Positions 1 to 64,000 of a stretch of 64,000 bases of DNA are shown here, piece by piece. Source of the DNA: Brachybacterium sp. EE-P12 (GTDB taxonomy: Bacteria; Actinomycetota; Actinomycetes; Actinomycetales; Dermabacteraceae); NCBI RefSeq assembly GCF_003711805.1, contig NZ_QXCP01000009.1, positions 248,001 to 312,000 on the forward strand. Reading direction: 5' to 3'. Within the stretch, counting starts at the first letter, position 1. Every line of letters starts with the position of its first letter. The translations under genes were made by a program, and so were the position numbers. The notes beneath the pieces are model-generated. The model made no database searches. It saw nothing but the letters and a program-made list of their open reading frames with translations, and was not told the origin of the DNA.

Positions 1-916
1 ACTCGCGCACGCGCTCGATCTCGGTGATGACGTGGCGGGCGCGTCGCCGCACGACCTCGTCGTCGATGCTCGCCAGCAGCTCCTCGAGCCGGGCCGGCTC
101 GGCGTCGCGCAGGGTCGGCACGCCGAGCGCCTCGGCGGCCCGCTCGCTGTCGGCGCGGCGGGCGGTGTACTCGCCGTCGACGTGGGAGTGCTCGGCGCGG
201 GTGTCGGTGATCAGCAGGGCCAGGCCCTGGGAGGCGAGGTCCCACGGCACGGGCCGGGTGGAGAAGTCGCGGCAGTCCAGGAACAGGGCATGGCCCTCGC
301 GGGAGAGCACGGAGGCGGACTGGTCCAGGCCGCCGGTGGAGGCGCCGGCGAAGTCGGTCTCGGCGGTGATCGCGGCGCGCACCCGGTCCAGCGGCTCGGT
401 GCCCAGGGTCAGCAGCGCCTCGATCGCCTCGGCGGAGGCGCACTCGAGGGCGGCGGAGCTGGACAGGCCCGCGCCGAGCGGCACCTGGCCGTCGATGAGG
501 ATGTCCATGCCCTGGGTGACGGCGCCGGAGATGAAGGGGCGCAGCGCCCACAGCACGCCGGCGACGTAGGCGGGCCATCCCTCGACGGCACCGGGGGCGA
601 GCTCGCCGGCGTCCAGGTCCAGCTCGAGGGTGTTCTGGGCGGAGCGCAGGCGCAGGCGCGAGGTGGGGGTGCGGGCCGCAGCGGCGAAGCAGCGGTGCGA
701 GATCGCCATCGGCAGACACAGCCCGTCCTGGTAGTCGACGTGCTCGCCGATGATGTTGACGCGGCCGGGCGCGGACCACACCCCGTCGGGCGCGTAGCCG
801 AAGGACTCCTCGAACTTCTCCGCGGCACGGTCGGCGGCCGCGGAGCGCTCCGGCGCGGCCGAGAGCTCGATGCCCTGCGGTGCGGGAACGGTCGTGGGGT
901 CAGCGGCTGCAGCCAT
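1..916 (-). CDS. galK: galactokinase (3' end outside window)
   Basis: Phosphorylates galactose to galactose-1-phosphate with ATP in the Leloir pathway (GHMP kinase family, cytoplasmic). The frame from ATG at 916 shows the galactokinase signature GRVNIIGEHVDY near residues 51-62, the GHMP glycine/serine loop PLGAGLSSSAAL near residue 140, and ITDTRAEHSHVDGEY further on. About 305 codons are present; the family is usually near 390 residues, so the C-terminal part lies beyond position 1. A GGAAGGA-type ribosome site precedes the ATG. A TAGACT -10 candidate lies about 75 nt upstream on the same strand. No other galactose gene is visible in the window. Confidence 0.93.
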   Translation of the reverse strand, partial: MAAAADPTTVPAPQGIELSAAPERSAAADRAAEKFEESFGYAPDGVWSAPGRVNIIGEHVDYQDGLCLPMAISHRCFAAAARTPTSRLRLRSAQNTLELDLDAGELAPGAVEGWPAYVAGVLWALRPFISGAVTQGMDILIDGQVPLGAGLSSSAALECASAEAIEALLTLGTEPLDRVRAAITAETDFAGASTGGLDQSASVLSREGHALFLDCRDFSTRPVPWDLASQGLALLITDTRAEHSHVDGEYTARRADSERAAEALGVPTLRDAEPARLEELLASIDDEVVRRRARHVITEIERVRE

Positions 917-988
917 CGGGAGTGTCCTTCCGGGACGAGTACGTGGGGGCGCGACGGAGCCCGCCGATCGACCGGCAGGGCGTCGGTG

Positions 989-994
989 AGTCTA
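989..994 (-). promoter_or_regulatory. -10 element for galK
   Basis: TAGACT read on the minus strand, about 73 nt before the galK ATG, with TTGCCG about 19 nt further upstream as a weak -35. The transcript would have a conventional leader with a ribosome site. Confidence 0.45.
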
Positions 995-1048
995 TCCGTC
1001 CGATGGACAGGAACGGCAAACGGGCGGCGTGCGGGGCGTCCGCGCAGT

Positions 1049-2125
1049 TCAGCGGCTCGGGCGCAGGGCGAGGCAGGCGGCCGACGGGGCGGGGACCGGC
1101 TCTCCCGCAGGGGTCAGATGCTCCCCGCTGCGCCGCAGCACGTCGATCCGGTCGCCCTCCTGGGCGGCGACCAGGACCAGATCGCCCCACTGCGTGAAAT
1201 GGCGCGGATGCGCGCCGACCTCGACCTCGGTGACGCACTCGGGCCGCATCGCGTCGAGGGAGAGCAGGCAGAGCGTGTCGGGGCCGCGGGCGGCGACCAG
1301 GAGCGCGGACTCGTCGGCGACGAGCTCGATGTGCGAGAGGGCGGCATCGGCCGCGCGGCCGCTCGCGGGCGTCATCGAGCGCACGGTCCAGCGGCGCGGG
1401 GCCGGAGGCATGACGGCCGGGACCGCGCGGCTCGGGGCCTCGGCGGTGCGCACGGCGGTGGCGACCATGCCCGAGAGCTCGCAGGCGATGTGGATCTGCT
1501 CGGACTCGTGATCGGCGGCGAGGTGCCGCGGTCCGCTGCCGCGGGTCAGCGGGATCTCCCCGGCCAGGTCGATCTCCCCGCGGATGCTCTGGCGGTACAG
1601 CATCACGCGGTCCAGGCCGAGATCCGGGACGGCGAGCGCACCTGTGCCGGGCAGCGCGACGACCTGGTGGGGGTGCGGGGAGAGGTCCGCGATCCCGTCG
1701 ACGAGATCGCGGTGCTCGTCGAGGTCGATCTGCGCGCTGGGCAGGCCGTCCTCGTCCAGCCGCACCGTCGCGACCGAGCCCGAGCCGTACTGGGCGACGA
1801 CGAGGGAGCGTCCGTCGTGCCCGAGGGCGAGGTGGCAGCCGCCCGCCCCGTCCAGGGGCAGGTCCGCGACGACCTCCGGGCGCATGCCGTCCTCGTCCAC
1901 GCGCAGGGTGACGAGCCGGGTGGGATCCGTCTCGAGCACCGCGTGGAGCAGGGTGCCGTCCTCGCTCCACAGGACGAAGGAGGGGTCGGGCAGGTCGACC
2001 GCGGCACGGCGCTCGACGGCGAGATCCTGCCCGTCGTCGTGCAGGTGCAGCAGCTCGATGCCGCGCCCTCGGCCGGTGCCGCTCGTGGAGTAGCCGCCGA
2101 CGGCCAGCAGTGCGTGGGTGCTCAT
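1049..2125 (-). CDS. lactonase-family beta-propeller protein
   Basis: 358 residues, the usual length for the YbhE/6-phosphogluconolactonase-like seven-bladed propeller family. Visible are repeated blade-type segments (GCHLALGHDGRSLVVAQYGS, GPRHLAADHE) and the late HPRHFTQWG block typical of the family. No signal peptide. The ATG at 2125 overlaps the stop of the upstream ThrE-type exporter by 4 nt (ATGA), so translation is likely coupled. Family members hydrolyse 6-phosphogluconolactone or related lactones; the actual substrate cannot be read here. Assignment to the family is firm, the exact reaction is inference. Confidence 0.8.
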   Translation of the reverse strand: MSTHALLAVGGYSTSGTGRGRGIELLHLHDDGQDLAVERRAAVDLPDPSFVLWSEDGTLLHAVLETDPTRLVTLRVDEDGMRPEVVADLPLDGAGGCHLALGHDGRSLVVAQYGSGSVATVRLDEDGLPSAQIDLDEHRDLVDGIADLSPHPHQVVALPGTGALAVPDLGLDRVMLYRQSIRGEIDLAGEIPLTRGSGPRHLAADHESEQIHIACELSGMVATAVRTAEAPSRAVPAVMPPAPRRWTVRSMTPASGRAADAALSHIELVADESALLVAARGPDTLCLLSLDAMRPECVTEVEVGAHPRHFTQWGDLVLVAAQEGDRIDVLRRSGEHLTPAGEPVPAPSAACLALRPSR

Positions 2126-3636
2126 GGGACCTCCTCGTCCTCGCCGCGGCGCGTCGGTCCGTCCTCGAGGTCCGCGGGCGGCTCGAGGTCCTCGAGCAGC
2201 TCCGGGTCGTCGAACAGGGACGGCGACAGCGCCGTCATCTCACCGGTCATCGTAGACGGCTCGATCACGGGCCCGCCGCTGCGACGCCGCATCTTCCGGG
2301 TGCCGAGCGAGAGACGGCGACGGCGCAGCGTGGTGAACGGGGAGGAGATCGCCGGGGTGTAGGCGATGCCGCTGCGCCGGACGTAGGGCATCACGCGGGA
2401 GGAGATGAGCTGGCCCAGCACGACTCCCGCCGCGATCGCGATCGCGATCTGCGCGGCCTCGAGCAGCTCGGCGATGCCGACGTCCAGGTCGTCCTGCAGC
2501 CCGAGCAGCCCCCGGTAGATCCGGCTGCCGGGGACCAGCGGGATGACGCCGCCCATGACGAAGGCGAGGGCGGGGGCGCGCACCCGGTCGGCGAGCGCGG
2601 TCGCGACCAGACCCGTGGTGAAGGCGGCGGCGCCCACGCCCACGGTGCGGTCCTGCAGCAGCCCGGTGATCACATGGGAGATGAGCCCCGATCCGGCGGC
2701 GACCAGGGCGAGAGCGAGCAGGAGCCGGGCGGGGGTCTGCGTGCCGACGCCGTAGCCGAGCCCCATCCCCAGGCCCGAGATCAGCACCACCAGGGCCGTG
2801 GTGATCGACAGCGGCATCGAGGCCGTCACGGAGATGTCCGCACCGACCGCGTCGGCGATCAGCAGCCCTGCCCGCACCCCCACGACGATCCCGATGGTGA
2901 GCATGAGCGTCTCGAGCATCCGCCCCGCGGCGGTGACGTACCAGCCGGTGACCGCGTCCTGCACGGCGCTGATCGAGCTGAGCCCCGCGAGCTGCACGAT
3001 CAGGCAGGAGACGACCACGATCGAGGAGTTCTCGGTGGGGTCGATGACCGAGACGCCGATGGCCGCGGCGACGGCGACTAGCCCGCCGAGGGCCTGGCTG
3101 TAGAACGGCGGGATGGACCAGCGGGCGAGCACCTCGGCGATCGCGATCAGCAGCCCGGCGGCCAGGGTCGCGGCGATGACGACGAGGCTGCCCGCCCCGA
3201 AGCTCAGGGCGGCCGCACCGCCCATCACCGCGAAGCCGCCGACGACGAGCGCGAGGCGGTACAGCGGCTGGCGCTGCGGGATCGCGGCGGCGCGATGGCG
3301 CGCCTCGTCCAGCGGCAGCTCGCCGGAGAGGTACTGGTGGGAGATGTCCTCGAAGGCGGCCAGGCGCGCGAAGTCCTGGGTCCGCTCCCCCGCCGAGCGG
3401 ACCCTCGTGAACGGGGTCGCGGACTCGTCCTCCAGATAGGAGATCGTGACCTCGTTGAAGGTGACCTGCACGGAGACGTTGCGCAGGCCGGACGAGCTGG
3501 TCACCCGCAGCACCGTGGCGGTGACCTCGGAGGCCGCGGCGCCGTTGGTGAGCAGGCCCTCCCCGATCCTCATGGCGAGGTCGAACACGGCATGGAGCCG
3601 GGTGGAGTCGGTGGGCACGGATCGATCGTGCCACAC
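2122..3636 (-). CDS. threonine/serine exporter family protein (ThrE-like)
   Basis: 504 residues with a cytoplasmic N-terminal domain containing NGAAASEVTATV and SVQVTFNEVTISY, followed by about ten hydrophobic segments (residues ~135-420) and a basic/acidic C-terminal tail. This is the ThrE architecture (N-terminal DUF1212-type domain plus membrane domain) known from Corynebacterium threonine export. PLVPGSRIYRGLLGL is the typical second-half motif. Two GTG starts are possible, at 3636 and at 3618; neither has a strong ribosome site, and I kept the longer. Its stop overlaps the lactonase start, so the two form an operon. Confidence 0.85.
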   Translation of the reverse strand: MWHDRSVPTDSTRLHAVFDLAMRIGEGLLTNGAAASEVTATVLRVTSSSGLRNVSVQVTFNEVTISYLEDESATPFTRVRSAGERTQDFARLAAFEDISHQYLSGELPLDEARHRAAAIPQRQPLYRLALVVGGFAVMGGAAALSFGAGSLVVIAATLAAGLLIAIAEVLARWSIPPFYSQALGGLVAVAAAIGVSVIDPTENSSIVVVSCLIVQLAGLSSISAVQDAVTGWYVTAAGRMLETLMLTIGIVVGVRAGLLIADAVGADISVTASMPLSITTALVVLISGLGMGLGYGVGTQTPARLLLALALVAAGSGLISHVITGLLQDRTVGVGAAAFTTGLVATALADRVRAPALAFVMGGVIPLVPGSRIYRGLLGLQDDLDVGIAELLEAAQIAIAIAAGVVLGQLISSRVMPYVRRSGIAYTPAISSPFTTLRRRRLSLGTRKMRRRSGGPVIEPSTMTGEMTALSPSLFDDPELLEDLEPPADLEDGPTRRGEDEEVP

Positions 3637-3734
3637 CCCCGCCGGGCCTCGCGCCGACGGCGGGGGACATGATGCTCACACTCCCCCGGACGCTCCGGCG
3701 GGGGCTCCTGCGGGGGCTCCTGCGGACGTGTCCC

Positions 3735-4025
3735 TCAGAGGTTCGGCGACGTGGTCAGCGCGGCGATCGAGAGGGCGAGCACGAGCAGGACGGCGGTGTC
3801 CAGGCCGCGGGAGCGCACGGCGAGCGCGCCCACCGCGCGGACGGGCAGCAGGGCGCGCAGCAGGGCGAGCGAGAGCAGCAGGGCCGAGAGCAGGATCCCG
3901 GCGAGCGAGGCGGAGACCGCCGTGCCGATCACCACGATCAGCGCGAGCGCGGACAGCGCGAGGGTGAGCACCGCCTGCCGTCGGAAGGCGGCGCCCAGGG
4001 TGTGGGGGGAACGGGCTGGCGGCAT
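3735..4025 (-). CDS. small DUF3017-like membrane protein
   Basis: 96 residues with three hydrophobic segments (about residues 17-35, 38-58, 70-90) and no catalytic motif. In other Actinobacteria a DUF3017 membrane protein of this size sits next to purN-purH; here purH lies about 2.7 kb away with aspA and ppk2 between, which supports the call. The ATG at 4025 is preceded by TACCAT with a 6-nt gap, so the mRNA is probably leaderless. Function unknown; family assignment is from size, topology and neighbourhood. Confidence 0.65.
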   Translation of the reverse strand: MPPARSPHTLGAAFRRQAVLTLALSALALIVVIGTAVSASLAGILLSALLLSLALLRALLPVRAVGALAVRSRGLDTAVLLVLALSIAALTTSPNL

Positions 4026-4031
4026 CCGGCC

Positions 4032-4037
4032 ATGGTA
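4032..4037 (-). promoter_or_regulatory. leaderless -10 (TACCAT) for DUF3017-like gene
   Basis: TACCAT on the minus strand, then 6 nt, then ATG. Confidence 0.5.
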
Positions 4038-4052
4038 CGGGTACCGCACGGT

Positions 4053-4058
4053 TACCCT
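4053..4058 (+). promoter_or_regulatory. -10 element for aspA
   Basis: TACCCT about 50 nt before the aspA ATG. Unlike its neighbours this transcript would carry a leader, with GGAGG about 8 nt before the start. Confidence 0.4.
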
Positions 4059-4109
4059 GGCAGGGGCCGGCAGAGCCGTCGGCCACCGCGACATCCGGAG
4101 GATCCCACG

Positions 4110-5642
4110 ATGACCAGCCCCGGTGCGACGTCGGTCGGCACCCGCCGCGAGCACGACCTGCTCGGAGACCGCGACGTCCCAGCCGATGCCTACTACGGCG
4201 TCCAGACCCTGCGTGCACAGGAGAACTTCCACATCACGGGGGTGCAGCTGCAGCACTTCCCCCGGATGATCGAGGCCCTCGCCCAGGTCAAGCGCGCCGC
4301 CGCCCGCGCCAACCACCGCCTGGGGGCGCTCGACGACGAGCGTTTCGCCGCGATCGACCGCGCCTGCGAGGAGATCGTGGGCGGCGCCCTGCACGAGCAC
4401 TTCGTGGTGGACATGATCCAGGGCGGTGCCGGCACGAGCACGAACATGAACGCCAACGAGGTGATCGCCAACCGCGCGCTGGAGATCCTCGGGCATGAGA
4501 AGGGGCAGTACGACGTGCTGCACCCCAACAACCACGTCAACCTCGGCCAGTCCACCAACGACGTGTACCCGACGGCGATCCGGCTGACGATCATGCTGTC
4601 CTTCCCGGCGCTGGCCGAGGCGATGGACCACCTGATCACGACCCTGCGCGCCAAGGGCGAGGAGTTCTCCTCGGTCCTGAAGATGGGCCGCACCCAGCTG
4701 CAGGACGCGGTCCCGATGACGGTGGGCCAGGAGTTCCACGCCTGGGCCACCACGATCGAGGAGGACGTCCAGCGCCTGACCCGCACCGCGACGCTGTTCC
4801 AGGAGATCAACCTCGGCGCCACCGCGATCGGCACCGGCATCACCTCCGACCCGCGCTACGCGGCGATGGCCACGCACGAGCTCGAGGAGCTGACGGGGGT
4901 GCCCTTCGTGGTCTCCGCGGATCTGGTCGAGGCCACCAGCGACACGGGCGCCTTCGTCACCTTCTCGGGGATCCTCAAGCGCATCGCGGTGAAGATCTCG
5001 AAGATCTGCAACGACCTGCGCCTGCTGAGCTCCGGGCCGAGGGCGGGGCTGCACGAGATCAACCTGCCGGCCGTGCAGCCGGGCAGCTCGATCATGCCCG
5101 GCAAGGTGAACCCGGTGATCCCGGAGGTCGTCAACCAGGTCGCCTACGAGGTGATCGGCAACGACCTCTCGGTGACCTTCGCGGCCGAGGGCGGGCAGCT
5201 GCAGCTGAACGTGTTCGAGCCGGTGATCGCGTTCAACATCCTCGAGTCCACGCAGATCATGACCCGGGCGATGAACACCCTCGCCGATCGCTGCGTCGCC
5301 GGGATCACCCTGAACGACGGGGTGCTGCAGGACTACCTGCACCGCTCGATCGGGCTGGTGACGGCGCTGGTGCCGGTGATCGGCTACGCCGCCGCGACGG
5401 AGATCGCGGAGTCCGCGCTGGAGACGGGCCGCCCGGTCAAGGAGCTCGTGCTCGAACGGGGGCTGCTGGACGAGGACCGCCTGGCCGGCCTGCTCTCCCC
5501 CGCCTCGATGACCGCGCCGCACCGCGCGACGGCGACGGGCACCATCCCGGTGCTCGACGAGGACGCGGAGCCGGCGGAGACCACGGAGCAGCCCGACTCG
5601 GGGGAGATGGCGGTGCCGCCCACGGAGCGCCTGGACTTCTGA
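4110..5642 (+). CDS. aspA: aspartate ammonia-lyase
   Basis: Deaminates L-aspartate to fumarate and ammonium. 510 residues, somewhat longer than the usual ~470 because of an acidic C-terminal extension (about 35 residues after SMTAPHRATATGTIP). The fumarase/aspartase signature GSSIMPGKVNPVIPEV is intact, as are TNMNANEVIANRALE, the LGQSTNDVYPTA block and KMGRTQLQDAVPMT. The SSIMPGKVNP pattern fits both aspartase and fumarase class II; KIxxDLRLLSSGPRAG and the HPNNHVNLGQSTND context favour aspartase. The start is fixed by a GGAGG ribosome site. Monocistronic, opposite to its neighbours. Confidence 0.92.
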   Translation: MTSPGATSVGTRREHDLLGDRDVPADAYYGVQTLRAQENFHITGVQLQHFPRMIEALAQVKRAAARANHRLGALDDERFAAIDRACEEIVGGALHEHFVVDMIQGGAGTSTNMNANEVIANRALEILGHEKGQYDVLHPNNHVNLGQSTNDVYPTAIRLTIMLSFPALAEAMDHLITTLRAKGEEFSSVLKMGRTQLQDAVPMTVGQEFHAWATTIEEDVQRLTRTATLFQEINLGATAIGTGITSDPRYAAMATHELEELTGVPFVVSADLVEATSDTGAFVTFSGILKRIAVKISKICNDLRLLSSGPRAGLHEINLPAVQPGSSIMPGKVNPVIPEVVNQVAYEVIGNDLSVTFAAEGGQLQLNVFEPVIAFNILESTQIMTRAMNTLADRCVAGITLNDGVLQDYLHRSIGLVTALVPVIGYAAATEIAESALETGRPVKELVLERGLLDEDRLAGLLSPASMTAPHRATATGTIPVLDEDAEPAETTEQPDSGEMAVPPTERLDF

Positions 5643-5680
5643 GCACCGGCCGACGAGACGTCAGGCCGCGCGCGGGCGGC

Positions 5681-6586
5681 TCACTCGTCGGCCTCCTCCA
5701 TCTTCCCTCGCATGACGAGCTTCGGATCCGGGGTGCCGACGACCTCGTGGTCCTTGCCCTCGTACTCGAACTGGGAGAGGAAGTAGCGCATCGCGTTCAG
5801 GCGGGCGCGCTTCTTGTCGTTGGAGCGGATGATCGTCCACGGCGCGTACTTCTTGTCCGTGCGCCGGAACATCTCCTCCTTGGCCAGCGTGTACGCCTCC
5901 CAGCGGTCGAGGGACTCGAGATCCATCGGGGAGAGCTTCCAGCGTCGCACCGGGTCCAGCTGCCGGATCGCGAAGCGGGTGCGCTGCTCCTTCTGCGACA
6001 CGGAGAACCAGAACTTCGTCAGGTGGATGCCGGAGTCGACGAGCATCCGCTCGAAGAACGGGACCTGGTTCATGAAGGTCTCGTACTCGGAGGGGGTCGC
6101 GAAGCCCATGACCCGCTCGACGCCGGCCCGGTTGTACCAGGAGCGGTCGAACAGGACCATCTCGCCCTCGGTGGGCAGGTGCTGGATGTAGCGCTGGAAG
6201 TACCACTGGCCGCGCTCGCGGTCGGAGGGCTTGTTCAGCGCGACGACCCGGGCGGTGCGGGGGTTGAGGTGCTCGGTGAAGCGCTTGATGGTGCCGCCCT
6301 TGCCGGCCGCGTCCCGCCCCTCGAAGATGATCACGGACTTCTGGTCGTGGTCCTCGAGCCAGTACTGGTACTTCAGCAGCTCGACCTGCAGCTTGTACTT
6401 CTCCAACTCGTACTCGTCCCGGTCCATGCGGGTCTCGTACGGGTAGCCCTCCTGCCAGGTGTAGACCGGGTTGCCCTGAGGGTCGATCAGGTCGGGGTCC
6501 GGCGTGTGCCCGTCCTGGACCGAGTAGCCCTCTTCGCGCAGGTGCTCGATGTACTCGCGCAGGCTCTGGTTGTCGGGGATCCTCAC
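5681..6586 (-). CDS. ppk2: polyphosphate kinase 2 (PPK2 family)
   Basis: Transfers phosphate between polyphosphate and nucleotides. About 301 residues, one PPK2 domain. Walker A EGRDAAGKGG near residues 89-98, the lid region LNKPSDRERGQWYFQRY, and Walker B VLFDRSWYNRAGVERVMGF are all present, so it should be active; the single-domain length and motifs fit class I PPK2 (GDP/ADP phosphorylating), which is inference. AAGGAG overlaps an upstream GTG at 6592 and stands 5 nt before the GTG at 6586, so the latter is the likelier start. A TAGAGT -10 lies at about 6623-6628 on the minus strand. Confidence 0.92.
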   Translation of the reverse strand: MRIPDNQSLREYIEHLREEGYSVQDGHTPDPDLIDPQGNPVYTWQEGYPYETRMDRDEYELEKYKLQVELLKYQYWLEDHDQKSVIIFEGRDAAGKGGTIKRFTEHLNPRTARVVALNKPSDRERGQWYFQRYIQHLPTEGEMVLFDRSWYNRAGVERVMGFATPSEYETFMNQVPFFERMLVDSGIHLTKFWFSVSQKEQRTRFAIRQLDPVRRWKLSPMDLESLDRWEAYTLAKEEMFRRTDKKYAPWTIIRSNDKKRARLNAMRYFLSQFEYEGKDHEVVGTPDPKLVMRGKMEEADE

Positions 6587-6712
6587 GCTCACTCCTTCGG
6601 GGCTCGCTGGTCGATGCGCTCAACTCTAGAGGTCGCTGATGACCCGTAGGTGAACGGAGGTCCTGCGCCGCCCGCCGCGTCGGGGGCCGGGCGGGGCGGC
6701 GCGGGGACGCCG

Positions 6713-8380
6713 TCAGTGCGCGAAGTGGCGCGTGCCGGTGAGGTAGAGGGTCACGCCCGCGGCGCGGCAGGCCTCGACGACCTCCTCGTCGCGGATCGAG
6801 CCGCCGGGCTGGACGATCGCCCGCACACCGGCGTCCAGCAGGATCTGCGCGCCGTCGGCGAAGGGGAAGAAGGCGTCGGAGGCGGCGACCGCGCCGCGGG
6901 CCCGCTCCGGGGCGGTCTCGCCCTCGGCGTGCTCGCCGAGGCTGTTCGCGCGGGCGACCGCCAGGCGGCAGGAGTCCAGGCGGTTGACCTGGCCCATCCC
7001 GATGCCGACGGCCGCGCCGCCGGAGGCCAGCAGGATCGCGTTGGACTTCACGGCCCGCACGGCGCGCCAGGCGAACTCGAGGTCGGCGAGGGTCGCGGCG
7101 TCGGCCGCGTCGCCTGCGGCGAGGGTCCAGCCGGCCGGGGCATCGCCCTCGGCGTCGATCCGGTCGGCGTCCTGGATCAGCATGCCGCCCCAGATCTCGC
7201 GCATCTCGACGCCGCGGGTGTACTCCCCCTCGAGCTTCAGGATGCGGAGGTTCTTCTTCGTGCGCAGCAGCTCGAGGGCCTCGTCCTCGTAGCCGGGGGC
7301 GAGGATCACCTCGGTGAAGATGGGCTTGACCTGCTGGGCCATGGCGAGGGTGACCGTGCGGTTGGCCGCGATCACGCCGCCGTAGGCGGAGACGGGGTCG
7401 GTGCCGTGTGCGAGGGCGTGGGCGCGGGCGATGTCCTCGTCCTCGTCGACCACGGCGATGCCGCAGGGGTTGTTGTGCTTGACCACGGCGACGGCGGGGC
7501 GGGTGTGGTCGTGGGCGGCGCGCACCGCGGCGTCCGCGTCGACGTAGTTGTTGTAGCTCATGGCCTTGCCGCCGAGCTGCTCGGCGCCGGCGATGCCGGG
7601 CTCGTCCTCGTCGGTGACGGCCAGGCGGGCCCGCTGGTGGGGGTTCTCGCCGTAGCGGAGGGTCGCGGAGATGCCGAGCTCGGCGGCGTCGGCGTCGGAG
7701 AGGTCCAGGATCGTGGGCAGCTCGCCCTCCGCGTCGGCCTCCGCCGCCTGGGCCTCGCCGCCCGCGTCTGCCTCGTCCTCGGCGAGCTGGCCGAGCATCC
7801 AGTCGCTGATCGCCTCGTCGTACTCGGCGGTGCGGGTGAAGGCGATGGTCGAGAGCTCCTGGCGCTCGGCGAGGGTGAAGCCTCCCGCCTCGGCGGCCTC
7901 GGCCGCGATCGGGTACCCCTCGGGGTCCACGACCACGGCCACGGAGGCGAAGTTCTTCGCCGCGGCGCGCACCATGGTGGGTCCGCCCACGTCGATCTTC
8001 TCGATGATCTCGTCGAAGGTGCCGCCGGCGGCGACGGTCTCGGCGAAGGGGTAGAGGTTCACGACCACGAGGTCGATCGGGGCGATGTCGTGCTCGGCGA
8101 GCTGCGCGCGGTGTCCCTCCAGGCGCTGGTCGGCGAGGATCCCGCCGTGGATGCGCGGGTGGAGGGTCTTGACCCGGCCGTCGAGCATCTCGGGGAAGCC
8201 GGTGACGGACTCGACGTCGGTCACGGCGACGCCGGCCTCGCGGATCCTCGCGGCGGTGGAGCCGGTCGAGAGGATCTCCACGCCCTGCTCGGCGAGGGTG
8301 CGGGCGAGGTCGACGATCCCGGTCTTGTCGAAGACGGAGAGGAGGGCTCGGCGGATCGGGCGGCGGTCTGCGGTGCTCAC
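6713..8380 (-). CDS. purH: bifunctional AICAR transformylase / IMP cyclohydrolase
   Basis: Catalyses the last two steps of IMP synthesis. 555 residues from a GTG preceded by AAGGAG (8 nt). The N-terminal MGS-like cyclohydrolase domain starts at [12 protein letters not shown] with ILSTGSTA and [13 protein letters not shown]; the transformylase part has the K-H pair motif [10 protein letters not shown] and ends in GTRHFAH as usual. An acidic Ala/Glu-rich insert ([20 protein letters not shown]) between the domains makes it about 30 residues longer than typical. It lies downstream of purN on the same strand, separated by 139 nt. Confidence 0.96.
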
Positions 8381-8519
8381 GTGGCGTGCTCCTTGGTCGG
8401 ATCTGCTTGCGGCGGGCACCCAGGCGGTCGATGCCCCCGACGTCACACTCCCCGGTGGTCCCCCACCTTCGCCAGTCGTGTCCCGGTCAGCCTACCGGGC
8501 CGGGCTCGCGCGCCGGCGC

Positions 8520-9092
8520 TCAGCGGGCGGCGGTGAGACGGCGCACGACCTCGACCAGCAGCGGCTGCTCGACAGCCTTGATCCGCTCGTGCAGGGCGGC
8601 CTCGGTGTCGTCCTCGAGCACGTCCACGGCGCGCTGGGCGAGGATCCGCCCGGTGTCCACCCCGGCGTCGACCTCGATCACGCTGCAGCCGGTGACCTTG
8701 ACGCCGTGGGCGAGCGCGTCGCGCACCCCGTGCGCGCCGGGGAAGGCGGGCAGCAGCGCCGGGTGGGTGTTGATGATCCGGCCGCCGAAGGCCTCGAGCA
8801 GGGGCGGGCCGACGAGCTTCATGAACCCGGCGAGGACCACGAGCTGCGGCGCGTGGGCGGCGACCGCCGCCGCGAGCGCCCGGTCCCAGGCATCGCGGTC
8901 CGGGTGGTCGCCGAGGGCGATCACCTCGGCGGGGATGCCGGCGGCGCGGGCGTGGTGGAGGCCGGCGGCCTCGCGGTCGGCGATCACGCCGACCACCTCG
9001 TAGGGGCACTGCTCCTCGGCGGAGGCGGCGAGGAGGGCGGCGAGGTTCGAGCCGGTGCCGGAGATCAGGACGACGACGGGGGTGCGAGTCAC
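8520..9092 (-). CDS. purN: phosphoribosylglycinamide formyltransferase
   Basis: Transfers a formyl group from 10-formyl-THF to GAR in purine synthesis. 190 residues from a GTG. SGTGSNL (residues ~11-17) binds phosphate; INTHPALLPAFPGAHG holds the catalytic Asn and His; the VDAGVDTGRI segment supplies the Asp. The start choice is supported by TACCCT placed 6 nt upstream, indicating a leaderless message rather than a ribosome site. purN and purH share strand and pathway. Confidence 0.95.
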   Translation of the reverse strand: MTRTPVVVLISGTGSNLAALLAASAEEQCPYEVVGVIADREAAGLHHARAAGIPAEVIALGDHPDRDAWDRALAAAVAAHAPQLVVLAGFMKLVGPPLLEAFGGRIINTHPALLPAFPGAHGVRDALAHGVKVTGCSVIEVDAGVDTGRILAQRAVDVLEDDTEAALHERIKAVEQPLLVEVVRRLTAAR

Positions 9093-9098
9093 CGTCCC

Positions 9099-9104
9099 AG
9101 GGTA
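9099..9104 (-). promoter_or_regulatory. leaderless -10 (TACCCT) for purN
   Basis: TACCCT on the minus strand, 6 nt, then the purN GTG. Confidence 0.55.
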
Positions 9105-9151
9105 GTGGCCGGCGCGGTGCCCGTCCTGTGCGGCCCGCCGCGCGCGCACGG

Positions 9152-9157
9152 CACAAT
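9152..9157 (+). promoter_or_regulatory. leaderless -10 (CACAAT) for small membrane protein
   Basis: CACAAT followed by 7 nt and the GTG at 9165. Confidence 0.5.
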
Positions 9158-9164
9158 GGGTGGG

Positions 9165-9584
9165 GTGAACAGCGATCGCTCCTCGTCCCCGCGCTCCGAC
9201 GGCACCTCGGGGAGCCGTCACCGTCGCCGGCTCGGGGCGCTCGCCCTCACGCTGCTCGCCTCGTGGCTGCTGATGATGATGCCGCTGCCGATCTCGCTGC
9301 TGGCAGGGCTGACGGGGCTGTCCGCGCTGGTGCTGCTGGTCCTGGTGGTGGTGCAGTCGGTGAAGGACGGCCGCTGGTCGACGGCGGTCATCGGCGTGTT
9401 CCTGGGGCTCCCGGCGACGCTGATGATCATCGCCGGCGCCCTGCTGAGCACCCTGTTCTACACGCCGCTGGCCGAGCTCGAGGACTGCCGGGCCACGGCG
9501 ATCACCGAGCAGGCGCGCGTGAAGTGCGATGCGGAGGCGCAGGGCTCGATGGTCGAGTGGCTCAGCGGCCTGCTGGGGGGCTGA
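9165..9584 (+). CDS. hypothetical membrane protein, 139 aa
   Basis: Not recognised beyond its topology: a basic Ser/Arg-rich N-terminus (residues 1-25), then three hydrophobic segments (about 27-45, 48-65, 77-98) and a short C-terminal part with two cysteines (LEDCRATAI, RVKCDAEAQ). GTG at 9165 is preferred over the ATG at 9156 because CACAAT stands exactly 7 nt before it. The 3' end overlaps the convergent perM gene by 23 nt. It separates purN from perM, which in related genomes are often closer together. Confidence 0.7.
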   Translation: MNSDRSSSPRSDGTSGSRHRRRLGALALTLLASWLLMMMPLPISLLAGLTGLSALVLLVLVVVQSVKDGRWSTAVIGVFLGLPATLMIIAGALLSTLFYTPLAELEDCRATAITEQARVKCDAEAQGSMVEWLSGLLGG

Positions 9585-11085
9585 GCGGGTCCTCGTCCGC
9601 GGGCGAGGCAGGGCTGTCCACCGGGCTCCGCGGTGACGCGGCCGGGCTCACGTCGGGCGAGGCCGCGCTCCCGGCCGAGGCGGCGCTCATCGAGGAGCCA
9701 GCACTCGCCGCAGAGTCAGCGCTCCCGGCCGAGACGGCGCTCGCCGCGGACGCGGCGCTCCCGTCGGCGTCTCCCCTCCCGCTCGACGTGAGCGGGCGGT
9801 CCTCGTCCTCGCCGCGCTCACGGGACTCGGCCTCCTCGACCCGCTGCCGCAGGGAGGCGATGCCGCGGCGCGTCCACGGCACGAGGTCGGTGCCGCGCAC
9901 GGCGAGGACGGCCCCGGTGGCGAGCACCACCACGCCCAGCAGCGGCAGGGCGAGGGTCGACATCTGCGGGCCGAGGTGCACCAGGCGTCCGTCCCCGATC
10001 CCGCCGGTGGTCAGGCCCGCCAGCAGCAGCACCGCGACGATCACCGCCGCCGGATAGGCGATCCAGGCGGTGAGCCGTTCGCGCCGTCCGAGCTCGGCGA
10101 CGTCCCGCACGAGCGAGGACGCGCCCAGCCCCACCGCGATCGCGGGCAGCAGCATGAGCGCCCAGGTCCAGACCGGGAAGCCGCCCGGATCGGGGAGGAT
10201 TCCCAGCAGCGGCAGAGCCGGCAGCACCCCGGTCTGCGCCTCGCCGAGGGAGATCCCGGTCGAGGTCCCCACCACGACGGTGCCGCCGAGCAGCACCGCG
10301 AGCGCCCACACGGCCAGCAGCGGCAGCAGCGCGAGCTGCAGCAGCAGCAGCACGAGACCGCCCACGATCCCCGGTGCGAGCTGGTCGAACAGCGCGGTCT
10401 GGGCGGGCACGCGGAAGGCGGCCAGCCCGAGCACGAGCAGCAGCCCGGCGGCGACCAGGCCCAGCAGGGCGATCGCCGCGGCTCGCGCGACCGCGTCGTA
10501 GGGGGCGGGCAGCAGGTCCAGCACCCTCACCCCCGGCACCGTGGAGGTCGCCTCCCGGCGCAGCGACCACAGCAGGCCGATCAGCCCGCCGCCGACGGAG
10601 ACGAGCGCACCGGAGACGAACGCTGAGGTCACCACCGGTGTCGCCTCGGCGCTGCGGCCGATCGCGGCGAGGATCGACAGGCCGATCGCATAGGTGCCGG
10701 CGAAGGCGGCCAGCGCCACCCCGGCCTCGCGCAGGGCGCCGACGCGCAGCACCCCGTCCTCCCGCACGAGCTGCAGGCGCCGCCCGACCCGGCGCAGGTT
10801 CAGCGCGGCCAGGAGCACCAGGAGGATCTGCAGGCCGACGGGGGTGAGCGTCACGGCCCCGTCGATCACCCCGGTGCTGAGCACGACCCCGCCGCCGTGG
10901 CCGAGCACGAGGATGCTCAGCGCGATCAGCACGGCGTCCAGGGCGGTCGCGCTCGAGGAGGTCCCGGCGACCTGCGCGGCCAGGGCCGGCACGACGACGA
11001 CGGCGAGCGCGACGCCGAGCACGGACAGCGCCGCGAGGAGCCCGCGGACCAGTGGCGTCGTGATGCTGTCGCCGTCTGTGCTCAC
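9562..11085 (-). CDS. DUF6350 / PerM-type membrane protein
   Basis: 507 residues with roughly ten hydrophobic segments spanning residues 10-430, matching the DUF6350 family (called PerM in mycobacteria, linked to cell division). It commonly neighbours purN/purH, as here. The GTG start at 11085 has GGAG 6 nt upstream. The last ~75 residues are an unusual Ser/Ala/Asp/Pro low-complexity cytoplasmic tail of short repeats (SAAS, SAGS, SPAS). Family call rests on topology plus location; the role in division is known only from homologues. Confidence 0.72.
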   Translation of the reverse strand: MSTDGDSITTPLVRGLLAALSVLGVALAVVVVPALAAQVAGTSSSATALDAVLIALSILVLGHGGGVVLSTGVIDGAVTLTPVGLQILLVLLAALNLRRVGRRLQLVREDGVLRVGALREAGVALAAFAGTYAIGLSILAAIGRSAEATPVVTSAFVSGALVSVGGGLIGLLWSLRREATSTVPGVRVLDLLPAPYDAVARAAAIALLGLVAAGLLLVLGLAAFRVPAQTALFDQLAPGIVGGLVLLLLQLALLPLLAVWALAVLLGGTVVVGTSTGISLGEAQTGVLPALPLLGILPDPGGFPVWTWALMLLPAIAVGLGASSLVRDVAELGRRERLTAWIAYPAAVIVAVLLLAGLTTGGIGDGRLVHLGPQMSTLALPLLGVVVLATGAVLAVRGTDLVPWTRRGIASLRQRVEEAESRERGEDEDRPLTSSGRGDADGSAASAASAVSAGSADSAASAGSSMSAASAGSAASPDVSPAASPRSPVDSPASPADEDPLSPPAGR

Positions 11086-11229
11086 GCGATGCTCCTCGGG
11101 GGTGGGGGAAGGCGCCCGGACGGTGCCGGGCCCGTGGTCTCTCGCCGGTCCATGGTCGCACCTCGGCCGGTCCCGCCGACGCATCCGGGCACGGGACGCG
11201 AGTCACGGCGCGGCGGCGCGGGGGTGACG

Positions 11230-11235
11230 CATAAT
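11230..11235 (+). promoter_or_regulatory. leaderless -10 (CATAAT) for menF
   Basis: CATAAT, 7 nt, then ATG at 11243. The earlier ATG at 11234 overlaps the hexamer and is unlikely to be the start. Confidence 0.55.
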
Positions 11236-11242
11236 GACACGG

Positions 11243-12541
11243 ATGTCCGCTCCTCTCCCTCGCCCCGATCTCACCGCACCCGTGACTGCGACGCCCGTCG
11301 TCCGCACGATGCGGATCGAGGAGCCGGTGGACCTGCTGGGCCACGTCCCCGAGGGCGTCAGCGGCGCCTGGCTCCGGCACGGTCAGGGCGTGGTCGCCCT
11401 GGGCACCGCCTGGTCGGTCCGCACCCGGGGGCCGGACCGCTTCGCGGCGGCGAGCGCCGCCTTCCGCGAGCTCGCCTCCCGCGCCCGCATCGACGACGAG
11501 GTGCGGGTGCGCACCAGCGGCCTGATCGCGCTGGGCTCCTTCTCCTACGCGGCGTCCTCCGCGCGGGCCTCGACCCTGCTGGTGCCGCGCGCGCTGCTCG
11601 GCGTCCACGACGGCGAGGCCTTCCTCACCGTCGTCGGGATCGACGAGGAGCCGGAGCTGCCCGTCTCCTGGCGGGACCTGTTCCCCTCCTCCCCCGCCGA
11701 CGTCCCCGCGGACGTCCCTCTGGACCTCGAGGCGGATCACACGCCCGACGAGTACCAGGCCCTCGTGCAGCAGGCCGTGGAGGAGATCCGGGCCGGGGCG
11801 GCGGAGAAGATCGTGCTGTCCGAACGCACCTCCGTGCGCGCGCCCCGGCCGCTGTCCCCCGCCCTGCTCCTGACGCGGCTCGCGCGCGACTATCCCTCGA
11901 CCTGGGTGTACCACCTCGAGGACGTCGTCGGCGCGAGCCCGGAGATGCTCGCCCAGACCGAGCAGGGCCGCGTGTTCTCCCGCGTGCTGGCCGGCTCCCG
12001 GCCCGTCGCGGACGACGGCGAGCTGGACGAGGCGGATCGCCGTGCCTTCCGCAGCGACCGCAAGGAGCGCTCCGAGCATGCCTACGCGGTGGACTCGGTG
12101 GTCGAGCGGCTCGCCGATCTCGCCGCGGAGCCGGAGGTCTCCCCCGAGCCGTTCGTGCTGCGCCTGCCGGGGCTCGAGCACCTCGCCTCGGACGTCTCGG
12201 CCCGCCTCCACGAGGGGGTCACGAGCCTGGACGTCGCGGCGCGCCTGCACCCGTCGGCCGCGGTCTCCGGGACGCCGCGCGAGCGGGCCGACGAGATCAT
12301 CGACCGGCTCGAGCCGCATGACCGCGGCGGCTATGCCTCCCCCGTCGGCTGGATGGACGCGAGCGGCGACGGCCAGTGGGCGATCGCGCTGCGGATGGCG
12401 CACCTGACCGGGGAGCGCACGGCGGTGCTGCAGGCCGGCGGCGGGCTCGTCGCGGCCTCGGACCCGGTCTCCGAGCATGCCGAGGCGCTCGCGAAGTGCC
12501 GTCCGATGCTGCGCGCGCTGCGGGGCGACGCCGGCGCCTGA
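11243..12541 (+). CDS. menF: isochorismate synthase
   Basis: Converts chorismate to isochorismate, the first committed step to menaquinone. 432 residues of the chorismate-binding family: KIVLSERTSV (catalytic base region), VGASPEMLAQ, VFSRVLAGSRP, RKERSEHAYAVDSVV, HPSAAVSGTPRERA and YASPVGWMD are present in the usual order. Anthranilate synthase is less likely because the neighbours menD, menC, menB, menE and menA make up most of the pathway. Transcribed alone, convergent with htrA (18 nt between stops). Confidence 0.93.
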   Translation: MSAPLPRPDLTAPVTATPVVRTMRIEEPVDLLGHVPEGVSGAWLRHGQGVVALGTAWSVRTRGPDRFAAASAAFRELASRARIDDEVRVRTSGLIALGSFSYAASSARASTLLVPRALLGVHDGEAFLTVVGIDEEPELPVSWRDLFPSSPADVPADVPLDLEADHTPDEYQALVQQAVEEIRAGAAEKIVLSERTSVRAPRPLSPALLLTRLARDYPSTWVYHLEDVVGASPEMLAQTEQGRVFSRVLAGSRPVADDGELDEADRRAFRSDRKERSEHAYAVDSVVERLADLAAEPEVSPEPFVLRLPGLEHLASDVSARLHEGVTSLDVAARLHPSAAVSGTPRERADEIIDRLEPHDRGGYASPVGWMDASGDGQWAIALRMAHLTGERTAVLQAGGGLVAASDPVSEHAEALAKCRPMLRALRGDAGA

Positions 12542-12559
12542 GCCCGACGCCCGGACCGA

Positions 12560-14044
12560 TCAGCCCTCCCGTGCGGAGAGGGTGACCTCGACCTGCTGGA
12601 TGCCGCCGTCGCGGACCACCTCGAGCTGGTGGGTCGAGCCGACCTCCAGCCCGCGCACCGCGCCGGTGAGCGCGCCGGCGCCGCCGATGGTCGTGTCGTC
12701 GACCCCGATGATGAGATCCCCCTCGGCCAGACCCGCCTCGGCGGCGGGGCTGCCCGGCTCGACGGAGACGACCTGGGCGCCCCGGTACCCGGCGCTGCCG
12801 TCGTCCGCGGAGCCGTCGGTGGTGGTCACTCCCAGGAAGGCGTGCTCGACCGGGCCGCCGTCCTCGAGCTGATCGGCGATCAGCATGGCCGTGTTCGCGG
12901 GGATCGCGAAGCCGAGCCCGATGCTGCCGGCCTGCCCCGACTCGTTCGGGATGGAGGCGATCGCGGTGTTGATGCCGATGACCTGGCCGGCGGCGTCGAC
13001 GAGCGGGCCGCCGGAGTTGCCGGGATTGATCGCGGCGTCGGTCTGGATCGCGGAGGTGTAGGTGGTGTCCGAGCCGTCGGTCTCCTCGCCGGAGGCGGTC
13101 ACGGGCCGGTCCAGCGCCGAGACGATGCCGGTGGTGACCGTGTTCTCGAGCCCGAGCGGGGTGCCGAGCGCCATGACGGGCTGGCCCACGGCGACCGTCG
13201 AGGAGTCCGCGAAGGTCGCGGGCTGCAGGTCGTCCGGCGGGGAGTCTAGGCGGATGACGGCGAGGTCGGTGGTGGGGTCGGTGCCGACGGGGCTCGCGGT
13301 GTAGCTGCGCCCGTCGCTGGTGGTGATCTGGAGGGAGCGCGCCTCGCCGACGACGTGGTCGTTGGTCAGGATCGTGCCCTCCTCGTCGAGGATCACGCCG
13401 GTGCCCTGGCTGGTGCCGGCGCCGGTGGAGGCGAGGATCGAGACGGCGCTGGGCGAGACCTGCTCGGCGATCTCCGCCCAGTCGGGATCCTCCGCGGTGG
13501 TGGTCGCGGCGGGGCGGGCCTCGGTGGTGGTCGAGCTCGAGGAGGCGGCGACGGGCTCGTCGTCCTGCAGCTGGTCGTAGGCGATGACGCCGCCGAGGGT
13601 CAGGCCGCTGGAGAGGAGCATGCCGGCGATCACGAGGCCGCCGGTGCCGATCCAGCCCGGGCCGCGGCGAGGGGCGGCCGTGCCGGCGGATGCAGCTGCC
13701 GGTGCGGCGGCGGTGACGGGGAGCGGCTCGGTCGCGTCGGCGCCGTAGGACGCGCCCGCACCGTACGGGGCGTCGGGCCCGTAGGGCGCGCCGCCCCCAG
13801 AGGAGACGTCGGCGCCGTGCGGGGTCGCCGCGCCGTACGAGAAGCCTGCGCCGGACGCGCCGTACCAGCTCGGCCCGGGATCCGGAGCGGCCTGCGGCGG
13901 GAGCGGCGCGGTGCCGGGAGTGCTCGAGTCCGGGATGGACGTCTCCGGGCCGGACGCGGCCGGGCTCGACGCGTCCGGGCTGGGCGCGGCCGGGATCGCG
14001 GTGTCGTCGTCGCGGGGCGGCTGCGGGGAGTGCTCGTCGTTCAT
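12560..14044 (-). CDS. HtrA/DegP-like membrane-anchored serine protease with PDZ domain
   Basis: 494 residues. A long Pro/Ala/Gly/Tyr-rich cytoplasmic N-terminus (1-127) with GAxYG-type repeats precedes one transmembrane helix (131-156). The trypsin-like domain carries the triad His230 (LTNDHVV), Asp260 (TTDLAVIRL) and Ser344 (NPGNSGGPL); a PDZ domain occupies about 395-485 (GAQVVSVEPGSPAAEAGL). It should act outside the membrane in envelope protein quality control, like mycobacterial PepD/HtrA. All catalytic residues are intact. It lies 22 nt downstream of menD on the same strand and may be cotranscribed. Confidence 0.93.
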   Translation of the reverse strand: MNDEHSPQPPRDDDTAIPAAPSPDASSPAASGPETSIPDSSTPGTAPLPPQAAPDPGPSWYGASGAGFSYGAATPHGADVSSGGGAPYGPDAPYGAGASYGADATEPLPVTAAAPAAASAGTAAPRRGPGWIGTGGLVIAGMLLSSGLTLGGVIAYDQLQDDEPVAASSSSTTTEARPAATTTAEDPDWAEIAEQVSPSAVSILASTGAGTSQGTGVILDEEGTILTNDHVVGEARSLQITTSDGRSYTASPVGTDPTTDLAVIRLDSPPDDLQPATFADSSTVAVGQPVMALGTPLGLENTVTTGIVSALDRPVTASGEETDGSDTTYTSAIQTDAAINPGNSGGPLVDAAGQVIGINTAIASIPNESGQAGSIGLGFAIPANTAMLIADQLEDGGPVEHAFLGVTTTDGSADDGSAGYRGAQVVSVEPGSPAAEAGLAEGDLIIGVDDTTIGGAGALTGAVRGLEVGSTHQLEVVRDGGIQQVEVTLSAREG

Positions 14045-14066
14045 GGGGTCATGTCACCACCGTTCG

Positions 14067-15923
14067 TCAAGAATTCCTCGGGACCGGGCTGGGCGACTCC
14101 TGGACGACGAGCATCCGCAGCCCGTGCGCGGGTTCGTCGAGCGCCTCGGGCAGCTGCTCGACGCCGAGCGAGCACGCCTTCGCGCCGAGAGCGGAGGCGG
14201 CCGCCGCGATGTCGGCGCCGTGCGGGGTCGTGAAGAAGCGGCGCAGCAGCTCGGGCGGGGCCGCGGCGTGCTCGAGCCCGGAGAAGATGCGGCCCCCGCA
14301 GTCGTCGACCACGATCACGTCGAGGTCCGGCCGGGGCTCCTCGGGGCCGACGAGCAGGCCGGTGAGGTCATGGAGGGCGGTGAGGTCGCCGACCAGCAGC
14401 CGGGTGCGGCCCGGCCGCTCCGCTGCGTTCGGCCCGGCAGCGCTCGGCCCCGCCGCGCCGTCGGACGCCGCGCCCGCGGCACGGGCGAGGGCGAGGCCGC
14501 CGGCCATCGCGGTGGTCCCGTCGATGCCGGCCAGGCCCCGGTTCGCGATCACGCGGGCGGCGGTGGGGCCGGCGTGCTGCTCGAGGTCCCGCACGAGGCT
14601 CGAGGAGCCGAGCACGAGCAGGTCGCCGGGCCCGGAGGCCTCCCACACCGCGAGCGCGGCCCGCTGCTGCCAGGGGTGCGGCAGCGCGGCGACGGAGGTA
14701 TCGGCCGCGGTCCTCCAGGCCTCGATCCAGGCATGCCGCTCCTGCGCCTCGGACGACGCGTCGAGGCGTGCTGCTCGGTCGATCGGCGCCGTGCCGGATG
14801 CCGACGAGTCGGTCGCTGCGGTGCACGGCGCCGCCGTCTCCTCGCCGAGCGCGGCGGGGACGACGAGGCTCGCCCGGCGTGCGACGTCGGGCCAGTCCGG
14901 GTGCGGGTCCACGACGACGACCTCGACGTCGGCGGCACCGAGCAGGGCGCCGACGACGGGGCGGGAGAGCGTCGGATGACCGAGCACGATCGCTCGATGC
15001 GGACGCAGCGGATGCTCCGGGTCGGCCATCACCTCACGCAGCAGCGCGGGATAGCGCGGGACCAGACTCTTCGCGTGCAGCGCGCCGGAGCTCGGCTCCG
15101 CGAGCAGCGGCAGCGCGTGTGCGTCGGCGAGCGCGGCGGCGGCCGGGCCCGCCCCGTCGCCGGCGACGACGACGGTGCGGGAGTCCACCGGGACCGGCTG
15201 CGGAGCGGGGGCCGGGGCGGGGAGCCGGCGGGTGACCACGATCCGCTCCGGGGCGGAGGCGGCAGCGTCGTCGGCCCTGCCGACGGCATCGCGACCCCCG
15301 CTGCCCGGTCGGGGCACGAGGGGGTCGCGGAAGGAGAGGTTCAGGTGCACCGGCCCGGGATGCTCCCCCGTCGCGGCGGCGAGGGCGCGCGCGGCGGTGG
15401 AGACGGCGGTGCGCAGCTCGAGCGGGCTCGCCGCGTCCGCGGCCGGGGCGGGCAGGTCCACCGCCAGGCGCGTGAGGGAGCGGAACATGCCGGCCTGCCG
15501 CGTCGTCTGGTTCGCGCCGACCTCCCGCAGCTCGGCCGGCCGGTCCGCCGTGAGGACGAGCAGCGGGATCCGGGAGTGATGCGCCTCCATCACCGCGGCG
15601 TGGAGGTGTGCGGTGGCGGTGCCGGAGGTGGTGACCACCGCGGCGGGGCGGGCGGGGTCGTGACGGCTGAGGCCGAGGGCGGTGAAGGCGGCGGCGCGCT
15701 CGTCGATCCTCACGTGGGCGCGGATGCGCCCGGCGACCTCCGGGGCTGCGAGTCCGTGGACCAGCGGGGCGGAGCGGGAGCCGGGCGCGAGCACCGCCTC
15801 GGAGAGCCCGAGCTCGGCCAGCGCCGACCACAGCGCGACCGCCTGGTCCACGGCGCCGGAGCCGGTGGGGCGCGGAGCGGGGATCGTGGCCGGTGCGGGC
15901 AGTGGAGCGGAGTGAGCGTGCAC
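14067..15923 (-). CDS. menD: 2-succinyl-5-enolpyruvyl-6-hydroxy-3-cyclohexene-1-carboxylate synthase
   Basis: ThDP-dependent enzyme joining isochorismate and 2-oxoglutarate. 618 residues. N-terminal pyrimidine-binding domain with EAVLAPGSRSAPL, TTSGTATAHLHAAVMEA and the ThDP glutamate region RIDERAAAF; LTADRPAELREVGANQTT is characteristic of MenD. Two Ala/Ser/Thr-rich inserts (EETAAPCTAATDSSAS and SDGAAGPSAAGPNAAERPGR) make it longer than the usual ~550. The GTG start at 15923 is set by TACCCT 6 nt upstream (leaderless). Confidence 0.95.
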   Translation of the reverse strand: MHAHSAPLPAPATIPAPRPTGSGAVDQAVALWSALAELGLSEAVLAPGSRSAPLVHGLAAPEVAGRIRAHVRIDERAAAFTALGLSRHDPARPAAVVTTSGTATAHLHAAVMEAHHSRIPLLVLTADRPAELREVGANQTTRQAGMFRSLTRLAVDLPAPAADAASPLELRTAVSTAARALAAATGEHPGPVHLNLSFRDPLVPRPGSGGRDAVGRADDAAASAPERIVVTRRLPAPAPAPQPVPVDSRTVVVAGDGAGPAAAALADAHALPLLAEPSSGALHAKSLVPRYPALLREVMADPEHPLRPHRAIVLGHPTLSRPVVGALLGAADVEVVVVDPHPDWPDVARRASLVVPAALGEETAAPCTAATDSSASGTAPIDRAARLDASSEAQERHAWIEAWRTAADTSVAALPHPWQQRAALAVWEASGPGDLLVLGSSSLVRDLEQHAGPTAARVIANRGLAGIDGTTAMAGGLALARAAGAASDGAAGPSAAGPNAAERPGRTRLLVGDLTALHDLTGLLVGPEEPRPDLDVIVVDDCGGRIFSGLEHAAAPPELLRRFFTTPHGADIAAAASALGAKACSLGVEQLPEALDEPAHGLRMLVVQESPSPVPRNS

Positions 15924-15929
15924 CTCGCC

Positions 15930-15935
15930 AGGGTA
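15930..15935 (-). promoter_or_regulatory. leaderless -10 (TACCCT) for menD
   Basis: TACCCT on the minus strand, 6 nt, then GTG of menD; it lies in the 34-nt gap between menC and menD, giving menD its own promoter inside the run. Confidence 0.55.
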
Positions 15936-15957
15936 GTCCTGCGCTGCTCGGCGCCGG

Positions 15958-16935
15958 TCAGAGCTGTGCGGCGCAGGCGGCGAGGCGCTCCTCCCAGCGG
16001 GCGGCGAGGGAGTCGTCCGCGGCGTGACGGGACATCAGCTCCTCGCTCGGGGCGGGCCGATGGGCGGGAAGCATCCCGTCGGCCGCGCGCAGCGGCTGCT
16101 CGACCAGATCGCCGGTGAGCAGCGTGGCCGTCGCGAGCCCGCAGGCGTGGGGCAGCTCGGGCAGGGCGGCGGCGAGCGCGATCCCGGCGCCCAGGCCCAC
16201 GCTGGACTCGAGCGCGGAGGAGACCACCACCGGCAGCCCCGCCTGCTCGGCCAGCTCGAGGCAGCGGGTCACGCCGCCGAGGGGCTGGACCTTCATCACC
16301 AGCACGTCGGCGGCCTCAGCCCGGGCGACCCGCAGCGGATCCTCCGCGCGGCGCACCGACTCGTCCGCGGCGATCGGCACGTCCAGGGCGCGGCGCAGCG
16401 CGGCGAGGTCCTCAAGGGCGGCGCACGGCTGCTCGGCGTACTCGAGGCCGCCCGCGGCCCGGTCCATGACGGGCAGCGCCTCGAGCGCCTCCTCGAGGGT
16501 CCAGGCGGCGTTCGCGTCGATGCGCAGGCGCGCGTCGGGACCCATCGCCTCCCGCACCGCCTCGAGCCGCTGCGCGTCGGCCGCGAGATCGGAGCCGGGA
16601 TCGGCGACCTTGACCTTCGCCGTCCGCGCTCCGCCGACGGTCGCGATCCGCGCGGCGAGCACGGGCGGGAGGACGGGGATCGTGGCGTTGACCTCGACCT
16701 CTGTGCGGAGCGGCGCCGGACGCTGCGTGGTGGCGTCCTCGAGCGCGGCGCGCAGCCAGGCCGCGGACTCGACCGCGTCGTAGTCCCAGAACGGGGAGAA
16801 CTCCGCCCACCCCTCGGGGCCGCGCAGCAGCATGCCGTCGCGCTCCGTGATCCGTCGGAAGCGGGTGGTCATCGGGATCGACCACGCGAGGGCGCGGTCG
16901 ATGCCGCGCTCGCGCAGGGCGGGGGGAATACGCAT
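15958..16935 (-). CDS. menC: o-succinylbenzoate synthase
   Basis: Dehydrates SHCHC to o-succinylbenzoate; enolase superfamily. 325 residues. Metal and catalytic residues are visible: TAKVKVAD (catalytic Lys), RIDANAAW (metal Asp), LEYAEQP (metal Glu), IAADESV (metal Asp) and VMKVQPLGG (second Lys). The ATG at 16935 follows TACCCT by exactly 7 nt, so the message is leaderless. It is divergent from the GNAT gene over a 55-bp gap and lies upstream of menD. Confidence 0.95.
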   Translation of the reverse strand: MRIPPALRERGIDRALAWSIPMTTRFRRITERDGMLLRGPEGWAEFSPFWDYDAVESAAWLRAALEDATTQRPAPLRTEVEVNATIPVLPPVLAARIATVGGARTAKVKVADPGSDLAADAQRLEAVREAMGPDARLRIDANAAWTLEEALEALPVMDRAAGGLEYAEQPCAALEDLAALRRALDVPIAADESVRRAEDPLRVARAEAADVLVMKVQPLGGVTRCLELAEQAGLPVVVSSALESSVGLGAGIALAAALPELPHACGLATATLLTGDLVEQPLRAADGMLPAHRPAPSEELMSRHAADDSLAARWEERLAACAAQL

Positions 16936-16942
16936 GGCCACG

Positions 16943-16948
16943 AGGGTA
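16943..16948 (-). promoter_or_regulatory. leaderless -10 (TACCCT) for menC
   Basis: TACCCT on the minus strand, 7 nt, then ATG of menC. Confidence 0.55.
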
Positions 16949-16978
16949 ATGAGCGTGCGCCGCCGGTGCGAGGCGCGG

Positions 16979-16984
16979 CACGAT
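16979..16984 (+). promoter_or_regulatory. leaderless -10 (CACGAT) for GNAT gene
   Basis: CACGAT, 6 nt, then ATG at 16991; a weaker variant of the TANNNT pattern. It lies 30 nt from the divergent menC hexamer. Confidence 0.4.
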
Positions 16985-16990
16985 GGGGCG

Positions 16991-17542
16991 ATGCAGCCCA
17001 CCGCCGACGACCGATGCGCACTGCGCCCCGTGCGCACCTCGGATGCGCCCGCAGTGCTCGCCGCCTTCCGCTCCGCCGCGGACATGGCGCGTCAGGGAGG
17101 GGTGCAGACCCTCGAGCAGGCGCAGGAGCAGGTGGCCTGGCTGCGCGCGCCGCAGCGTCGAGCGGTCGCGATCGTCGATCAGGACGATCTGCTCGTCGGC
17201 CTGGTGGCGATCAGCGTCGACGAGGACAACCGCAGCGGCTGGTTCTTCTACTGGCTGCATGCCGGACATCGCGGCCGCGGCCTCGCCGCCCGGGCGGCCG
17301 CGACCGTCGCCGAGCACGCGCTGACCCCGTCGGACGAGGGAGGCTGGGGGCTCGAGCGGCTCGAGCTCGGCCACCGGGTCGAGAACGCCGGCTCGGGGGC
17401 GGTGGCCCGTGCCGCCGGGTTCGTGCACGAGGGCACCGAGCGCGGCAAGTTCCTCGTGGACGGCCTACGTCGGGACGTGCACGTGATGGGCAGGCTGCGC
17501 AGCGATCCGGCGCCGCCCACGGCCGGGCTCCCCTGGCGGTGA
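16991..17542 (+). CDS. GNAT-family N-acetyltransferase
   Basis: 183 residues, one GNAT domain of the RimJ/RimL type. The acetyl-CoA loop HRGRGLAARAAATVAEHA (about residues 93-110) and the C-terminal GSGAVARAAGFVHEGTERG, in which the gain of a Gly-Phe turn is typical of RimJ-like enzymes, are clear. Substrate unknown: protein N-termini, small amines and antibiotics are all possible. It sits between menC and menB but no men-pathway role is implied by its sequence. The 3' end abuts a permease remnant on the other strand. Confidence 0.85.
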   Translation: MQPTADDRCALRPVRTSDAPAVLAAFRSAADMARQGGVQTLEQAQEQVAWLRAPQRRAVAIVDQDDLLVGLVAISVDEDNRSGWFFYWLHAGHRGRGLAARAAATVAEHALTPSDEGGWGLERLELGHRVENAGSGAVARAAGFVHEGTERGKFLVDGLRRDVHVMGRLRSDPAPPTAGLPWR

Positions 17543-17640
17543 CCACCCAGCAGAACCAGTCGGTCCAGCCGGCGAAGAAGGCGGCCCAGGGGCCCAGCAG
17601 GTCCCCGGTGACGTCGGCGAAGCTGGCGGTCGCCGAGGGC
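17541..17640 (-). pseudogene. remnant of a CycA/AroP-type amino-acid permease
   Basis: The minus strand reads SFADVTGDLLGPWAAFFAG followed directly by WTDWFCWVVTA. In APC-superfamily D-Ala/Ser/Gly and aromatic permeases the same stretch (SFxDxAxDLLGPWAGFFTGW, then TYWFCWVVTG) forms one transmembrane segment. Only about 33 codons are recognisable; sequence on either side does not continue the match, there is no start codon, and the end overlaps the GNAT stop. I read it as a fossil of a lost permease gene. Recognition is from memory of the family, not from an alignment. Confidence 0.6.
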
Positions 17641-17723
17641 GCGCTCGGGGTGCGGGGAGCCTTCTCCGCCCCGTCGGCCCGGCGTCTGCGCGTCGGCCAG
17701 GCACCAGCCCGGTGCCCCGGCGA

Positions 17724-17729
17724 TACCCT
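17724..17729 (+). promoter_or_regulatory. leaderless -10 (TACCCT) for menB
   Basis: TACCCT, 7 nt, then ATG of menB; drives menB-menE. Confidence 0.6.
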
Positions 17730-17736
17730 GAGCCCC

Positions 17737-18732
17737 ATGACCACCGTGCCCTCCCCGCTGCCCCGTCGGGTCTCCGACACCTTCGATCCCCGCCGCTGGC
17801 GGGAGGTGCCGGCGCACGAGCACGGCGGCGAGGCGCTCACCGACATCACCTACCACCGGGCGGTGGAGCGGATCGAGTCCCCCGACGGCGAGCTGACCGA
17901 GCGGGACCTGCCCACGGTGCGCATCGCCTTCGACAGGCCCGAGGTGCGCAACGCCTTCCGCCCGCACACCGTCGACGAGCTGTACCGAGCCCTCGACCAC
18001 GCCCGGCTCGACCCGGGCGTCGGCGTGATCCTGCTGACCGGCAACGGCCCCTCCCCCAAGGACGGCGGGCACTCCTTCTGCTCCGGCGGCGATCAGCGGA
18101 TCCGCGGCCGCTCCGGCTACGAGTACGCCGAGCAGGAGGCGCTCGAGGAGACCGGCTCGGTGCGGGCCCGCTCCGCGGGGCGCCTGCACATCCTTGAGGT
18201 GCAGCGCCTGATCCGCACCACGGGCAAGGTCGTGATCGCGGTGGTGAACGGCTGGGCCGCGGGCGGCGGGCACTCCCTGCACGTGGTCGCCGACCTCTCG
18301 ATCGCCTCCCGCGAGCATGCCCGCTTCAAGCAGACCGATGCGAACGTGGGCTCCTTCGACGGCGGCTACGGCTCCGCCTATCTCGCCGAGCAGGTCGGGC
18401 AGAAGCGGGCGCGGGAGATCTTCTTCCTCGCCGAGGAGTACTCCGCCCAGGACGCCTACGACTGGGGCGCGGTGAACCGGGTCGTGGACCACGCGGGCCT
18501 CGAGGACGAGGCGCTCGCCATGGCCGCGACGATCGCGACGAAGTCCCCCCAGGCGATCCGGATGCTGAAGTTCGCCTTCAACCTCGCCGACGACGGGCTC
18601 ATGGGCCAGCAGGTCTTCGCCGGGGAGGCGACGCGCCTGGCGTACATGACCGACGAGGCCGCCGAGGGCCGCGACGCCTTCCTCGAGAAGCGCGCTCCCG
18701 ACTGGTCCGCCTTCCCCCACCCGCAGGGCTGA
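17737..18732 (+). CDS. menB: 1,4-dihydroxy-2-naphthoyl-CoA synthase
   Basis: Cyclises o-succinylbenzoyl-CoA; crotonase superfamily. 331 residues, with an N-terminal extension of about 45 residues relative to short MenB. Signature segments are ITYHRAVERI, FDRPEVRNAFRP, FCSGGDQRIRG (oxyanion/substrate loop), GWAAGGGHSLHVVADLSIAS and ANVGSFDGGYGSAYLA, the last diagnostic of MenB. Leaderless start. One nucleotide separates its stop from menE, so the two are cotranscribed and probably coupled. Confidence 0.96.
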   Translation: MTTVPSPLPRRVSDTFDPRRWREVPAHEHGGEALTDITYHRAVERIESPDGELTERDLPTVRIAFDRPEVRNAFRPHTVDELYRALDHARLDPGVGVILLTGNGPSPKDGGHSFCSGGDQRIRGRSGYEYAEQEALEETGSVRARSAGRLHILEVQRLIRTTGKVVIAVVNGWAAGGGHSLHVVADLSIASREHARFKQTDANVGSFDGGYGSAYLAEQVGQKRAREIFFLAEEYSAQDAYDWGAVNRVVDHAGLEDEALAMAATIATKSPQAIRMLKFAFNLADDGLMGQQVFAGEATRLAYMTDEAAEGRDAFLEKRAPDWSAFPHPQG

Positions 18733-18733
18733 G

Positions 18734-20101
18734 ATGAGCGACTCGCCCGGGGTCGACGACGCCCTGCCCTGGCTCGGCCCGCCCTCCTACGACGCCTCCG
18801 CCGCCTCCCTCGGCGCGCACTCGGCCGCGATCGGCGAGATGATGGCCGGCCGGGCCCGGCTGTGGCTGGGCCCCTTCCCCGCCCCCGCGACGCTGCCCGC
18901 CGGGTACGAGGGGACCGCGCTCGTGGTCCCGACCTCCGGGTCGACCGGGGCGGCGAAGGCGGTCGCGCTGAGCCTCGGGGCCCTGCACGCCTCGCAGGAC
19001 GCGACCGCTGCGCTGTTCGCGGCCGACGGCACGGCGTCGGGCACGCGCGGGCACGGCTTCTGGCTGCCGCTGCTGCCGCCGACGCACATCGCGGGGGTGC
19101 AGGTCCTCGCCCGCGCCCATCGCACCGCGCAGGTGCTGGGCCTGCCCGTCCCCGCCCTGCCGGATCCGCTGCCGGACCTGCGCGGCCACTTCGACGCCGC
19201 CGCCTTCGTCGAGCTCGCCGGGCCCGCCCTCGAGCAGGCCGAGCGGGCCGGGCTGCCGGCGCTGACCTCCCTCGTCCCGACCCAGCTGACCCGCATCGTC
19301 ACCGGCGCGAGCGGGGACGACGCCAGGGCCCGCGCCCTGCTGAAGCGCTTCGCGGCCGTGCTCGTGGGCGGCGCGGCGACCAGCCCCGACGTGCTCGCCC
19401 GGGCCCGCGGCCAGCGGATCGCGGTGCGCACCACCTACGGCTCCTCCGAGACGGCCGGCGGCTGCGTCTACGACCGCCGGCCCCTGCCGGGGGTGTCCCT
19501 GTCGGTGCTCGAGCCCGACGACTCCGGGGCGGGGCGGCTGCAGGTCTCCTCCCCCACCCTCGCCCTCGGCTATCTCACCGAGGACGGCGGCACCGACGGC
19601 GGCGTGTTCGTCGGGCCGGGCCCGTCGGCCGACGAGGCGGGCCCCGACGGCGTGAGGCCCGACAGCGTGCGTCCCGACGGTGCGGGGCCTGCCGGTGCGA
19701 GGCGCTCCTTCCGCACCTCGGACCTCGCCGAGCTCGACGCCGACGGCGCGCTGACGGTGCTCGGGCGCGCCGACGACGTGATCAACACCGGCGGCCGCAA
19801 GGTGATCCCGCAGGACGTCGAGCGGATGATCGACCGCTCCCTCATGCTGCGCGGCCTCGTGCGTGGCGCCGTGGTCGTCGGCGTGCCGGATCCCGAGTGG
19901 GGCCAGCGCGTCGAGGCGCTGGTGACCCTCGAGGAGGGCGCCGACCCGGACGAGGCCCCCGCCCTGGTGCGCGCGGCGCTGCGGACCACCGAGGTGCCCG
20001 CACACATGATCCCCAAGCGAGTCCACGTCGTCGCGGAGCTGCCGCTGCTGGGGATCGGGAAGGTGGACCGGGCCGCCGCCCGGCGCCACGCCGGGGGCTG
20101 A
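18734..20101 (+). CDS. menE: o-succinylbenzoate-CoA ligase
   Basis: Adenylate-forming enzyme activating o-succinylbenzoate to its CoA thioester. 455 residues. Phosphate loop VPTSGSTGAAKAV (~65-77), TTYGSSETAGG, the hinge Asp region RTSDLAELD, GRADDVINTGGRKVIPQDVE, and the C-terminal catalytic Lys in GIGKVDR are present. A repetitive Asp/Gly/Arg/Pro insert (VRPDSVRPDG-type, nt about 19605-19712) lies just before the hinge and is not part of the conserved fold. Coupled to menB. Confidence 0.95.
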   Translation: MSDSPGVDDALPWLGPPSYDASAASLGAHSAAIGEMMAGRARLWLGPFPAPATLPAGYEGTALVVPTSGSTGAAKAVALSLGALHASQDATAALFAADGTASGTRGHGFWLPLLPPTHIAGVQVLARAHRTAQVLGLPVPALPDPLPDLRGHFDAAAFVELAGPALEQAERAGLPALTSLVPTQLTRIVTGASGDDARARALLKRFAAVLVGGAATSPDVLARARGQRIAVRTTYGSSETAGGCVYDRRPLPGVSLSVLEPDDSGAGRLQVSSPTLALGYLTEDGGTDGGVFVGPGPSADEAGPDGVRPDSVRPDGAGPAGARRSFRTSDLAELDADGALTVLGRADDVINTGGRKVIPQDVERMIDRSLMLRGLVRGAVVVGVPDPEWGQRVEALVTLEEGADPDEAPALVRAALRTTEVPAHMIPKRVHVVAELPLLGIGKVDRAAARRHAGG

Positions 20102-20166
20102 GCGGAGCGCCCCGGCCGGACCGGGTGCGCGACCGGCCTCACGCCGCCGACCCGCACGTCACGGCG

Positions 20167-20172
20167 TAAGCT
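20167..20172 (+). promoter_or_regulatory. -10 element for menA
   Basis: TAAGCT about 45 nt before the menA ATG; the gene has a GAGGAG ribosome site, so this transcript has a leader. Confidence 0.4.
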
Positions 20173-20217
20173 CGACGGGGCCGTCGACCGCCGGCCGCAG
20201 ATCGCACGAGGAGCACG

Positions 20218-21114
20218 ATGGCCAGCCTGTCGCAGTGGGTGCAGGGCGCCCGCCCCAAGACCCTTCCGGCGGCGCTCGCCCCGGTCGCCGCCGGCACCGG
20301 TGCCGCGGTGTGGCAGCTCGGAGCCGACGACGGCGCGGTCGACTGGTCCCTCGTCGTCCCGCGCGCGCTGCTCGCCCTCGCCGTCTCCTTCTCCCTGCAG
20401 ATCGGCGTGAACTTCGCCAACGACTACTCCGACGGGATCCGCGGCACCGACGACGAGCGGGTGGGCCCCTTCCGCCTCACCGGCTCCGGCGCCGCCCGCC
20501 CCGCGACCGTCAAGCGCGCCGCGCTCCTCTCCCTCGCCCTCGGCGGTCTGTTCGGCGTGGCGCTCGTGCTCCTCGCGCAGCTGTGGTGGGCGCTCGCGGT
20601 GGGCGCCGCCGCGATCGCCGCGGCCTGGTTCTACACCGGTGGGAAGAAGCCCTACGGCTACATGGGGCTCGGGGAGCTGTTCGTCTTCGTGTTCTTCGGG
20701 CTCATCGCCGTCAACGGCACCGCGCTCGCGATCACCGGCCGCGCCTCGTGGGCGGCGCTGCTCGCCTCGGTCGCGATCGGGCTGCTCGCCGTCGCGCTGA
20801 TGCTCACGAACAACCTGCGCGACATCCCCACCGACGCCGTCTCCGGCAAGCGCACCCTCGCGGTGCGGCTCGGCGAGCGGGGCACCCGGGCGCTGTACAC
20901 CGCGACGGTCGTGGCGCCCTTCGTGCTCATGATGCCGGTGATGATCGCCCACCGGCCGGCGGCGCTCGTGCTGCTGGCCCTCCCGCTCACGGTGGGTCCG
21001 GTGCGGGCCGTGCTCGGCGGCGCGAAGGGGCGGGACCTGATCGCGGTGCTCGGCGCGACCGGACGCCTCGAGCTGGTCTTCTCGCTGCTGCTGCTGGCGG
21101 GCCTCGTCCTCTGA
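20218..21114 (+). CDS. menA: 1,4-dihydroxy-2-naphthoate polyprenyltransferase
   Basis: Attaches the polyprenyl chain to DHNA in the membrane. 298 residues with eight or nine hydrophobic segments. UbiA-family Asp motifs are both intact: NFANDYSDGIRGTDD (~residues 64-78) and NNLRDIPTDAVSGKRTLAVR (~200-219). GARPKTLPAALAPV near the N-terminus is typical of MenA. It ends 30 nt from the convergent DUF4229 gene. Confidence 0.95.
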   Translation: MASLSQWVQGARPKTLPAALAPVAAGTGAAVWQLGADDGAVDWSLVVPRALLALAVSFSLQIGVNFANDYSDGIRGTDDERVGPFRLTGSGAARPATVKRAALLSLALGGLFGVALVLLAQLWWALAVGAAAIAAAWFYTGGKKPYGYMGLGELFVFVFFGLIAVNGTALAITGRASWAALLASVAIGLLAVALMLTNNLRDIPTDAVSGKRTLAVRLGERGTRALYTATVVAPFVLMMPVMIAHRPAALVLLALPLTVGPVRAVLGGAKGRDLIAVLGATGRLELVFSLLLLAGLVL

Positions 21115-21143
21115 GGTCGGTGCCGCGGTCGGCCTGCTGAGGC

Positions 21144-21551
21144 TCAGCGCTCCGGCGCGGCCTGCGGTCCCTCGTCCTCGGCGTCGGGGTCCTCCTCGAG
21201 CGACGGCAGATCGGTGGGATCCGCTTCTTCGCCGTCATCGTCGGCGGCGTGCTCATCGGCGGCGTCCTGCTCGGTGAGGATCTCGACGTCGTCGGCGAAG
21301 AGCCCGTCCTCGTACTCGGCGTCCTCGTCGACCACCTCGCCGCGACGTTCCACGCGTCGCTCGTGCGCGTCCTTCCAGCGCATCGCCGCCCCGTCCCGCA
21401 GCCGGTCCAGGAACAGGATCGAGATCAGCATCGCGATCAGCGCCGCGAGCACGCCCGCGAGCATGACCCCCACCCCGGCCAGGGTGAGCAGCCACCAGAG
21501 CAGGGCCCACATCCCGAGGCGGACTACGGCGTAGAGCAGGAACTGTCGCAT
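21144..21551 (-). CDS. DUF4229-like small membrane protein
   Basis: 135 residues: two hydrophobic segments (about 5-25 and 28-50) with the motif FLDRLRDGAAMRWKDAHERR just after, then a strongly acidic Asp/Glu-rich tail of about 70 residues. The hydrophobic pair plus basic stretch fits DUF4229, which in Actinobacteria often lies near menA and ccsB. Leaderless start (TACTCT, 6 nt, ATG). No known function. Confidence 0.75.
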   Translation of the reverse strand: MRQFLLYAVVRLGMWALLWWLLTLAGVGVMLAGVLAALIAMLISILFLDRLRDGAAMRWKDAHERRVERRGEVVDEDAEYEDGLFADDVEILTEQDAADEHAADDDGEEADPTDLPSLEEDPDAEDEGPQAAPER

Positions 21552-21557
21552 CGCCCC

Positions 21558-21563
21558 AGAGTA
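21558..21563 (-). promoter_or_regulatory. leaderless -10 (TACTCT) for DUF4229 gene
   Basis: TACTCT on the minus strand, 6 nt, then ATG. Confidence 0.55.
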
Positions 21564-21664
21564 GGTCCCCCGCCCGGGAACCGTCTGGCCGCGGTGCCGT
21601 GCCGGGGTCAGGATCACGCCTCGGGGGCCTGCACCGGGACCACCCCCGTCCCAGGTCCGACGCC

Positions 21665-21670
21665 TAGACT
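21665..21670 (+). promoter_or_regulatory. leaderless -10 (TAGACT) for PLDc_N gene
   Basis: TAGACT, 6 nt, then ATG at 21677; divergent from the DUF4229 promoter about 100 nt away. Confidence 0.55.
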
Positions 21671-21676
21671 GTCCCC

Positions 21677-22072
21677 ATGGCCCGCGGCATCCTGGCAGTC
21701 CTCTCGATCGCCCTGACGGTCTTCGCACTCGCCGACTGCGTGCAGACCCAGGACGACAAGGTCCGCGGCGTGCCGAAATGGGCCTGGATCGTGCTGATCG
21801 TGGTGATCCCCTGGGTGGGCCCGCTCACCTGGCTGTTCGCGGGCCGGGAGCGCTCCTGGGGCAGAGGCTCCGCCGGCGGCTCCGGACCGCGCCGCGACGG
21901 GCCCCTCGCCCCCGACGAGGATCCCGACTTCCTGCGCCAGCTCGACGAGGACATCCGTCGGGAGCGCCGCGAGCAGCGCCGCCGCGACGCGCTGGGTCCC
22001 GAGTCCCCCGGCGAGACCGATGACGGACCCGGGGCCGACGACGGTCGCCCCCGCGACCACGGCGGCGCCTGA
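21677..22072 (+). CDS. PLDc_N-domain small membrane protein
   Basis: 131 residues. Two hydrophobic helices flank the conserved segment VRGVPKWAWIVLIVVIPWVG, followed by PLTWLFAGR, the hallmark of the PLDc_N (phospholipase D nuclease N-terminal) membrane module. Only this module is present; there is no HKD catalytic domain, so it is a stand-alone membrane protein. The C-terminal half is charged and probably disordered. Actinobacterial genomes commonly have it next to the ccs cluster, as here (convergent with ccsB). Confidence 0.85.
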   Translation: MARGILAVLSIALTVFALADCVQTQDDKVRGVPKWAWIVLIVVIPWVGPLTWLFAGRERSWGRGSAGGSGPRRDGPLAPDEDPDFLRQLDEDIRRERREQRRRDALGPESPGETDDGPGADDGRPRDHGGA

Positions 22073-22098
22073 CCGGGCGGCGGCAGAGCCGCGGCGGC

Positions 22099-23208
22099 TC
22101 AGAGCCCGGAGTAGGAGTGCAGCCCGTTGATGACCGTGTTCACGATCGTGTAGTTGAAGATCACGGCCACGAAGCCGGCCAGGGCCAGGCCCGCCGCGCG
22201 CGAGCCGCGGAAGCCGCCGGTGGCGCGGGCGTGGAGGTAGGCCGCATAGATCACCCAGATGATGAAGGTCCACACCTCCTTGGGGTCCCAGCCCCAGAAG
22301 CGGCCCCAGGCCTCCCTCGCCCAGATCGCGCCGAAGATCAGCGTGAAGGTCCAGCACACGAACGCGAGCGAGTGGATGCGGAAGCTCAGCGACTCGAGCG
22401 AGGAGGAGGACGGCAGGCGGTCCAGCACGTGGCCGAAGCGGCCCCAGTGCTCGGGGAAGTCCTCGGTCGCGGCACGCTCGGCGAGGGTCCGCTCGTGCTT
22501 CGCCTGGAGCAGCTGCAGGCTCGCGACGACCGCGCCGAGGATCGACAGGGCGGTCGCCAGGATCGCGACGCCGATGTGGATGTAGATCCAGTGGGAGTTC
22601 TGCAGGCTCGGGGTCAGCTCCGCGGCGGGGACGATCCAGAAGGTCTGCGCGAGCAGCAGCACGAGCAGCACGGGACCCACCACGAAGGTGCCCAGCGCCC
22701 GCAGCTCGGTGCGTCGGATGCTGAAGGCGAGGAAGGCGACCATCACGATCGCGGTGCTCGTGGTCGCGAACTCGTACATGTTCGCCCACGGCACGCGCTG
22801 GGTCGCCAGGGCGCGGGTGATCACGCCGGCCAGGTGCAGGACGGTCGCGGCGGAGGTCAGCACGAAGGCGAAGCGCTGGGCGGTCATGGTGCCCGCCGCG
22901 ACGTGCTCGGCGCCGGCGGGATCCGTGACGTCGCCGGCGCTCGCGGCATCCGCGACACCCTTCGCATCCGCGCTGTCCGGGGAGCCGCCCGTCGTCGTGC
23001 CGGAGGTGTGCCCGGCGGCGGCGCCGACCGTGGCCGGCTGCGCCTCCTGCTCGGCCTCCTGCCGCTCGCGTGCGGCGAGGCGCGCATCGCTGCGGCGCTG
23101 CGAGGACGAGGCCAGATCGGCGCCGAAGCCGATCAGGGCGAGCACGTAGAGCACGATCGTCACCACGAGGGCGAGGTTCGAGATCTCCGCCAGCTGCTGG
23201 TTGATCAC
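22099..23208 (-). CDS. ccsB: cytochrome c biogenesis protein CcsB (ResC-like)
   Basis: Heme export/ligation subunit of System II cytochrome c maturation. 369 residues with about eight transmembrane segments. The WWD-type motif WGRFWGWDPKEVWTFIIW (near residues 290-307) and conserved heme-ligand histidines (e.g. HIGVAIL, IHSLAF, HSYSGL) are seen. An unusual ~60-residue Ala/Gly/Thr/Asp-rich loop after the first helix (about 45-105) is an insertion. The GTG start overlaps the resB stop by 4 nt, so the two are coupled; they act as one complex. Confidence 0.94.
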   Translation of the reverse strand: MINQQLAEISNLALVVTIVLYVLALIGFGADLASSSQRRSDARLAARERQEAEQEAQPATVGAAAGHTSGTTTGGSPDSADAKGVADAASAGDVTDPAGAEHVAAGTMTAQRFAFVLTSAATVLHLAGVITRALATQRVPWANMYEFATTSTAIVMVAFLAFSIRRTELRALGTFVVGPVLLVLLLAQTFWIVPAAELTPSLQNSHWIYIHIGVAILATALSILGAVVASLQLLQAKHERTLAERAATEDFPEHWGRFGHVLDRLPSSSSLESLSFRIHSLAFVCWTFTLIFGAIWAREAWGRFWGWDPKEVWTFIIWVIYAAYLHARATGGFRGSRAAGLALAGFVAVIFNYTIVNTVINGLHSYSGL

Positions 23209-24932
23209 TGGGCACTTCCTTCTCGGTGTCCGCCGTCGGCGTCTGCCGCGGGGTGCCCGGACGAGGCGGCGTCCGGGGGCCGGTTCCCATCGTGCGCTCC
23301 CGCGAGCCGGGATGCCAGGGCCTTCACGTCCGTCTCGAGAGCCGGATCGTCGCTGCGTGCGAGCCCGGCCACCTCGAGCACGGCCGTCCCGTCGGCCTCG
23401 CGCACCCTCACCCACAGGCGTCGGCGCGGCACGAAGAGGGAGAGGATCAGGCCGCCGACGGCGACCAGGGCGCTCACCAGGATCCCGCGCTCGAAGGGGT
23501 TGTGGGCGATGTCGAAGGCGGCGTAGCGGCGCAGACCGTCGAAGCTCACGGTGGTGCCGTCGGCGAGCTCGTACTCCTCGCCGGGGTAGAGCCGGATCAG
23601 CACCGGATCGCCGTCCTCGCCCGGGACCGCGGTGAGGGTGGTGAGGTCGACCTCGTAGGCGTTCTGCGGCACGCCGGAGTCCAGCCCCAGATCGCCCTGG
23701 TAGACGGTCAGGGCCAGCTGCGGGTCCACCGCGTCGGGGTAGAGGGAGCGCGGCCCCTGCTCGTCGATCGTGCCGGTGGGCAGGAAGAAGCCGACGACGG
23801 CCGTCTGCTCGGGCTGGGCGTCGGGCGCCTTCAGCACGACCTGCGAGGTGTAGCCGACATCGCCCATCGGGACGGTGATCAGCGGCCCCTCGGCGACGAC
23901 GGTGCCCTCGGGGTCGGTGACGGTGATCTCGGGGGCGTAGCCGTTGCCGAGCAGGTACATCGAGGCGCCGGGGACGTGCAGGGGCTTGTTGACCTGCACC
24001 GTGCGGGACTCGTCCTCCTGCCCGGGGGTGGACACCTGCACGTCGGCCTCGAAGGAGCGCGGCTCGCCGACCTTCCCGGACTCGCCGGGCTCGACGTAGG
24101 TGGCGCGGAAGTCCTCGAGGGTGAAGCGGAAGTCGGGCATGTCGCTCTCGTCGAACCAGGCCCCGGCCTCGAAGGAGTCGTACTGGGTCAGGGAGTTCGA
24201 GAAGCCGTCGCCCTCGATCACGGTGACCTGGCCGCGGTAGCTGGTCAGGCTGCCTCCCGCGACGCACACGAGCACGCCGACGAGCGCGATGTGGAACAGC
24301 AGGTTCCCGGTCTCGCGCAGCAGACCGCGCTCGGCGCTGACGGAGCGGCCGTTCCTCTCCTCGCGCACCTCGGTGCGGTAGCGCGAGCGGCGCAGGCTGC
24401 GGCGGGCCGACTCGATCAGCGCATCGGCCTGCTCGCCGGGCAGCTCGACGCGGGTGTAGCCGGTGAAGCGGGTCAGGCGGGAGGGGGTGCGCGGCGGCTT
24501 CGCGCGCAGCTGCTTCAGGTGCACGCCGACGCGCGGCACGATGCAGCCGATCAGGGAGATGAACAGCAGCAGGTAGATCGCGGAGAACCACGGCGAGGAG
24601 AACACCTCGAAGAAGCCCAGCGCATCGAGGATCTCGCCCCAGCGGCCGTTCTCGTCGAGGAACTGCTCGGTCAGCGCCGGGTTGACGCTGCGCTGGGGGT
24701 AGAGCGAGCCGGGGATCGCGGCGACCGCGAGCAGCATGAGCAGCACGAGCGCGGTCTGCATCGAGGTCAGCTGGCGCCACAGGAACAGCAGCGTGCCGCG
24801 CAGGCCGAGGGAGGGCACGGCCGCGCGGGCGCCGTCGACCTCGGGCTTGCTGGACCAGCGGCCGGACTCGGCGCCCGCGCCCGGCTCGGCGCTCTTCTCC
24901 CGGGGGTCCTGGGACGTGGTCCTCTCGCTCAT
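23205..24932 (-). CDS. resB: cytochrome c biogenesis protein ResB
   Basis: Partner of CcsB in attaching heme to apocytochrome c. 575 residues: cytoplasmic N-terminus, transmembrane segments near 55-80, 110-130, 205-225 and a last one near 500-520, and a large extracytoplasmic domain between, the standard ResB layout. LWRQLTSMQTALVLLMLLAV, SLIGCIVPR and NLLFHIALVGVLVCVAGG are family-typical. Start ATG overlaps the ccdA stop by 1 nt (TGATG). Confidence 0.94.
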   Translation of the reverse strand: MSERTTSQDPREKSAEPGAGAESGRWSSKPEVDGARAAVPSLGLRGTLLFLWRQLTSMQTALVLLMLLAVAAIPGSLYPQRSVNPALTEQFLDENGRWGEILDALGFFEVFSSPWFSAIYLLLFISLIGCIVPRVGVHLKQLRAKPPRTPSRLTRFTGYTRVELPGEQADALIESARRSLRRSRYRTEVREERNGRSVSAERGLLRETGNLLFHIALVGVLVCVAGGSLTSYRGQVTVIEGDGFSNSLTQYDSFEAGAWFDESDMPDFRFTLEDFRATYVEPGESGKVGEPRSFEADVQVSTPGQEDESRTVQVNKPLHVPGASMYLLGNGYAPEITVTDPEGTVVAEGPLITVPMGDVGYTSQVVLKAPDAQPEQTAVVGFFLPTGTIDEQGPRSLYPDAVDPQLALTVYQGDLGLDSGVPQNAYEVDLTTLTAVPGEDGDPVLIRLYPGEEYELADGTTVSFDGLRRYAAFDIAHNPFERGILVSALVAVGGLILSLFVPRRRLWVRVREADGTAVLEVAGLARSDDPALETDVKALASRLAGAHDGNRPPDAASSGHPAADADGGHREGSAQ

Positions 24933-25750
24933 CACACCACCGGCTCGAAGGTCGCGATCAGTCCCTGCAGCTGGCTCATCCAGGTCGCCCACACGCCGGT
25001 CATCAGCAGCACGCCGATGGCGAGCAGCAGCGCGCCGGAGAGCAGGCCGATGGTGCGGCGGTGGGCCGCCAGCTTCCGGCTGAGGCCGAGCGCCCGTTCG
25101 AAGAGCAGTGCGAAGAGCACGAAGGGGATGCCGAGTCCGAGGGAGTAGGCCAGCGCCAGCACCCCGCCGCGCACGGCCGCCCCGTCTCCCCCGCCGTCGA
25201 GGGAGAGCGCGATGATCGCCGCGTAGGTCGGGCCTATGCAGGGGGTCCAGCTCAGCCCGAACACGACCCCCATCAGCGGGGCGCCGAGCAGGCCGGCGTC
25301 GGGCTTCTTCGAGGAGATCGGCTTCGTGGCGGACAGGCCCGGGATCGCCCCCATGAACACCAGGCCCATGAGGATCACGATCGCGCCGGCGACGCGGTTG
25401 ATCCACACGGCGTGCTCCTGCAGGAGATAGCCGACGGCGCCGGCGAAGCCGCCGAGCACCATGAACACCAGCGCGAAACCGGCGACGAACAGCAGGGATC
25501 CGGCGAGCATCCGGCCGGCTCCGGGACGGGCGGGGCGGGCGGCGCGCCGGCCGGAGCCCTTCGTCGACGCCGGGGCGGGGCCCTGCCCGGCCAGGCCCGA
25601 GACGTAGCCGAGATAGCCGGGCACGACGGGCAGCACGCACGGAGAGAGGAAGGCGACGATCCCGGCCGCGGCGGCGACGGCGATCGCCAGCAGCAGCGAT
25701 CCGGACAGCGCGGTCGCCTGGAAGGCGTCCCCGATCTCGGCGAGGCTCAT
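24932..25750 (-). CDS. ccdA: cytochrome c biogenesis protein CcdA
   Basis: Carries reducing equivalents from cytoplasmic thioredoxin across the membrane for ResA. 272 residues, six hydrophobic segments. Both redox cysteines sit in conserved contexts: LSPCVLPVVPGYL (~residue 38) and LSWTPCIGPTYAA (~residue 169). A 20-residue basic Pro/Ala loop follows the first pair. Its ATG lies within the resA stop overlap, consistent with tight coupling in the ccs operon. Confidence 0.95.
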   Translation of the reverse strand: MSLAEIGDAFQATALSGSLLLAIAVAAAAGIVAFLSPCVLPVVPGYLGYVSGLAGQGPAPASTKGSGRRAARPARPGAGRMLAGSLLFVAGFALVFMVLGGFAGAVGYLLQEHAVWINRVAGAIVILMGLVFMGAIPGLSATKPISSKKPDAGLLGAPLMGVVFGLSWTPCIGPTYAAIIALSLDGGGDGAAVRGGVLALAYSLGLGIPFVLFALLFERALGLSRKLAAHRRTIGLLSGALLLAIGVLLMTGVWATWMSQLQGLIATFEPVV

Positions 25751-26346
25751 TCGGCGACCACCGCGTCGATCATCGCGCGCAGCACCGACGGGTCGGCGGC
25801 GCCGGAGATGCGGGCGGCGACCCGGCCCTCCCGGTCCAGCACCAGCGTCGAGGGGACGGCGTTCGGGGAGACCTGCCCGCGCAGGGCGTACATGATCTCC
25901 GCGCCGGTGTCGGGCAGGGAGGGGTAGGTGATCCCGTAGCGCTCCTCGAAGGCCTCGGCGGGCCCGGCGGCGTCACGGACGTTGATGCCGAGGAAGCTCA
26001 CGCCCTGCTCGGCGTACTCCTCGTGGATCGCCTGCAGATCGGGGGCCTCCTTGCGACAGGGCGGGCAGGAGGCGTACCAGACGTTGAGCACCATCACCTC
26101 GCCGCGGGTGTCGGCGAGGTCGAAGGGCTCGTCGTCGTAGGTGGTGCCGCTGAAGGCGATCTCCTCGTCGCGCTCCTCGGCGGGGATCTCGACGGCGACG
26201 CCGTCGCCGGAGACGTAGCCCGCGTCGCCGGAGGCGTAGCGGTCGGAGGTGTCGGTCCCGCAGGCGGCCAGGAGCAGCGCCAGCGGAACTCCCGCGCCGG
26301 CGGCGAGGAGGCGGCGCCTGCTCGGGGCATGGCGTGCGCGGGTCAT
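25747..26346 (-). CDS. resA: ResA/TlpA-type thioredoxin-like lipoprotein
   Basis: Keeps apocytochrome cysteines reduced. 199 residues: Arg-rich N-terminus, hydrophobic segment and lipobox ALLLAAC (Cys ~ residue 28), then a thioredoxin fold with the active site ASCPPCRKEAP (~95-105) and the cis-Pro region AVPSTLVLD. Acts at the outer membrane face, anchored by lipid. It overlaps both neighbours (phosphatase upstream by 4 nt, ccdA downstream by 4 nt). The CPPC active site is slightly different from the common CEPC of ResA. Confidence 0.93.
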   Translation of the reverse strand: MTRARHAPSRRRLLAAGAGVPLALLLAACGTDTSDRYASGDAGYVSGDGVAVEIPAEERDEEIAFSGTTYDDEPFDLADTRGEVMVLNVWYASCPPCRKEAPDLQAIHEEYAEQGVSFLGINVRDAAGPAEAFEERYGITYPSLPDTGAEIMYALRGQVSPNAVPSTLVLDREGRVAARISGAADPSVLRAMIDAVVAE

Positions 26347-26990
26347 GTGAGCTTCCCGCCGGTCGCGTCGACCGCCCCGTCGTAGAGGGCGGCGGCGGGC
26401 TCGGCGTAGTCGAGGCCCACCAGGTGCGGGCCGACGAAGCGCAGACTGGTCACCGAGCACAGCCCGCACTGGCGGCGGCGGGGGTCGTGGAACAGGGGCT
26501 TGCCCTCGGCGCTGCGACGGGTGACCCAGATCGGCAGCTGGTGCAGCACGAGCACGGCCTCGCGACCCTCCGCCTCCGCGCGCGCCTCGTGCACGGCGGC
26601 GACGACGCGCGCGACCTGTTCGCGATAGGGCTCGCCCCAGGAGGGACGGAAGGGGTTCATGAACCAGCGCCAGTTGCGGGGATCGGTGAGCTTCGCGTCG
26701 CCGTGGCCCATCCGCTGGCCCTCGAAGCGGTTGCCCGACTCGATCAGGCGCTCGTCGGTGCTGATCGGCAGATCGTGCGGGGCGGCGATCGGGGCGGCGG
26801 TCTGCTGGGCGCGCAGCAGCGGCGAGGAGCGCACCAGGGCGATGTCGGCGCCGGCGAGGTGCTCGCCGACGCGCTGCGCCATCTGCTCACCACGGGCGCT
26901 GAGCCGGTATCCGGGCAGGCGCCCGTACAGGATGCGCTCCGGGTTGTGCACCTCGCCGTGGCGGACGAGATGCACCGTGGTGGTGGTCAT
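26343..26990 (-). CDS. histidine phosphatase family protein
   Basis: 215 residues, phosphoglycerate-mutase-like fold. LVRHGEVHNP (~6-15) contains the catalytic His; RTLL-type SSPLLRAQQTAAPIA, ERLIESGNRFEGQ and LVLHQLPIW supply the remaining pocket, though the second active-site His is in VLHQ rather than the more common VSHG. First gene of the ccs operon, the same position as the phosphatase-like gene preceding resA in mycobacteria. Substrate unknown; the location suggests but does not prove a link to cytochrome maturation. AGAGGA ribosome site. Confidence 0.9.
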   Translation of the reverse strand: MTTTTVHLVRHGEVHNPERILYGRLPGYRLSARGEQMAQRVGEHLAGADIALVRSSPLLRAQQTAAPIAAPHDLPISTDERLIESGNRFEGQRMGHGDAKLTDPRNWRWFMNPFRPSWGEPYREQVARVVAAVHEARAEAEGREAVLVLHQLPIWVTRRSAEGKPLFHDPRRRQCGLCSVTSLRFVGPHLVGLDYAEPAAALYDGAVDATGGKLT

Positions 26991-27086
26991 CGCAGACGTT
27001 CCTCTTTCGCTGTCGCCGGCCCGGGGGCGTGCGGACGGGCCGCGACGCGGGCTCCCGCCGAGCCGCCTCACGGTACCAACCGAACC

Positions 27087-27704
27087 TCAGGATCGACCGG
27101 GAGCGGGAGCCTGTGCGTGAGGTGCCGGACATCCCACCGCGATCGGGGCGTCCTCGGCGATGGTCTTGGCGAGGATCCGCCCGAGCTCGAGGAGGTCCTC
27201 GTGGCCGATCACGTCCAGCAGCAGCTCGCGCACGGAGCGCACGTGCGTGGGGGCGGCGCGCTCGAGCAGCGCCCGACCCTCGGCGGTCAGCTGCGCCTGA
27301 CGGCCGCGGCCGTCGGAGGAGCAGCGCACGCGTTCGACGAGGCCCCTCTTCTCCATGCGGGTGATGGTGTGGGTGAGGCGGGAGCGGGAGTGGACGACCT
27401 TGTCGGCCAGCTCGGACATGCGCAGGAACCCGCCCTCGGCCTCGTTCAGCCGCACGAGGATCTCGTACTCGCCGAGCGTGAGTCCGATCTCGGGGTCGGA
27501 CTGGAGCGCCTCGCCGAAGCGGTCGTTGAGCAGGGTCGTCGCATACAGGAAGGTGCGCCAGGCCTCCTGCTCGTTCGGGCTCAGCCACAGCTCCTCGGGC
27601 GTCGAGGCACGGTCCCGAGCCGCCCTGGACCTCGCGGTCTCCGCCGCCTCGGGCTCGCGGACGTCCCCGCCGGCAGCCTCACCTCTTGACGTCGTGTCAT
27701 GCAT
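27087..27704 (-). CDS. MarR-family transcriptional regulator
   Basis: 205 residues. A winged-helix domain (about 65-165) with LTLGEYEILVRLNEAEGGFLR, recognition region MSELADKVVHSRSRLTHTITRMEKRGLV and the wing CSSDGRGRQAQLTAEG. Extra N- and C-terminal tails are Ala/Pro-rich. The ATG at 27704 has AGAGG 7 nt upstream; a GTG one codon earlier is less well placed. Divergent from a yceI gene; MarR/YceI pairs are common, so autoregulation and control of yceI are plausible. No ligand can be inferred. Confidence 0.93.
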   Translation of the reverse strand: MHDTTSRGEAAGGDVREPEAAETARSRAARDRASTPEELWLSPNEQEAWRTFLYATTLLNDRFGEALQSDPEIGLTLGEYEILVRLNEAEGGFLRMSELADKVVHSRSRLTHTITRMEKRGLVERVRCSSDGRGRQAQLTAEGRALLERAAPTHVRSVRELLLDVIGHEDLLELGRILAKTIAEDAPIAVGCPAPHAQAPAPGRS

Positions 27705-27749
27705 CACGTTTCCTCTCTGCAGGTGTTCCGACGCCTGCCATCATCCCCC

Positions 27750-27775
27750 ATTTTAGTTTATCTTTCAAGCAAGAC
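27750..27775. promoter_or_regulatory. A+T-rich divergent promoter/operator between marR and yceI
   Basis: A conspicuous A+T-rich stretch in an otherwise G+C-rich gap. It contains the quasi-palindrome TCTTTCAAGCAAGA (27761-27774; arms match 5 of 6) and, on both strands, TANNNT hexamers (TAGTTT plus; TAAACT and TAAAAT minus). Likely MarR operator overlapping both promoters. Confidence 0.5.
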
Positions 27776-27835
27776 GGCCCCACCGGCCCTGCCGATCGCC
27801 CGTCACCCCGCAGCTCGATGACAAGGAGACACCCC

Positions 27836-28366
27836 ATGAGCGACCTCACCCCCGGCACCTGGACCCTCGACCCCGCCCACACCTCCGCGGCGTTCACCGT
27901 GCGCCACGCCGGCATCTCGAAGGCCCGCGGCCAGTTCACCGACGTCGAGGGCAGCCTCGTCGTCGGCGAGGGCGGCGAGGACCTCGCCTTCACCGCGACG
28001 TTGAGGACCGAGTCCGTCTCCACCTCCAACGAGGACCGCGACGGGCACCTCAAGAGCGCCGACTTCTTCGACGTGGAGAACCACCCGGAGATCACCTTCC
28101 GCTCCACCTCCCTCGAGGGCGACACCCTCCACGGCGAGCTGACCATCCGCGGCACCACCAAGCCCGTCGAGCTCGACTTCTCCTACGAGGGCGCCGCCAC
28201 CGATCCGTTCGGCGTCTACCGCGCGGGCTTCACCGGCGAGACCACGATCTCCCGCAAGGAGTTCGGCCTGACCTGGAACGCCGCCCTCGAGGCCGGCGGC
28301 GTGCTGGTCGCCGACGCCGTGAAGATCTCGATCGAGGCCGAGTTCACCGCGCCGACCGCCGCCTGA
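27836..28366 (+). CDS. YceI family lipid-binding protein
   Basis: 176 residues, one YceI domain of the lipocalin-like polyisoprenoid-binding type. GTWTLDPAHTSAAFTVRHAG at the N-terminus, LKSADFFDVENHPEITFRST and LTIRGTTKPVELDF are the classic motifs. No signal peptide, so probably cytoplasmic, unlike E. coli YceI. AAGGAG ribosome site 8 nt before ATG. Likely controlled by the divergent MarR regulator. Confidence 0.95.
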   Translation: MSDLTPGTWTLDPAHTSAAFTVRHAGISKARGQFTDVEGSLVVGEGGEDLAFTATLRTESVSTSNEDRDGHLKSADFFDVENHPEITFRSTSLEGDTLHGELTIRGTTKPVELDFSYEGAATDPFGVYRAGFTGETTISRKEFGLTWNAALEAGGVLVADAVKISIEAEFTAPTAA

Positions 28367-28446
28367 CCCCTCCCCCGCGCGGCGCACTCCGCCGCGAGCC
28401 CGACGGGCCGTCCGCAGCATGCGGGCGGCCCGTCCGCCGTCCCGGA

Positions 28447-28452
28447 TACAGT
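28447..28452 (+). promoter_or_regulatory. leaderless -10 (TACAGT) for glutaredoxin-like gene
   Basis: TACAGT, 7 nt, then ATG at 28460. Confidence 0.55.
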
Positions 28453-28459
28453 GCCGCCC

Positions 28460-28765
28460 ATGAGCTCGCAGCACATCCCCTCCCCCGCCGACCCCGACGC
28501 CCGGGTGCTGTACCTGACCCGCGAGGGCTGCCACCTCTGCGAGGAGGCGCTGCCGGTGGTGCGGGCCGAAGCCGACCGGGCCGGCACCGCGGTGGAGGTG
28601 CGCGACATCGACGAGGACGAGCGCCTGCGCACCGACTGGGACCACGACGTCCCGGTGATCATCGTGGACGGGAAGGTCCACGCCCGCTACCGGGTCGAGT
28701 CCGAGCAGCTGCGCGGCGCGCTGCGCCGTCGCCCCTGGTGGCGTCGCCTCACCGGCCGCGCCTGA
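28460..28765 (+). CDS. glutaredoxin-like (DUF836) thiol protein
   Basis: 101 residues. Thioredoxin-fold with the redox motif LTREGCHLCEEALPVV (CHLC at about residues 29-32), VRDIDEDERLR and the cis-Pro DVPVIIVDG. The CxxC and length fit the DUF836 glutaredoxin family, general thiol-disulfide proteins. Start set by the leaderless -10. Followed by a strong hairpin terminator. Confidence 0.9.
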   Translation: MSSQHIPSPADPDARVLYLTREGCHLCEEALPVVRAEADRAGTAVEVRDIDEDERLRTDWDHDVPVIIVDGKVHARYRVESEQLRGALRRRPWWRRLTGRA

Positions 28766-28814
28766 ACGGCCCCGAGCGACTGCGCCCGCGCCGCGGGCCG
28801 ACGGGCCGCGACAT

Positions 28815-28848
28815 GCGAGAGCCCCCACCGCCGGGTGGGGGCTCTCGC
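28815..28848. terminator. hairpin terminator between glutaredoxin and bS22 genes
   Basis: Perfect 15-bp inverted repeat (28815-28829 with 28834-28848) around the 4-nt loop GCCG. It lies between two convergent genes and can serve both. No U-tract follows, as is common in high-G+C genomes. Confidence 0.85.
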
Positions 28849-28862
28849 AGGTCAGGCGTCGC

Positions 28863-28961
28863 TCACTTCTTGTTGCGGCGCTGGTGACGGGTCTTGCGAA
28901 GCAGCTTGCGGTGCTTCTTCTTGGACATGCGCTTGCGTCGCTTCTTGACGACAGAACCCAT
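28863..28961 (-). CDS. small ribosomal protein bS22 (AURKAIP1/COX24 domain)
   Basis: 32 residues, almost entirely Lys/Arg: begins MGSVVKKRRKRMSKKKHRK and ends in RRNKK. It matches the actinobacterial bS22 protein bound to the 30S subunit in mycobacterial ribosome structures. GAGG ribosome site 6 nt before the ATG. Usually missed in annotation because of its size; the basic composition contrasts sharply with the neighbours. Confidence 0.95.
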   Translation of the reverse strand: MGSVVKKRRKRMSKKKHRKLLRKTRHQRRNKK

Positions 28962-29114
28962 AGGTAGCCTCTGTTCTGCAGGACTGGCCTGCGGTGTGAT
29001 GCAGCGGATCTGTGATGCGCGGCCGGTCAGCGTGCGGGGCAGGCTGAGCCGTCTCCCGGGCCGACGCCGGGCCGACGCCACGGTCGACGAGCAACTCTAC
29101 ACCGTCCGGCCGCA

Positions 29115-30794
29115 TCATTCGCCGTGCGCGACTGCGAGATCCCTCGCAGAGGAGGCGGCCAGGGCGAGCGTCGCGTCGACCGGCTCGACGACCAGCTCGT
29201 GCGCCGTCTCCCGCACCCGGGCGGTGAGCACGCGCCGCGCCCGACGCCGATGCCGGGCCCCGGTCAGCGCCGCGATCGCACCGCCCGCGACGCCCAGCAG
29301 GATCCCGGCCGCGATCGCGAGGACCAGCATCACCGTGGGCAGCGGGATCGCGATCCACAGGTCCTCGACCATCGGCATCGGCGGCGGGGGCACTCCGAGG
29401 AAGGCCAGCGCCGCGTTCAGGCCCAGCCAGCCCAGGCCCACCACGCCGACCAGCAGCGCGAGCCACTGCAGCACGTCCAGCACGCGCCACCACCAGGAGG
29501 TCCGCCCGGCGTGCAGGTCCGCGCCGGCGACCGCCTGGTCGAGGGCGTCCGGCAGGGTCGCCTCGCCGCTGCGGGCCGCGGCCCGGACCGCAGCGCGCCA
29601 GGGATCGGTGCCGCCGGCGGAGGCCTCGTCGGCGAAGCGGCGCAGCCCGCTCGAGGCGCGCGCGGCCGCGGCGGCGTCCGGAGCGGGCAGCGAGGTGCGC
29701 TCGAGCCCCGCGCCGTCCCGCGCCCGCCCGATCCCGAGTCGGCCCAGCGGATCCGGGCGCAGGCCGCGAGCCCAGCGCAGCGGCGGCCAGCCGACCCGGC
29801 GCGCGGCCCGGTGGCGGTAGGAGGCGCCGACGGCACGGGAGACGGGCTCGACATGGGCGGCCTGGGCGAGGTCGTCCACCAGCTCGTCCACCGCGGCGGG
29901 CGCGGCCCGCTCGGCCATGCCCGCGGGGTCGGCGGCACGGCGCAGCTCCTCGGCGGCCCCGCGCACGTCGGCGCGGTGGCGCTGGATGCTCGCCTCGCGG
30001 CTGCGGGCGATGCCCAGCAGGTGCTCGCGCAGCTCCGCGACGCCGTCCCCGGTCTCGGCGGAGGTCGCGAGCACGGGCGCGTCCTGGAGCCCGTCGGCGC
30101 GGGCGATCCGGGCGAGGGAGGCGAGCACGCTCTCGAGCTCGCCCTGCCGCAGGCGATCGGCCTGGTTCAGGACCAGGACGGTGACCGCGTCGTGCCCGGC
30201 GAAGGGGCGCACGAACTCGTGGTGCAGGAGCGCATCGGCATACTTCTGCGGATCGGTGACCCACACGATCACGTCGACCATCCCGGTCATCCGCTCGGCG
30301 ATGTCGCGGTGGGCGGACGCGACGGAGTCGAGGTCCGGCAGGTCCAGCAGCACCACGCCGGGCACGGCGCTCCCCTCGGCGCGGCGGGCACGGCGCCCGC
30401 GGGAGGGATCGGCGGCGGCGCGGGCGAGCGCGGAGTCCTCCGCCAGGGCGTGGCGCTCCTCGACCTCGAGCCAGTCCAGCAGCGCCTCGCTGCCGGCGTC
30501 GCCGAGCACGGCGGCCAGCGGCGCGGAGGTGGTGGGGCGGCGCACCGCGGCGCGCGCGATGTCCCGGCCGACGAGGGCGTTCAACAGGGAGGACTTCCCC
30601 GAGCCGGTCGCGCCGAAGAGCCCGATCACGGTGTGCTCGGCCGAGAGGGCGCGGCGGTGGTCGATGCGTGCGAGCAGCTCGCGGGTGCTGTCCACGGCCG
30701 GGCCGGGCGCGATCCCGTCGAGGGCGGCGAGCGCCCGTTCGAGGGCCTCGAGGCGCTCGTGGAGCGGGGCGGTGCGGTCGCGGCGGCGGCTCAT
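29115..30794 (-). CDS. dynamin-like/YfjP-type GTPase, membrane anchored (second of pair)
   Basis: 559 residues. GTP-binding G domain with P-loop GLFGATGSGKSSLLNALVG (~58-76), switch Thr region RPTTSAP, G3 DLPDLDSV (~150) and G4 NQAD (~205). C-terminal two transmembrane helices (about 430-505) separated by a Pro-rich turn. ATG overlaps the upstream GTPase stop by 4 nt. Paired GTPases of this kind occur in many Actinobacteria (compare the dynamin-like IniA/IniC of mycobacteria); a role in membrane remodelling or stress is inference. Confidence 0.85.
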   Translation of the reverse strand: MSRRRDRTAPLHERLEALERALAALDGIAPGPAVDSTRELLARIDHRRALSAEHTVIGLFGATGSGKSSLLNALVGRDIARAAVRRPTTSAPLAAVLGDAGSEALLDWLEVEERHALAEDSALARAAADPSRGRRARRAEGSAVPGVVLLDLPDLDSVASAHRDIAERMTGMVDVIVWVTDPQKYADALLHHEFVRPFAGHDAVTVLVLNQADRLRQGELESVLASLARIARADGLQDAPVLATSAETGDGVAELREHLLGIARSREASIQRHRADVRGAAEELRRAADPAGMAERAAPAAVDELVDDLAQAAHVEPVSRAVGASYRHRAARRVGWPPLRWARGLRPDPLGRLGIGRARDGAGLERTSLPAPDAAAAARASSGLRRFADEASAGGTDPWRAAVRAAARSGEATLPDALDQAVAGADLHAGRTSWWWRVLDVLQWLALLVGVVGLGWLGLNAALAFLGVPPPPMPMVEDLWIAIPLPTVMLVLAIAAGILLGVAGGAIAALTGARHRRRARRVLTARVRETAHELVVEPVDATLALAASSARDLAVAHGE

Positions 30795-32551
30795 CGGGAC
30801 TCCTCCCGGATCTCGCGGGCAAGGGCGGCGAGCGCCTCGGCGTCCCCGGCGAGCGCCTCCGCCTCGTCCTCGCCGCCGAGCGCGTCGAGGCGCTCGAGGA
30901 AGGGAGCGGCCCCGCCGGCGACCAGGGCGTCGAGCCGGCCGGTGAGGGACTCCCGCGCGGTGCGGGCCATGCGGCGCACCGCCTCGTCGCCGAAGACCGC
31001 CTCCAGCAGCCGCTGGCCGACGACGGCGGTCGCGGCGCCCGCGCCGACCTCCAGCCCGGTGGGGATGAAGGCGGTGGAGGCGAAGACCACGACCATCAGG
31101 GCGACGCCGACGGCGTTGACGCCGAGGGAGAGCAGGCGCGCCTTCGTGCGCCGGTCGGCGCCCTCGGCGCGCACCAGCTCGAGCACGTCCCCCTGCCAGT
31201 CGCGGACCGCGGCGCGGACCTGCTCGGCGAAGCCGTCGGGCAGGCGGGAGAGGTCCCGCCCCTCGGCGAGGGAGCGGCCCGCGGGGCTCGCCCGCCAGGC
31301 GGCGTCGGCGCGCTCGGCGCCGTGCGCGGTCTCGTCGACGACCACGTGCACCAGCCCGGTGCCGAGCGCCTGCTCGGCCGCGACGGCTGGGGCGGGGCGG
31401 CCGGAGACCATCTGGCCGAGCCGGTCGCGGGCCCGGGTGACGAGGGATTCCACCCCGCGCAGCAGCTCCCCCGTGCCGACCACGTCCTGCCAGCGGGCGA
31501 GGACCTCGCCGCGCAGCAGGGAGCCGTCGCCGAGAGCCGCGTCGATCCGTTCGCGGGAGCCGTCGAAGGCGCCGGTGGCCTCCTCGCGCAGGCGCCGGCG
31601 TTCGGCGTCCTGGCGGGCGGCGTGCGCGGCGAGCTCCCCGGCGGAGGCGGCGAGGCCGTCGACCGCGCCGGCGAGGGTGCGGCGCGCGATGCGACGGCGC
31701 TGCTCCCCGTCGGCAGCCAGCGCCGTGAAGTGTGCGGCGAGCTCGCCGATCACGCCCGACGGGAGCATGCCCTCGGCGTCGATCTCCGTCTCGGGGACGA
31801 GGAAGAGGTGCTCCACCTCGACGCCCTGTCGCTCGAGCATCGCGGTGAGATCGGTGGAGAGCTCCTCGGCGACGCCGGCGCGGTCCGGGATCCGGTTCAT
31901 CACCACGTCGACGGTCACGTCCCGCTCGGCGGCGGTGCGCAGCACCTCCCAGGGCACGGCGTCGGCGTAGCGGTTCGCGGTGGTCACGAACAGCCACAGG
32001 TCCGCGGCGCGCAGCAGCTGCCGGGCGAGCTCGCGGTTGCCGGTCGCGACGGAGTCGATGTCGGGCGCGTCCAGCAGGGCGAGCCCCTGCGGGATCCGCT
32101 CCTCGCCGTGGAGCTCGAGGGACGTGGCGGGGTCGACGTCGCCGGTGGTGTCCTGCGGGCCCGGCGCCTCGGCATCGGGGGCGCCGATCCCGCCGTGCAC
32201 CCGGGCCAGGCCCGGCAGGATGCGCGGGCCGGTGAACCAGGGCTCGTCGTCCGGATGGTGCAGCAGCACGGGGCGGCGGGTGGTGGGGCGGATCGCGCCG
32301 GAGCGGCTCACCGGCTCGCCGACGAGGGCGTTGACGAGGGTGGACTTGCCGGCGCCGGTGGAACCGCCGATCACCACCAGCAGAGGCGCGTCGAGGGAGG
32401 CCAGACGCGGCGTGACGTGGTCGGCGAGCTGGGAGAGCGCGGCGCGGGCCTCGGTGCGGGCGGCGTCCGCGCCGTCCACGGGCAGCGGCAGCTCGATGCC
32501 GCGGAGGTGCTCCGCGAAGGTGTCGAGCACCTGGGTGGTCCGATCGGTCAT
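30791..32551 (-). CDS. dynamin-like GTPase, membrane anchored (first of pair)
   Basis: 586 residues. P-loop VVIGGSTGAGKSTLVNALVG (~59-78), switch Thr in IRPTTRRPVLL, G3 LLDAPDIDSV, G4-like MNRIPD, then a long helical region and two hydrophobic segments near residues 460-510 (AVGVALMVVVFASTAF, GLEVGAGAATAVVG). A short stretch GGGGGAG sits very close to the ATG. Same fold and order as the downstream GTPase, with which it is translationally coupled; the two probably form a heteromer. Distinct enough in sequence not to be a recent duplication. Confidence 0.85.
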   Translation of the reverse strand: MTDRTTQVLDTFAEHLRGIELPLPVDGADAARTEARAALSQLADHVTPRLASLDAPLLVVIGGSTGAGKSTLVNALVGEPVSRSGAIRPTTRRPVLLHHPDDEPWFTGPRILPGLARVHGGIGAPDAEAPGPQDTTGDVDPATSLELHGEERIPQGLALLDAPDIDSVATGNRELARQLLRAADLWLFVTTANRYADAVPWEVLRTAAERDVTVDVVMNRIPDRAGVAEELSTDLTAMLERQGVEVEHLFLVPETEIDAEGMLPSGVIGELAAHFTALAADGEQRRRIARRTLAGAVDGLAASAGELAAHAARQDAERRRLREEATGAFDGSRERIDAALGDGSLLRGEVLARWQDVVGTGELLRGVESLVTRARDRLGQMVSGRPAPAVAAEQALGTGLVHVVVDETAHGAERADAAWRASPAGRSLAEGRDLSRLPDGFAEQVRAAVRDWQGDVLELVRAEGADRRTKARLLSLGVNAVGVALMVVVFASTAFIPTGLEVGAGAATAVVGQRLLEAVFGDEAVRRMARTARESLTGRLDALVAGGAAPFLERLDALGGEDEAEALAGDAEALAALAREIREESR

Positions 32552-32682
32552 GGCTCCCCCCGGAATGGTCGGGCACGGGCCCCGGGGACGGGGCACCACA
32601 GCGTCATTGTGGCAGGTCGCGTCTCTGCAGGAGGGCGACTCGGCGCGGGAGGTCGCGGGGATCGGCGCCGCTCGGCCGCCGC

Positions 32683-33942
32683 TCAGTCCAGGAACGGGTC
32701 CAGCCCCCACTCGGGGAAGACGCCGCGCCGCGCGGCCTGGACGGCCCGGTCCAGCGGGTCCTCGGGGTCGTAGCCCTCCTCCCAGTCCCGCACCGCCAGG
32801 GGCCGGTCGTCCCCGAAGCGGACGATCGCCGGATCCGGGGAGAGGCCGTGCTCGGTGCGGGCCCGCTCGGCCGCGGCGAGGAAGTCCCGCGGCAGCGGGG
32901 CGGCGGGGTCGATCGGGGCGCCGGTCGCGACAGCGAGCAGATGCGTCCAGGAGCGCGGGACCACGTCGATCACCGCGTACCCGCCGCCGCCGAGGGCGAG
33001 CCAGCGCCCCTCGCAGACCTCGTCGGCCAGCTGCCGCATCAGCATCATCACCTCGCGCTGCGCCTCGAGGGTGACGGTGAAGTCGGCCAGCGGGTCGCTG
33101 CGATGGGTGTCGGCGCCGTGCTGGGTGACCAGGAGCGTGGGCCGCACCGCCCGGACCAGGGCGGGGACGGTCGCGCGGATCGCCCGCACCCAGCCGTCGG
33201 CCGTGGTCCTCGGCGGCAGCGGCACGTTGATCGCGGTGCCGGGGGCGGCGGGCCCGCCGGTGTCCTGCACGAATCCGGTGCCGGGGAAGAGCCGCTCCCC
33301 CGTCTCGTGGATCGAGAGGGTCACGGCGCGGGGCTCGTCCCACAGCGCCCGCTCGACGCCGTCGCCGTGGTGGACGTCGACGTCGACGTACATCACGCGC
33401 TCCTCGCCGCGCTCGAGGGCGCGGCGCACCGCGAGCGCGGCGTCGTTGTAGACGCAGAAGCCGGAGGCGCTGGCGGGCTTGGCGTGGTGGAGGCCGCCGG
33501 CGATGTTGACCGCGCGCCGCACCCGGGCGTCGAGGATCGCGTCGACCGCGGCGAGGGAGCCGCCGGCGATGCGGGCGGAGGCGGTGTGCATCCCGGGGAA
33601 GGGCGGGACGTCGTCGCCGCCGATGCCGAAGGAGATCAGCTCGTCGAGGTCCTCCGCGCTCAGCCCCTCGAAGCCGGCCGAGGCCCGGCGCACCGCCGCG
33701 ATGTAGTCGCCGTCGTGGACGGTGCCGAGCTCCGCATCGCTCGCGACGGGGGCGGGCAGGATCTGCACGCCCTCGCGGTCCAGGACCCCGGCGGCGCCGG
33801 CGAGCGAGCGGGTCAGCGACAGCCGGATCGGGGCCATCGGGTGGAAGGGACCGAAGTCGTACTCGGGCAGGACGTCGTCCCACACGATCCCGATACCGTC
33901 GGGGGCGGGGACGGGCTGCGGGGAGGGCGCGTCGGCGAGCAT
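32683..33942 (-). CDS. AcuC-like acetoin utilization / histone-deacetylase-family protein
   Basis: 419 residues of the arginase/deacetylase fold. Zn-dependent deacetylase motifs are present: LHHAKPASASGFCVYND, the active-site DVDVHHGDGVERALW, SIHETGERLFPGTG and the C-terminal LALGGGGYAVIDVVPR. Bacterial AcuC deacetylates acetyl-CoA synthetase; whether this one does is unknown as no acs gene is in view. TACGCT 7 nt before ATG marks a leaderless start. Divergent from trkH. Confidence 0.9.
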   Translation of the reverse strand: MLADAPSPQPVPAPDGIGIVWDDVLPEYDFGPFHPMAPIRLSLTRSLAGAAGVLDREGVQILPAPVASDAELGTVHDGDYIAAVRRASAGFEGLSAEDLDELISFGIGGDDVPPFPGMHTASARIAGGSLAAVDAILDARVRRAVNIAGGLHHAKPASASGFCVYNDAALAVRRALERGEERVMYVDVDVHHGDGVERALWDEPRAVTLSIHETGERLFPGTGFVQDTGGPAAPGTAINVPLPPRTTADGWVRAIRATVPALVRAVRPTLLVTQHGADTHRSDPLADFTVTLEAQREVMMLMRQLADEVCEGRWLALGGGGYAVIDVVPRSWTHLLAVATGAPIDPAAPLPRDFLAAAERARTEHGLSPDPAIVRFGDDRPLAVRDWEEGYDPEDPLDRAVQAARRGVFPEWGLDPFLD

Positions 33943-33949
33943 GACGTGA

Positions 33950-33955
33950 AGCGTA
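33950..33955 (-). promoter_or_regulatory. leaderless -10 (TACGCT) for acuC-like gene
   Basis: TACGCT on the minus strand, 7 nt, then ATG. Confidence 0.55.
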
Positions 33956-34038
33956 CCCAGCCGCGCCGCCGAGCGAGGCACGTCGCAGCTCGACCCGAGG
34001 GGCGAGCGCCGCCCGGCCCGAGGCCGCGCGGCCGGGTC

Positions 34039-34044
34039 TAGACT
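34039..34044 (+). promoter_or_regulatory. -10 element for trkH-like gene
   Basis: TAGACT about 44 nt before the ATG; the gene has a GAGGGAAG ribosome site. Confidence 0.45.
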
Positions 34045-34087
34045 GCCGCGGACGCGACCGCCGGTCGCCACGAGCACGAGGGAAGCG

Positions 34088-35503
34088 ATGAGCGAACGGA
34101 GGATCCGGCCCACGCCGAGGCGCCTGACGGGCTCCGTCCCGCGGGCCCGCCGCCCGGGCTGGCGCGATCACGTCAGGTCGCTCGCGAAGGCGACCCCGGC
34201 CCGGCTCGCTCTGGGCGTGTTCACGCTGCTGATCGGGCTGTTCACGGCGCTGCTGGCGCTGCCGGTCTCCTCCGCCGACGGGCAGGGCACCGCGCTGATC
34301 GACGCGCTGTTCACCGCGGTCTCCGCGATCTGCGTGACGGGTCTGTCCACGGTCGAGACCGGCACGCACTGGTCGACCTTCGGGCTGACGGTGATCATGG
34401 TCGCGGTGAAGCTCGGCGGTCTGGGGCTGATGACCGTCGCCTCGCTGCTGAGCATGTCGGTGATGCACCGCCTCGGGCTCGCCCAGCGGGTGATCACCGC
34501 GCAGGAGACCCGGGCCGAGCGGCTCGCCGAGGTGGGCGGGGTGCTGCGGGTCATCCTCATCACCTCCACCGCCTTCGAGGCGGCGACCTTCGTGGCCCTG
34601 ACCCCGTACATGGTGATCACCGAGCACGGCGTGGGCCGCTCGCTGTTCCTGGGGCTGTTCTACGCGATCAGCGCCTTCAACAACGCCGGCTTCGTGCCCG
34701 AGCCCGCCGGGACCGAGCAGTACCTCGGCGACCCGTTCTTCACCGTCCCGATCGGGCTCGCGGTGCTGGTGGGATCCCTCGGCTTCCCGGTGATCCTGGT
34801 GGTGGTGCGGAAGCTGCGCGCGCCGCGGCGGTGGAGCGTGCACGCGAAGCTGACCCTGACCACGACGGCGCTGCTGCTGGTGGTGGCGTTCGCGGGGTTC
34901 CTCGCGATGGAGTGGTCGAACCCCGCGACCCTGGGCGGCCAGAGCTCGGGCACGAAGCTGCTCGCCGGCGGATTCGCCGCGATCATGCCCCGCTCCGGCG
35001 GGTTCTCACAGCTGGACGTGGGGCAGCTGACCGCCGAGTCGCGCCTGCTGACGGACCTGCTGATGTTCATCGGCGGCGGCTCCGGCTCCACCGCCGGCGG
35101 GATCCGGGTGACCACCTTCGCGCTGCTGATGCTGTCGATCTGGGCGGAGGTGCGCGGCAACCCGGACGTGGAGGTGTTCGGGCGCCGCATCCCCCACGAG
35201 ACGATCCGGCAGGCGATCGGCGTGCTGGTGATGAGCGCGACGATCGTGTTCGCGGCGACCTTCGTGCTGCTGCGCATGACCCCGTACTCGCTGGACCAGG
35301 TGCTCTTCGAGGCCCTGTCCGCCTTCGGCACGGTGGGGCTGAGCACGGGGATCACGCCGCTGCTGCCCCCGGAGGCCAAGGCCGTGCTCGCGCTGTGCAT
35401 GTACGTGGGGCGCCTGGGGCCGATGACGCTCGGCGCCGCGCTCGCGGTCCGCTCCCGGGTGCGGATGATCCAGTACCCCGAGGAGCGCCCGATCGTGGGC
35501 TGA
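34088..35503 (+). CDS. TrkH/KtrB-family potassium transporter subunit
   Basis: 471 residues with the four-fold MPM repeat. The four selectivity-filter turns are seen as AICVTGLSTVE, AFNNAGFVPEP, GSGSTAGGIRVTT and AFGTVGLSTGI, each with the key glycine. About eight to ten transmembrane segments, no cytosolic domain. Works with the TrkA/KtrA protein encoded 117 nt downstream. The length and single-RCK partner fit the Ktr type better than E. coli TrkH, but naming is open. Confidence 0.93.
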   Translation: MSERRIRPTPRRLTGSVPRARRPGWRDHVRSLAKATPARLALGVFTLLIGLFTALLALPVSSADGQGTALIDALFTAVSAICVTGLSTVETGTHWSTFGLTVIMVAVKLGGLGLMTVASLLSMSVMHRLGLAQRVITAQETRAERLAEVGGVLRVILITSTAFEAATFVALTPYMVITEHGVGRSLFLGLFYAISAFNNAGFVPEPAGTEQYLGDPFFTVPIGLAVLVGSLGFPVILVVVRKLRAPRRWSVHAKLTLTTTALLLVVAFAGFLAMEWSNPATLGGQSSGTKLLAGGFAAIMPRSGGFSQLDVGQLTAESRLLTDLLMFIGGGSGSTAGGIRVTTFALLMLSIWAEVRGNPDVEVFGRRIPHETIRQAIGVLVMSATIVFAATFVLLRMTPYSLDQVLFEALSAFGTVGLSTGITPLLPPEAKAVLALCMYVGRLGPMTLGAALAVRSRVRMIQYPEERPIVG

Positions 35504-35516
35504 GCGCCCGTCGACC

Positions 35517-35522
35517 TAGACT
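35517..35522 (+). promoter_or_regulatory. -10 element for trkA-like gene
   Basis: TAGACT in the gap between the trkH and trkA genes, giving trkA its own promoter; the ATG is about 100 nt further, after repeated leader sequence. Confidence 0.4.
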
Positions 35523-35540
35523 GGGCCGGCCCTGCCCGTC

Positions 35541-35606
35541 CCGCCCATGCCCGCCCATGCCCGCCCTGCCCGCACCTGTCCGTCCCCGCCCTGCCCGCAC
35601 CTGTCC
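35541..35606 (+). repeat. tandem repeats in the trkA leader
   Basis: CCGCCCATGC occurs twice back to back (35541-35560), and a 21-bp unit beginning CCGCCCTGCCCGCAC occurs at 35561-35581 and 35586-35606, all within the presumed 5' untranslated leader of the trkA-like gene. Period about 25 bp for the second repeat. Confidence 0.85.
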
Positions 35607-35620
35607 CCGAAGGAGCCGAC

Positions 35621-36286
35621 ATGCCCCGCACCGTCCGTGACGAGGGAGTGCTCGTGATCGGCCTGGGCCGCTTCGGCGCCGCGATCGCCCTGACCCTCGA
35701 GAAGCTCGGCACGCAGGTCCTCGCGATCGACACCGACGCGGAGCTCGTGCAGAAGTACTCCGGCCAGCTCACCCACGTGGTGCGCGCCGACGCCACCCAG
35801 CCCGAGGTGCTCGAGCAGGTCGGCGCCGGGGACTTCCGCATCGCCGTGGTGGGGGTGGGCACCTCGATCGAGTCCAGCGTGCTCATCTCGACGAACCTCG
35901 TCGACCTCGGCAAGCCCGTGATCTGGGCGAAGGCGATCTCCTCCGCGCACGGCCGGATCCTGCAGCGCATCGGCGCCCACCACGTGGTCTATCCCGAGGC
36001 GGATGCCGGCAAGCGCGTCGCGCACCTGGTCAACGGGCGGCTGCTGGACTTCATCGAGTTCGACGACGACTTCGCCATCGTGAAGATGCGCGCCCCGCGC
36101 GAGGTCGAGGGCAAGACCCTGGCCGAGGCCGACATCCGCCAGCGCTTCGGCGTCACCGTCGTGGGGGTGAAGACCCCCGGCAAGGACTTCACCTACGCGG
36201 TGCCGGAGACGGTGGTCGCCGCGCACGACCTGCTGATCGTCTCCGGCCGCACCGGCCTGATCGAGAAGTTCTCCCAGCGCGCCTGA
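35621..36286 (+). CDS. TrkA/KtrA-family potassium regulator (RCK domain)
   Basis: 221 residues. N-terminal RCK/Rossmann domain with GLGRFGAAIALTLEKLG (~10-26), nucleotide-binding Asp in LAIDTDAELVQ, and HVVRADATQPEVL; C-terminal TrkA-C domain from about residue 140 (VKMRAPREVEGKTLAEADI). One RCK unit, as in KtrA/CeoB, versus two in E. coli TrkA. AAGGAG ribosome site. Gates the TrkH-like channel in response to nucleotide binding. Confidence 0.93.
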   Translation: MPRTVRDEGVLVIGLGRFGAAIALTLEKLGTQVLAIDTDAELVQKYSGQLTHVVRADATQPEVLEQVGAGDFRIAVVGVGTSIESSVLISTNLVDLGKPVIWAKAISSAHGRILQRIGAHHVVYPEADAGKRVAHLVNGRLLDFIEFDDDFAIVKMRAPREVEGKTLAEADIRQRFGVTVVGVKTPGKDFTYAVPETVVAAHDLLIVSGRTGLIEKFSQRA

Positions 36287-36301
36287 AGGGCATGCGGCGT
36301 C

Positions 36302-36386
36302 GGGCCGGGCGCGGGTGGGGGCGGCACCGGAACGGGACGGGCGCGGGAGCGGGCCGGGCACCGGAACGGGCCGGGCGCGGGTGGGG
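36302..36386. repeat. G+C-rich direct repeats downstream of trkA
   Basis: The 19-bp sequence GGGCCGGGCGCGGGTGGGG occurs at 36302-36320 and 36368-36386; between them GGCACCGGAACGGG occurs at 36323-36336 and 36357-36370. No ORF with support. It leads directly into the long palindrome. Confidence 0.85.
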
Positions 36387-36388
36387 CG

Positions 36389-36464
36389 TGGTCATGTACT
36401 GGCTGTGGGCGTCCCACTACGGCTATATAGGCGTAGCGGGACGCCCACAGCCAGTACATGACCA
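36389..36464. repeat. 76-bp near-perfect palindrome
   Basis: An inverted repeat with no spacer. The outer arms are 27 bp and perfect (36389-36415 with 36438-36464; left arm starts TGGTCATGTACTGGCTG). Inside, CTACG pairs with CGTAG and the centre is CTATATAG. Only two position pairs fail to match (36416/36437 and 36422/36431). It lies in the 229-bp gap between the convergent trkA-like and proC genes. It could act as a bidirectional terminator, but its length and sequence resemble a repetitive-element unit more than an ordinary terminator. Confidence 0.95.
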
Positions 36465-36515
36465 TCTCCAGCGCGGGGAGGCCACCTGAGCGGGGTCGGC
36501 CGCGGCGGGGAGCGC

Positions 36516-37355
36516 TCAGCCCTTGGTCATGGCGCGGGAGGCGTCGGCCGCGGCGGCCATCGCGGCCGCGACGCCGGAGCGGACGCCCTCGCGCTCGAGG
36601 GCGGCGAGGCCCTGGACGGTGGTGCCGCCGGGGCTGGAGACGCCGTTCTTCGCGACCGCGGGGTGCATGCCGCTCTCGGCGAGCATCGTCGCCGCACCCC
36701 GCACCGTCTGCTGGACGAGGGCGGCGGCGAGGTCGCGCTTCAGCCCCAGGCGCACGGCCTCGTCGGTCATCGCCTCGATGATCGCGAAGACGAAGGCCGA
36801 CAGCGACCCGGCCGCGCCGATGAAGGCGTGGACCTGCTCCTCGGTGATGTCCACGGCCACCCCGGCGCGGGAGAACAGGGCGTGCAGCAGCTCGTGCTGG
36901 GCATCGGCGACGGCGTCGCCGCGCATGAGGCCGACGGCCCCCTCCCCCACCGAGATCGGTGTGTTCGGCATGGCCCGGGCCGCCGCGGTGCCGGGCGGCA
37001 GTGCCTCTTCGAGCTGCGCGAGGGTGATGCCGGCGGCGAGGGAGAGCACGACCGCGCCCTCGGGGAGGTCGTCCCGCAGCTCGGCGGCGAGGTCGAGGAT
37101 CTGGTACGGCTTCACGCCGAGCACGACGACGTCGGCGTCCCGCACGGCCTCGGCGCGGGAAGCGGCGGCGATCGCGCCGAGCTCGCTCGCAGCGCGCTCG
37201 CTGCTCTCCGGGCTCGAGTTCACGACCTGCAGGTTCTCGGGCCGCACGCCCGCGTCGAGCATGGTGCGGCCGACGGGCCCACCCATGTTCCCGGCGCCGA
37301 TGAGGGCGATGCGGACGGCGGAGAGGTCGATGGTCCCGGTGCTCGTGTCAGTCAT
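36516..37355 (-). CDS. proC: pyrroline-5-carboxylate reductase
   Basis: Last step of proline synthesis, NAD(P)H dependent. 279 residues. Rossmann motif ALIGAGNMGGPVGRTML (~15-31), VVLGVKPYQI, the loop RAMPNTPISVGEGAVGLMRG and the C-terminal signature GAATMLAESGMHPAVAKNGVSSPGGTT are complete. TACGCT 6 nt before the ATG indicates leaderless translation. Stands alone between the palindrome and a DUF368 gene on the same strand. Confidence 0.96.
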   Translation of the reverse strand: MTDTSTGTIDLSAVRIALIGAGNMGGPVGRTMLDAGVRPENLQVVNSSPESSERAASELGAIAAASRAEAVRDADVVVLGVKPYQILDLAAELRDDLPEGAVVLSLAAGITLAQLEEALPPGTAAARAMPNTPISVGEGAVGLMRGDAVADAQHELLHALFSRAGVAVDITEEQVHAFIGAAGSLSAFVFAIIEAMTDEAVRLGLKRDLAAALVQQTVRGAATMLAESGMHPAVAKNGVSSPGGTTVQGLAALEREGVRSGVAAAMAAAADASRAMTKG

Positions 37356-37361
37356 CCCGCC

Positions 37362-37367
37362 AGCGTA
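37362..37367 (-). promoter_or_regulatory. leaderless -10 (TACGCT) for proC
   Basis: TACGCT on the minus strand, 6 nt, then ATG. Confidence 0.55.
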
Positions 37368-37416
37368 CGGCGCCGGCGCCGGGGTCGGCACCCGTGCCCG
37401 GCGGGGAGGGCCCGAG

Positions 37417-38343
37417 CTACCGGGCCCGGGCGATGCGGGACTCGACCAGGACGAGCAGCTGGACGGCCGCCGCGCCGAGGACGGCGAGGAGCAGCATCAG
37501 CGGCCAGTCCGCGCCCGGCCCCTGCAGGGCGCCTGCGGCGTCCTGCCAGGGCCAGAGGCTGCGCAGGGCGCCGATCATGACACCGGCGAGCACCACCATG
37601 GTGCCGCGGTGATGGCGGGTCAGCAGAAGGCGCATGAGCTTCACGATGACGACCAGGCCCACGAGCGCCCAGAGCCCGAACCAGGCGATGTAGCCGAGGT
37701 CCCGCTGGTCCACGGCCTGCAGGGTGGGCTGGTAGAGGCCGACGCTCAGCAGCAGGAAGGAGCCCGAGACTCCCGGCAGCACGAGCGCGCACACGGCGAC
37801 CGCGGCGGCGGGGGCGACCACCCAGGGACTCGGCTCGAGAGTCGTCGAGGGCAGGGATGTCAGCAGCAGCCCGCCGGCCGCCCCGACGGCGAACAGGCCG
37901 ACCTCCGCTCCGCGCCACGCCCCGCCGGAGAGCCGCACGGGCACCAGCACGGAGCCGGCCACGAGTCCGAGGAACAGGGCGCGCATGGTGAGGGGATGGT
38001 CCTCGACGAGGCCCGCGACGGGCCCGGCGACGGTGAGGACGGCCGCCGCCATCCCGACCAGCAGCGGGAGCACGAGGAGCCAGTTCACGCCGCGCAGCTG
38101 CTCCTGCGCGCCGGCGACGCGGTCGGGGCCGGTCACGAGGCGCCGGGCGGCGGCGGTGACCCGGTGGCCCGCCTCGATCGCCTCGTCGTAGATCCCGGTG
38201 ACGAGGGCGACGGTCCCGCCGCTGACGCCGGGGACGGTCTCGACCACGCCGATCAGCGCGCCGCGCAGGAGGTTCCCGAGCGGGTTGCGGTGGCGCGGGA
38301 GGGCGGTGTCGGCGAGCGCGGCGGCGGGGGCGGTGTCCGTCAT
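37417..38343 (-). CDS. DUF368 family membrane protein (polyprenyl-phosphate transporter type)
   Basis: 308 residues with eight or so transmembrane segments. Two PGVSG motifs, VVETVPGVSGGTVALVTGIY (~35-54) and LVLPGVSGSFLLLSVGLY (~188-205), mark the internal repeat of DUF368. Members studied in other bacteria (PopT) recycle undecaprenyl phosphate across the membrane for cell-wall synthesis; that role here is by family. TAGGCT 6 nt before ATG: leaderless. Confidence 0.9.
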   Translation of the reverse strand: MTDTAPAAALADTALPRHRNPLGNLLRGALIGVVETVPGVSGGTVALVTGIYDEAIEAGHRVTAAARRLVTGPDRVAGAQEQLRGVNWLLVLPLLVGMAAAVLTVAGPVAGLVEDHPLTMRALFLGLVAGSVLVPVRLSGGAWRGAEVGLFAVGAAGGLLLTSLPSTTLEPSPWVVAPAAAVAVCALVLPGVSGSFLLLSVGLYQPTLQAVDQRDLGYIAWFGLWALVGLVVIVKLMRLLLTRHHRGTMVVLAGVMIGALRSLWPWQDAAGALQGPGADWPLMLLLAVLGAAAVQLLVLVESRIARAR

Positions 38344-38349
38344 GGGGCC

Positions 38350-38355
38350 AGCCTA
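38350..38355 (-). promoter_or_regulatory. leaderless -10 (TAGGCT) for DUF368 gene
   Basis: TAGGCT on the minus strand, 6 nt, then ATG. Confidence 0.55.
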
Positions 38356-38479
38356 CGGAGCGGGGCTCTCGGTCCCGGCATCGAGCCCCGCGGCGAGTGA
38401 CCGACTCCGCGCCGGTGCTTCCCGGTCCGCTGCCGGGGCGGTCAGGGGCGCGGCACCGAGCGGCCCGCGCCCTGCCCCG

Positions 38480-38689
38480 TCAGCGGCCGCGGCCCCAGTG
38501 CGGGGGCACGTCGCCGCTGAGGCGGGCGTCGTTGGACTCGTCGGCCCCGGGCTCGGGGGCGTCCTCGGCGAGGCGGTCCGGGAGCACCTTCGGCGCCTCG
38601 CGGGAGGTCGCGGGCGCGGGACCCGAGCCGTCCTCCCACTGCATCGGCTTGCCGGTGATCGAGGAGATCACCACGCGCTTCGCGCTCAC
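38480..38689 (-). CDS. small hypothetical protein coupled to helicase-like gene, 69 aa
   Basis: Starts at a GTG that overlaps the stop of the large helicase-like gene by 4 nt. The sequence begins SAKRVVISSITGKPMQWEDG and ends NDARLSGDVPPHWGRGR; an acidic Pro/Ala linker lies between. No transmembrane segment or enzyme motif. Similar short actinobacterial proteins ending in PPHW/PPHYG exist as I remember, without known function. The overlap suggests its product is made together with, and may work with, the upstream protein. Confidence 0.75.
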   Translation of the reverse strand: MSAKRVVISSITGKPMQWEDGSGPAPATSREAPKVLPDRLAEDAPEPGADESNDARLSGDVPPHWGRGR

Positions 38690-41600
38690 TGCCGTTCCTG
38701 GTAGCGACGGATCGCGCTGGAGACGGAGACGTCCAGCAGCACCGAGCGCTGCTCGAAGCCGAGGAAGCTGCGCACCTCGGTGGCCAGGTGCTCCTCGAGC
38801 CGTGCCCGGCCGTCGGAGCAGATGTACTCGACCACCGCGTCGAAGTCGTCGCTCGAGTAGAAGCTCAGCGGGTGTCCGGCGGGGATCTGCGGGCGCGGCA
38901 GGCGGTGGCGCACGGTGCCCACGCCCGACGGGGAGTCGGAGCTCTCCTCGGCCTGGACCAGGCGCAGCGCCCGGTCCAGGGCGCGGCGGATCCGCTCGGC
39001 CTCGCCGTCGGGGTCGATGAACAGGGCCCAGGACCACACCCGCTCGGTCGCCCATCCGGCCGCCTCGAGCCGTTCGGCCCGCAGCCGGTCGCGCTCGCGC
39101 TGGCTCGGGGTGTCGACGTAGTGGGAGCCGTCGGTGTCCACGGCGAGCAGGAGCCGGCCGGGCATGTCGGGATGGCCGAGCGCCAGCTCGATCCGGTCGC
39201 CGGAGAGGCCGAAGTCCCGCTCGACCAGCAGGCCCAGGCGGCGCAGGCGATCGGCGAGGTCCTGCACGAGCGCGTCGGTCTCGAGCTCGCGCGGCGCCGG
39301 GGCCGCGTCGAGCGGCGCGGTCCCGCCCTCGGGCGCGAGCTCCTCGGAGGGCCCGTCCGCGCCATCCGGCGCGGTGTCGCCGTCTGCCGCGGTGTCGCCG
39401 TCTGGCGCAGTGTCGCCGACAGGCACGGTCTCGCCATCGGGACCGGCGCCGTCCCCGGCGTCGGTCTCGTCGGCAGGACCGGCCTCCGGGCCCGTCTCCT
39501 GCTCCGCCTCGGCGCCCTGCTCGGTCTCGGGCGCCGCATCGGCGCTGTCCGCGGAGGCGCTCGCCTTCCTCGCCAGCGCCGCCTCGATCGCGGCGTCGAG
39601 GTCCTCGTCGGAGAGGTCCTCGCCCGCCGCGTCGGCCGTCCCGGACTCCTGCCCGGTCCCAGCGGCGCTCTGCTCGGCGGCCGCGGCGAGCTCCTCCTGC
39701 TCCGGCGCGGCGGGGGCGGCGCGGGGCGCCTCGGGAAGGGGCGGGGCGACCGCCTCCTCGCTGCCGGTGAGCGCGGCGACGTGGGGGACGACGGGGACGT
39801 CGTGACCGCCCTGCAGCACCCACAGCAGGGCGCGCAGGTCGCGGGCGCCGTCGGTGCGCATGCGGGCGTGGTCGAGGTCCTGCACCCCGAGGGAGGAGAC
39901 CACGGTGGTGCGGCCGCGGGCCCGGGTGATCACGGTGGCCAGGGCCTTGCGGCCGCTCTCCTCGGACAGCGGGCCGAAGCGGTGCAGCAGCCGGCCGTGC
40001 GGGGTCTTGCCGAAGCCGACCGAGACGATGATGTCGTCGCGCAGCACCGAGGTGGCCTGCGCGGCCGGCAGCACGGTGAAGACCTCGCGGGCGCCGGGGT
40101 CGAAGTAGTCCCGCAGCGCGGGGATCACGGAGACGGTGTTCATGATCCGCTCCATGAGGCGCCGGGCGTGCTCCTCGGTGAAGGTCAGCACGGCCAGGGA
40201 GCGCTCCGGCCGGGTGCGGGCGTGCTCGATCACGAGGTCGGTGACGCGGCGCAGCTCGGCCTCGGTGCTCTCGACGTACTCCATCGACTCGGTGACGGGG
40301 CCGCGGCCGTTCTCGACGGTCACCAGGCGGTCCTGCTCGGGCGCGACGGGGCTCGGCACGGCCACGACCTCGCCCACCAGGGCGCGGCGCTGCGCGAAGG
40401 CGCGCAGCCCCTCGGTCGCGGGATGCGGATCGCGCAGGATCTCCTGGTGCGGGGCGATGCGCAGCATGTCGTCCAGGAGGCTCGGCACGGAGTCGCCGCC
40501 GTACTCGAGCACATCGCCGACGACGACGGTCTGCCGCGCCCGGACGATCGAGGGCAGCGCCGCGGCGGTGGGCAGCCGCCCGCCGTCGGCGACGATCAGC
40601 ACGTCGAAGTGGCGTCCCCGCGGGATCACCTGCGGGACGAGATACGGGGAGGCGAGCCAGGCCGGGCGCGCCGCGAAGAGGATGTCCTCGTACTTCGCGG
40701 CGAGGTCGCGGATGGACACGGTCGAGGAGCGGGCGAGCTCCGCGATCGCGGAGCGGGAGGTGTCCGGGTAGCGCTTCATGGTCGCGACCCGGGTCTCGTC
40801 GGCCGCGGCGTGCACCCGGGCGGAGGCGTCGGCGAGATAGGCGGCGTCCAGGCGGCGGAACCGCTCGGCGACCTGGGACAGGGAGGTGCCGTCGTACTGC
40901 GAGATCGTCGGCTCGGCGCCGGCGATCAGCTCGAGCACGCTGCGCCACCAGGCCAGCTCCAGCTCGGCGCCGACCTGGTCGATCGGGACGCGCCGGGCGC
41001 GGAGGTCCTCGACGAGCTCGCCGAGCCCGTCGAAGCCGAGGCGGCGCAGCAGCTCGGTGCGGCGCGGCAGGGTCTCGAGGTCGGCGCGGTCCGCGGCGAG
41101 CGCCTCGATGCGCCGCTCGAGCTCGTCGAGCTCGGTGCCGGCGAGGTCCGTGCCGGCGGGGGTGCCGTCCAGCAGCACGGCCAGCTCGTCGAGCACCTTC
41201 TGGGAGCGGGCGGCGACGCGGTGGACCGCCTCGAGGTCCTCGGGCAGCGCAGGGCGCGAGGGCGCGGCGCCTTCGACCGGGGCGGTGCGGCTGCGCCACT
41301 GGTCGGCGACGTCGCGCGCCTCGACGAGGTCGCGGTGCAGGTCCGTCGAGAGCGAGGCGGGTCGCTGCAGCGCGGCGGCGTCCTTGCGCAGGCGGCGGCG
41401 GGCGCGGAAGCCCATCTCCACGCCGCGCTCCTCGCGCCAGCGCTTGTCGGCGGTGGCGGCGACGAGATCGGGCAGCGGGGCGGAGAACACGGCCGGCTGG
41501 AAGGTGCCCAGCAGCGCCCGCACCCGGTCCAGGAGGGCGAGGCGCTCGACGAGCTGGGCGAGGGTCGCGGGCTCGGCGAGGCCGAGCTCGCCGCCGGCCC

Positions 41601-43419
41601 GGGCCGCGGCGCGGCGCAGCTGCGGGAGGATCTCGCCGCGCAGCTGGTCGATGAGCTCCTCGGCGCGGGCGGCCTGGGTGTCGCTGCTGATCGGCGCGCC
41701 GTACCAGGCGGTCTGCTCGGGGCCGGTGCTGAGCACGCCCACCTCGGCCGCCTCGCGCAGCGCCTCGGCGTAGCGCTCGCGCTCCTCGCCCACCATCTGC
41801 GCGGCGACCGAGGCGGGCAGGCGCACGCCGGTGCGGGGCGCGGGGTGCAGGCGGGTCAGGGCGGCGAGCGCGGAGATCGCGTCGTGGGCCGAGGCGTTCC
41901 ACGGCTCCTGGAGGCGGTGCATCGCCTCGACGTGGCCGACGAGGATGTCGCGGCTGGCGGCGAGCTCCTCGGGCGCGCCGTCCTCGGGGCCGAGCCCGTG
42001 GGAGCCGGCGCGGCGCAGGCTGCGCAGCAGCGAGGCGGAGGCGTTGCGCTGCAGGGACGGGTCCGGGGAGAGGTCGAAGACGAGCTCCTCGAGGCCGCGG
42101 CCGCGCGCGATCTCGACGAGCTGGGAGAGGTTGCGGCGGCGCTGGGAGACGACGAGCACGCTGCGGCCGCGGGCGTTGAGCTCCTCGGCCAGGTCGACGA
42201 CGAGGTCGAGGCCGGTGGTGCCGGGCGGGGTGGGCACGGCGAGGTCCCCGCCGGCGAGGACCCGCTCGAGCACGGCGCGATGGCCGGGGTCCACGGCGGC
42301 GACCAGCTCGTCCTCGGGCACCTCGGGGCTCGGGGCGTCGCCTGCGCCCTGCACCTCCGCGCGGGCGGTCTCGTCGCCGGCGAGCGCGGCGACGAGCGGG
42401 GAGGCGGCCCAGTCCTCGCGCGCCTCGGCGAGGTCCTCGGCGACGGAGCCGGCGGCGTCCATGAGGTTGCCGACCACGAGCGCGTGGAGGATGCGGAAGC
42501 CGGTCAGGGGCTGGCCGAGGGAGCGGAAGGCGTCCAGGACGGGGTTGGGGTCGAAGCCGTGGGCGCCGTCGGTCGTGGCCAGCAGCGCTCGGGCGTCGAC
42601 CGCGACGCCGGCCTCGCGCAGGGCACGCAGCAGGACGGGGTTGAGGTCCGCGGTCGCGTCGACCTCGAGGTCGACGTCCTCGCGGGCGTTGCCGCGCAGG
42701 CGCAGGGTCACGGGGCGCACGAGCACGGGGGCGTGGATCGGCTCTGAACCGTCCTCGGGGTACCAGATCGCCTCGCCGATGCCGAGATGGCAGGTGGTCA
42801 GGCCCACCTCCTCCGCATGCCGCTCGGCGGCCTCGCGGATCGTGCGGGCGTGGGCGCGGGCGTCGGCGAGCGCGCCGACCTCGCGCACCAGCGAGGACAG
42901 GCGGGTGGGGCCGCGCCCGGCGAGGAGCTGGGCGAGCCCGGAGGGGTGGGAGTGGGTGAGGTCCAGCACCGTGCCGCCGGCGCGGATCTGGGTGAGGAAG
43001 GAGGGGGCGGTGACGCCGCCGGTGATCTGCTGGGCCCAGCGGTCCAGGGCGTCGGCGACGCGGTCCTCGCGGCTGAGGGGGCGGTGCTCCCGGCGGATGA
43101 CGGGCATGCCGTCCTCGTCCTGCTCGGGCGCGATCCCGGCACCGACCTCGTCGTAGTGGGGGTCGAGCACGACCTCGTAGCCGCCCGTGCGGGTCGGTGC
43201 GCCGCCCTGGCCGCCGCGGTGCGGTGCGGGCTGCTGCTCGGCGGGCTGCTCCCGCGCGGCGCTCTCGGGGGCGGTCTCCGGCCGGTCGGTCGGCTCCGGG
43301 GAGGTCCCGTCCCGCTCGCCGCGACGCTCCCGGGCCAGGGCCGACAGGGCGTCGTCACGTGACGACGCCGCCTGGTCCGTGCCCTCCGGACGCTTCTTCC
43401 CGCGCAGGAAACTCCACAT
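38686..43419 (-). CDS. large SF1-helicase-like protein with degenerate ATPase motifs and nuclease-like C-terminus
   Basis: 1577 residues. About 110-300 resembles the DUF4011 N-terminal region of Upf1-like bacterial helicases (VLDLTHSHPSGLAQLLAGR, LNPVLLRALREAG). The Walker A place (~392-403) reads TPPGTTGLDLVV, lacking GK[ST]; the Walker B place (~938-948) reads FDVLIVADGGRL instead of the usual FDxVIxDEASQ; motif VI place reads VITRARGRTTVVSSLG (~1160). After an acidic repeat region (~1240-1385), residues ~1390-1475 resemble a Vsr/DUF559-like endonuclease fold (RIELALGHPDMPGR, LLAVDTDGSHY, RDRLRAERLEAAGW). Probably not an active ATPase. Function unknown; a nucleic-acid role is inference. Confidence 0.75.
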   Translation of the reverse strand: MWSFLRGKKRPEGTDQAASSRDDALSALARERRGERDGTSPEPTDRPETAPESAAREQPAEQQPAPHRGGQGGAPTRTGGYEVVLDPHYDEVGAGIAPEQDEDGMPVIRREHRPLSREDRVADALDRWAQQITGGVTAPSFLTQIRAGGTVLDLTHSHPSGLAQLLAGRGPTRLSSLVREVGALADARAHARTIREAAERHAEEVGLTTCHLGIGEAIWYPEDGSEPIHAPVLVRPVTLRLRGNAREDVDLEVDATADLNPVLLRALREAGVAVDARALLATTDGAHGFDPNPVLDAFRSLGQPLTGFRILHALVVGNLMDAAGSVAEDLAEAREDWAASPLVAALAGDETARAEVQGAGDAPSPEVPEDELVAAVDPGHRAVLERVLAGGDLAVPTPPGTTGLDLVVDLAEELNARGRSVLVVSQRRRNLSQLVEIARGRGLEELVFDLSPDPSLQRNASASLLRSLRRAGSHGLGPEDGAPEELAASRDILVGHVEAMHRLQEPWNASAHDAISALAALTRLHPAPRTGVRLPASVAAQMVGEERERYAEALREAAEVGVLSTGPEQTAWYGAPISSDTQAARAEELIDQLRGEILPQLRRAAARAGGELGLAEPATLAQLVERLALLDRVRALLGTFQPAVFSAPLPDLVAATADKRWREERGVEMGFRARRRLRKDAAALQRPASLSTDLHRDLVEARDVADQWRSRTAPVEGAAPSRPALPEDLEAVHRVAARSQKVLDELAVLLDGTPAGTDLAGTELDELERRIEALAADRADLETLPRRTELLRRLGFDGLGELVEDLRARRVPIDQVGAELELAWWRSVLELIAGAEPTISQYDGTSLSQVAERFRRLDAAYLADASARVHAAADETRVATMKRYPDTSRSAIAELARSSTVSIRDLAAKYEDILFAARPAWLASPYLVPQVIPRGRHFDVLIVADGGRLPTAAALPSIVRARQTVVVGDVLEYGGDSVPSLLDDMLRIAPHQEILRDPHPATEGLRAFAQRRALVGEVVAVPSPVAPEQDRLVTVENGRGPVTESMEYVESTEAELRRVTDLVIEHARTRPERSLAVLTFTEEHARRLMERIMNTVSVIPALRDYFDPGAREVFTVLPAAQATSVLRDDIIVSVGFGKTPHGRLLHRFGPLSEESGRKALATVITRARGRTTVVSSLGVQDLDHARMRTDGARDLRALLWVLQGGHDVPVVPHVAALTGSEEAVAPPLPEAPRAAPAAPEQEELAAAAEQSAAGTGQESGTADAAGEDLSDEDLDAAIEAALARKASASADSADAAPETEQGAEAEQETGPEAGPADETDAGDGAGPDGETVPVGDTAPDGDTAADGDTAPDGADGPSEELAPEGGTAPLDAAPAPRELETDALVQDLADRLRRLGLLVERDFGLSGDRIELALGHPDMPGRLLLAVDTDGSHYVDTPSQRERDRLRAERLEAAGWATERVWSWALFIDPDGEAERIRRALDRALRLVQAEESSDSPSGVGTVRHRLPRPQIPAGHPLSFYSSDDFDAVVEYICSDGRARLEEHLATEVRSFLGFEQRSVLLDVSVSSAIRRYQERQ
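39371..39441 (-). repeat. 18-bp coding repeats in the helicase-like gene
   Basis: Four adjacent 18-bp units (39371, 39389, 39407, 39425) encode PDGDTA-type hexapeptides in the acidic linker before the nuclease-like domain. The first two are nearly identical; the last two have drifted. Confidence 0.8.
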
Positions 43420-43427
43420 GGGAGCCC

Positions 43428-43433
43428 ACGCTA
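43428..43433 (-). promoter_or_regulatory. leaderless -10 (TAGCGT) for helicase-like gene
   Basis: TAGCGT on the minus strand, 8 nt, then ATG. Confidence 0.45.
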
Positions 43434-43489
43434 CCGGCAGCGCGGCGGGCGTCCGCGCAGGCGTGCCGCGCCGGGAGGACGGGACCGGA

Positions 43490-44398
43490 TCACACCTCGT
43501 GCAGGCGCACCGAGCTCTCCTCGAGATGCGCGCGGAGATCCTCGGGGACCGGGCCGGCGATCACGAGGTCGGTGAGCACCGAGACGGGGCAGATCCCGGC
43601 GAGCGCCCGGTGGCCGATCTTGTCTGCGGTGGCGAGGCCGACGACGCGGCGGGAGTGGCCGATCATGATCCGGGTGACCCCGGCCTCGGCGTCGGAGTTG
43701 CAGGTCAGACCCGCACCGAGGTCGAGGCCGACGGTGCCGACGAACATCGTGTCCAGCCACAGGTCGCGCATCGTCGCGGTGGCGAGGGGGCCGGTGAGCT
43801 CGAAGGAGTAGGGCTCGGCGACGCCGCCGAGCACGACCGTGCGCACGGAGGGGCGCAGCACTGCCTCGGTCGCGATGTTCAGCGCCGCGCACACGACGGT
43901 CAGCCCCGGGGAGCCGTCGCGGGAGTCGAGGTCGGGGCGGGAGACGGCCCGTCGGGCGACGGAGGTGGTGGTGCGCCCGCCGTTGAAGCCGATGATCTGA
44001 CCCGGCTCGACCAGGGACGCGGCGCGGTCCGCGACGCGCTCGCGCTGGGCGGAGCCCTCGTCGGCCGCACGCGGCACGGTCGCCAGCGAGTAGGCGACGT
44101 CGACGGCGACGATCCCGCCGTGGGTGCGGCGGGCGAGCTGCGCGCGCTCCATCTCCATGAAGTCCCGTCGCACCGTCGACTCGCTGACGCCGAGCTCGAC
44201 GGCGACCTCGGCAACGCTGAGGCGCTTGGTGGTGGTCAGCTGCGAGAGCACGTGGTCCCAGCGGGCGCTGCGCCCCGTGGTCCCCGGGCGGCGAGCGCCG
44301 GCGGCGGCTGCGCGCTCGTGCGCGTCAGTTCGGGGCGGCGAGGGGGGCGCCGACGGGGAGGAGGAGGTGGGGCCGGGCCCGGGATCGCGCATGGTCAC
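43490..44398 (-). CDS. DeoR/GlpR-family transcriptional regulator
   Basis: 302 residues. The HTH (about 48-100) reads KRLSVAEVAVELGVSESTVRRDFMEMERAQL followed by RRTHGGIVAVD, the DeoR signature. The effector domain shows IGFNGGRTTTSVARR, TVVCAALNIATEAV, VVLGGVAEPYSFELTG and a FVGTVGLDLGAGLTC stretch binding a sugar phosphate in homologues. The first ~45 residues are Pro/Ser-rich. GTG at 44398 (AATACT 6 nt upstream) or ATG at 44392 are both possible starts. No sugar operon adjoins, so the target is unknown. Confidence 0.92.
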   Translation of the reverse strand: MTMRDPGPGPTSSSPSAPPSPPRTDAHERAAAAGARRPGTTGRSARWDHVLSQLTTTKRLSVAEVAVELGVSESTVRRDFMEMERAQLARRTHGGIVAVDVAYSLATVPRAADEGSAQRERVADRAASLVEPGQIIGFNGGRTTTSVARRAVSRPDLDSRDGSPGLTVVCAALNIATEAVLRPSVRTVVLGGVAEPYSFELTGPLATATMRDLWLDTMFVGTVGLDLGAGLTCNSDAEAGVTRIMIGHSRRVVGLATADKIGHRALAGICPVSVLTDLVIAGPVPEDLRAHLEESSVRLHEV

Positions 44399-44481
44399 GC
44401 AGCCAGTATTGCGCGACCGGTGACGAGATGGCGGAGAACCGCGCAGAACCGTCCAGCTGCGGACGGATTCTCAGGTCACGT

Positions 44482-44511
44482 TTGAGTCACGCCCGGATCG
44501 GTGGTTACGTT
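44482..44511 (+). promoter_or_regulatory. promoter of MT0933-like gene
   Basis: TTGAGT (44482-44487) and TACGTT (44506-44511) separated by 18 nt, one of the few places in the window with both a recognisable -35 and -10. The gene follows with a ribosome site. Confidence 0.55.
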
Positions 44512-44562
44512 GGCGCCGTCGCCCCGGACACGGGGTGGTTCCGCGAACGAAAGGACATGATC

Positions 44563-44760
44563 ATGGGTTTCGATGACGCGCTGAACAAGGCCAAGGATCT
44601 CGCCGGCGAGCACTCCGACCAGGTCAGCAAGGGCATCGACGGTGCCGCGGATCAGGTCAAGGAGCGCACCCCGGACAACGTCGACCAGCACGTCGACACC
44701 GGTGCGGACGCCGCCCGCGACAAGCTCGGACTCGGCGGGGACGACAAGAAGGACAAGTGA
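44563..44760 (+). CDS. MT0933/Rv0909-like antitoxin-family small protein
   Basis: 65 residues, soluble, charged and amphipathic: MGFDDALNKAKDLAGEHSD, KGIDGAADQVKERTPDN and a Lys/Asp-rich end. It matches the MT0933-like family named after a mycobacterial antitoxin candidate, and also resembles CsbD-like stress proteins. AAGGA stands 7 nt before the ATG at 44563, deciding against the ATG 6 nt earlier. No toxin gene adjoins, so an antitoxin role is doubtful. It has its own promoter and a strong terminator, suggesting high expression. Confidence 0.8.
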   Translation: MGFDDALNKAKDLAGEHSDQVSKGIDGAADQVKERTPDNVDQHVDTGADAARDKLGLGGDDKKDK

Positions 44761-44784
44761 GTCCCGGCTCCCCCTGAACAGCGG

Positions 44785-44816
44785 AGAACCCCCGAGGAGA
44801 GATCCTCGGGGGTTCT
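44785..44816 (+). terminator. hairpin terminator after MT0933-like gene
   Basis: Perfect 14-bp stem (44785-44798 with 44803-44816), loop GAGA, followed by TCTG. Right arm begins TCCTCGGGGG. Strong intrinsic terminator; the copC gene converges on it. Confidence 0.9.
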
Positions 44817-44880
44817 TCTGCGTTCGGGGCCGCGCCCGGCTCGGCGGCTCGAGCCGGCGGGCCGCACCCGGCTCCGGAGG

Positions 44881-45519
44881 TCAGTCGCGGCGGCGCACGA
44901 TGACCACGACGGCGACGACGGCGCCGACGACGACCACGCCGAGCACCACGAGGATCGGGGTGAGGGAGGAGCCGCTGTCCTCCTCGGCCGCGGAGTCCTC
45001 GGCGGCGCTGTCGTCGGCGGCATCGGAGGCCGCGTCGTCGGAGGCGGTGTCCTGCGCGGCGGAGTCCTCGCCGCCGTCGCTCGCGGCCGGGGCCTCCTCG
45101 TCGGCGGGCTCCTCCGCGGCGTCCTGCTCGACGGTCACGGTGAAGGTGCCCTCGATCGGGTGGCCGTCGCTGGAGACGACGCGCCACTGGATCGTGCTCT
45201 CACCGGCGGGCAGCGGCTCCTCGAGGGCGGCGGTGGCGACGGGGCCGTCGATGCTCGGGGTGATCTCGGCGAGCTGCTCGCCGTCCTCGTCGGTGATCCG
45301 CACCAGCGGGCTCACGTCGAGGATGTCCGCGGAGTAGGTGAGGGTGATCGCCTCGGGCGAGGTCTCGAGCGTCGCGCCGTCGGCCGGGTCGGACTCCAGC
45401 AGCGTGTCATGGGCCTGCGCGGGCGCGCCGAGCAGGAGGAGCGCGGCGAGCAGGGCGGCGAAGACCGCGGCGAACGCGGCAGGACGGGCGGTGGTGCGAC
45501 GGCTGAGCACTGTGTTCAC
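44881..45519 (-). CDS. CopC-domain copper-binding protein, membrane anchored
   Basis: 212 residues. Signal peptide (1-36) ending GAPAQA before HDTLLESDPADGATL, so the mature protein begins with a His as CopC proteins do for copper binding. CopC domain to about residue 130 with a SSDGHPIEGTFTVTV end motif carrying the second His. Then an Asp/Ala/Ser-rich linker (~130-180) and a C-terminal transmembrane helix with an RRRD stop. No CopD is adjacent. GTG start with TAGCCT 6 nt upstream (leaderless). Confidence 0.93.
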   Translation of the reverse strand: MNTVLSRRTTARPAAFAAVFAALLAALLLLGAPAQAHDTLLESDPADGATLETSPEAITLTYSADILDVSPLVRITDEDGEQLAEITPSIDGPVATAALEEPLPAGESTIQWRVVSSDGHPIEGTFTVTVEQDAAEEPADEEAPAASDGGEDSAAQDTASDDAASDAADDSAAEDSAAEEDSGSSLTPILVVLGVVVVGAVVAVVVIVRRRD

Positions 45520-45525
45520 CCCGGC

Positions 45526-45531
45526 AGGCTA
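45526..45531 (-). promoter_or_regulatory. leaderless -10 (TAGCCT) for copC
   Basis: TAGCCT on the minus strand, 6 nt, then GTG. Confidence 0.55.
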
Positions 45532-45564
45532 CGCCAGGGGGTTGCGACGGGGCTGTGCCCCCGC

Positions 45565-46999
45565 TCACCGCTCGGGCAGCGGCACGGCGTGGCGCAGCAC
45601 CGGCAGGGCGGCGCGCGCGGCCTCGATCTCGGCGAGGTCGAGGTCGACCATCAGCAGTTCCCGGCTCGAGGCCGAGCTCCTGGCGGATGCGCCCCAGGGG
45701 GCCGACGGCGGCGGAGCGCCCGATCCCGCGCGGCGCCTTGCCCGCGTAGCAGGCGGGCGGGGACTGGTCCGCGGCGAGGATCACGGAGGTGGAATCCAGT
45801 GCCCGCGCGCGCAGCAGCAGCTGGAGCTGCTCGCGCTTGCCCGGCCCCGCGGCCCAGGCGGTGGGCAGCACGATCGCCTGCGCGCCGCGGCGGGCGAGCG
45901 CCGTGAACTGCTCGGGGAAACGCATGTCGTAGCAGGTGGCGACGCCGAAGCAGGTGCCGGCGAGGTCGAAGGTGACCAGTTCCTGCCCGGGAGCGACGGT
46001 CGCGGACTCGTCGGCGTCGAAGGCGTCGAAGAGGTGGATCTTGCGGTACTCGAGCGAGGGGCTGCCGCCGGGGCCGCGCACGAGCACGGTGTTGTGGACC
46101 CGGCCGTCCGCGGCGGGGCTGAAGGAGCCGGCGACCACGACGAGCGAGTGCTCCTCGGCGAGCTCCTCGAGCAGGCGGACGAAGCCCTCGTGGCGGGTCT
46201 CGGCGGCCGCGCGCAGGTCGGTGCCGAAGGGGGTGAGGGTCGCCTCGGGCAGGACGACGAGGTGGGCGCCCTGCTGCGCGGCCTCGGCGACGGCGCCGCG
46301 CACCACGGCGACCATCGAGTCATGGTCGGTGGGCACCTCGATCTGGGCGAGGGCGATACGCGGCCCGGCGGCGCGGCGCACCTGGTCCAGCGCGTCGGGG
46401 GTGTCGATGTCGGCGGCCTCCGCGCCGGTGACGGGCAGGCTCGTGAGCTCGTCCTCGTCGAGGGCGCCGTAGAGGCGGCGCAGGCTGAGGTCCGCCCAGC
46501 CGCCGTCCTCGCGCTCGACGGCGGCGAGCGCGGCGCGCATCCGGCCCAGCGGCCAGGCGGCGCCGAGGAACTGCACGTGCCCGTACTTCGATTCGAGGGC
46601 GACGACGCGGGCGAGCTCCGCGCTGCGGGCGGCGAGCGTGGTGAGGGTCTCGGGGCGCAGCAGCGGCATGTCCCCGCCGAGCACGAGCACGGTCGCCTCG
46701 TCGGGCGCCTCGGAGATCTCGGCGATCCCGCGGGCGAGCGCCGCGAGCGGCCCGGAGCGCGGCGGGTCCTCGAGCACGAAGCGGGCGCCGTGGCGGGCGG
46801 CGAGGTCGCCGCCGTCGGCGCCGCTGGGGCCCACGACGATGCGGCGACCGACGGGGGCAGCGCGCAGCACGCGTTCGAGCACGCTCGCTCCCGCGATGGG
46901 CAGACGGGTCTTGTCGGTGCCGCCGAGGCGCGAGGCGGCGCCCCCGGCGAGGATCACGGCGGCGACGGTGGCGGTGGTCTCGTGCGGTGCGGTCGACAT
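45565..46999 (-). pseudogene. MobA-like nucleotidyltransferase fused to nitrilase, with C-terminal frameshift
   Basis: Residues 1-205 are a MobA-type transferase: LAGGAASRLGGTDK (17-30), GGDMPLL and DIDTPDAL. Residues ~212-447 are a carbon-nitrogen hydrolase with its full triad: Glu252 (LPEATLTPFG), Lys320 (YRKIHLFD), Cys356 (ATCYDMRFPE). After LGLEPG (~447, nt 45658-45662) the frame runs into Arg-rich nonsense, while the -1/+1 neighbour frame continues as ELLMVDLDLAEIEAARAALP and ends at a stop at 45565, exactly the expected nitrilase end. A single missing base in the GGG run explains it. Real mutation or sequence error cannot be told from here. Both active sites are upstream of the shift. 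Confidence 0.8.
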
Positions 47000-47022
47000 G
47001 GAGCGATCCTGCCACGGGAGGC

Positions 47023-47028
47023 TACGAT
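47023..47028 (+). promoter_or_regulatory. -10 element for tRNA-Arg
   Basis: TACGAT about 46 nt before the tRNA 5' end. Confidence 0.4.
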
Positions 47029-47073
47029 GACCCAGGCCTCGGTCACGGGGAGTCTCCCGCGACGGGACCGAGC

Positions 47074-47149
47074 GCCTCCGTAGCTCAGGGGATAGAGCAC
47101 CGCTCTCCTAAAGCGGGTGTCGCAGGTTCGAATCCTGCCGGGGGCACCA
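47074..47149 (+). tRNA. tRNA-Arg (CCU)
   Basis: 76 nt including an encoded CCA. Acceptor stem GCCTCCG pairs with CGGGGGC (one G-U), D arm GCTC..GAGC, anticodon loop CTCCTAA giving anticodon CCU, T arm GCAGG-TTCGAAT-CCTGC. It reads AGG codons, rare in such genomes. A minus-strand open frame over it encoding PPAGFEPATPALGERCSIP is the familiar artefact of an antisense tRNA. Confidence 0.97.
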
Positions 47150-47413
47150 CAAGCACCGCCTGCCAGCCGCGCTCACCGGCGCGATCTGGCCGTCCGGCCC
47201 GGCCGCTCCGCCCGAAACAGCCGTCGCCGACCGGCGCCGCCGCCCGGCGGGCGCGTGTGATGCCGAGAGCGGCGTACACGATGTACATGATGTACGCCGA
47301 TTCCTTCAGCACACACCCTGCCGGGCCCGGACAGGGCGAGCTTGCGCTGGTGCACATCGTGCGCCGTCAGGAGATCTGAGCGGGCGGGTCGAGCCGGTCC
47401 CTATGATCACCGC
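47150..47413. other. gene-free stretch after tRNA-Arg
   Basis: About 264 nt with no supported gene. It contains the tandem GTACACGAT-GTACATGAT-GTAC (47277-47298 region), which embeds the palindrome GTACATGATGTAC. The plus-strand frame through it (to 47379) has no family features. I find no repeat of the tRNA 3' end, so no attachment site is demonstrated. Confidence 0.6.
47402..47407 (+). promoter_or_regulatory. leaderless -10 (TATGAT) for 32-aa ORF
   Basis: TATGAT, 6 nt, then ATG at 47414; among the best matches to TATAAT in the window. Confidence 0.55.
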
Positions 47414-47512
47414 ATGGGACTCCTGCTGGAGATCGTGGTCGACGTCCTCGCCGAATGGCTCAGAGCGCCGTGGCGCTCCCGCCGCCGACGACGACGGCGC
47501 GACGCCCCGTGA
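47414..47512 (+). CDS. putative small protein, 32 aa, Arg-rich tail
   Basis: Reads MGLLLEIVVDVLAEWLRAPW then a run of Arg/Ser ending DAP. The first half would form an amphipathic or membrane-lying helix, the second is strongly basic. Evidence for reality is the near-consensus -10 exactly 6 nt upstream, the same spacing seen for many certain genes here, and a clean stop before the ribosome site of the next gene. Not recognised; could also be a leader for the downstream oxidoreductase. Confidence 0.55.
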   Translation: MGLLLEIVVDVLAEWLRAPWRSRRRRRRRDAP

Positions 47513-47568
47513 CCCCCGCGCCGAGGACGCCCCTTGACCCGCGCAGTGAACCGGCGAAGGATCCGGGC

Positions 47569-48468
47569 ATGAGCACCGTCTTCGTCACCACCGCCTACGG
47601 CGGACCGGAGAACCAGCAGTTCATCGAGCGGGAGGCGCCCGCGCCGCGCCCCGGCGAGATCGCGATCGAGGTGCGGGTGGCGGGGGTGAACCCGGCCGAC
47701 GCGAAGCGTCGCGAAGGCCTGTTCGGCACCTCCGGGGCGCTGCCGCTCGCGCTCGGCCTCGAGGCGGCCGGCGTGGTCACCGCGCTCGGCGAGGGCGTCA
47801 CGGGCTTCACCGTCGGGGACGACGTGCTCGGCCCGCCCGCCCGCGGCCAGGGAACCTTCGCCGAGCACACCGTCCTGAAGGCCTCCGCCGCCGTGCACCG
47901 CCCCGCAGAGGTCGCCTGCGAGCAGGCGGCGACGCTGCCCGTCGCGGGCACGACCGCCTGGGACCTCGCCTCCTCCGCCGCCCCCGGCGAGACGGTGCTG
48001 GTGCTCGGCGCGGGCGGGGGCGTCGGCCGGATGGCGGTGCAGGTCGCCGTCGCACGGGGCACCCGCGTGCTCGGTGTCGCCTCGCGGGGCAAGCGGGAGC
48101 TCGTCGAATCCGCCGGGGCCGAGCACGTGCCCTCCGGCGAGGGCGCGGCGGAGGCGGTGCGCGGCCTCGCCCCGGACGGCGCGGACCTCCTCGTCGACCT
48201 CGTCGGCGGGGACCCGCTGCGCGCCCTCGCCCCGCTCGTGACGGACCCCGCCCGGATCCTCTCCGCCGCGGACCACACCACCGCCGAGGAGCTCGGCGGC
48301 GCCGGCCGCCCCTCCTCCGCGGACGCGCTCGCGCAGATCACGCGACTGGTAGCGAGCGGTGCGGTGGACCCGCACATCACCGCCCGGTACCCGCTGGTCG
48401 CCGCGGCCGAGGCGATGGCCGCGGTCGAGACGGGGCACAGCGCCGGCAAGATCGTGCTGATCCCCTGA
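47569..48468 (+). CDS. NADP-dependent quinone-oxidoreductase-like MDR protein
   Basis: 299 residues of the medium-chain dehydrogenase/reductase superfamily. GroES-like N-terminus with VRVAGVNPADAKRREG and LGLEAAGVVTALGEGVTGF; nucleotide-binding LVLGAGGGVGRMAVQVAVARG (~143-163), a Gly-rich loop typical of NADPH users. No structural or catalytic zinc cysteines, so quinone-reductase type. AAGGA ribosome site 8 nt before the ATG. Substrate unknown. Confidence 0.9.
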   Translation: MSTVFVTTAYGGPENQQFIEREAPAPRPGEIAIEVRVAGVNPADAKRREGLFGTSGALPLALGLEAAGVVTALGEGVTGFTVGDDVLGPPARGQGTFAEHTVLKASAAVHRPAEVACEQAATLPVAGTTAWDLASSAAPGETVLVLGAGGGVGRMAVQVAVARGTRVLGVASRGKRELVESAGAEHVPSGEGAAEAVRGLAPDGADLLVDLVGGDPLRALAPLVTDPARILSAADHTTAEELGGAGRPSSADALAQITRLVASGAVDPHITARYPLVAAAEAMAAVETGHSAGKIVLIP

Positions 48469-48516
48469 CCGCGCGCAGATCCCCTGGCACTCGCCCCACC
48501 TCTGCTGACCCGGCGG

Positions 48517-48522
48517 TAGCGT
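48517..48522 (+). promoter_or_regulatory. leaderless -10 (TAGCGT) for S9 peptidase
   Basis: TAGCGT, 7 nt, then GTG at 48530. An earlier GTG at 48521 overlaps the hexamer. Confidence 0.55.
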
Positions 48523-48529
48523 GGAGCGG

Positions 48530-50575
48530 GTGACCACCACCGACGCTGACACCGCCGCCTCACCCGTCCCCACCGCGCCGTCCGGCGCGTTCACCGACTT
48601 CTCCGATCCCGAGGCGCTGCTGCGCCTGCCCCGCCTCACCTCCGTGACCGCGCTGCCGGGCGGGCGCGCGCTCGCCACGATCCAGGAGGCCGACGAGCAC
48701 GGCGCCCGCACCCCGTCGGCCCTGTGGGAGCTGGATCCTGCGGGCAGCGCGCCCGCGCGGCGGCTGACGCGCTCGGAGGAGGGCGAGTCCGGTCCGCGCC
48801 CCGCCCCGGACGGCACGGTGCTGTTCACCTCCGCCCGCCCCGACCCCGCAGGCAGGACCTTCGAGGACCGGGCGGCGATCTGGCGCCTGCCGGCGAGCGG
48901 CGAGGCGGAGCTGGTCGCCGCGGCGCCGGGCGGGCTCGAGCTGCTCTCCGTCGCCCGCGACGGCTCGATGCTCGCCGCGACGAGCGTGCTGCCCGGCGGC
49001 ACCCTCGAGGACGACGCCGAGCAGCGCACCGCCCGCAAGGACGCGAAGCGCACCGCGATCTGGCACACCGGCATGCCGATCCGGCAGTGGGACCACGAGA
49101 TCGGCGACCAGGAGCGCCACCTGGTGCTCGTCTCCCCCGCCGGGGAGCTCGCCGATCTCACCCCGGGGGTGGGCACGGTGGCGCTGACCTCCGCCTCCGC
49201 GGGCCTCTCCCCCGACGCCCGCACCGTCGCGACCTCGTGGACCCGCCGCGTCACGGGCGGGGAGACGCGCAGCGACCTGGTGCTGCTGGACGTCGGCTCC
49301 ACCGAGCGGACCGTGCTGCTCGCCGCGGACGACGAGGCGCAGTTCTCCTCCCCGTGCTACTCCCCCGACGGGGAACGTCTCGCCTACATCCGCTCCACGC
49401 TGCCCTCCCCGGCCGGGACGAGCCTCGCCCGCCTCGAGCTGCGGGACCTCGCGACCGGCGAGACGGTCACGGCCGAGCTCGGCGATCTCACCGCGACGGA
49501 TCTCGAATGGCAGGATCCGGGCACGCTGCTGGTGGCCGGGGACCTGCACTCCTCCGGCGCGGTCCTCGCGGTCGACGCCGCGACCGGCGCCTCCCGCACC
49601 CTCGCCGCGGACGGGGTGTTCTCCTCCCTCTCGGTCGCCGAGGACGGCACCGTCCATGCCCTGCGCAGCGACGTCGGCACCCCGCCGCGACCCGTGCGGA
49701 TCTCGCCGGACGGCGCGGTCCGGGAGCTGCCCGCCCCCGGCGCGGTCGGGGCGCTGCCGGGCACCCTGGAACGGGTGAGCATCGACGTGGACGGGATCGA
49801 GGTGGGCGGCTGGCTGTGCGTGCCCGCGAAGGCGTCGGCCGCAGAGCCGGCGCCGGTGATGCTGTGGGTCCACGGCGGGCCGCACGGCTCGTACAACGCC
49901 TGGAGCTGGCGCTGGTGCCCGTGGCTCGCGGTCGAGCGCGGCTACGCGGTGCTCATGCCGGATCCGGCGATGTCCACCGGCTACGGGGACGCGGGGCTGA
50001 ACCGCGGCTGGCCGCGCCGCCCCGACGTCGTCTTCCACGAGTGCGAGACGCTGCTGGATGCGGTGCTCGAGCGGGCCGAGCTGGACGGGAGCCGCACCGC
50101 GATGCTCGGGGCGTCCTTCGGCGGGTTCATGGCGAACTGGATCGCCGGGCACAGCGACCGCTTCGACGCGATCGTCTCGCATGCGGGGCTGTGGGCGCTG
50201 CCCCAGCAGCACCGCACCACCGACGCCGCCGCATGGAAGATGCGCGTGCACGGCCACGAGGACGAGGACCCGGACTGGTACCGCGCCTTCTCCCCGCATC
50301 ACGAGATCGACGCGATCACCACGCCGATGCTGGTCACCCACGGCAACCGCGACCACCGCGTCCCGATCTCCGAGGCGCTGCGGCTGTGGTGGGACCTGGT
50401 CTCGGCCTGGGACGGAGACCCGGCGGACATGCCGCACCGCTTCCTGCAGCTGACCAGCGAGAACCACTGGGTGCTCACCCCGTCCAACGCCGTGGTCTGG
50501 AACCGGGCCGTGCTCGCCTTCTGCGATCAGCACGTGCTGGGCGGTCCGAGCGCGGACGCGGCGATCAGCTGGTGA
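48530..50575 (+). CDS. S9-family (prolyl oligopeptidase) serine peptidase
   Basis: 681 residues. N-terminal beta-propeller (about 25-425) with repeated SPDGERLAYIRS-type blades, then an alpha/beta-hydrolase domain. WVHGGPHGSYNAW forms the oxyanion region; nucleophile Ser in AMLGASFGGFMANW (~530), acid Asp in THGNRDHRVPISEA, and His in the C-terminal SENHWVL. Acyl-aminoacyl-peptidase/DPP-like; no signal peptide, so cytoplasmic. Complete catalytic set. Convergent with the SulP gene. Confidence 0.93.
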   Translation: MTTTDADTAASPVPTAPSGAFTDFSDPEALLRLPRLTSVTALPGGRALATIQEADEHGARTPSALWELDPAGSAPARRLTRSEEGESGPRPAPDGTVLFTSARPDPAGRTFEDRAAIWRLPASGEAELVAAAPGGLELLSVARDGSMLAATSVLPGGTLEDDAEQRTARKDAKRTAIWHTGMPIRQWDHEIGDQERHLVLVSPAGELADLTPGVGTVALTSASAGLSPDARTVATSWTRRVTGGETRSDLVLLDVGSTERTVLLAADDEAQFSSPCYSPDGERLAYIRSTLPSPAGTSLARLELRDLATGETVTAELGDLTATDLEWQDPGTLLVAGDLHSSGAVLAVDAATGASRTLAADGVFSSLSVAEDGTVHALRSDVGTPPRPVRISPDGAVRELPAPGAVGALPGTLERVSIDVDGIEVGGWLCVPAKASAAEPAPVMLWVHGGPHGSYNAWSWRWCPWLAVERGYAVLMPDPAMSTGYGDAGLNRGWPRRPDVVFHECETLLDAVLERAELDGSRTAMLGASFGGFMANWIAGHSDRFDAIVSHAGLWALPQQHRTTDAAAWKMRVHGHEDEDPDWYRAFSPHHEIDAITTPMLVTHGNRDHRVPISEALRLWWDLVSAWDGDPADMPHRFLQLTSENHWVLTPSNAVVWNRAVLAFCDQHVLGGPSADAAISW

Positions 50576-50621
50576 GACCCCGCCGGCCGGCGGAACGCCG
50601 CCCGCCCGCGGGGCTCCGCCG

Positions 50622-52103
50622 CTAGTTCAGCGTCCCCGTGAGCCGGCCGTGGAAGGCGGCGGAGCGCTCGTCGAGACCCGTGAAGGTGACCTCGAGGCCG
50701 TGCTCGGCGTACTTGGTCCGCACCGAGTCGAGCACCGCCACGGTGGAGGCGTCCCAGATCTGCGCCGCGGTGAAGTCCACGGCGACCGGGGTGCCGCGCT
50801 GCGCGTCTGCCGCGTAGTCGAACTGCTCGACGAGGTCGTTGCTCGAGCCGAAGAACAGCGGGCCGTGCACGGCGTAGCGGGTGCGGTCCTCGTCCTCCGC
50901 GCGCCGCACCGTGGTCACGTGCGCGACGCGCCGGGCGAAGAGCGCCACGGCCAGCAGCGCCCCGGCGGCGACGCCGAGGGCGAGGTTGCTGGTGAGCACC
51001 ACGACCACGACGGTCGTGACCATCACCAGCGTCTCGGACAGCGGCATGCGCTTCAGCGTCGCGGGCCGGACGCTGTGGAAGTCCACGGTGGAGACCGCGA
51101 CCACCATCATCACCGCGGCGAGCGCCGCCATCGGGATCTGCTCCATGAGGTCCGAGAGCACGGTGACCAGGATCAGCAGCAGCACCCCGGCGACGAGCGT
51201 GGAGATGCGGGTGCGGGCCCGGCCCAGCTTCACGTTCATCACCGTCTGGCCGATCATCGCGCAGCCGGCGATGCCGCCCCAGAGCCCGGCGAGGATGTTC
51301 GCCGCGCCCAGCGCCCAGGACTCCCGGCTCTTCGAGGAGCGGGTGTCGGTGAGATCGTCGACGAGCTTCGCGGTCAGCAGCGTCTCCATCAGGCCCACGA
51401 AGGCGACCGACAGCGCGGTCGGGGCGATCAGCTGCAGCGTCTCGAGGGTCAGCGGCACCTCGAGGGGCGTGATGCCGGGCAGCCCGCCGGAGACCTCGCC
51501 CTGGTCGCCGACGGTGGGGACCGTGAGGTGGGCGAGGATCGCGATGGCGGTGACCAGGATGATCGCGACCAGCGGGGCGGGGACCGCCCTGGTCACGCGC
51601 GGCAGCGCGAGCACCACCACGAGGGTGAGCGCGAACAGCGGGTAGACCGCAGCGGGGACGTCGAGGACGTGCGGCAGCTGCGCGGTGAAGATGAGGATGC
51701 CCAGCGCGTTGACGAAGCCGATCATCACCGAGCGCGGGATGAAGCGCATGATCCGCGCGAGCCCGGCGAGGCCGAACACGATCTGGACGAGCCCCGCGAG
51801 GATCACCGTGGGCAGCAGGTACTGGACGCCGTGGGTGTGCACGAGCGGGGCGACGACGAGGGCGACGGCGCCTGCGGCGGCGGTGATCATCGCGGGGCGG
51901 CCGCCGAGGAACGACATCGAGATCGTCAGCACCACGGAGGCGATGAGGCTCACCTTCGGGTCCACGCCCGCGATCACCGAGAAGGAGATCACCTCGGGGA
52001 TCAGGGCGAGGGTGGTCACGGCGCCGGCGAGCACCTCGGTGGTGAGCAGACGGGGGCTGCGCAGGGCCTGCAGCGAGGTGGGAGAGGAGGGGGAGGCGGT
52101 CAC
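50622..52103 (-). CDS. SulP-family anion transporter with STAS domain
   Basis: 493 residues. Eleven to twelve hydrophobic segments (about 20-400) with SulP landmarks: ALIPEVISFSVIAGVDPKVSL near the N-terminus, GGRPAMITAAAGAVALV and NILAGLWGGIAGCAMIGQT. A C-terminal STAS domain starts near residue 415 (YAVHGPLFFGSSNDLVEQFD; DFTAAQIWDASTVAVLD). Carries sulfate, bicarbonate or dicarboxylates in homologues; the GxxGxxMIGQT type is often grouped with bicarbonate/sulfate carriers. GTG start with TAGCAT 6 nt upstream. Confidence 0.92.
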   Translation of the reverse strand: MTASPSSPTSLQALRSPRLLTTEVLAGAVTTLALIPEVISFSVIAGVDPKVSLIASVVLTISMSFLGGRPAMITAAAGAVALVVAPLVHTHGVQYLLPTVILAGLVQIVFGLAGLARIMRFIPRSVMIGFVNALGILIFTAQLPHVLDVPAAVYPLFALTLVVVLALPRVTRAVPAPLVAIILVTAIAILAHLTVPTVGDQGEVSGGLPGITPLEVPLTLETLQLIAPTALSVAFVGLMETLLTAKLVDDLTDTRSSKSRESWALGAANILAGLWGGIAGCAMIGQTVMNVKLGRARTRISTLVAGVLLLILVTVLSDLMEQIPMAALAAVMMVVAVSTVDFHSVRPATLKRMPLSETLVMVTTVVVVVLTSNLALGVAAGALLAVALFARRVAHVTTVRRAEDEDRTRYAVHGPLFFGSSNDLVEQFDYAADAQRGTPVAVDFTAAQIWDASTVAVLDSVRTKYAEHGLEVTFTGLDERSAAFHGRLTGTLN

Positions 52104-52109
52104 GCGGAG

Positions 52110-52115
52110 ATGCTA
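52110..52115 (-). promoter_or_regulatory. leaderless -10 (TAGCAT) for SulP gene
   Basis: TAGCAT on the minus strand, 6 nt, then GTG. Confidence 0.55.
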
Positions 52116-52133
52116 TCCGCGCTCGCGGCGGTC

Positions 52134-52139
52134 TACGCT
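52134..52139 (+). promoter_or_regulatory. -10 element for 87-aa membrane protein
   Basis: TACGCT 33 nt before the ATG, only about 20 nt from the divergent SulP -10. Confidence 0.4.
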
Positions 52140-52172
52140 GTGGCTCCCGCCCTCCCGTCCGACAGAGGTTCC

Positions 52173-52436
52173 ATGGCCCCGCCCGCTCGCCGCCGCTTCG
52201 ACGCCACCTGGCTGCCCTTCGGGATGATGCTGGGCTTCGTGGTGGGGGTCGGGATGGGGCTCGCCGTCGTCGACGACCTGCTGATCGGGGCGATCGTCGG
52301 AGTGCTCGTCGGCGCCCTGCTCGGCGTGCTGCTGGGCCTGCGCGGCGGGGGCGATGCGCTGACCCGGGACGAGGACGCGGAGGACGACGAGTACCGTCGC
52401 CGTCACGGCGATCCGCGCCCGGGCGAGCGGCACTGA
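52173..52436 (+). CDS. small hypothetical membrane protein, 87 aa
   Basis: Two hydrophobic Gly/Val-rich helices (about 13-31 and 36-56, the latter IGAIVGVLVGALLGVLLGL) with glycine-zipper spacing, then a charged tail (TRDEDAEDDEYRRRHGD). AGAGG ribosome site close to the ATG. No family recognised; small glycine-zipper proteins of this form are widespread. Confidence 0.7.
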   Translation: MAPPARRRFDATWLPFGMMLGFVVGVGMGLAVVDDLLIGAIVGVLVGALLGVLLGLRGGGDALTRDEDAEDDEYRRRHGDPRPGERH

Positions 52437-52498
52437 CCTGCAGCTGCGTGTGCACGAGATCTCCACAGCTCCGCCGCGGCTCCCGCCGGCTCACCGCT

Positions 52499-52527
52499 TG
52501 ACCGTCTCTTGACCTTTTGGCACGGTG
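52499..52527 (+). promoter_or_regulatory. promoter upstream of lipoprotein gene
   Basis: TTGACC (52499-52504), 17 nt, CACGGT (52522-52527); a second TTGACC occurs at 52510-52515. Lies in the 167-nt gap before the lipoprotein gene. Confidence 0.45.
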
Positions 52528-52603
52528 TGACGCGGGCCACCGCTCCCGGTCCACGACGGCCGCCGCCGCAGCCGCGCCGGGGCCGGCCGGAACGGAGACC
52601 GCC

Positions 52604-53470
52604 ATGAGGACCGGGGCACGCACCACCACCGCCCGCCGACTGCGCTGCGGCATGGCGCTCGCCGCCTGCACCGCGTTGCTGGGCCTGTCGGCCTGCGGCA
52701 CGGACGACGGGTCCGGGGCGGATCCCGAGGCCTCGAGCGCCGAGGAGTCGAGCGCGGAGGCGTCGGACGGCGGCGCCTCGAGCTCCGACGACGAGGACGC
52801 GACGGACGAGGACCCGGGCCCCACCGCAGAACGCACCTCGATCATCCTGGTCACGGAGCTCGGCATCGACGACGGCTCCGGCGAGGGAGCCCCGACGCTC
52901 ACCGCCGACGATCTCGCGGGCCTGCTCGCGGAGCCCCTCGGCGGCGAGGCGGAGTGCACGGACGAGCTCGTCCTCGAGCTGGGGCAGAGCGCGCAGTGCA
53001 CGGGGCCGGCCTCGCTCGAGGGCGACGACGAGGACCAGGACTGGGCCGCGACGGCCGTGGCCGTCCCGTCCGAGGACGCCGCTCTCGGAGAGGGCTACCG
53101 GGTGGCGGTGCTGTTCTCGGCGGGGACCGCGCTGCCCGAGGGGGCGAGCGACCTCGCCCGGGAGGGCGTGACCCTGACCGGGGTGGGCGTCGGCTCGATG
53201 TTCGGCGTGGAGCCGCTCAGCGCCGAGGAGCTCGCTGATGCGACCCTGCAGACCCTCACCTCCGAGAACGCCTACGTGCAGGTCGCCGACGAGGCCGACT
53301 GGTCGGAGGTGACCTGCGAGGACGGCCTGGACTTCACCGACTTCCGCACCGTGGGCTGCACTGCGGCGACCGCCGACGGCGCGACCTGGCAGCTGCACGT
53401 CGCCCCCGGCACCTATGCCGACAACGATCCGGGGGTGCTGGTCGGGATCGAGGGCACGGTCGGCGGCTGA
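52604..53470 (+). CDS. putative secreted lipoprotein, 288 aa
   Basis: Signal peptide with basic start (MRTGARTTTARRLRC), hydrophobic core and lipobox LGLSACG (Cys ~ residue 31), then an acidic Ser/Asp/Glu linker (to about 75) and a folded part of about 210 residues with several cysteines (GGEAECTDELVLELGQSAQC, SEVTCEDGLDFTDFRTVGC). The cysteine pattern and DWSEVTCEDGL-type segments look like two repeats of a DUF4333-like extracytoplasmic module, but I cannot assign it. Function unknown. Confidence 0.75.
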   Translation: MRTGARTTTARRLRCGMALAACTALLGLSACGTDDGSGADPEASSAEESSAEASDGGASSSDDEDATDEDPGPTAERTSIILVTELGIDDGSGEGAPTLTADDLAGLLAEPLGGEAECTDELVLELGQSAQCTGPASLEGDDEDQDWAATAVAVPSEDAALGEGYRVAVLFSAGTALPEGASDLAREGVTLTGVGVGSMFGVEPLSAEELADATLQTLTSENAYVQVADEADWSEVTCEDGLDFTDFRTVGCTAATADGATWQLHVAPGTYADNDPGVLVGIEGTVGG

Positions 53471-53528
53471 GCCGCCCCGCCCCGGTCAGGCCGCTCACCA
53501 TGAGCTGACCCGCGCGGCCGCGACCGGC

Positions 53529-53534
53529 TACGGT
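53529..53534 (+). promoter_or_regulatory. -10 element for chaA-like gene
   Basis: TACGGT about 87 nt before the ATG; GGAGG ribosome site is present. Confidence 0.35.
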
Positions 53535-53620
53535 GGGGGCGCGCCGCCGGCCGGGCGGCGCCCCGGCCGGGACGACCCGGCCCGCGGGAGCACGACGGGG
53601 ACGGCCTCGGAGGAGACCTC

Positions 53621-54808
53621 ATGACCCCGTCGCACACCACCCGGAGCGAACCTGCCCTGACCGGCCGCGCCCTCGCGCGCACCGTCCTGGACCGCAGCGC
53701 CCTCGTGCGCCTGGGCACCGGCTGGACCGGCGTCGCCGCCCTCGCCCTGCTCTCCCCCTCCCCCGCCGTGCTCGCCCCGGCGCTGCTCGCACTCCTCCTC
53801 GCCGCGATCGTCGCGGTGATCGTGGTCGCCGCGGGCGGGGTGGTCGCGCAGGCGGAGGCGCTCGCGCACCGTCTCGGCGACCCCTACGGCACGCTCGTGC
53901 TGACCCTGTCGATCGTGGTGATCGAGGTGGTGCTCATCGCCGCGGTGATGCTGGGCCCGGGCGATCACACGACCATCGCGCGGGACTCGGTCATGGCCGT
54001 GTCGATGATCATCATGAACCTCGTGCTCGGGCTGTGCCTGCTGGTCGGGGGCCTGCGCCACGGGGACCTCGCCGTGCACCGGGTGGGCACCTCGACCTAT
54101 CTGGTGCTGCTGATCGCGCTCGCGACGACGGCCTTCGCGCTCCCGGCGGTGCTCGGCGACGGCGGCCGGTACGCGCCCGGGCAGGCGCTCGTGATCGCTG
54201 CGCTCACCGTGGTGCTGTACGCGCTGTTCCTGTGGCGGCAGACGGGCGCACAGGCGGAGGACTTCCAGGAGGTGGCGCCGGGACCCTCGGCCGCGGAGCC
54301 CTCGCCCGAGGAGCCGTCGGACTCCCCCGCGATCACCGAGACCCTCTCTCTGCACCGGCGCGAGCTCACGCTGCGCGTGCTGCTGCTCGTCGCGACGGTG
54401 CTGCCGATCGTGCTGCTCTCCCACGACATGGCGGGGCTGCTCGACGAGGGGCTGGATCGGCTGGGCGCCCCGCTCGCGCTCGGCGGGGCGCTGATCGCCG
54501 CGATCGTGTTCACCCCGGAGTCGCTGACGGCGGTGCGGGCCGCGCTCGGCGGCGAGATGCAGCGGGTGGTGAACCTGTGCCACGGCGCGCTGGTCTCGAC
54601 GCTGGCCCTGACCATCCCGACCGTGCTCGTGATCGGGCTGGCCACCGGCAGCCCGGTCGTGCTCGCGGAGTCGCCCGCGAACCTGCTGCTGCTCGGCGCG
54701 ACCCTGGCGGTCTCGGCGGTCTCCGCGGCGGCGCCCCGGGTCACTGCCGTCCACGGCGTGGTGCACCTGCTGCTGTTCGCGGTCTACGCGCTCGCGCTGT
54801 TCGCCTGA
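53621..54808 (+). CDS. ChaA-like Ca2+/H+ (cation/proton) antiporter
   Basis: 395 residues, ten to eleven transmembrane helices in two halves. The CaCA alpha-repeats are visible as GDPYGTLVLTLSIVVIEVVL (~90-110) and IVFTPESLTAVRAALGGEMQ (~300-320) with MQRVVNLCHGALVSTLALTIP after, each containing the key Glu. An acidic Pro/Ser loop (~215-240) lies between halves. Acts at the membrane exporting Ca2+ or Na+/K+ for protons; the specific ion is not readable. Confidence 0.92.
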   Translation: MTPSHTTRSEPALTGRALARTVLDRSALVRLGTGWTGVAALALLSPSPAVLAPALLALLLAAIVAVIVVAAGGVVAQAEALAHRLGDPYGTLVLTLSIVVIEVVLIAAVMLGPGDHTTIARDSVMAVSMIIMNLVLGLCLLVGGLRHGDLAVHRVGTSTYLVLLIALATTAFALPAVLGDGGRYAPGQALVIAALTVVLYALFLWRQTGAQAEDFQEVAPGPSAAEPSPEEPSDSPAITETLSLHRRELTLRVLLLVATVLPIVLLSHDMAGLLDEGLDRLGAPLALGGALIAAIVFTPESLTAVRAALGGEMQRVVNLCHGALVSTLALTIPTVLVIGLATGSPVVLAESPANLLLLGATLAVSAVSAAAPRVTAVHGVVHLLLFAVYALALFA

Positions 54809-54870
54809 CCCCGGGCCGCCGCTGGGCCGCCGCCCCGTGGAGCGCCGGGCCCCGCACGGCGCGCGCGGGG

Positions 54871-54876
54871 TAAGGT
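54871..54876 (+). promoter_or_regulatory. leaderless -10 (TAAGGT) for dienelactone hydrolase
   Basis: TAAGGT, 6 nt, then GTG at 54883. Confidence 0.55.
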
Positions 54877-54882
54877 CGCGGC

Positions 54883-55632
54883 GTGAGTGCGACGACGCTT
54901 CCGATCCCGACCGACGCCGGAGACCTGCCCGGGATGCTCTGGCTGCCCGAGAACCTCGAGGAGCCCGTGCCGGGCCTCGTCGTGCTGCAGGAGATCTTCG
55001 GTCTCTCCGCCTCCATGCAGCAGCGCTGCGCCGACCTCGCCGCCCGCGGCTACGCGGTGCTCGCCCCGCAGCTCTTCGCCCGCCTCGACCCGCCCGTCGC
55101 CGGGATCGAGGACGGCGAGGAGCTCGAGCCCTGGCTCGAGGAGGGCATGGCGCTCACCGCGCGCCTGCCCTGGGAGCGGGCGGAGGCCGACGCCCTCGCC
55201 GCGATCGGGGCGCTGCGCGCCCACGGCGCGGTCGACGCGGAGCGGGTGGGGCTCGTCGGCTTCTGCTACGGCGGCGGGCTCGCGTTCTCCGCCGCGGCCT
55301 CCGCCGCCGAGGAGGACCGCCCGGTCTCGGTCCTCGTGAGCTACTACGGCTCCGCGCTGCCGACGCTGCTTCACCGCGCCCCCGCGGTGGACGTGCCGAG
55401 CCTGCACCACTTCGGCACGGCCGACGCCTTCATCCCCCTCGAGCAGGTCGAGCGGATCCGGGAGGCGGTCACCGCCGGCGGTGACCGGGAGCAGGTGCGC
55501 TTCGTGCTCCACGAGGGAGCGGGCCACGCCTTCGACAACCCCCATCCCGGCCTGCACCACGCCGCGGCGTCCGAGGCCGCCTGGCGGCAGACCCTCGACG
55601 TCCTCGCCGAGGTCCTGCCCGCTCGCGGCTGA
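54883..55632 (+). CDS. dienelactone hydrolase family protein
   Basis: 249 residues, alpha/beta hydrolase. VVLQEIFGLSASMQQRCADL (~33-52) holds the conserved Glu; the nucleophile is Cys in VGLVGFCYGGGLAFS (~125); Asp in HFGTADAFIP and His in GAGHAFDNP complete the triad. Cys in place of Ser is diagnostic of the dienelactone hydrolase family. No chlorocatechol or aromatic pathway genes adjoin, so the substrate is unknown. Confidence 0.93.
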   Translation: MSATTLPIPTDAGDLPGMLWLPENLEEPVPGLVVLQEIFGLSASMQQRCADLAARGYAVLAPQLFARLDPPVAGIEDGEELEPWLEEGMALTARLPWERAEADALAAIGALRAHGAVDAERVGLVGFCYGGGLAFSAAASAAEEDRPVSVLVSYYGSALPTLLHRAPAVDVPSLHHFGTADAFIPLEQVERIREAVTAGGDREQVRFVLHEGAGHAFDNPHPGLHHAAASEAAWRQTLDVLAEVLPARG

Positions 55633-55998
55633 CCCCGCCGCGCCCCGACTGACCCGTCCCGTCGGCCGTCTCGGGAGCCCGAGTGGCGCTCGACACCTGA
55701 CGTGACCGAATAGTTATGTCCTGATTGTCGGACAGGCGGATCCGCCGTCGCAGGGGCTCGTCGAGGCGCACATCGGCGCAGGCCACAGCCCCTCCGCGAG
55801 GCCTGCTCCACCGCGCCGTCCCGGCCCGACACCCCGGGCGCATCTCCCCGCCGAGCTCTGAAATGCCTGTTCCGGAGCGGTTTTCACCAGCGGAGCGGCT
55901 TAAGGTGGGAGACCGCCGCGTGCCGTCCTGCCCCTCCGCGCCGTCTTCCGCCGAGGGCTCGATCGACACCTCACCCCGTCCCCTCCGAAGGAGTCCTC
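55633..55998. other. 366-nt gap upstream of proV, with candidate operator and promoter
   Basis: No gene supported. Near 55711-55736 is an A+T-rich island with the inverted repeat TGTCC (55717-55721)/GGACA (55730-55734). A TAAGGT hexamer at 55901-55906 could be the -10 for the proVWX operon, placing the 5' end about 90 nt before the GTG. A small hairpin CTCGGG-AG-CCCGAG (55670-55683) follows the hydrolase gene. Long upstream regions fit osmotic regulation, but no known element is recognised. Confidence 0.5.
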
Positions 55999-57300
55999 GT
56001 GACGCCAGTCATCTCCGCCGAGGGTCTGTACAAGATCTTCGGCCGCCGCCCACAGCGAGGAGTGCGCGAGCTGCGCAGCGGCCGCACTCGCGAGGACCTG
56101 CGGGAGCAGGGCCTCACCGCCGCCGTGATCGATGCGAGCTTCAGCGTCGACCCCGGAGAGATCTTCGTGGTGATGGGGCTGTCCGGCTCCGGGAAGTCCA
56201 CCCTCATCCGCATGGTCAACGGCCTCCTGCCCGCGACCGACGGCGAGCTGCGCATCGGCGACGAGGTGCTCTCCCGGATGACGCCCGCGCAGATCCGCGA
56301 GGTGCGCCGCCGTCGGATCTCGATGGTCTTCCAGAACTTCGCGCTGCTCCCCCACCGCACCGTCGGCGAGAACGCCGCCTACGGGCTCGAGGTCAGCGGG
56401 ATGAACCGCTCCGAGCGCGAGAAGAAGGCGAAGGAGGCGCTGGAGATGGTGGGCCTGAAGGGCTGGGACTCCTACCGGCCCTCCGCCCTCTCCGGCGGCA
56501 TGCAGCAGCGCGTGGGCCTCGCCCGCGCCCTCGCCGCGGGCACCGACGTGATGCTGATGGACGAGGCGTTCTCGGCCCTGGACCCCCTGATCCGCCGCGA
56601 CATGCAGGATCAGCTCGTGGAGCTCCAGCAGCGCCTGGAGAAGACGATCCTGTTCATCACCCACGACCTCAACGAGGCCATGCGCATCGGCGACCGGATC
56701 GCGATGATGCGCGACGGCCGGATCGTGCAGGTGGGCACCTCCGAGGAGATCCTCAACGAGCCCGCGAACGACTACGTCGCGAAGTTCATCCAGGACGTGG
56801 ACCGCACCCGCGTGCTGCTCGCGGGCGCCATCATGGAGCAGCCGCCCGAGACGCTCGGCGCCGGCCAGGGGCCGCGCACCGCCCACAAGCTGCTGCGCGA
56901 GACCCAGAACTCCTGGCTCGTCGTGCTCGAGCGCGATCGCACCCCCGCCGGGGTGCTGTGGCAGGACGACGTCGCCGAGGCCGTGCGCCTGGGCCGGGAG
57001 GAGCTGCCCTGGTCCGACCGGCACGACATGCCCGTGGTCCGGCACGACACCCCCGTCGCGGAGCTGTTCGGGAAGTCCGCGCAGCACGACTCGCCCCTCG
57101 TGGTCGTCGACGACGAGGGCCGCTTCGCCGGCGTGATCCCGCGGGTCACCCTCCTGACCGCGCTCGGCACGATGGGCGCGGACGCGCCCGCCGACGGCGA
57201 TCCCGCCGTCCCGCCTCCCGAGGCGCCCGACACACCGGACGGGGCCGACGCCCCGGCTGCCCTGACCGCCGACGACAGCCGCGGAGGTGACGCGCGATGA
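55999..57300 (+). CDS. proV: glycine betaine/proline ABC transporter ATP-binding protein
   Basis: 433 residues. ATPase with a loop insertion after the first strand (about 13-43) as in ProV/OpuAA; Walker A MGLSGSGKSTLIR (~58-70), Q-loop VFQNFALLPH, signature LSGGMQQRVGLARAL, Walker B VMLMDEAFSALDP, and a switch His in ITHDLNEAMR. The C-terminal part (about 290-400) carries CBS-like sequence (VVLERDRTPAGVLWQD; SPLVVVDDEGRFAGVIPR) that senses ionic strength in OpuA. GTG start with AAGGAG. Operon with proW and proX. Confidence 0.95.
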   Translation: MTPVISAEGLYKIFGRRPQRGVRELRSGRTREDLREQGLTAAVIDASFSVDPGEIFVVMGLSGSGKSTLIRMVNGLLPATDGELRIGDEVLSRMTPAQIREVRRRRISMVFQNFALLPHRTVGENAAYGLEVSGMNRSEREKKAKEALEMVGLKGWDSYRPSALSGGMQQRVGLARALAAGTDVMLMDEAFSALDPLIRRDMQDQLVELQQRLEKTILFITHDLNEAMRIGDRIAMMRDGRIVQVGTSEEILNEPANDYVAKFIQDVDRTRVLLAGAIMEQPPETLGAGQGPRTAHKLLRETQNSWLVVLERDRTPAGVLWQDDVAEAVRLGREELPWSDRHDMPVVRHDTPVAELFGKSAQHDSPLVVVDDEGRFAGVIPRVTLLTALGTMGADAPADGDPAVPPPEAPDTPDGADAPAALTADDSRGGDAR

Positions 57301-58205
57301 ACCCCGATGACGCCCTGATGCCCCGCCTCCCGATCGGCGACTGGATCGATGCCGGGATCGACTGGCTCAAGGACAACGTGTCCTGGCTGTTCGACCTGTT
57401 CACCACGGTGATGAACTTCCTGGTCGGGAACCTCACCGACCTGCTGCTGCTCGCCCCCGCGCTGGTCATGGTCGTGGTCTTCGCCGCGATCGCCCTGCTG
57501 GTGCGCTCCTGGAAGCTGTCGCTGGCCACCCTCATCGGCTTCGCCATCGTGCTCTCGATGGAGCAGTGGGAGACGATGATGCAGACCATGGCGCTGGTGC
57601 TGGTCGCGACCGTCTTCGCGGTCGTGATCGCGGTGCCGCTGGGCATCCTCGCGGCCGTCTCGAGCACGGTCAGCGCGATCGTGAAGCCCGTCATGGACTT
57701 CATGCAGACGATGCCTGCCTTCGTCTACCTGATCCCGGCGGTCACCTTCTTCTCGATCGGCGTGGTCCCCGGCATCTTCTCCACGATCATCTTCGCCCTG
57801 CCGCCCGGCGTGCGGATGACCGAGCTCGGCATCCGCCAGGTCGACGGCGAGACCGTCGAGGCCGGCGAGGCCTTCGGTGCGACCCGCGGCCAGATCCTCC
57901 GCGGCATCCAGCTGCCGCTGGCGATCCCGACGATCATGGCCGGCGTCAACCAGGTGATCATGCTGTCCCTGTCGATGGCCGTGGTCGCCGGCATGGTCGG
58001 CGCGGACGGCCTGGGCAAGGAGGTCGTCCAGGCGATCTCCACGCAGAACCTGCCCCTCGGCGTCGAGGCCGGCCTCGGCGTCGTGGTCCTGGCCGTCTAC
58101 CTCGACCGCCTCACCGCGGCGCTCGGGAGCCCCGGCGAGTACCGCGGCTCCCTGATCGCCCTGGCCCAGCGCACCATCGCGCAGCGCGCCACCACGACGA
58201 TCTGA
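57297..58205 (+). CDS. proW: glycine betaine/proline ABC transporter permease
   Basis: 302 residues. N-terminal amphipathic start, then transmembrane segments of a binding-protein-dependent permease. The EAA-type loop VEAGEAFGATRGQILRGIQL (near residues 190-209) contacts the ATPase. VMDFMQTMPAFVYLIPAV is characteristic of ProW/OpuAB. The ATG overlaps the proV stop by 4 nt. Confidence 0.95.
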   Translation: MNPDDALMPRLPIGDWIDAGIDWLKDNVSWLFDLFTTVMNFLVGNLTDLLLLAPALVMVVVFAAIALLVRSWKLSLATLIGFAIVLSMEQWETMMQTMALVLVATVFAVVIAVPLGILAAVSSTVSAIVKPVMDFMQTMPAFVYLIPAVTFFSIGVVPGIFSTIIFALPPGVRMTELGIRQVDGETVEAGEAFGATRGQILRGIQLPLAIPTIMAGVNQVIMLSLSMAVVAGMVGADGLGKEVVQAISTQNLPLGVEAGLGVVVLAVYLDRLTAALGSPGEYRGSLIALAQRTIAQRATTTI

Positions 58206-58284
58206 TCACGACGGTCCGATCGGGACGCCCCGATCGCGACCCCGAGACCCCTCCGAAGAACGCCCCACGAAAGGAATTCTGATC

Positions 58285-59241
58285 ATGAGGACCCGACGAG
58301 ACCCCTTCACCTCCGGCAGCCGCTCCGCGGCGCGCCGGCCGCTCACCCGCCGCTCCGCCCTGCTCGGCGGCGCCGGCCTGATGGGCCTCGGCCTCGCCGC
58401 CTGCAGCGGCGGCGACGGCGGCTCCGACGGCGGCGGCTCCGGCGGCGGGGACACCATCACGCTCGGCTACATCCCCTCCTGGACCGACGGACTGTCCACC
58501 GCATACCTGCTGGACAACCGCCTGACCGCAATGGGCTACACCGTCGAGCACGAGCAGATCACCGAGGCCGGCGTGCTCTACGCGGGCCTCGCCCAGGGCG
58601 ATGTGGACATGTACCCCTCGGCCTGGCCCGAGGTCACCCACGCCTCCTACATGGAGGAGTACGGCGACGACATCGAGGACATCGTCGCCTACTACGAGGG
58701 CGCGGTGCTGAACCTCGCCGTCCCCCCGTACATCGACGACATCAACTCGATCGAGGACCTCGCGGGGCAGGCCGACCGCTTCGGCGGCCGGATCGTCGGC
58801 ATCGAGCCCGGCGCCGGCATCACCGAGGCGACCCAGGACAAGGTGATCCCCGGCTACGGGCTCGACGACTACGAGCTGGTCACCTCCTCCACCGCCGCGA
58901 TGATCACGGAGCTCGAGAACGCGATCAAGGCGGAGGAGGACATCGTCGTCACGCTGTGGACCCCGTTCTGGGCGATGCCGGCCTACGACATGAAGGCGCT
59001 CGAGGACCCGGAGGGGAACTTCGGCGAGGCCGAGGCGCTGCACCACCTGGGCCGCAGCGGCTTCAAGGAGGACTTCCCCGACGCCGCCGAGTGGATCGCC
59101 GGTGCGAAGCTGACCGACGAGCAGTTCGGCTCCCTCGAGGACAAGGTCGTCAACGAGTTCGGCGAGGGCAAGGAGGCCGAGGCGGTCGAGGCCTGGCTCG
59201 AGGAGAACCCCGACGTCCTCCCGCCCGTCGAGGGCGAGTGA
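58285..59241 (+). CDS. proX: glycine betaine ABC transporter substrate-binding lipoprotein
   Basis: 318 residues. Signal sequence with twin arginines (TRRSALLGG) and lipobox LGLAACSGG (Cys ~ residue 34), then a Gly/Asp-rich linker and an OpuAC/ProX-type binding domain: TITLGYIPSWTDGLSTAYLL, GDVDMYPSAWPEVTH, IEPGAGITEATQD and VVTLWTPFWAMPAYDM (aromatic cage for quaternary ammonium). The RR may send it through Tat, like many actinobacterial lipoproteins. Gap of 79 nt after proW, then a terminator. Confidence 0.94.
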   Translation: MRTRRDPFTSGSRSAARRPLTRRSALLGGAGLMGLGLAACSGGDGGSDGGGSGGGDTITLGYIPSWTDGLSTAYLLDNRLTAMGYTVEHEQITEAGVLYAGLAQGDVDMYPSAWPEVTHASYMEEYGDDIEDIVAYYEGAVLNLAVPPYIDDINSIEDLAGQADRFGGRIVGIEPGAGITEATQDKVIPGYGLDDYELVTSSTAAMITELENAIKAEEDIVVTLWTPFWAMPAYDMKALEDPEGNFGEAEALHHLGRSGFKEDFPDAAEWIAGAKLTDEQFGSLEDKVVNEFGEGKEAEAVEAWLEENPDVLPPVEGE

Positions 59242-59277
59242 CCCGGCCCCGTCGGCGTCCCTGAGCGGACGCCCCCT

Positions 59278-59319
59278 GCGCAGCGCCCCCGGCACCATGC
59301 GGTGCCGGGGGCGCTGCGC
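59278..59319. terminator. hairpin terminator after proX
   Basis: Perfect 19-bp inverted repeat (59278-59296 with 59301-59319), 4-nt loop ATGC. Lies between proX and the convergent oxidoreductase gene and can serve both. Confidence 0.92.
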
Positions 59320-59332
59320 TGTCGGGCACCGG

Positions 59333-60433
59333 TCAGCCCTCGATCTGCACCTCCGCCCCTGCCCGCGCCGAGGCGTAGCAGGCGTCGAGGACCCGCGCGC
59401 GGCGCAGGGCGAGGGAGCCGTCGTGCGCGGCGACATCCCCGGAGCGGACCTTCTGGAGGAACTGGGCGACGGCGGCCGCGTGCCGGCCGTCCTCCCCGAC
59501 CTCCGGGCTGAGCTCGGCCGGGATCCCCGCGACCTCGGTCCACACGGTGATCCGGTGGTTGCCGGGGCCGCCGCCCCATTCGATGGTCGCCCCGCCATCG
59601 GCCCCGTAGAGGGTGACGTAGCAGAGGTCCTCGGGGATCCACTGGGCCCAGCTGGACTCCAGCAGCATCGTGGCCCCGCCCTCCAGACGCAGGAAGGCGG
59701 TGGCGAGGTCCTCGACCTCGAAGGGCGCGCCGCTCTCGACCTGGGAGATGCCGAAGCCCGACCCTCCGCGGCCGCGGGGGCCGAACTCGGCGTGGGTCGA
59801 GGCGGAGGCGGCAGTGACCTCGGGCTCGCCGAGCAGGTGGAGGGTCATGTCGAGCATGTGGATGCCGATGTCCATCATCGCGCCGCCGCCGGAGCTGGCC
59901 GCCTTGGTGAACCAGGTGCCCATCCCGGGGATGCCCTGGCGACGGATCCAGCCGGTCTTGGCGTAGTAGACCGGGCCGAGCACGCCGGTGTCGATGACGG
60001 ACTTCAGCGCCGCGACGTCACCGCGCTGGCGGTGGTTGAAGGACACCTCGAGCACGCGACCGGCCCGTCGGGCGGCCTCGACCATGGTGGCGGCGGCCTC
60101 ACCGGTCTGGGCCATCGGCTTCTCGGTCATGACGTGCACGCCGGCCTCGAGGGCGGCGATCGCCATGGTGGCGTGGAGGAAGGTCGGGGTGGCGATCGAG
60201 ACGACGTCGAGCTCGGCCTCGGCGAGCATCTCCTTCCAGTCCTGGTACCGGCCGGGCACCTGGTGGCGCTCGCCGAACTCCGCCAGGAGGTGCTCCTCCA
60301 TCGCGGAGAGCGCGACGAGGTCGACGGTGGGGTCCTCGGCGTAGGCGGCGACGTGCTGCTGGCCGGCCCAGCCCAGGCCGATCACTCCGGCGCGGAGGCG
60401 GCGAGGGGCGTCCTCGGGTGCTGCTGAGGTCAT
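59333..60433 (-). CDS. Gfo/Idh/MocA-family oxidoreductase
   Basis: 366 residues. N-terminal Rossmann with RAGVIGLGWAGQQHVAAY (~14-31), the family motif HVMTEKPMAQTGEA (~100-113, catalytic Lys) and the long beta-sheet C-terminal domain. SSGGGAMMDIGIHMLDMTLHLLG supplies the later catalytic His/Asp. Oxidises sugars or inositols with NAD(P). ATG overlaps the upstream ROK regulator by 4 nt; the pair is divergent from the sugar ABC transporter, suggesting metabolism of the imported sugar. Confidence 0.94.
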   Translation of the reverse strand: MTSAAPEDAPRRLRAGVIGLGWAGQQHVAAYAEDPTVDLVALSAMEEHLLAEFGERHQVPGRYQDWKEMLAEAELDVVSIATPTFLHATMAIAALEAGVHVMTEKPMAQTGEAAATMVEAARRAGRVLEVSFNHRQRGDVAALKSVIDTGVLGPVYYAKTGWIRRQGIPGMGTWFTKAASSGGGAMMDIGIHMLDMTLHLLGEPEVTAASASTHAEFGPRGRGGSGFGISQVESGAPFEVEDLATAFLRLEGGATMLLESSWAQWIPEDLCYVTLYGADGGATIEWGGGPGNHRITVWTEVAGIPAELSPEVGEDGRHAAAVAQFLQKVRSGDVAAHDGSLALRRARVLDACYASARAGAEVQIEG

Positions 60434-61719
60434 GCGGGTTCCTCTTCTCGGTGGTGTTCTCTTCGGGGTCGTGCGGTCGGGTCGTGCGGTGGGGCCGGTT
60501 GCGACGACGGCGCCGCCGTCGCCTCGGCCTCCGCCTCTCGCCGCCCCGGGGACGGCTCGAGGAGCTCCAGGGGGTCGCGTCGCAGCCGATCCAGGGCGAG
60601 CTGGATCGCGCCGTGCACCACGACGTCACGGCCGAGGGTGCTGGCGACGATGTCGGGGAACGGAGCCCGTGCGATCTCGGGGAGGGTCGCACGGGCGCGC
60701 TCGAGGACCGGCGTCATCGACTCCGCGACGGCACCGGCGACGACGACCCGCTCGATGCCGAGGAGGCTCACGAGGGTCGCGGCGATGCGGGCCACGCGCT
60801 CGCCGAGCCGATCGAGGATCTCGCGGGCGAGCGGGTCGTCGTCCTCCGCGGCGGCGAAGACGTCCACAGCGCTCAGCCGAGCGGGGTCGACGTCGGCGAG
60901 CGCGGGCGAGTCCGCTCCGCGCTCGAGCGCCTCGAGCGCCCAGCGGCGGGCCAGCGCGCCGACGCCCTCGGCGCCCGCGTCGTCCTGCAGCACGGCGTCC
61001 AGGAACCGCATCTCACCGGCACCGCCGCGGGCGCCGTGCAGCAGGCGGCCGTCGACGACGAGCCCCGCGCCGATCCTCTCCCCCACCAGGAGGGCTGCCA
61101 TGTTCTCGCTGCGGTGGAGGGCGTGCTCGGCGAGCGCGGTGAGGTTCGCGTCGTTCTCCACGCTGACGCGGCCCTCGAGGTGCTCGGGGAAGTCGGCGTT
61201 CATCAGGTGCCAGAAGTCGCTCACGCCCACCGGGGAGACGCCGTGCTCGTCGACCGGGGCGGGGATGCCGATGACGGTGAGCAGAGGCGGACCGTCGAGG
61301 TGCATCGGCGCGAGCACCTCGGCGACGAGCTCCTGCACCGTCCGCACGCGCAGGGCTCGGTCCGCCTGCCGGCCGGCGAGATCGCGACGCGCGGAGGCGA
61401 GGACCGTGCCGCGGAGATCGGCGGCCACTGCGGTGAAGCCGCTGCGCCCGGCGTCGACGCCGACGAGGATCCCCGCGCGTTCGCACAGTCGGTGCCGACG
61501 GGCGGGACGGCCGCGCCGGGAGAGCCCCGCCGCGCGGCTGTCGTCGATCTCCTCGAGCCAGCCGGAGACGGTCAGCTCATCGCAGAGCCCCAGCACGGTC
61601 GCCCTGGTCAGGCCGGTCGCAGCCATCGCCTCGGCGGCGGTGAAGTGCTCGGCCTCGAGGGCGTGGCGCAGCAGCGCGCGGCTGTTCTGCCGGCGCAGCT
61701 CGCTCATCGATGCCGCCAT
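60430..61719 (-). CDS. ROK-family transcriptional regulator
   Basis: 429 residues. N-terminal winged helix (about 5-70) with MATGLTRATVLGLCDELTVSGWL; C-terminal ROK/ASKHA sugar-binding part with GVDAGRSGFTAVAADL, VENDANLTALAEHA and LLVGERIGAGLVVDGRLLHG. The usual zinc motif CxCGxxGCxE is absent; the equivalent stretch reads ARGGAGEMRFLDAVLQDD. An acidic/basic disordered tail (~385-429) ends the protein. GAGGAGG ribosome site. Likely represses the divergent transporter and its own operon. Confidence 0.92.
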   Translation of the reverse strand: MAASMSELRRQNSRALLRHALEAEHFTAAEAMAATGLTRATVLGLCDELTVSGWLEEIDDSRAAGLSRRGRPARRHRLCERAGILVGVDAGRSGFTAVAADLRGTVLASARRDLAGRQADRALRVRTVQELVAEVLAPMHLDGPPLLTVIGIPAPVDEHGVSPVGVSDFWHLMNADFPEHLEGRVSVENDANLTALAEHALHRSENMAALLVGERIGAGLVVDGRLLHGARGGAGEMRFLDAVLQDDAGAEGVGALARRWALEALERGADSPALADVDPARLSAVDVFAAAEDDDPLAREILDRLGERVARIAATLVSLLGIERVVVAGAVAESMTPVLERARATLPEIARAPFPDIVASTLGRDVVVHGAIQLALDRLRRDPLELLEPSPGRREAEAEATAAPSSQPAPPHDPTARPRREHHREEEPA

Positions 61720-61767
61720 GCCCGCCTCCTCAGAGGGTCCTTGACGTCGGCTGTGACGGGACCCATA

Positions 61768-61806
61768 CTTTCTCCACGCATTAAATCTAGCAACTGAATC
61801 TATTGG
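61768..61806. promoter_or_regulatory. A+T-rich divergent control region between ROK gene and ABC transporter
   Basis: A+T-rich island containing two direct copies of AATCTA (61784-61789 and 61797-61802, 13-nt spacing) and TAGATT/TTTAAT on the minus strand. Candidate ROK operator and promoters for both directions. Confidence 0.5.
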
Positions 61807-61846
61807 TTCGCCATCCAGTCGTTGCGATGCCGTCGAGGAGACAGAG

Positions 61847-63120
61847 TTGTCATCCAGGACCCCAGCGGTCGGTCGACCGTCCCGTCGTTCCCTGCTCACC
61901 GCCGGTGCCGCCGGCGCACTCGCCGTCGGAGGCTCACCGGCTGCGGCGGCTCCGCGCGGCCGAGAGTGACCTTCTACCAGTCCAAACGCGAGGTGGTCCC
62001 CCACTTCCGTGAGCTGATCGGCGAGTTCAACAGCGCGCAGTCGGACTACACCTACGTGCACGACATGGCCACGAACCTGCAGGCCGGGTTCGTCCGAGCC
62101 TCGCCGCCCGACATCGCGCTGCAGAACTACAACCTGGACATGGCGAGGTTCATGGAGCGCGGCGCGCTCTCCGACCTCGCGGATCTCCCCGAGGCCGGAC
62201 GCATCCGGGACGACGTCCTGGAACTGGCTGAGTGGTACCCGGGATATTAAGGACGCACCAGCGTGATCCCCTTCTCCGTCGCGGCCGCCTCGGTGATCTA
62301 CAACAAGCGGATCTTCGCCGACAACGACCTCGAGGTCCCGACGACCTGGGACGAGCTCCTCGCCGTCTGCGAGACGCTGGAGGGCGCCGACGTCACCCCG
62401 ATCTACGGCACCTTCCCCGAGATCTGGACGGTCACCCAGGGGATCTTCGACTACGTGGTCGGCGGCCGGATCGACGTGCGGGACTTCTTCGACCAGCTGA
62501 ACGCGATCGGCGAGGACGTGGGTCCCGATTCGGAGGTCTCCTTCCAGCGCACGCTCGCCGAGCCGGTGCAGCAGATGCTCGAGCTGCTGCCGTACTTCAA
62601 CGAGGACGCCTCGGCGCGCTCCTACGGGGACGGCAACACCGCGATGGCGAACGGCGAGGCGGCCATGTACCTCCAGGGGCCGTGGGCGCTGGTCGAGATC
62701 GAGAAGGCGGGGACGGACATCGAGCTCGGCTCGTTCCCGCTGCCGGTGACCGACGATCCCGCGGACCTGAGGATCCGCGTGAACATCGACCTCTCGCTGT
62801 GGATCCCGGAGCAGGCCGATCAGAAGGAGGGGGCGCGCGAGCTCCTGCAGCACCTGATGCTCCCCGAGATCCAGTTCCCCTACAACGAGATGGCCCTCGC
62901 CTTCTCCACCACGGACGACGCCCCCGAGGTGACCGACCCGCGGATCTCCGAGATGCAGCCGTACTACGACGAGGGCCGCTTCTACATGGGCCCCTCCCAG
63001 TTCGTGCCGCCCACGATCCCGTTCGGGAACTACGTGCAGTCGATCGTGCTGGGCGCCGATCCGGAGCCGGTGCTGGCCCAGCTCGACTCCGACTTCGCCC
63101 GTCTCGCCTACCGCGCCTGA
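61847..63120 (+). pseudogene. sugar ABC transporter substrate-binding lipoprotein, frameshifted and with internal stop
   Basis: TTG at 61847 with GAGGAG 7 nt upstream begins a signal peptide (RRSLLTAGAAGALAVGG); in that frame it ends at a TGA at 61967. The lipobox LTGCGG and the mature protein VTFYQSKREVVPHFRELIGE are in the next frame, so one base is missing near 61931-61934. That frame then meets TAA at 62248-62250 (WYPGY, stop) and resumes in the same frame at once: GRTSVIPFSVAAASVIYNKRIF, through to TGA at 63120. The TAA stands where the family has Glu/Asp (YEGRTS), so a single GAA to TAA change explains it. Otherwise a complete family-1 sugar-binding protein. Two lesions point to a pseudogene; a poor-quality consensus here is the alternative. 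Confidence 0.85.
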
Positions 63121-63155
63121 GCGCCTCCCCCGCCGTCGACCCCGAGGACGTCACC

Positions 63156-64000
63156 ATGTCAGTGCAGACATCATCCGTTCCCAGGATCGAGGAGGATCGC
63201 GCCGCGACCTCCTCGCCCTCCCCCGCCCGGACCACGCGCCACCGGGTGGATCCGATCTACTACCTGTTCCTCTTCCCCGCGCTCGCGATCTTCACCCTCG
63301 CGATCACCCTGCCCGCCGTGATCGGCTTCTTCTACAGCTTCACCAACTCGGTGGGCTTCGGGGACTTCGAGTTCATCGGACTGCGCAACTACATCGCGCT
63401 GTTCCAGGACCCGAACATCCTCCACGCCTATCTCTTCACCCTCGGCTTCGCCCTGGTCACGGTGATCGTGGTCAACGCGATCGCCTTCGCCCTCGCCGTG
63501 GCGCTCACCGCGCGGATCCGCTTCCAGACGGCGCTGCGCACGATCTTCGTGATCCCGATGGTGATCTCGGGGATCATCATCGCCTTCGTGTTCAAGTTCC
63601 TGTTCGCCAACTCGCTGCCCGCCCTCGGGCAGACGCTCGGCCTCGGCGTGCTGTCCGAGTCGATCCTCGCCGACGAGAACCTCGCCTGGATCGCCGTCGT
63701 GATCGTCACCGCCTGGTCCGCGATCCCGGGCGCGATGCTGATCTACATCGCGGGCCTCGTGACGATCCCGGCGGAGCTCTACGAGGCCGCCGCGATCGAC
63801 GGCGCCTCCGGCCGACAGCGTCTGATGCGGATCACCCTGCCGATGGTCTCGGGCTTCATCCTCATCAACACGATCCTGGGCTTCAAGGGCTTCCTCAACG
63901 CCTACGACGTCATCGTCGGCCTCACCGACGGCGGACCCGGCACCGCCACCACCTCGATCGCCATGTCGATCTTCAAGGGCTTCGGCGGCGGCGACTACGG
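63156..64000 (+). CDS. sugar ABC transporter permease, MalF type (3' end outside window)
   Basis: About 281 codons visible; continues past the window. Cytoplasmic start (SVQTSSVPRIEED), then transmembrane segments from about residue 35 (YYLFLFPALAIFTLAITLP). FEFIGLRNYIALFQDPN is the typical MalF-like loop; the EAA loop is ELYEAAAIDGASGRQRLMRI (near residues 208-227), and GLTDGGPGTAT is another family motif. Coding begins 36 nt after the binding-protein stop, with a GAGGA ribosome site. Intact in view, despite the decayed binding-protein gene. Confidence 0.9.
   Translation, partial: MSVQTSSVPRIEEDRAATSSPSPARTTRHRVDPIYYLFLFPALAIFTLAITLPAVIGFFYSFTNSVGFGDFEFIGLRNYIALFQDPNILHAYLFTLGFALVTVIVVNAIAFALAVALTARIRFQTALRTIFVIPMVISGIIIAFVFKFLFANSLPALGQTLGLGVLSESILADENLAWIAVVIVTAWSAIPGAMLIYIAGLVTIPAELYEAAAIDGASGRQRLMRITLPMVSGFILINTILGFKGFLNAYDVIVGLTDGGPGTATTSIAMSIFKGFGGGDY

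Follow-up and report, generated by a model that had tools for sequence, protein, structure and literature searches.

Dispersed 76-bp palindromes of Brachybacterium frame the genes of a putative AbiEi-fold, EDxHD/Vsr-like endonuclease

Why does a 76-bp, almost perfect palindrome stand between two convergent genes of Brachybacterium? The window analysed here, a 64-kb stretch of the genome under study (G000; other G numbers designate comparison genomes), carries this element at 36389–36464. It is framed by trkA (35621–36286, + strand), a potassium uptake regulator gene (Pfam TrkA_N and TrkA_C) whose stop codon lies 102 bp ahead of it, and by proC (36516–37391, − strand), the gene of pyrroline-5-carboxylate reductase (Pfam P5CR_dimer), whose stop codon lies 51 bp past it. 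The element has no strand, nor have its two 38-nt half-sites, the left arm (36389–36426) and the right arm (36427–36464), the latter being 95% complementary to the former; 36 of the 38 pairs match and no spacer interrupts the centre, CTATATAG, which confirms the geometry given in a preliminary description of this DNA. The same description held that the palindrome stands out, and it indeed comes top of the 51 inverted repeats listed for the window (arms of 14 nt or more, separated by no more than 60 nt), the list from which both arms are taken. With the base composition of the window, at least 36 matching pairs of 38 would arise by chance with a probability of 1.3e-16 per position, about 8e-12 per 64 kb, and as single-stranded DNA the element folds at −44.5 kcal/mol (z = −13.4). 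The nearly identical peptide read from both strands is also real, as a mere consequence of the symmetry. No gene was called over the palindrome by the codon-model gene caller, and a coding role was rejected since the variable positions are, by eye, not codon-like. Upstream in the window, a gene at 32683–34113 (− strand) encodes a histone-deacetylase-family protein (Pfam PF00850, E 5e-78), its 5' end overlapping the start of the divergent trkH.

The element is the sole one of its kind in the 64-kb window, but not in the genome. For the preliminary description, a single-copy and unconserved sequence would have meant a mere terminator, and this is not what is found: BLASTN within the genome and two covariance models built from copies (R1 on 24, R2 on 80) found 39 places plus one weak match, places being counted since both strands usually match, and the trkA-proC copy is one of these 39. 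Nearly every listed match of the family is exactly 76 positions long. Among the 38 Brachybacterium genomes of our genus set, R1 finds matches in 23 and R2 in 28. Beyond the genus, a degenerate framework pattern, which describes 44 of the first 82 copies collected, retrieved 34 stretches from a collection of 84,980 species and no viral contig; 32 of these stretches are titled Brachybacterium or belong to one Actinomycetales MAG, and the two from unrelated phyla are taken as chance matches. In a sample of 248 genomes of the order, R1 matches 8, namely five Brachybacterium and G050, G172 and G186, where the matches are looped, shorter or without clear palindrome. To judge from these sequence searches, the palindrome family is specific to Brachybacterium. 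In G050, which belongs to another family of the order, loci L169 and L172 contain several copies of a distinct looped hairpin family of about 61–67 bp (TGGCGCAGGGTGGCCCTG...).

The 135 copies that we classified fall into subfamilies A (105 copies) and B (30); this set omits L236, which has a 6-bp insertion, and three repeats of G058 copies already included. Both subfamilies coexist in G000 (25 A and 13 B), G058 (23 and 13) and G012 (15 and 4), and the trkA-proC copy is of subfamily A in the dialect of G000, with the half-site TGGTCAnnnnnTGGCNnnnGGCGTCCCnnTACGnC. Copies are old and diverged, not the product of recent bursts. Seven B copies of G000 (L228, L229, L233, L234, L235, L237 and L238) are centred in a larger dispersed repeat with pairwise alignments of 116–236 bp, which fits the copying of a bigger unit. 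Identical 76-bp elements also occur in pairs 196–224 bp apart (G058, C1:3824664/3824888; G014, C1:1925013/1925209); as their flanks match as far as shown, they look like local tandem duplications.

In the alignment of 80 copies (two of 82, L092 and L126, were omitted), C5, G13, G14, C15 and G33 are invariant together with the mirrored C44, C63 and C64, and positions about 17–36 vary between genomes. The arms change in concert: paired cells amount to 83.4% against 66.4% after shuffling, changes on both sides are found in 30 of 36 pairs, and the covariation between arms reaches 0.460, compared with 0.180 after shuffling and no more than 0.139 after sliding, figures that are not probabilities because the copies are related. 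This covariation holds also at positions varying within one genome; templated correction from one arm to the other could be an alternative source of it. Two pairs are often unpaired, 8/69 in 42 and 28/49 in 23 of the 80 copies. Sequence dialects are particular to each genome: at orthologous junctions, the copy is nearer to the dialect of its own genome in 12 of 14 comparisons (exceptions L105 and L118_2955), drawn from nine hand-picked orthologous pairs with some copies used more than once. Four further comparisons were left out for want of reference copies; two agree, one is a tie and one (L130) disagrees.

The repeat is thus a dispersed extragenic palindrome family. According to gene calls from a home-made codon model, 131 of the 135 collected copies lie between genes, 65 of them convergent, 64 tandem and only 2 divergent, to which are added 3 inside a called frame and 1 at an edge; the remaining gaps of 90 bp or more in these loci number 20 convergent, 120 tandem and 79 divergent (divergent versus the rest, Fisher 1e-16, the copies not being independent). 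A copy lies at a median of 94 bp from a stop codon. The trkA-proC junction itself is occupied in some genomes only: R2 detects the element alongside trkA in 7 of 30 loci (G000, G004, G006, G012, G014, G024 and G058), G033 and G023 have there, by eye, a different B-like palindrome unscored by R2, and in many other loci of the genus the gap is of 20–100 bp with no palindrome scoring 9 or more. Relatives with and without palindrome align too poorly, by eye, for an insertion boundary or a target duplication to be defined at this place. None of the 30 trkA loci was found to contain the nuclease gene that we describe now.

Copies of the palindrome were found paired around some genes; the gene so framed in G058 and G014 codes for a product of about 270–310 residues. 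With the Pfam family REase_MTES_1575, the B partner of G058 barely passes the cut-off (E 1.3e-9) and two A partners fail it (E 1.3e-7 and 1.7e-5). Homologues of this nuclease exist in 35 of the 38 genomes of the genus. At 34 of 67 nuclease loci similar palindromes are found on both flanks, and the same holds for 2 of 164 control genes; the figures concern those of 69 distinct loci and of 250 sampled control genes that had enough flank, and the nuclease loci, among which are orthologues and near-identical pairs, are not independent. The other 33 loci have no matched pair at the threshold used. Upstream, a palindrome of score 12 is found at 44 of 67 nuclease loci against 23 of 164 controls; downstream, the numbers are 39 of 67 and 68 of 164, about equally common because the controls were drawn from loci fetched around elements. 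Within a locus the copy before the gene agrees with the one behind it, but across loci about 20 visibly different palindromes can be told apart by eye. A second check with R2, on 16 loci chosen for their A or B nucleases and for solo sites, comprised 11 distinct A/B-clade nuclease genes: elements stand on both sides of nine (A in G014, G004, G025 and G033, A and B in G058 and G024, B in G012) and on one side of two (A in G012 and G003). In G004, G025 and G058 the stop codon of the A gene is followed, from the very next base, by the element.

The proteins and their palindromes diverge together. Over 44 loci palindrome similarity tracks protein identity (Spearman 0.30, none of 2000 permutations as high); below 50% protein identity no pair of palindromes passes the similarity threshold, and 15 of 19 pairs do so once identity reaches 70%. 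All eight genomes with an A-clade nuclease, including one whose gene is broken, have 10 or more R1 matches, against 4 of the 30 without it (Fisher 1e-5, kinship being ignored and the threshold chosen afterwards). The broken gene is the A-type nuclease of the complete genome G058 (L212, 8763–9713), interrupted by one in-frame TGA with A palindromes persisting on both sides. G013 has A-like copies and no A-clade nuclease. In the G000 assembly, of 21 contigs, we found neither an A- nor a B-clade nuclease, although 76-bp copies of A and B number 38 there; its nuclease gene at C18:136211–137020 lies between two palindromes of another dialect, E, of which 13 further copies are found elsewhere.

Outside the genus, 23 nuclease loci out of 30 loci returned were tested, with a matched palindrome pair at one of them (G037) and a one-sided palindrome scoring at least 14 at about seven more. 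Of 72,556 plasmid records 3 contain a homologue, each of them from Tsukamurella, and of 50,697 phage records 1 does; no palindrome pair was found at two Tsukamurella loci. With nuclease homologues nearly absent from these records and no viral contig having the framework pattern, a phage or plasmid origin was rejected. The single phage record, MT839994.1 (L318), is an unannotated 4.9-kb scaffold of a fecal 'Bacteriophage sp.' with the nuclease and a B-like palindrome; it is probably bacterial chromosomal DNA because its flanking genes match the phoH-fumC-like junction of Brachybacterium discussed below. The window has a member of the same domain family as well: at 38686–43419 (− strand), 2.2 kb from the palindrome, a 1577-residue protein ends in an MTES_1575 nuclease domain (E 9.5e-18), with a weak match to DUF4011, and resembles the Hhe type of anti-phage protein. 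This proximity is probably a coincidence.

What kind of protein is bracketed? Among 53 nucleases aligned out of 69 distinct loci (12 of the 16 omitted were fragments or had a frame that was wrong or broken), E173, D200, E210, D212, H217, D226, R227, R229 and D230 are invariant in all 53, among others; E173, D200, H217 and D226 we take to be the residues of the EDxHD motif, from their order rather than from an alignment with I-Bth0305I. No solved structure matched the nuclease by sequence. In the AlphaFold2 model (mean pLDDT 92.2), the N-terminal part is predicted to be AbiEi-like: its best Foldseek match is 6y8q_A (E 3.5e-5, TM 0.36/0.47), with a middling Z of 7.1 over 158 residues, and 'AbiEi family antitoxin domain' is also the annotation of homologues. 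The predicted C-terminal domain resembles I-Bth0305I (3r3p, Z 9.6 over 95 residues), NGO0050 (Z 8.6) and Vsr (1vsr, Z 7.8), and junction-resolving enzymes are structural neighbours as well, at low Z; values of Z below 8 can reflect a chance arrangement. The model thus points to an endonuclease with an AbiEi fold and an EDxHD/Vsr-like domain, similar to homing endonucleases. Membership in a known defence system was rejected, PADLOC giving weak matches only, the best one to AbiEi (E 0.0011).

The nuclease loci are single-copy and mostly syntenic (junctions are named here from sequence likeness). A phoH-fumC-like junction holds the nuclease in 13 genomes of the genus, including G000 (L259), and in G129, of another family; it is common to the clade of B dialect and to a clade of another dialect. 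As a long-lived address of the nuclease gene, this junction displays differing palindrome dialects (L209, L259, L277 and L338). In six genomes (G004, G025, G012, G058, G014 and G024) the A nuclease has a YhgE-like gene on one side and a UDP-glucose-dehydrogenase-like gene on the other; the same junction of G003 has one A palindrome and no nuclease, and the A nuclease of G003 is found at another place. G033 has its A nuclease flanked by an ABC-transporter-like gene and YhgE; one element precedes the nuclease and two follow. The matching junction of G000 (L026) has a solo A palindrome and no nuclease; this correspondence is likely but not certain because one flanking gene is just 58% identical.

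We therefore consider it probable that the palindrome between trkA and proC is a solo subfamily-A copy of a family belonging to the genes of AbiEi-fold, EDxHD/Vsr-like endonucleases. This reading draws on the dispersal, fixed length, covariation and dialects of the copies, on the bracketing and the co-divergence of protein and palindrome, and on the occupied and solo states of junctions, all of them computed here. The nuclease genes would be single-copy loci framed by their own palindrome, with solo copies scattered in 3' intergenic DNA. A nuclease dimer would recognise the palindrome, one 38-bp half-site per subunit and probably as duplex DNA, and would nick or cut it as a homing-like target. 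Repair from another copy could then spread or homogenise the palindromes, and could also carry a palindrome-nuclease-palindrome cassette into a solo site; recombination between the two flanking palindromes would restore the solo site. By analogy, a dimer on a long dyad is the natural reading, given the dimerisation of I-Bth0305I on a target reported as nearly 60 bp long (PMC3943268) and the binding of AbiEi antitoxin to inverted repeats described in its own promoter (PMC7319586). The trkA-proC copy may currently be an orphan target because no A-type nuclease was found in the G000 assembly.

Other explanations have to be weighed. If the palindromes were bidirectional terminators or 3'-UTR hairpins kept for a role in RNA, their abundance between convergent genes at a short distance from stop codons and the high stability of the hairpin would be expected, and T is slightly raised past the element (0.135 in the first 10 nt against 0.104 in the next 50 nt). 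However, TTTT occurs within 15 nt past the element at none of 194 exits, and the transcribed strand of the 64 tandem copies has no significant excess of G.U over A.C (137 against 124, p = 0.46); thus there is no sign of conservation as an RNA hairpin. No terminator-like site was found by scan in 36200–36600 of the window, and no Rfam family reached its gathering score in the stretch, the matches being far below and mostly to generic hairpin families, so that an RNA-level function was rejected. The fixed length of 76 bp, the genome-wide dialects and the many junctions without element, among which are the palindrome-free trkA-proC gaps, also speak against it. The palindrome may stop transcription, but the bidirectional terminator advanced in the preliminary description does not account for its conservation, and we hold this explanation for highly improbable. 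Hardly better placed is a transposon-derived palindrome unrelated to the nuclease, either a REP of the RAYT type or a MITE of an ordinary insertion sequence. Coexisting subfamilies of dispersed extragenic palindromes near 3' ends and the larger repeat around seven B copies of G000 would suit it; on the other hand the Y1 transposase (Y1_Tnp, PF01797), the only transposase family searched, is found in none of the 38 genomes of the genus, 5 of 14 control genomes being positive, and the bracketing of nuclease genes on both sides does not fit. The mobile REP/MITE-like unit was nevertheless the closest of the options first proposed: the dispersed extragenic family is there, but membership in REP-RAYT is denied since the defining transposase was not found.

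Two alternatives keep the nuclease in the picture, and we regard both as unlikely though worth consideration. According to one, an AbiEi-type regulator or chromosome organiser binds the palindromes as dimer sites in an operator network, its nuclease acting elsewhere or rarely and the copies being immobile. The promoter repeats bound by AbiEi antitoxins, the palindromes upstream of nuclease genes and the old, diverged copies without recent bursts are in line with this idea; against it, the catalytic residues are invariant in all aligned proteins, copies are found on the 3' side of the nuclease genes too, and the location of most copies behind genes, so seldom between divergent ones, is odd for operators. 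In the other, to which we give slightly less credit, all is as in the homing-like reading except that the nuclease reads an extruded hairpin or cruciform, a single-strand form, and not the duplex. The near-perfect symmetry, the covariation reaching positions that vary within a genome, and the structural kinship with Vsr and, at low Z, with junction-resolving enzymes agree with it. Against it, dialects with many fixed bases suggest a reading of bases, and the pairs 8/69 and 28/49 are often unpaired. The site for a DNA-structure-binding protein evoked in the preliminary description is upheld insofar as a dedicated nuclease is indicated, but this protein more probably reads sequence, as the dialects suggest, than shape alone.

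How does this family compare with known systems? We know of no well-documented case other than REP-RAYT in which dispersed bacterial palindromes go with a nuclease of their own, encoded in single copy. ERIC elements are long imperfect palindromes in 3' intergenic DNA, a location and a build that, by description, our family shares, and we know of no nuclease dedicated to them. In open-access PMC titles and the starts of abstracts, we found no literature linking such palindromes with the present nuclease family. For REP/RAYT, an enzyme gene in single copy beside its own palindrome, several families in one genome served by separate enzymes, and co-evolution of palindrome and enzyme have been described (PMC3116915), with REPs given as 20–40 bp long (PMC3733652). 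Our family likewise consists of dispersed extragenic palindromes, though 76 bp long; the repeat stands beside a single-copy nuclease gene, and sequence families coexist in a genome and co-evolve with the enzyme. The enzyme is however unrelated, and the unit is one spacer-free palindrome instead of a pair of short REPs. The architecture is therefore of a known kind, that of REP-RAYT, in which scattered palindromes have a single-copy nuclease gene of their own, but the enzyme is different.

With the EDxHD homing endonucleases of the I-Bth0305I type, the modelled protein would share the fold of the catalytic domain, the conserved acidic and histidine residues and a long target bound by a dimer; its predicted DNA-binding part is, by contrast, an AbiEi-like module, and the putative target is a true palindrome in tens of copies. 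A given site that is occupied in one relative and empty in another is also a feature of free-standing homing endonuclease genes, but the gene lies here between two whole copies of the target, none being interrupted. With the AbiEi antitoxin of type IV toxin-antitoxin systems, the likeness is limited to the modelled N-terminal fold, matching the annotation of homologues; the nuclease domain is additional, and tens of palindromes are scattered over the genome instead of promoter repeats only. From the modelled fold and the occupied or solo junctions, homing by the palindrome-associated nuclease may be proposed. We tentatively go further, with somewhat less than even confidence: these genes could form a new selfish class, in which a nuclease of AbiEi-fold/EDxHD build uses its own palindromes as homing sites and ends up between two of them, solo copies being vacant sites or excision scars comparable to solo LTRs, and in which fast co-divergence would give each lineage and each paralogue its own dialect.

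Taken as such, the family suggests a second, unrelated bacterial counterpart of the partnership between REP repeats and their transposase. If this is true, a non-homologous system has reached the same architecture, and such a way of life would have arisen at least twice; a function would also be given to proteins labelled just 'AbiEi antitoxin domain' or 'MTES_1575/DUF559'. The naturally varied pairs of enzyme and target are material for understanding how proteins read very long palindromic sites. For Brachybacterium itself, the proposal offers a testable reason for the persistence in its chromosomes of long palindromes supposed to be unstable.
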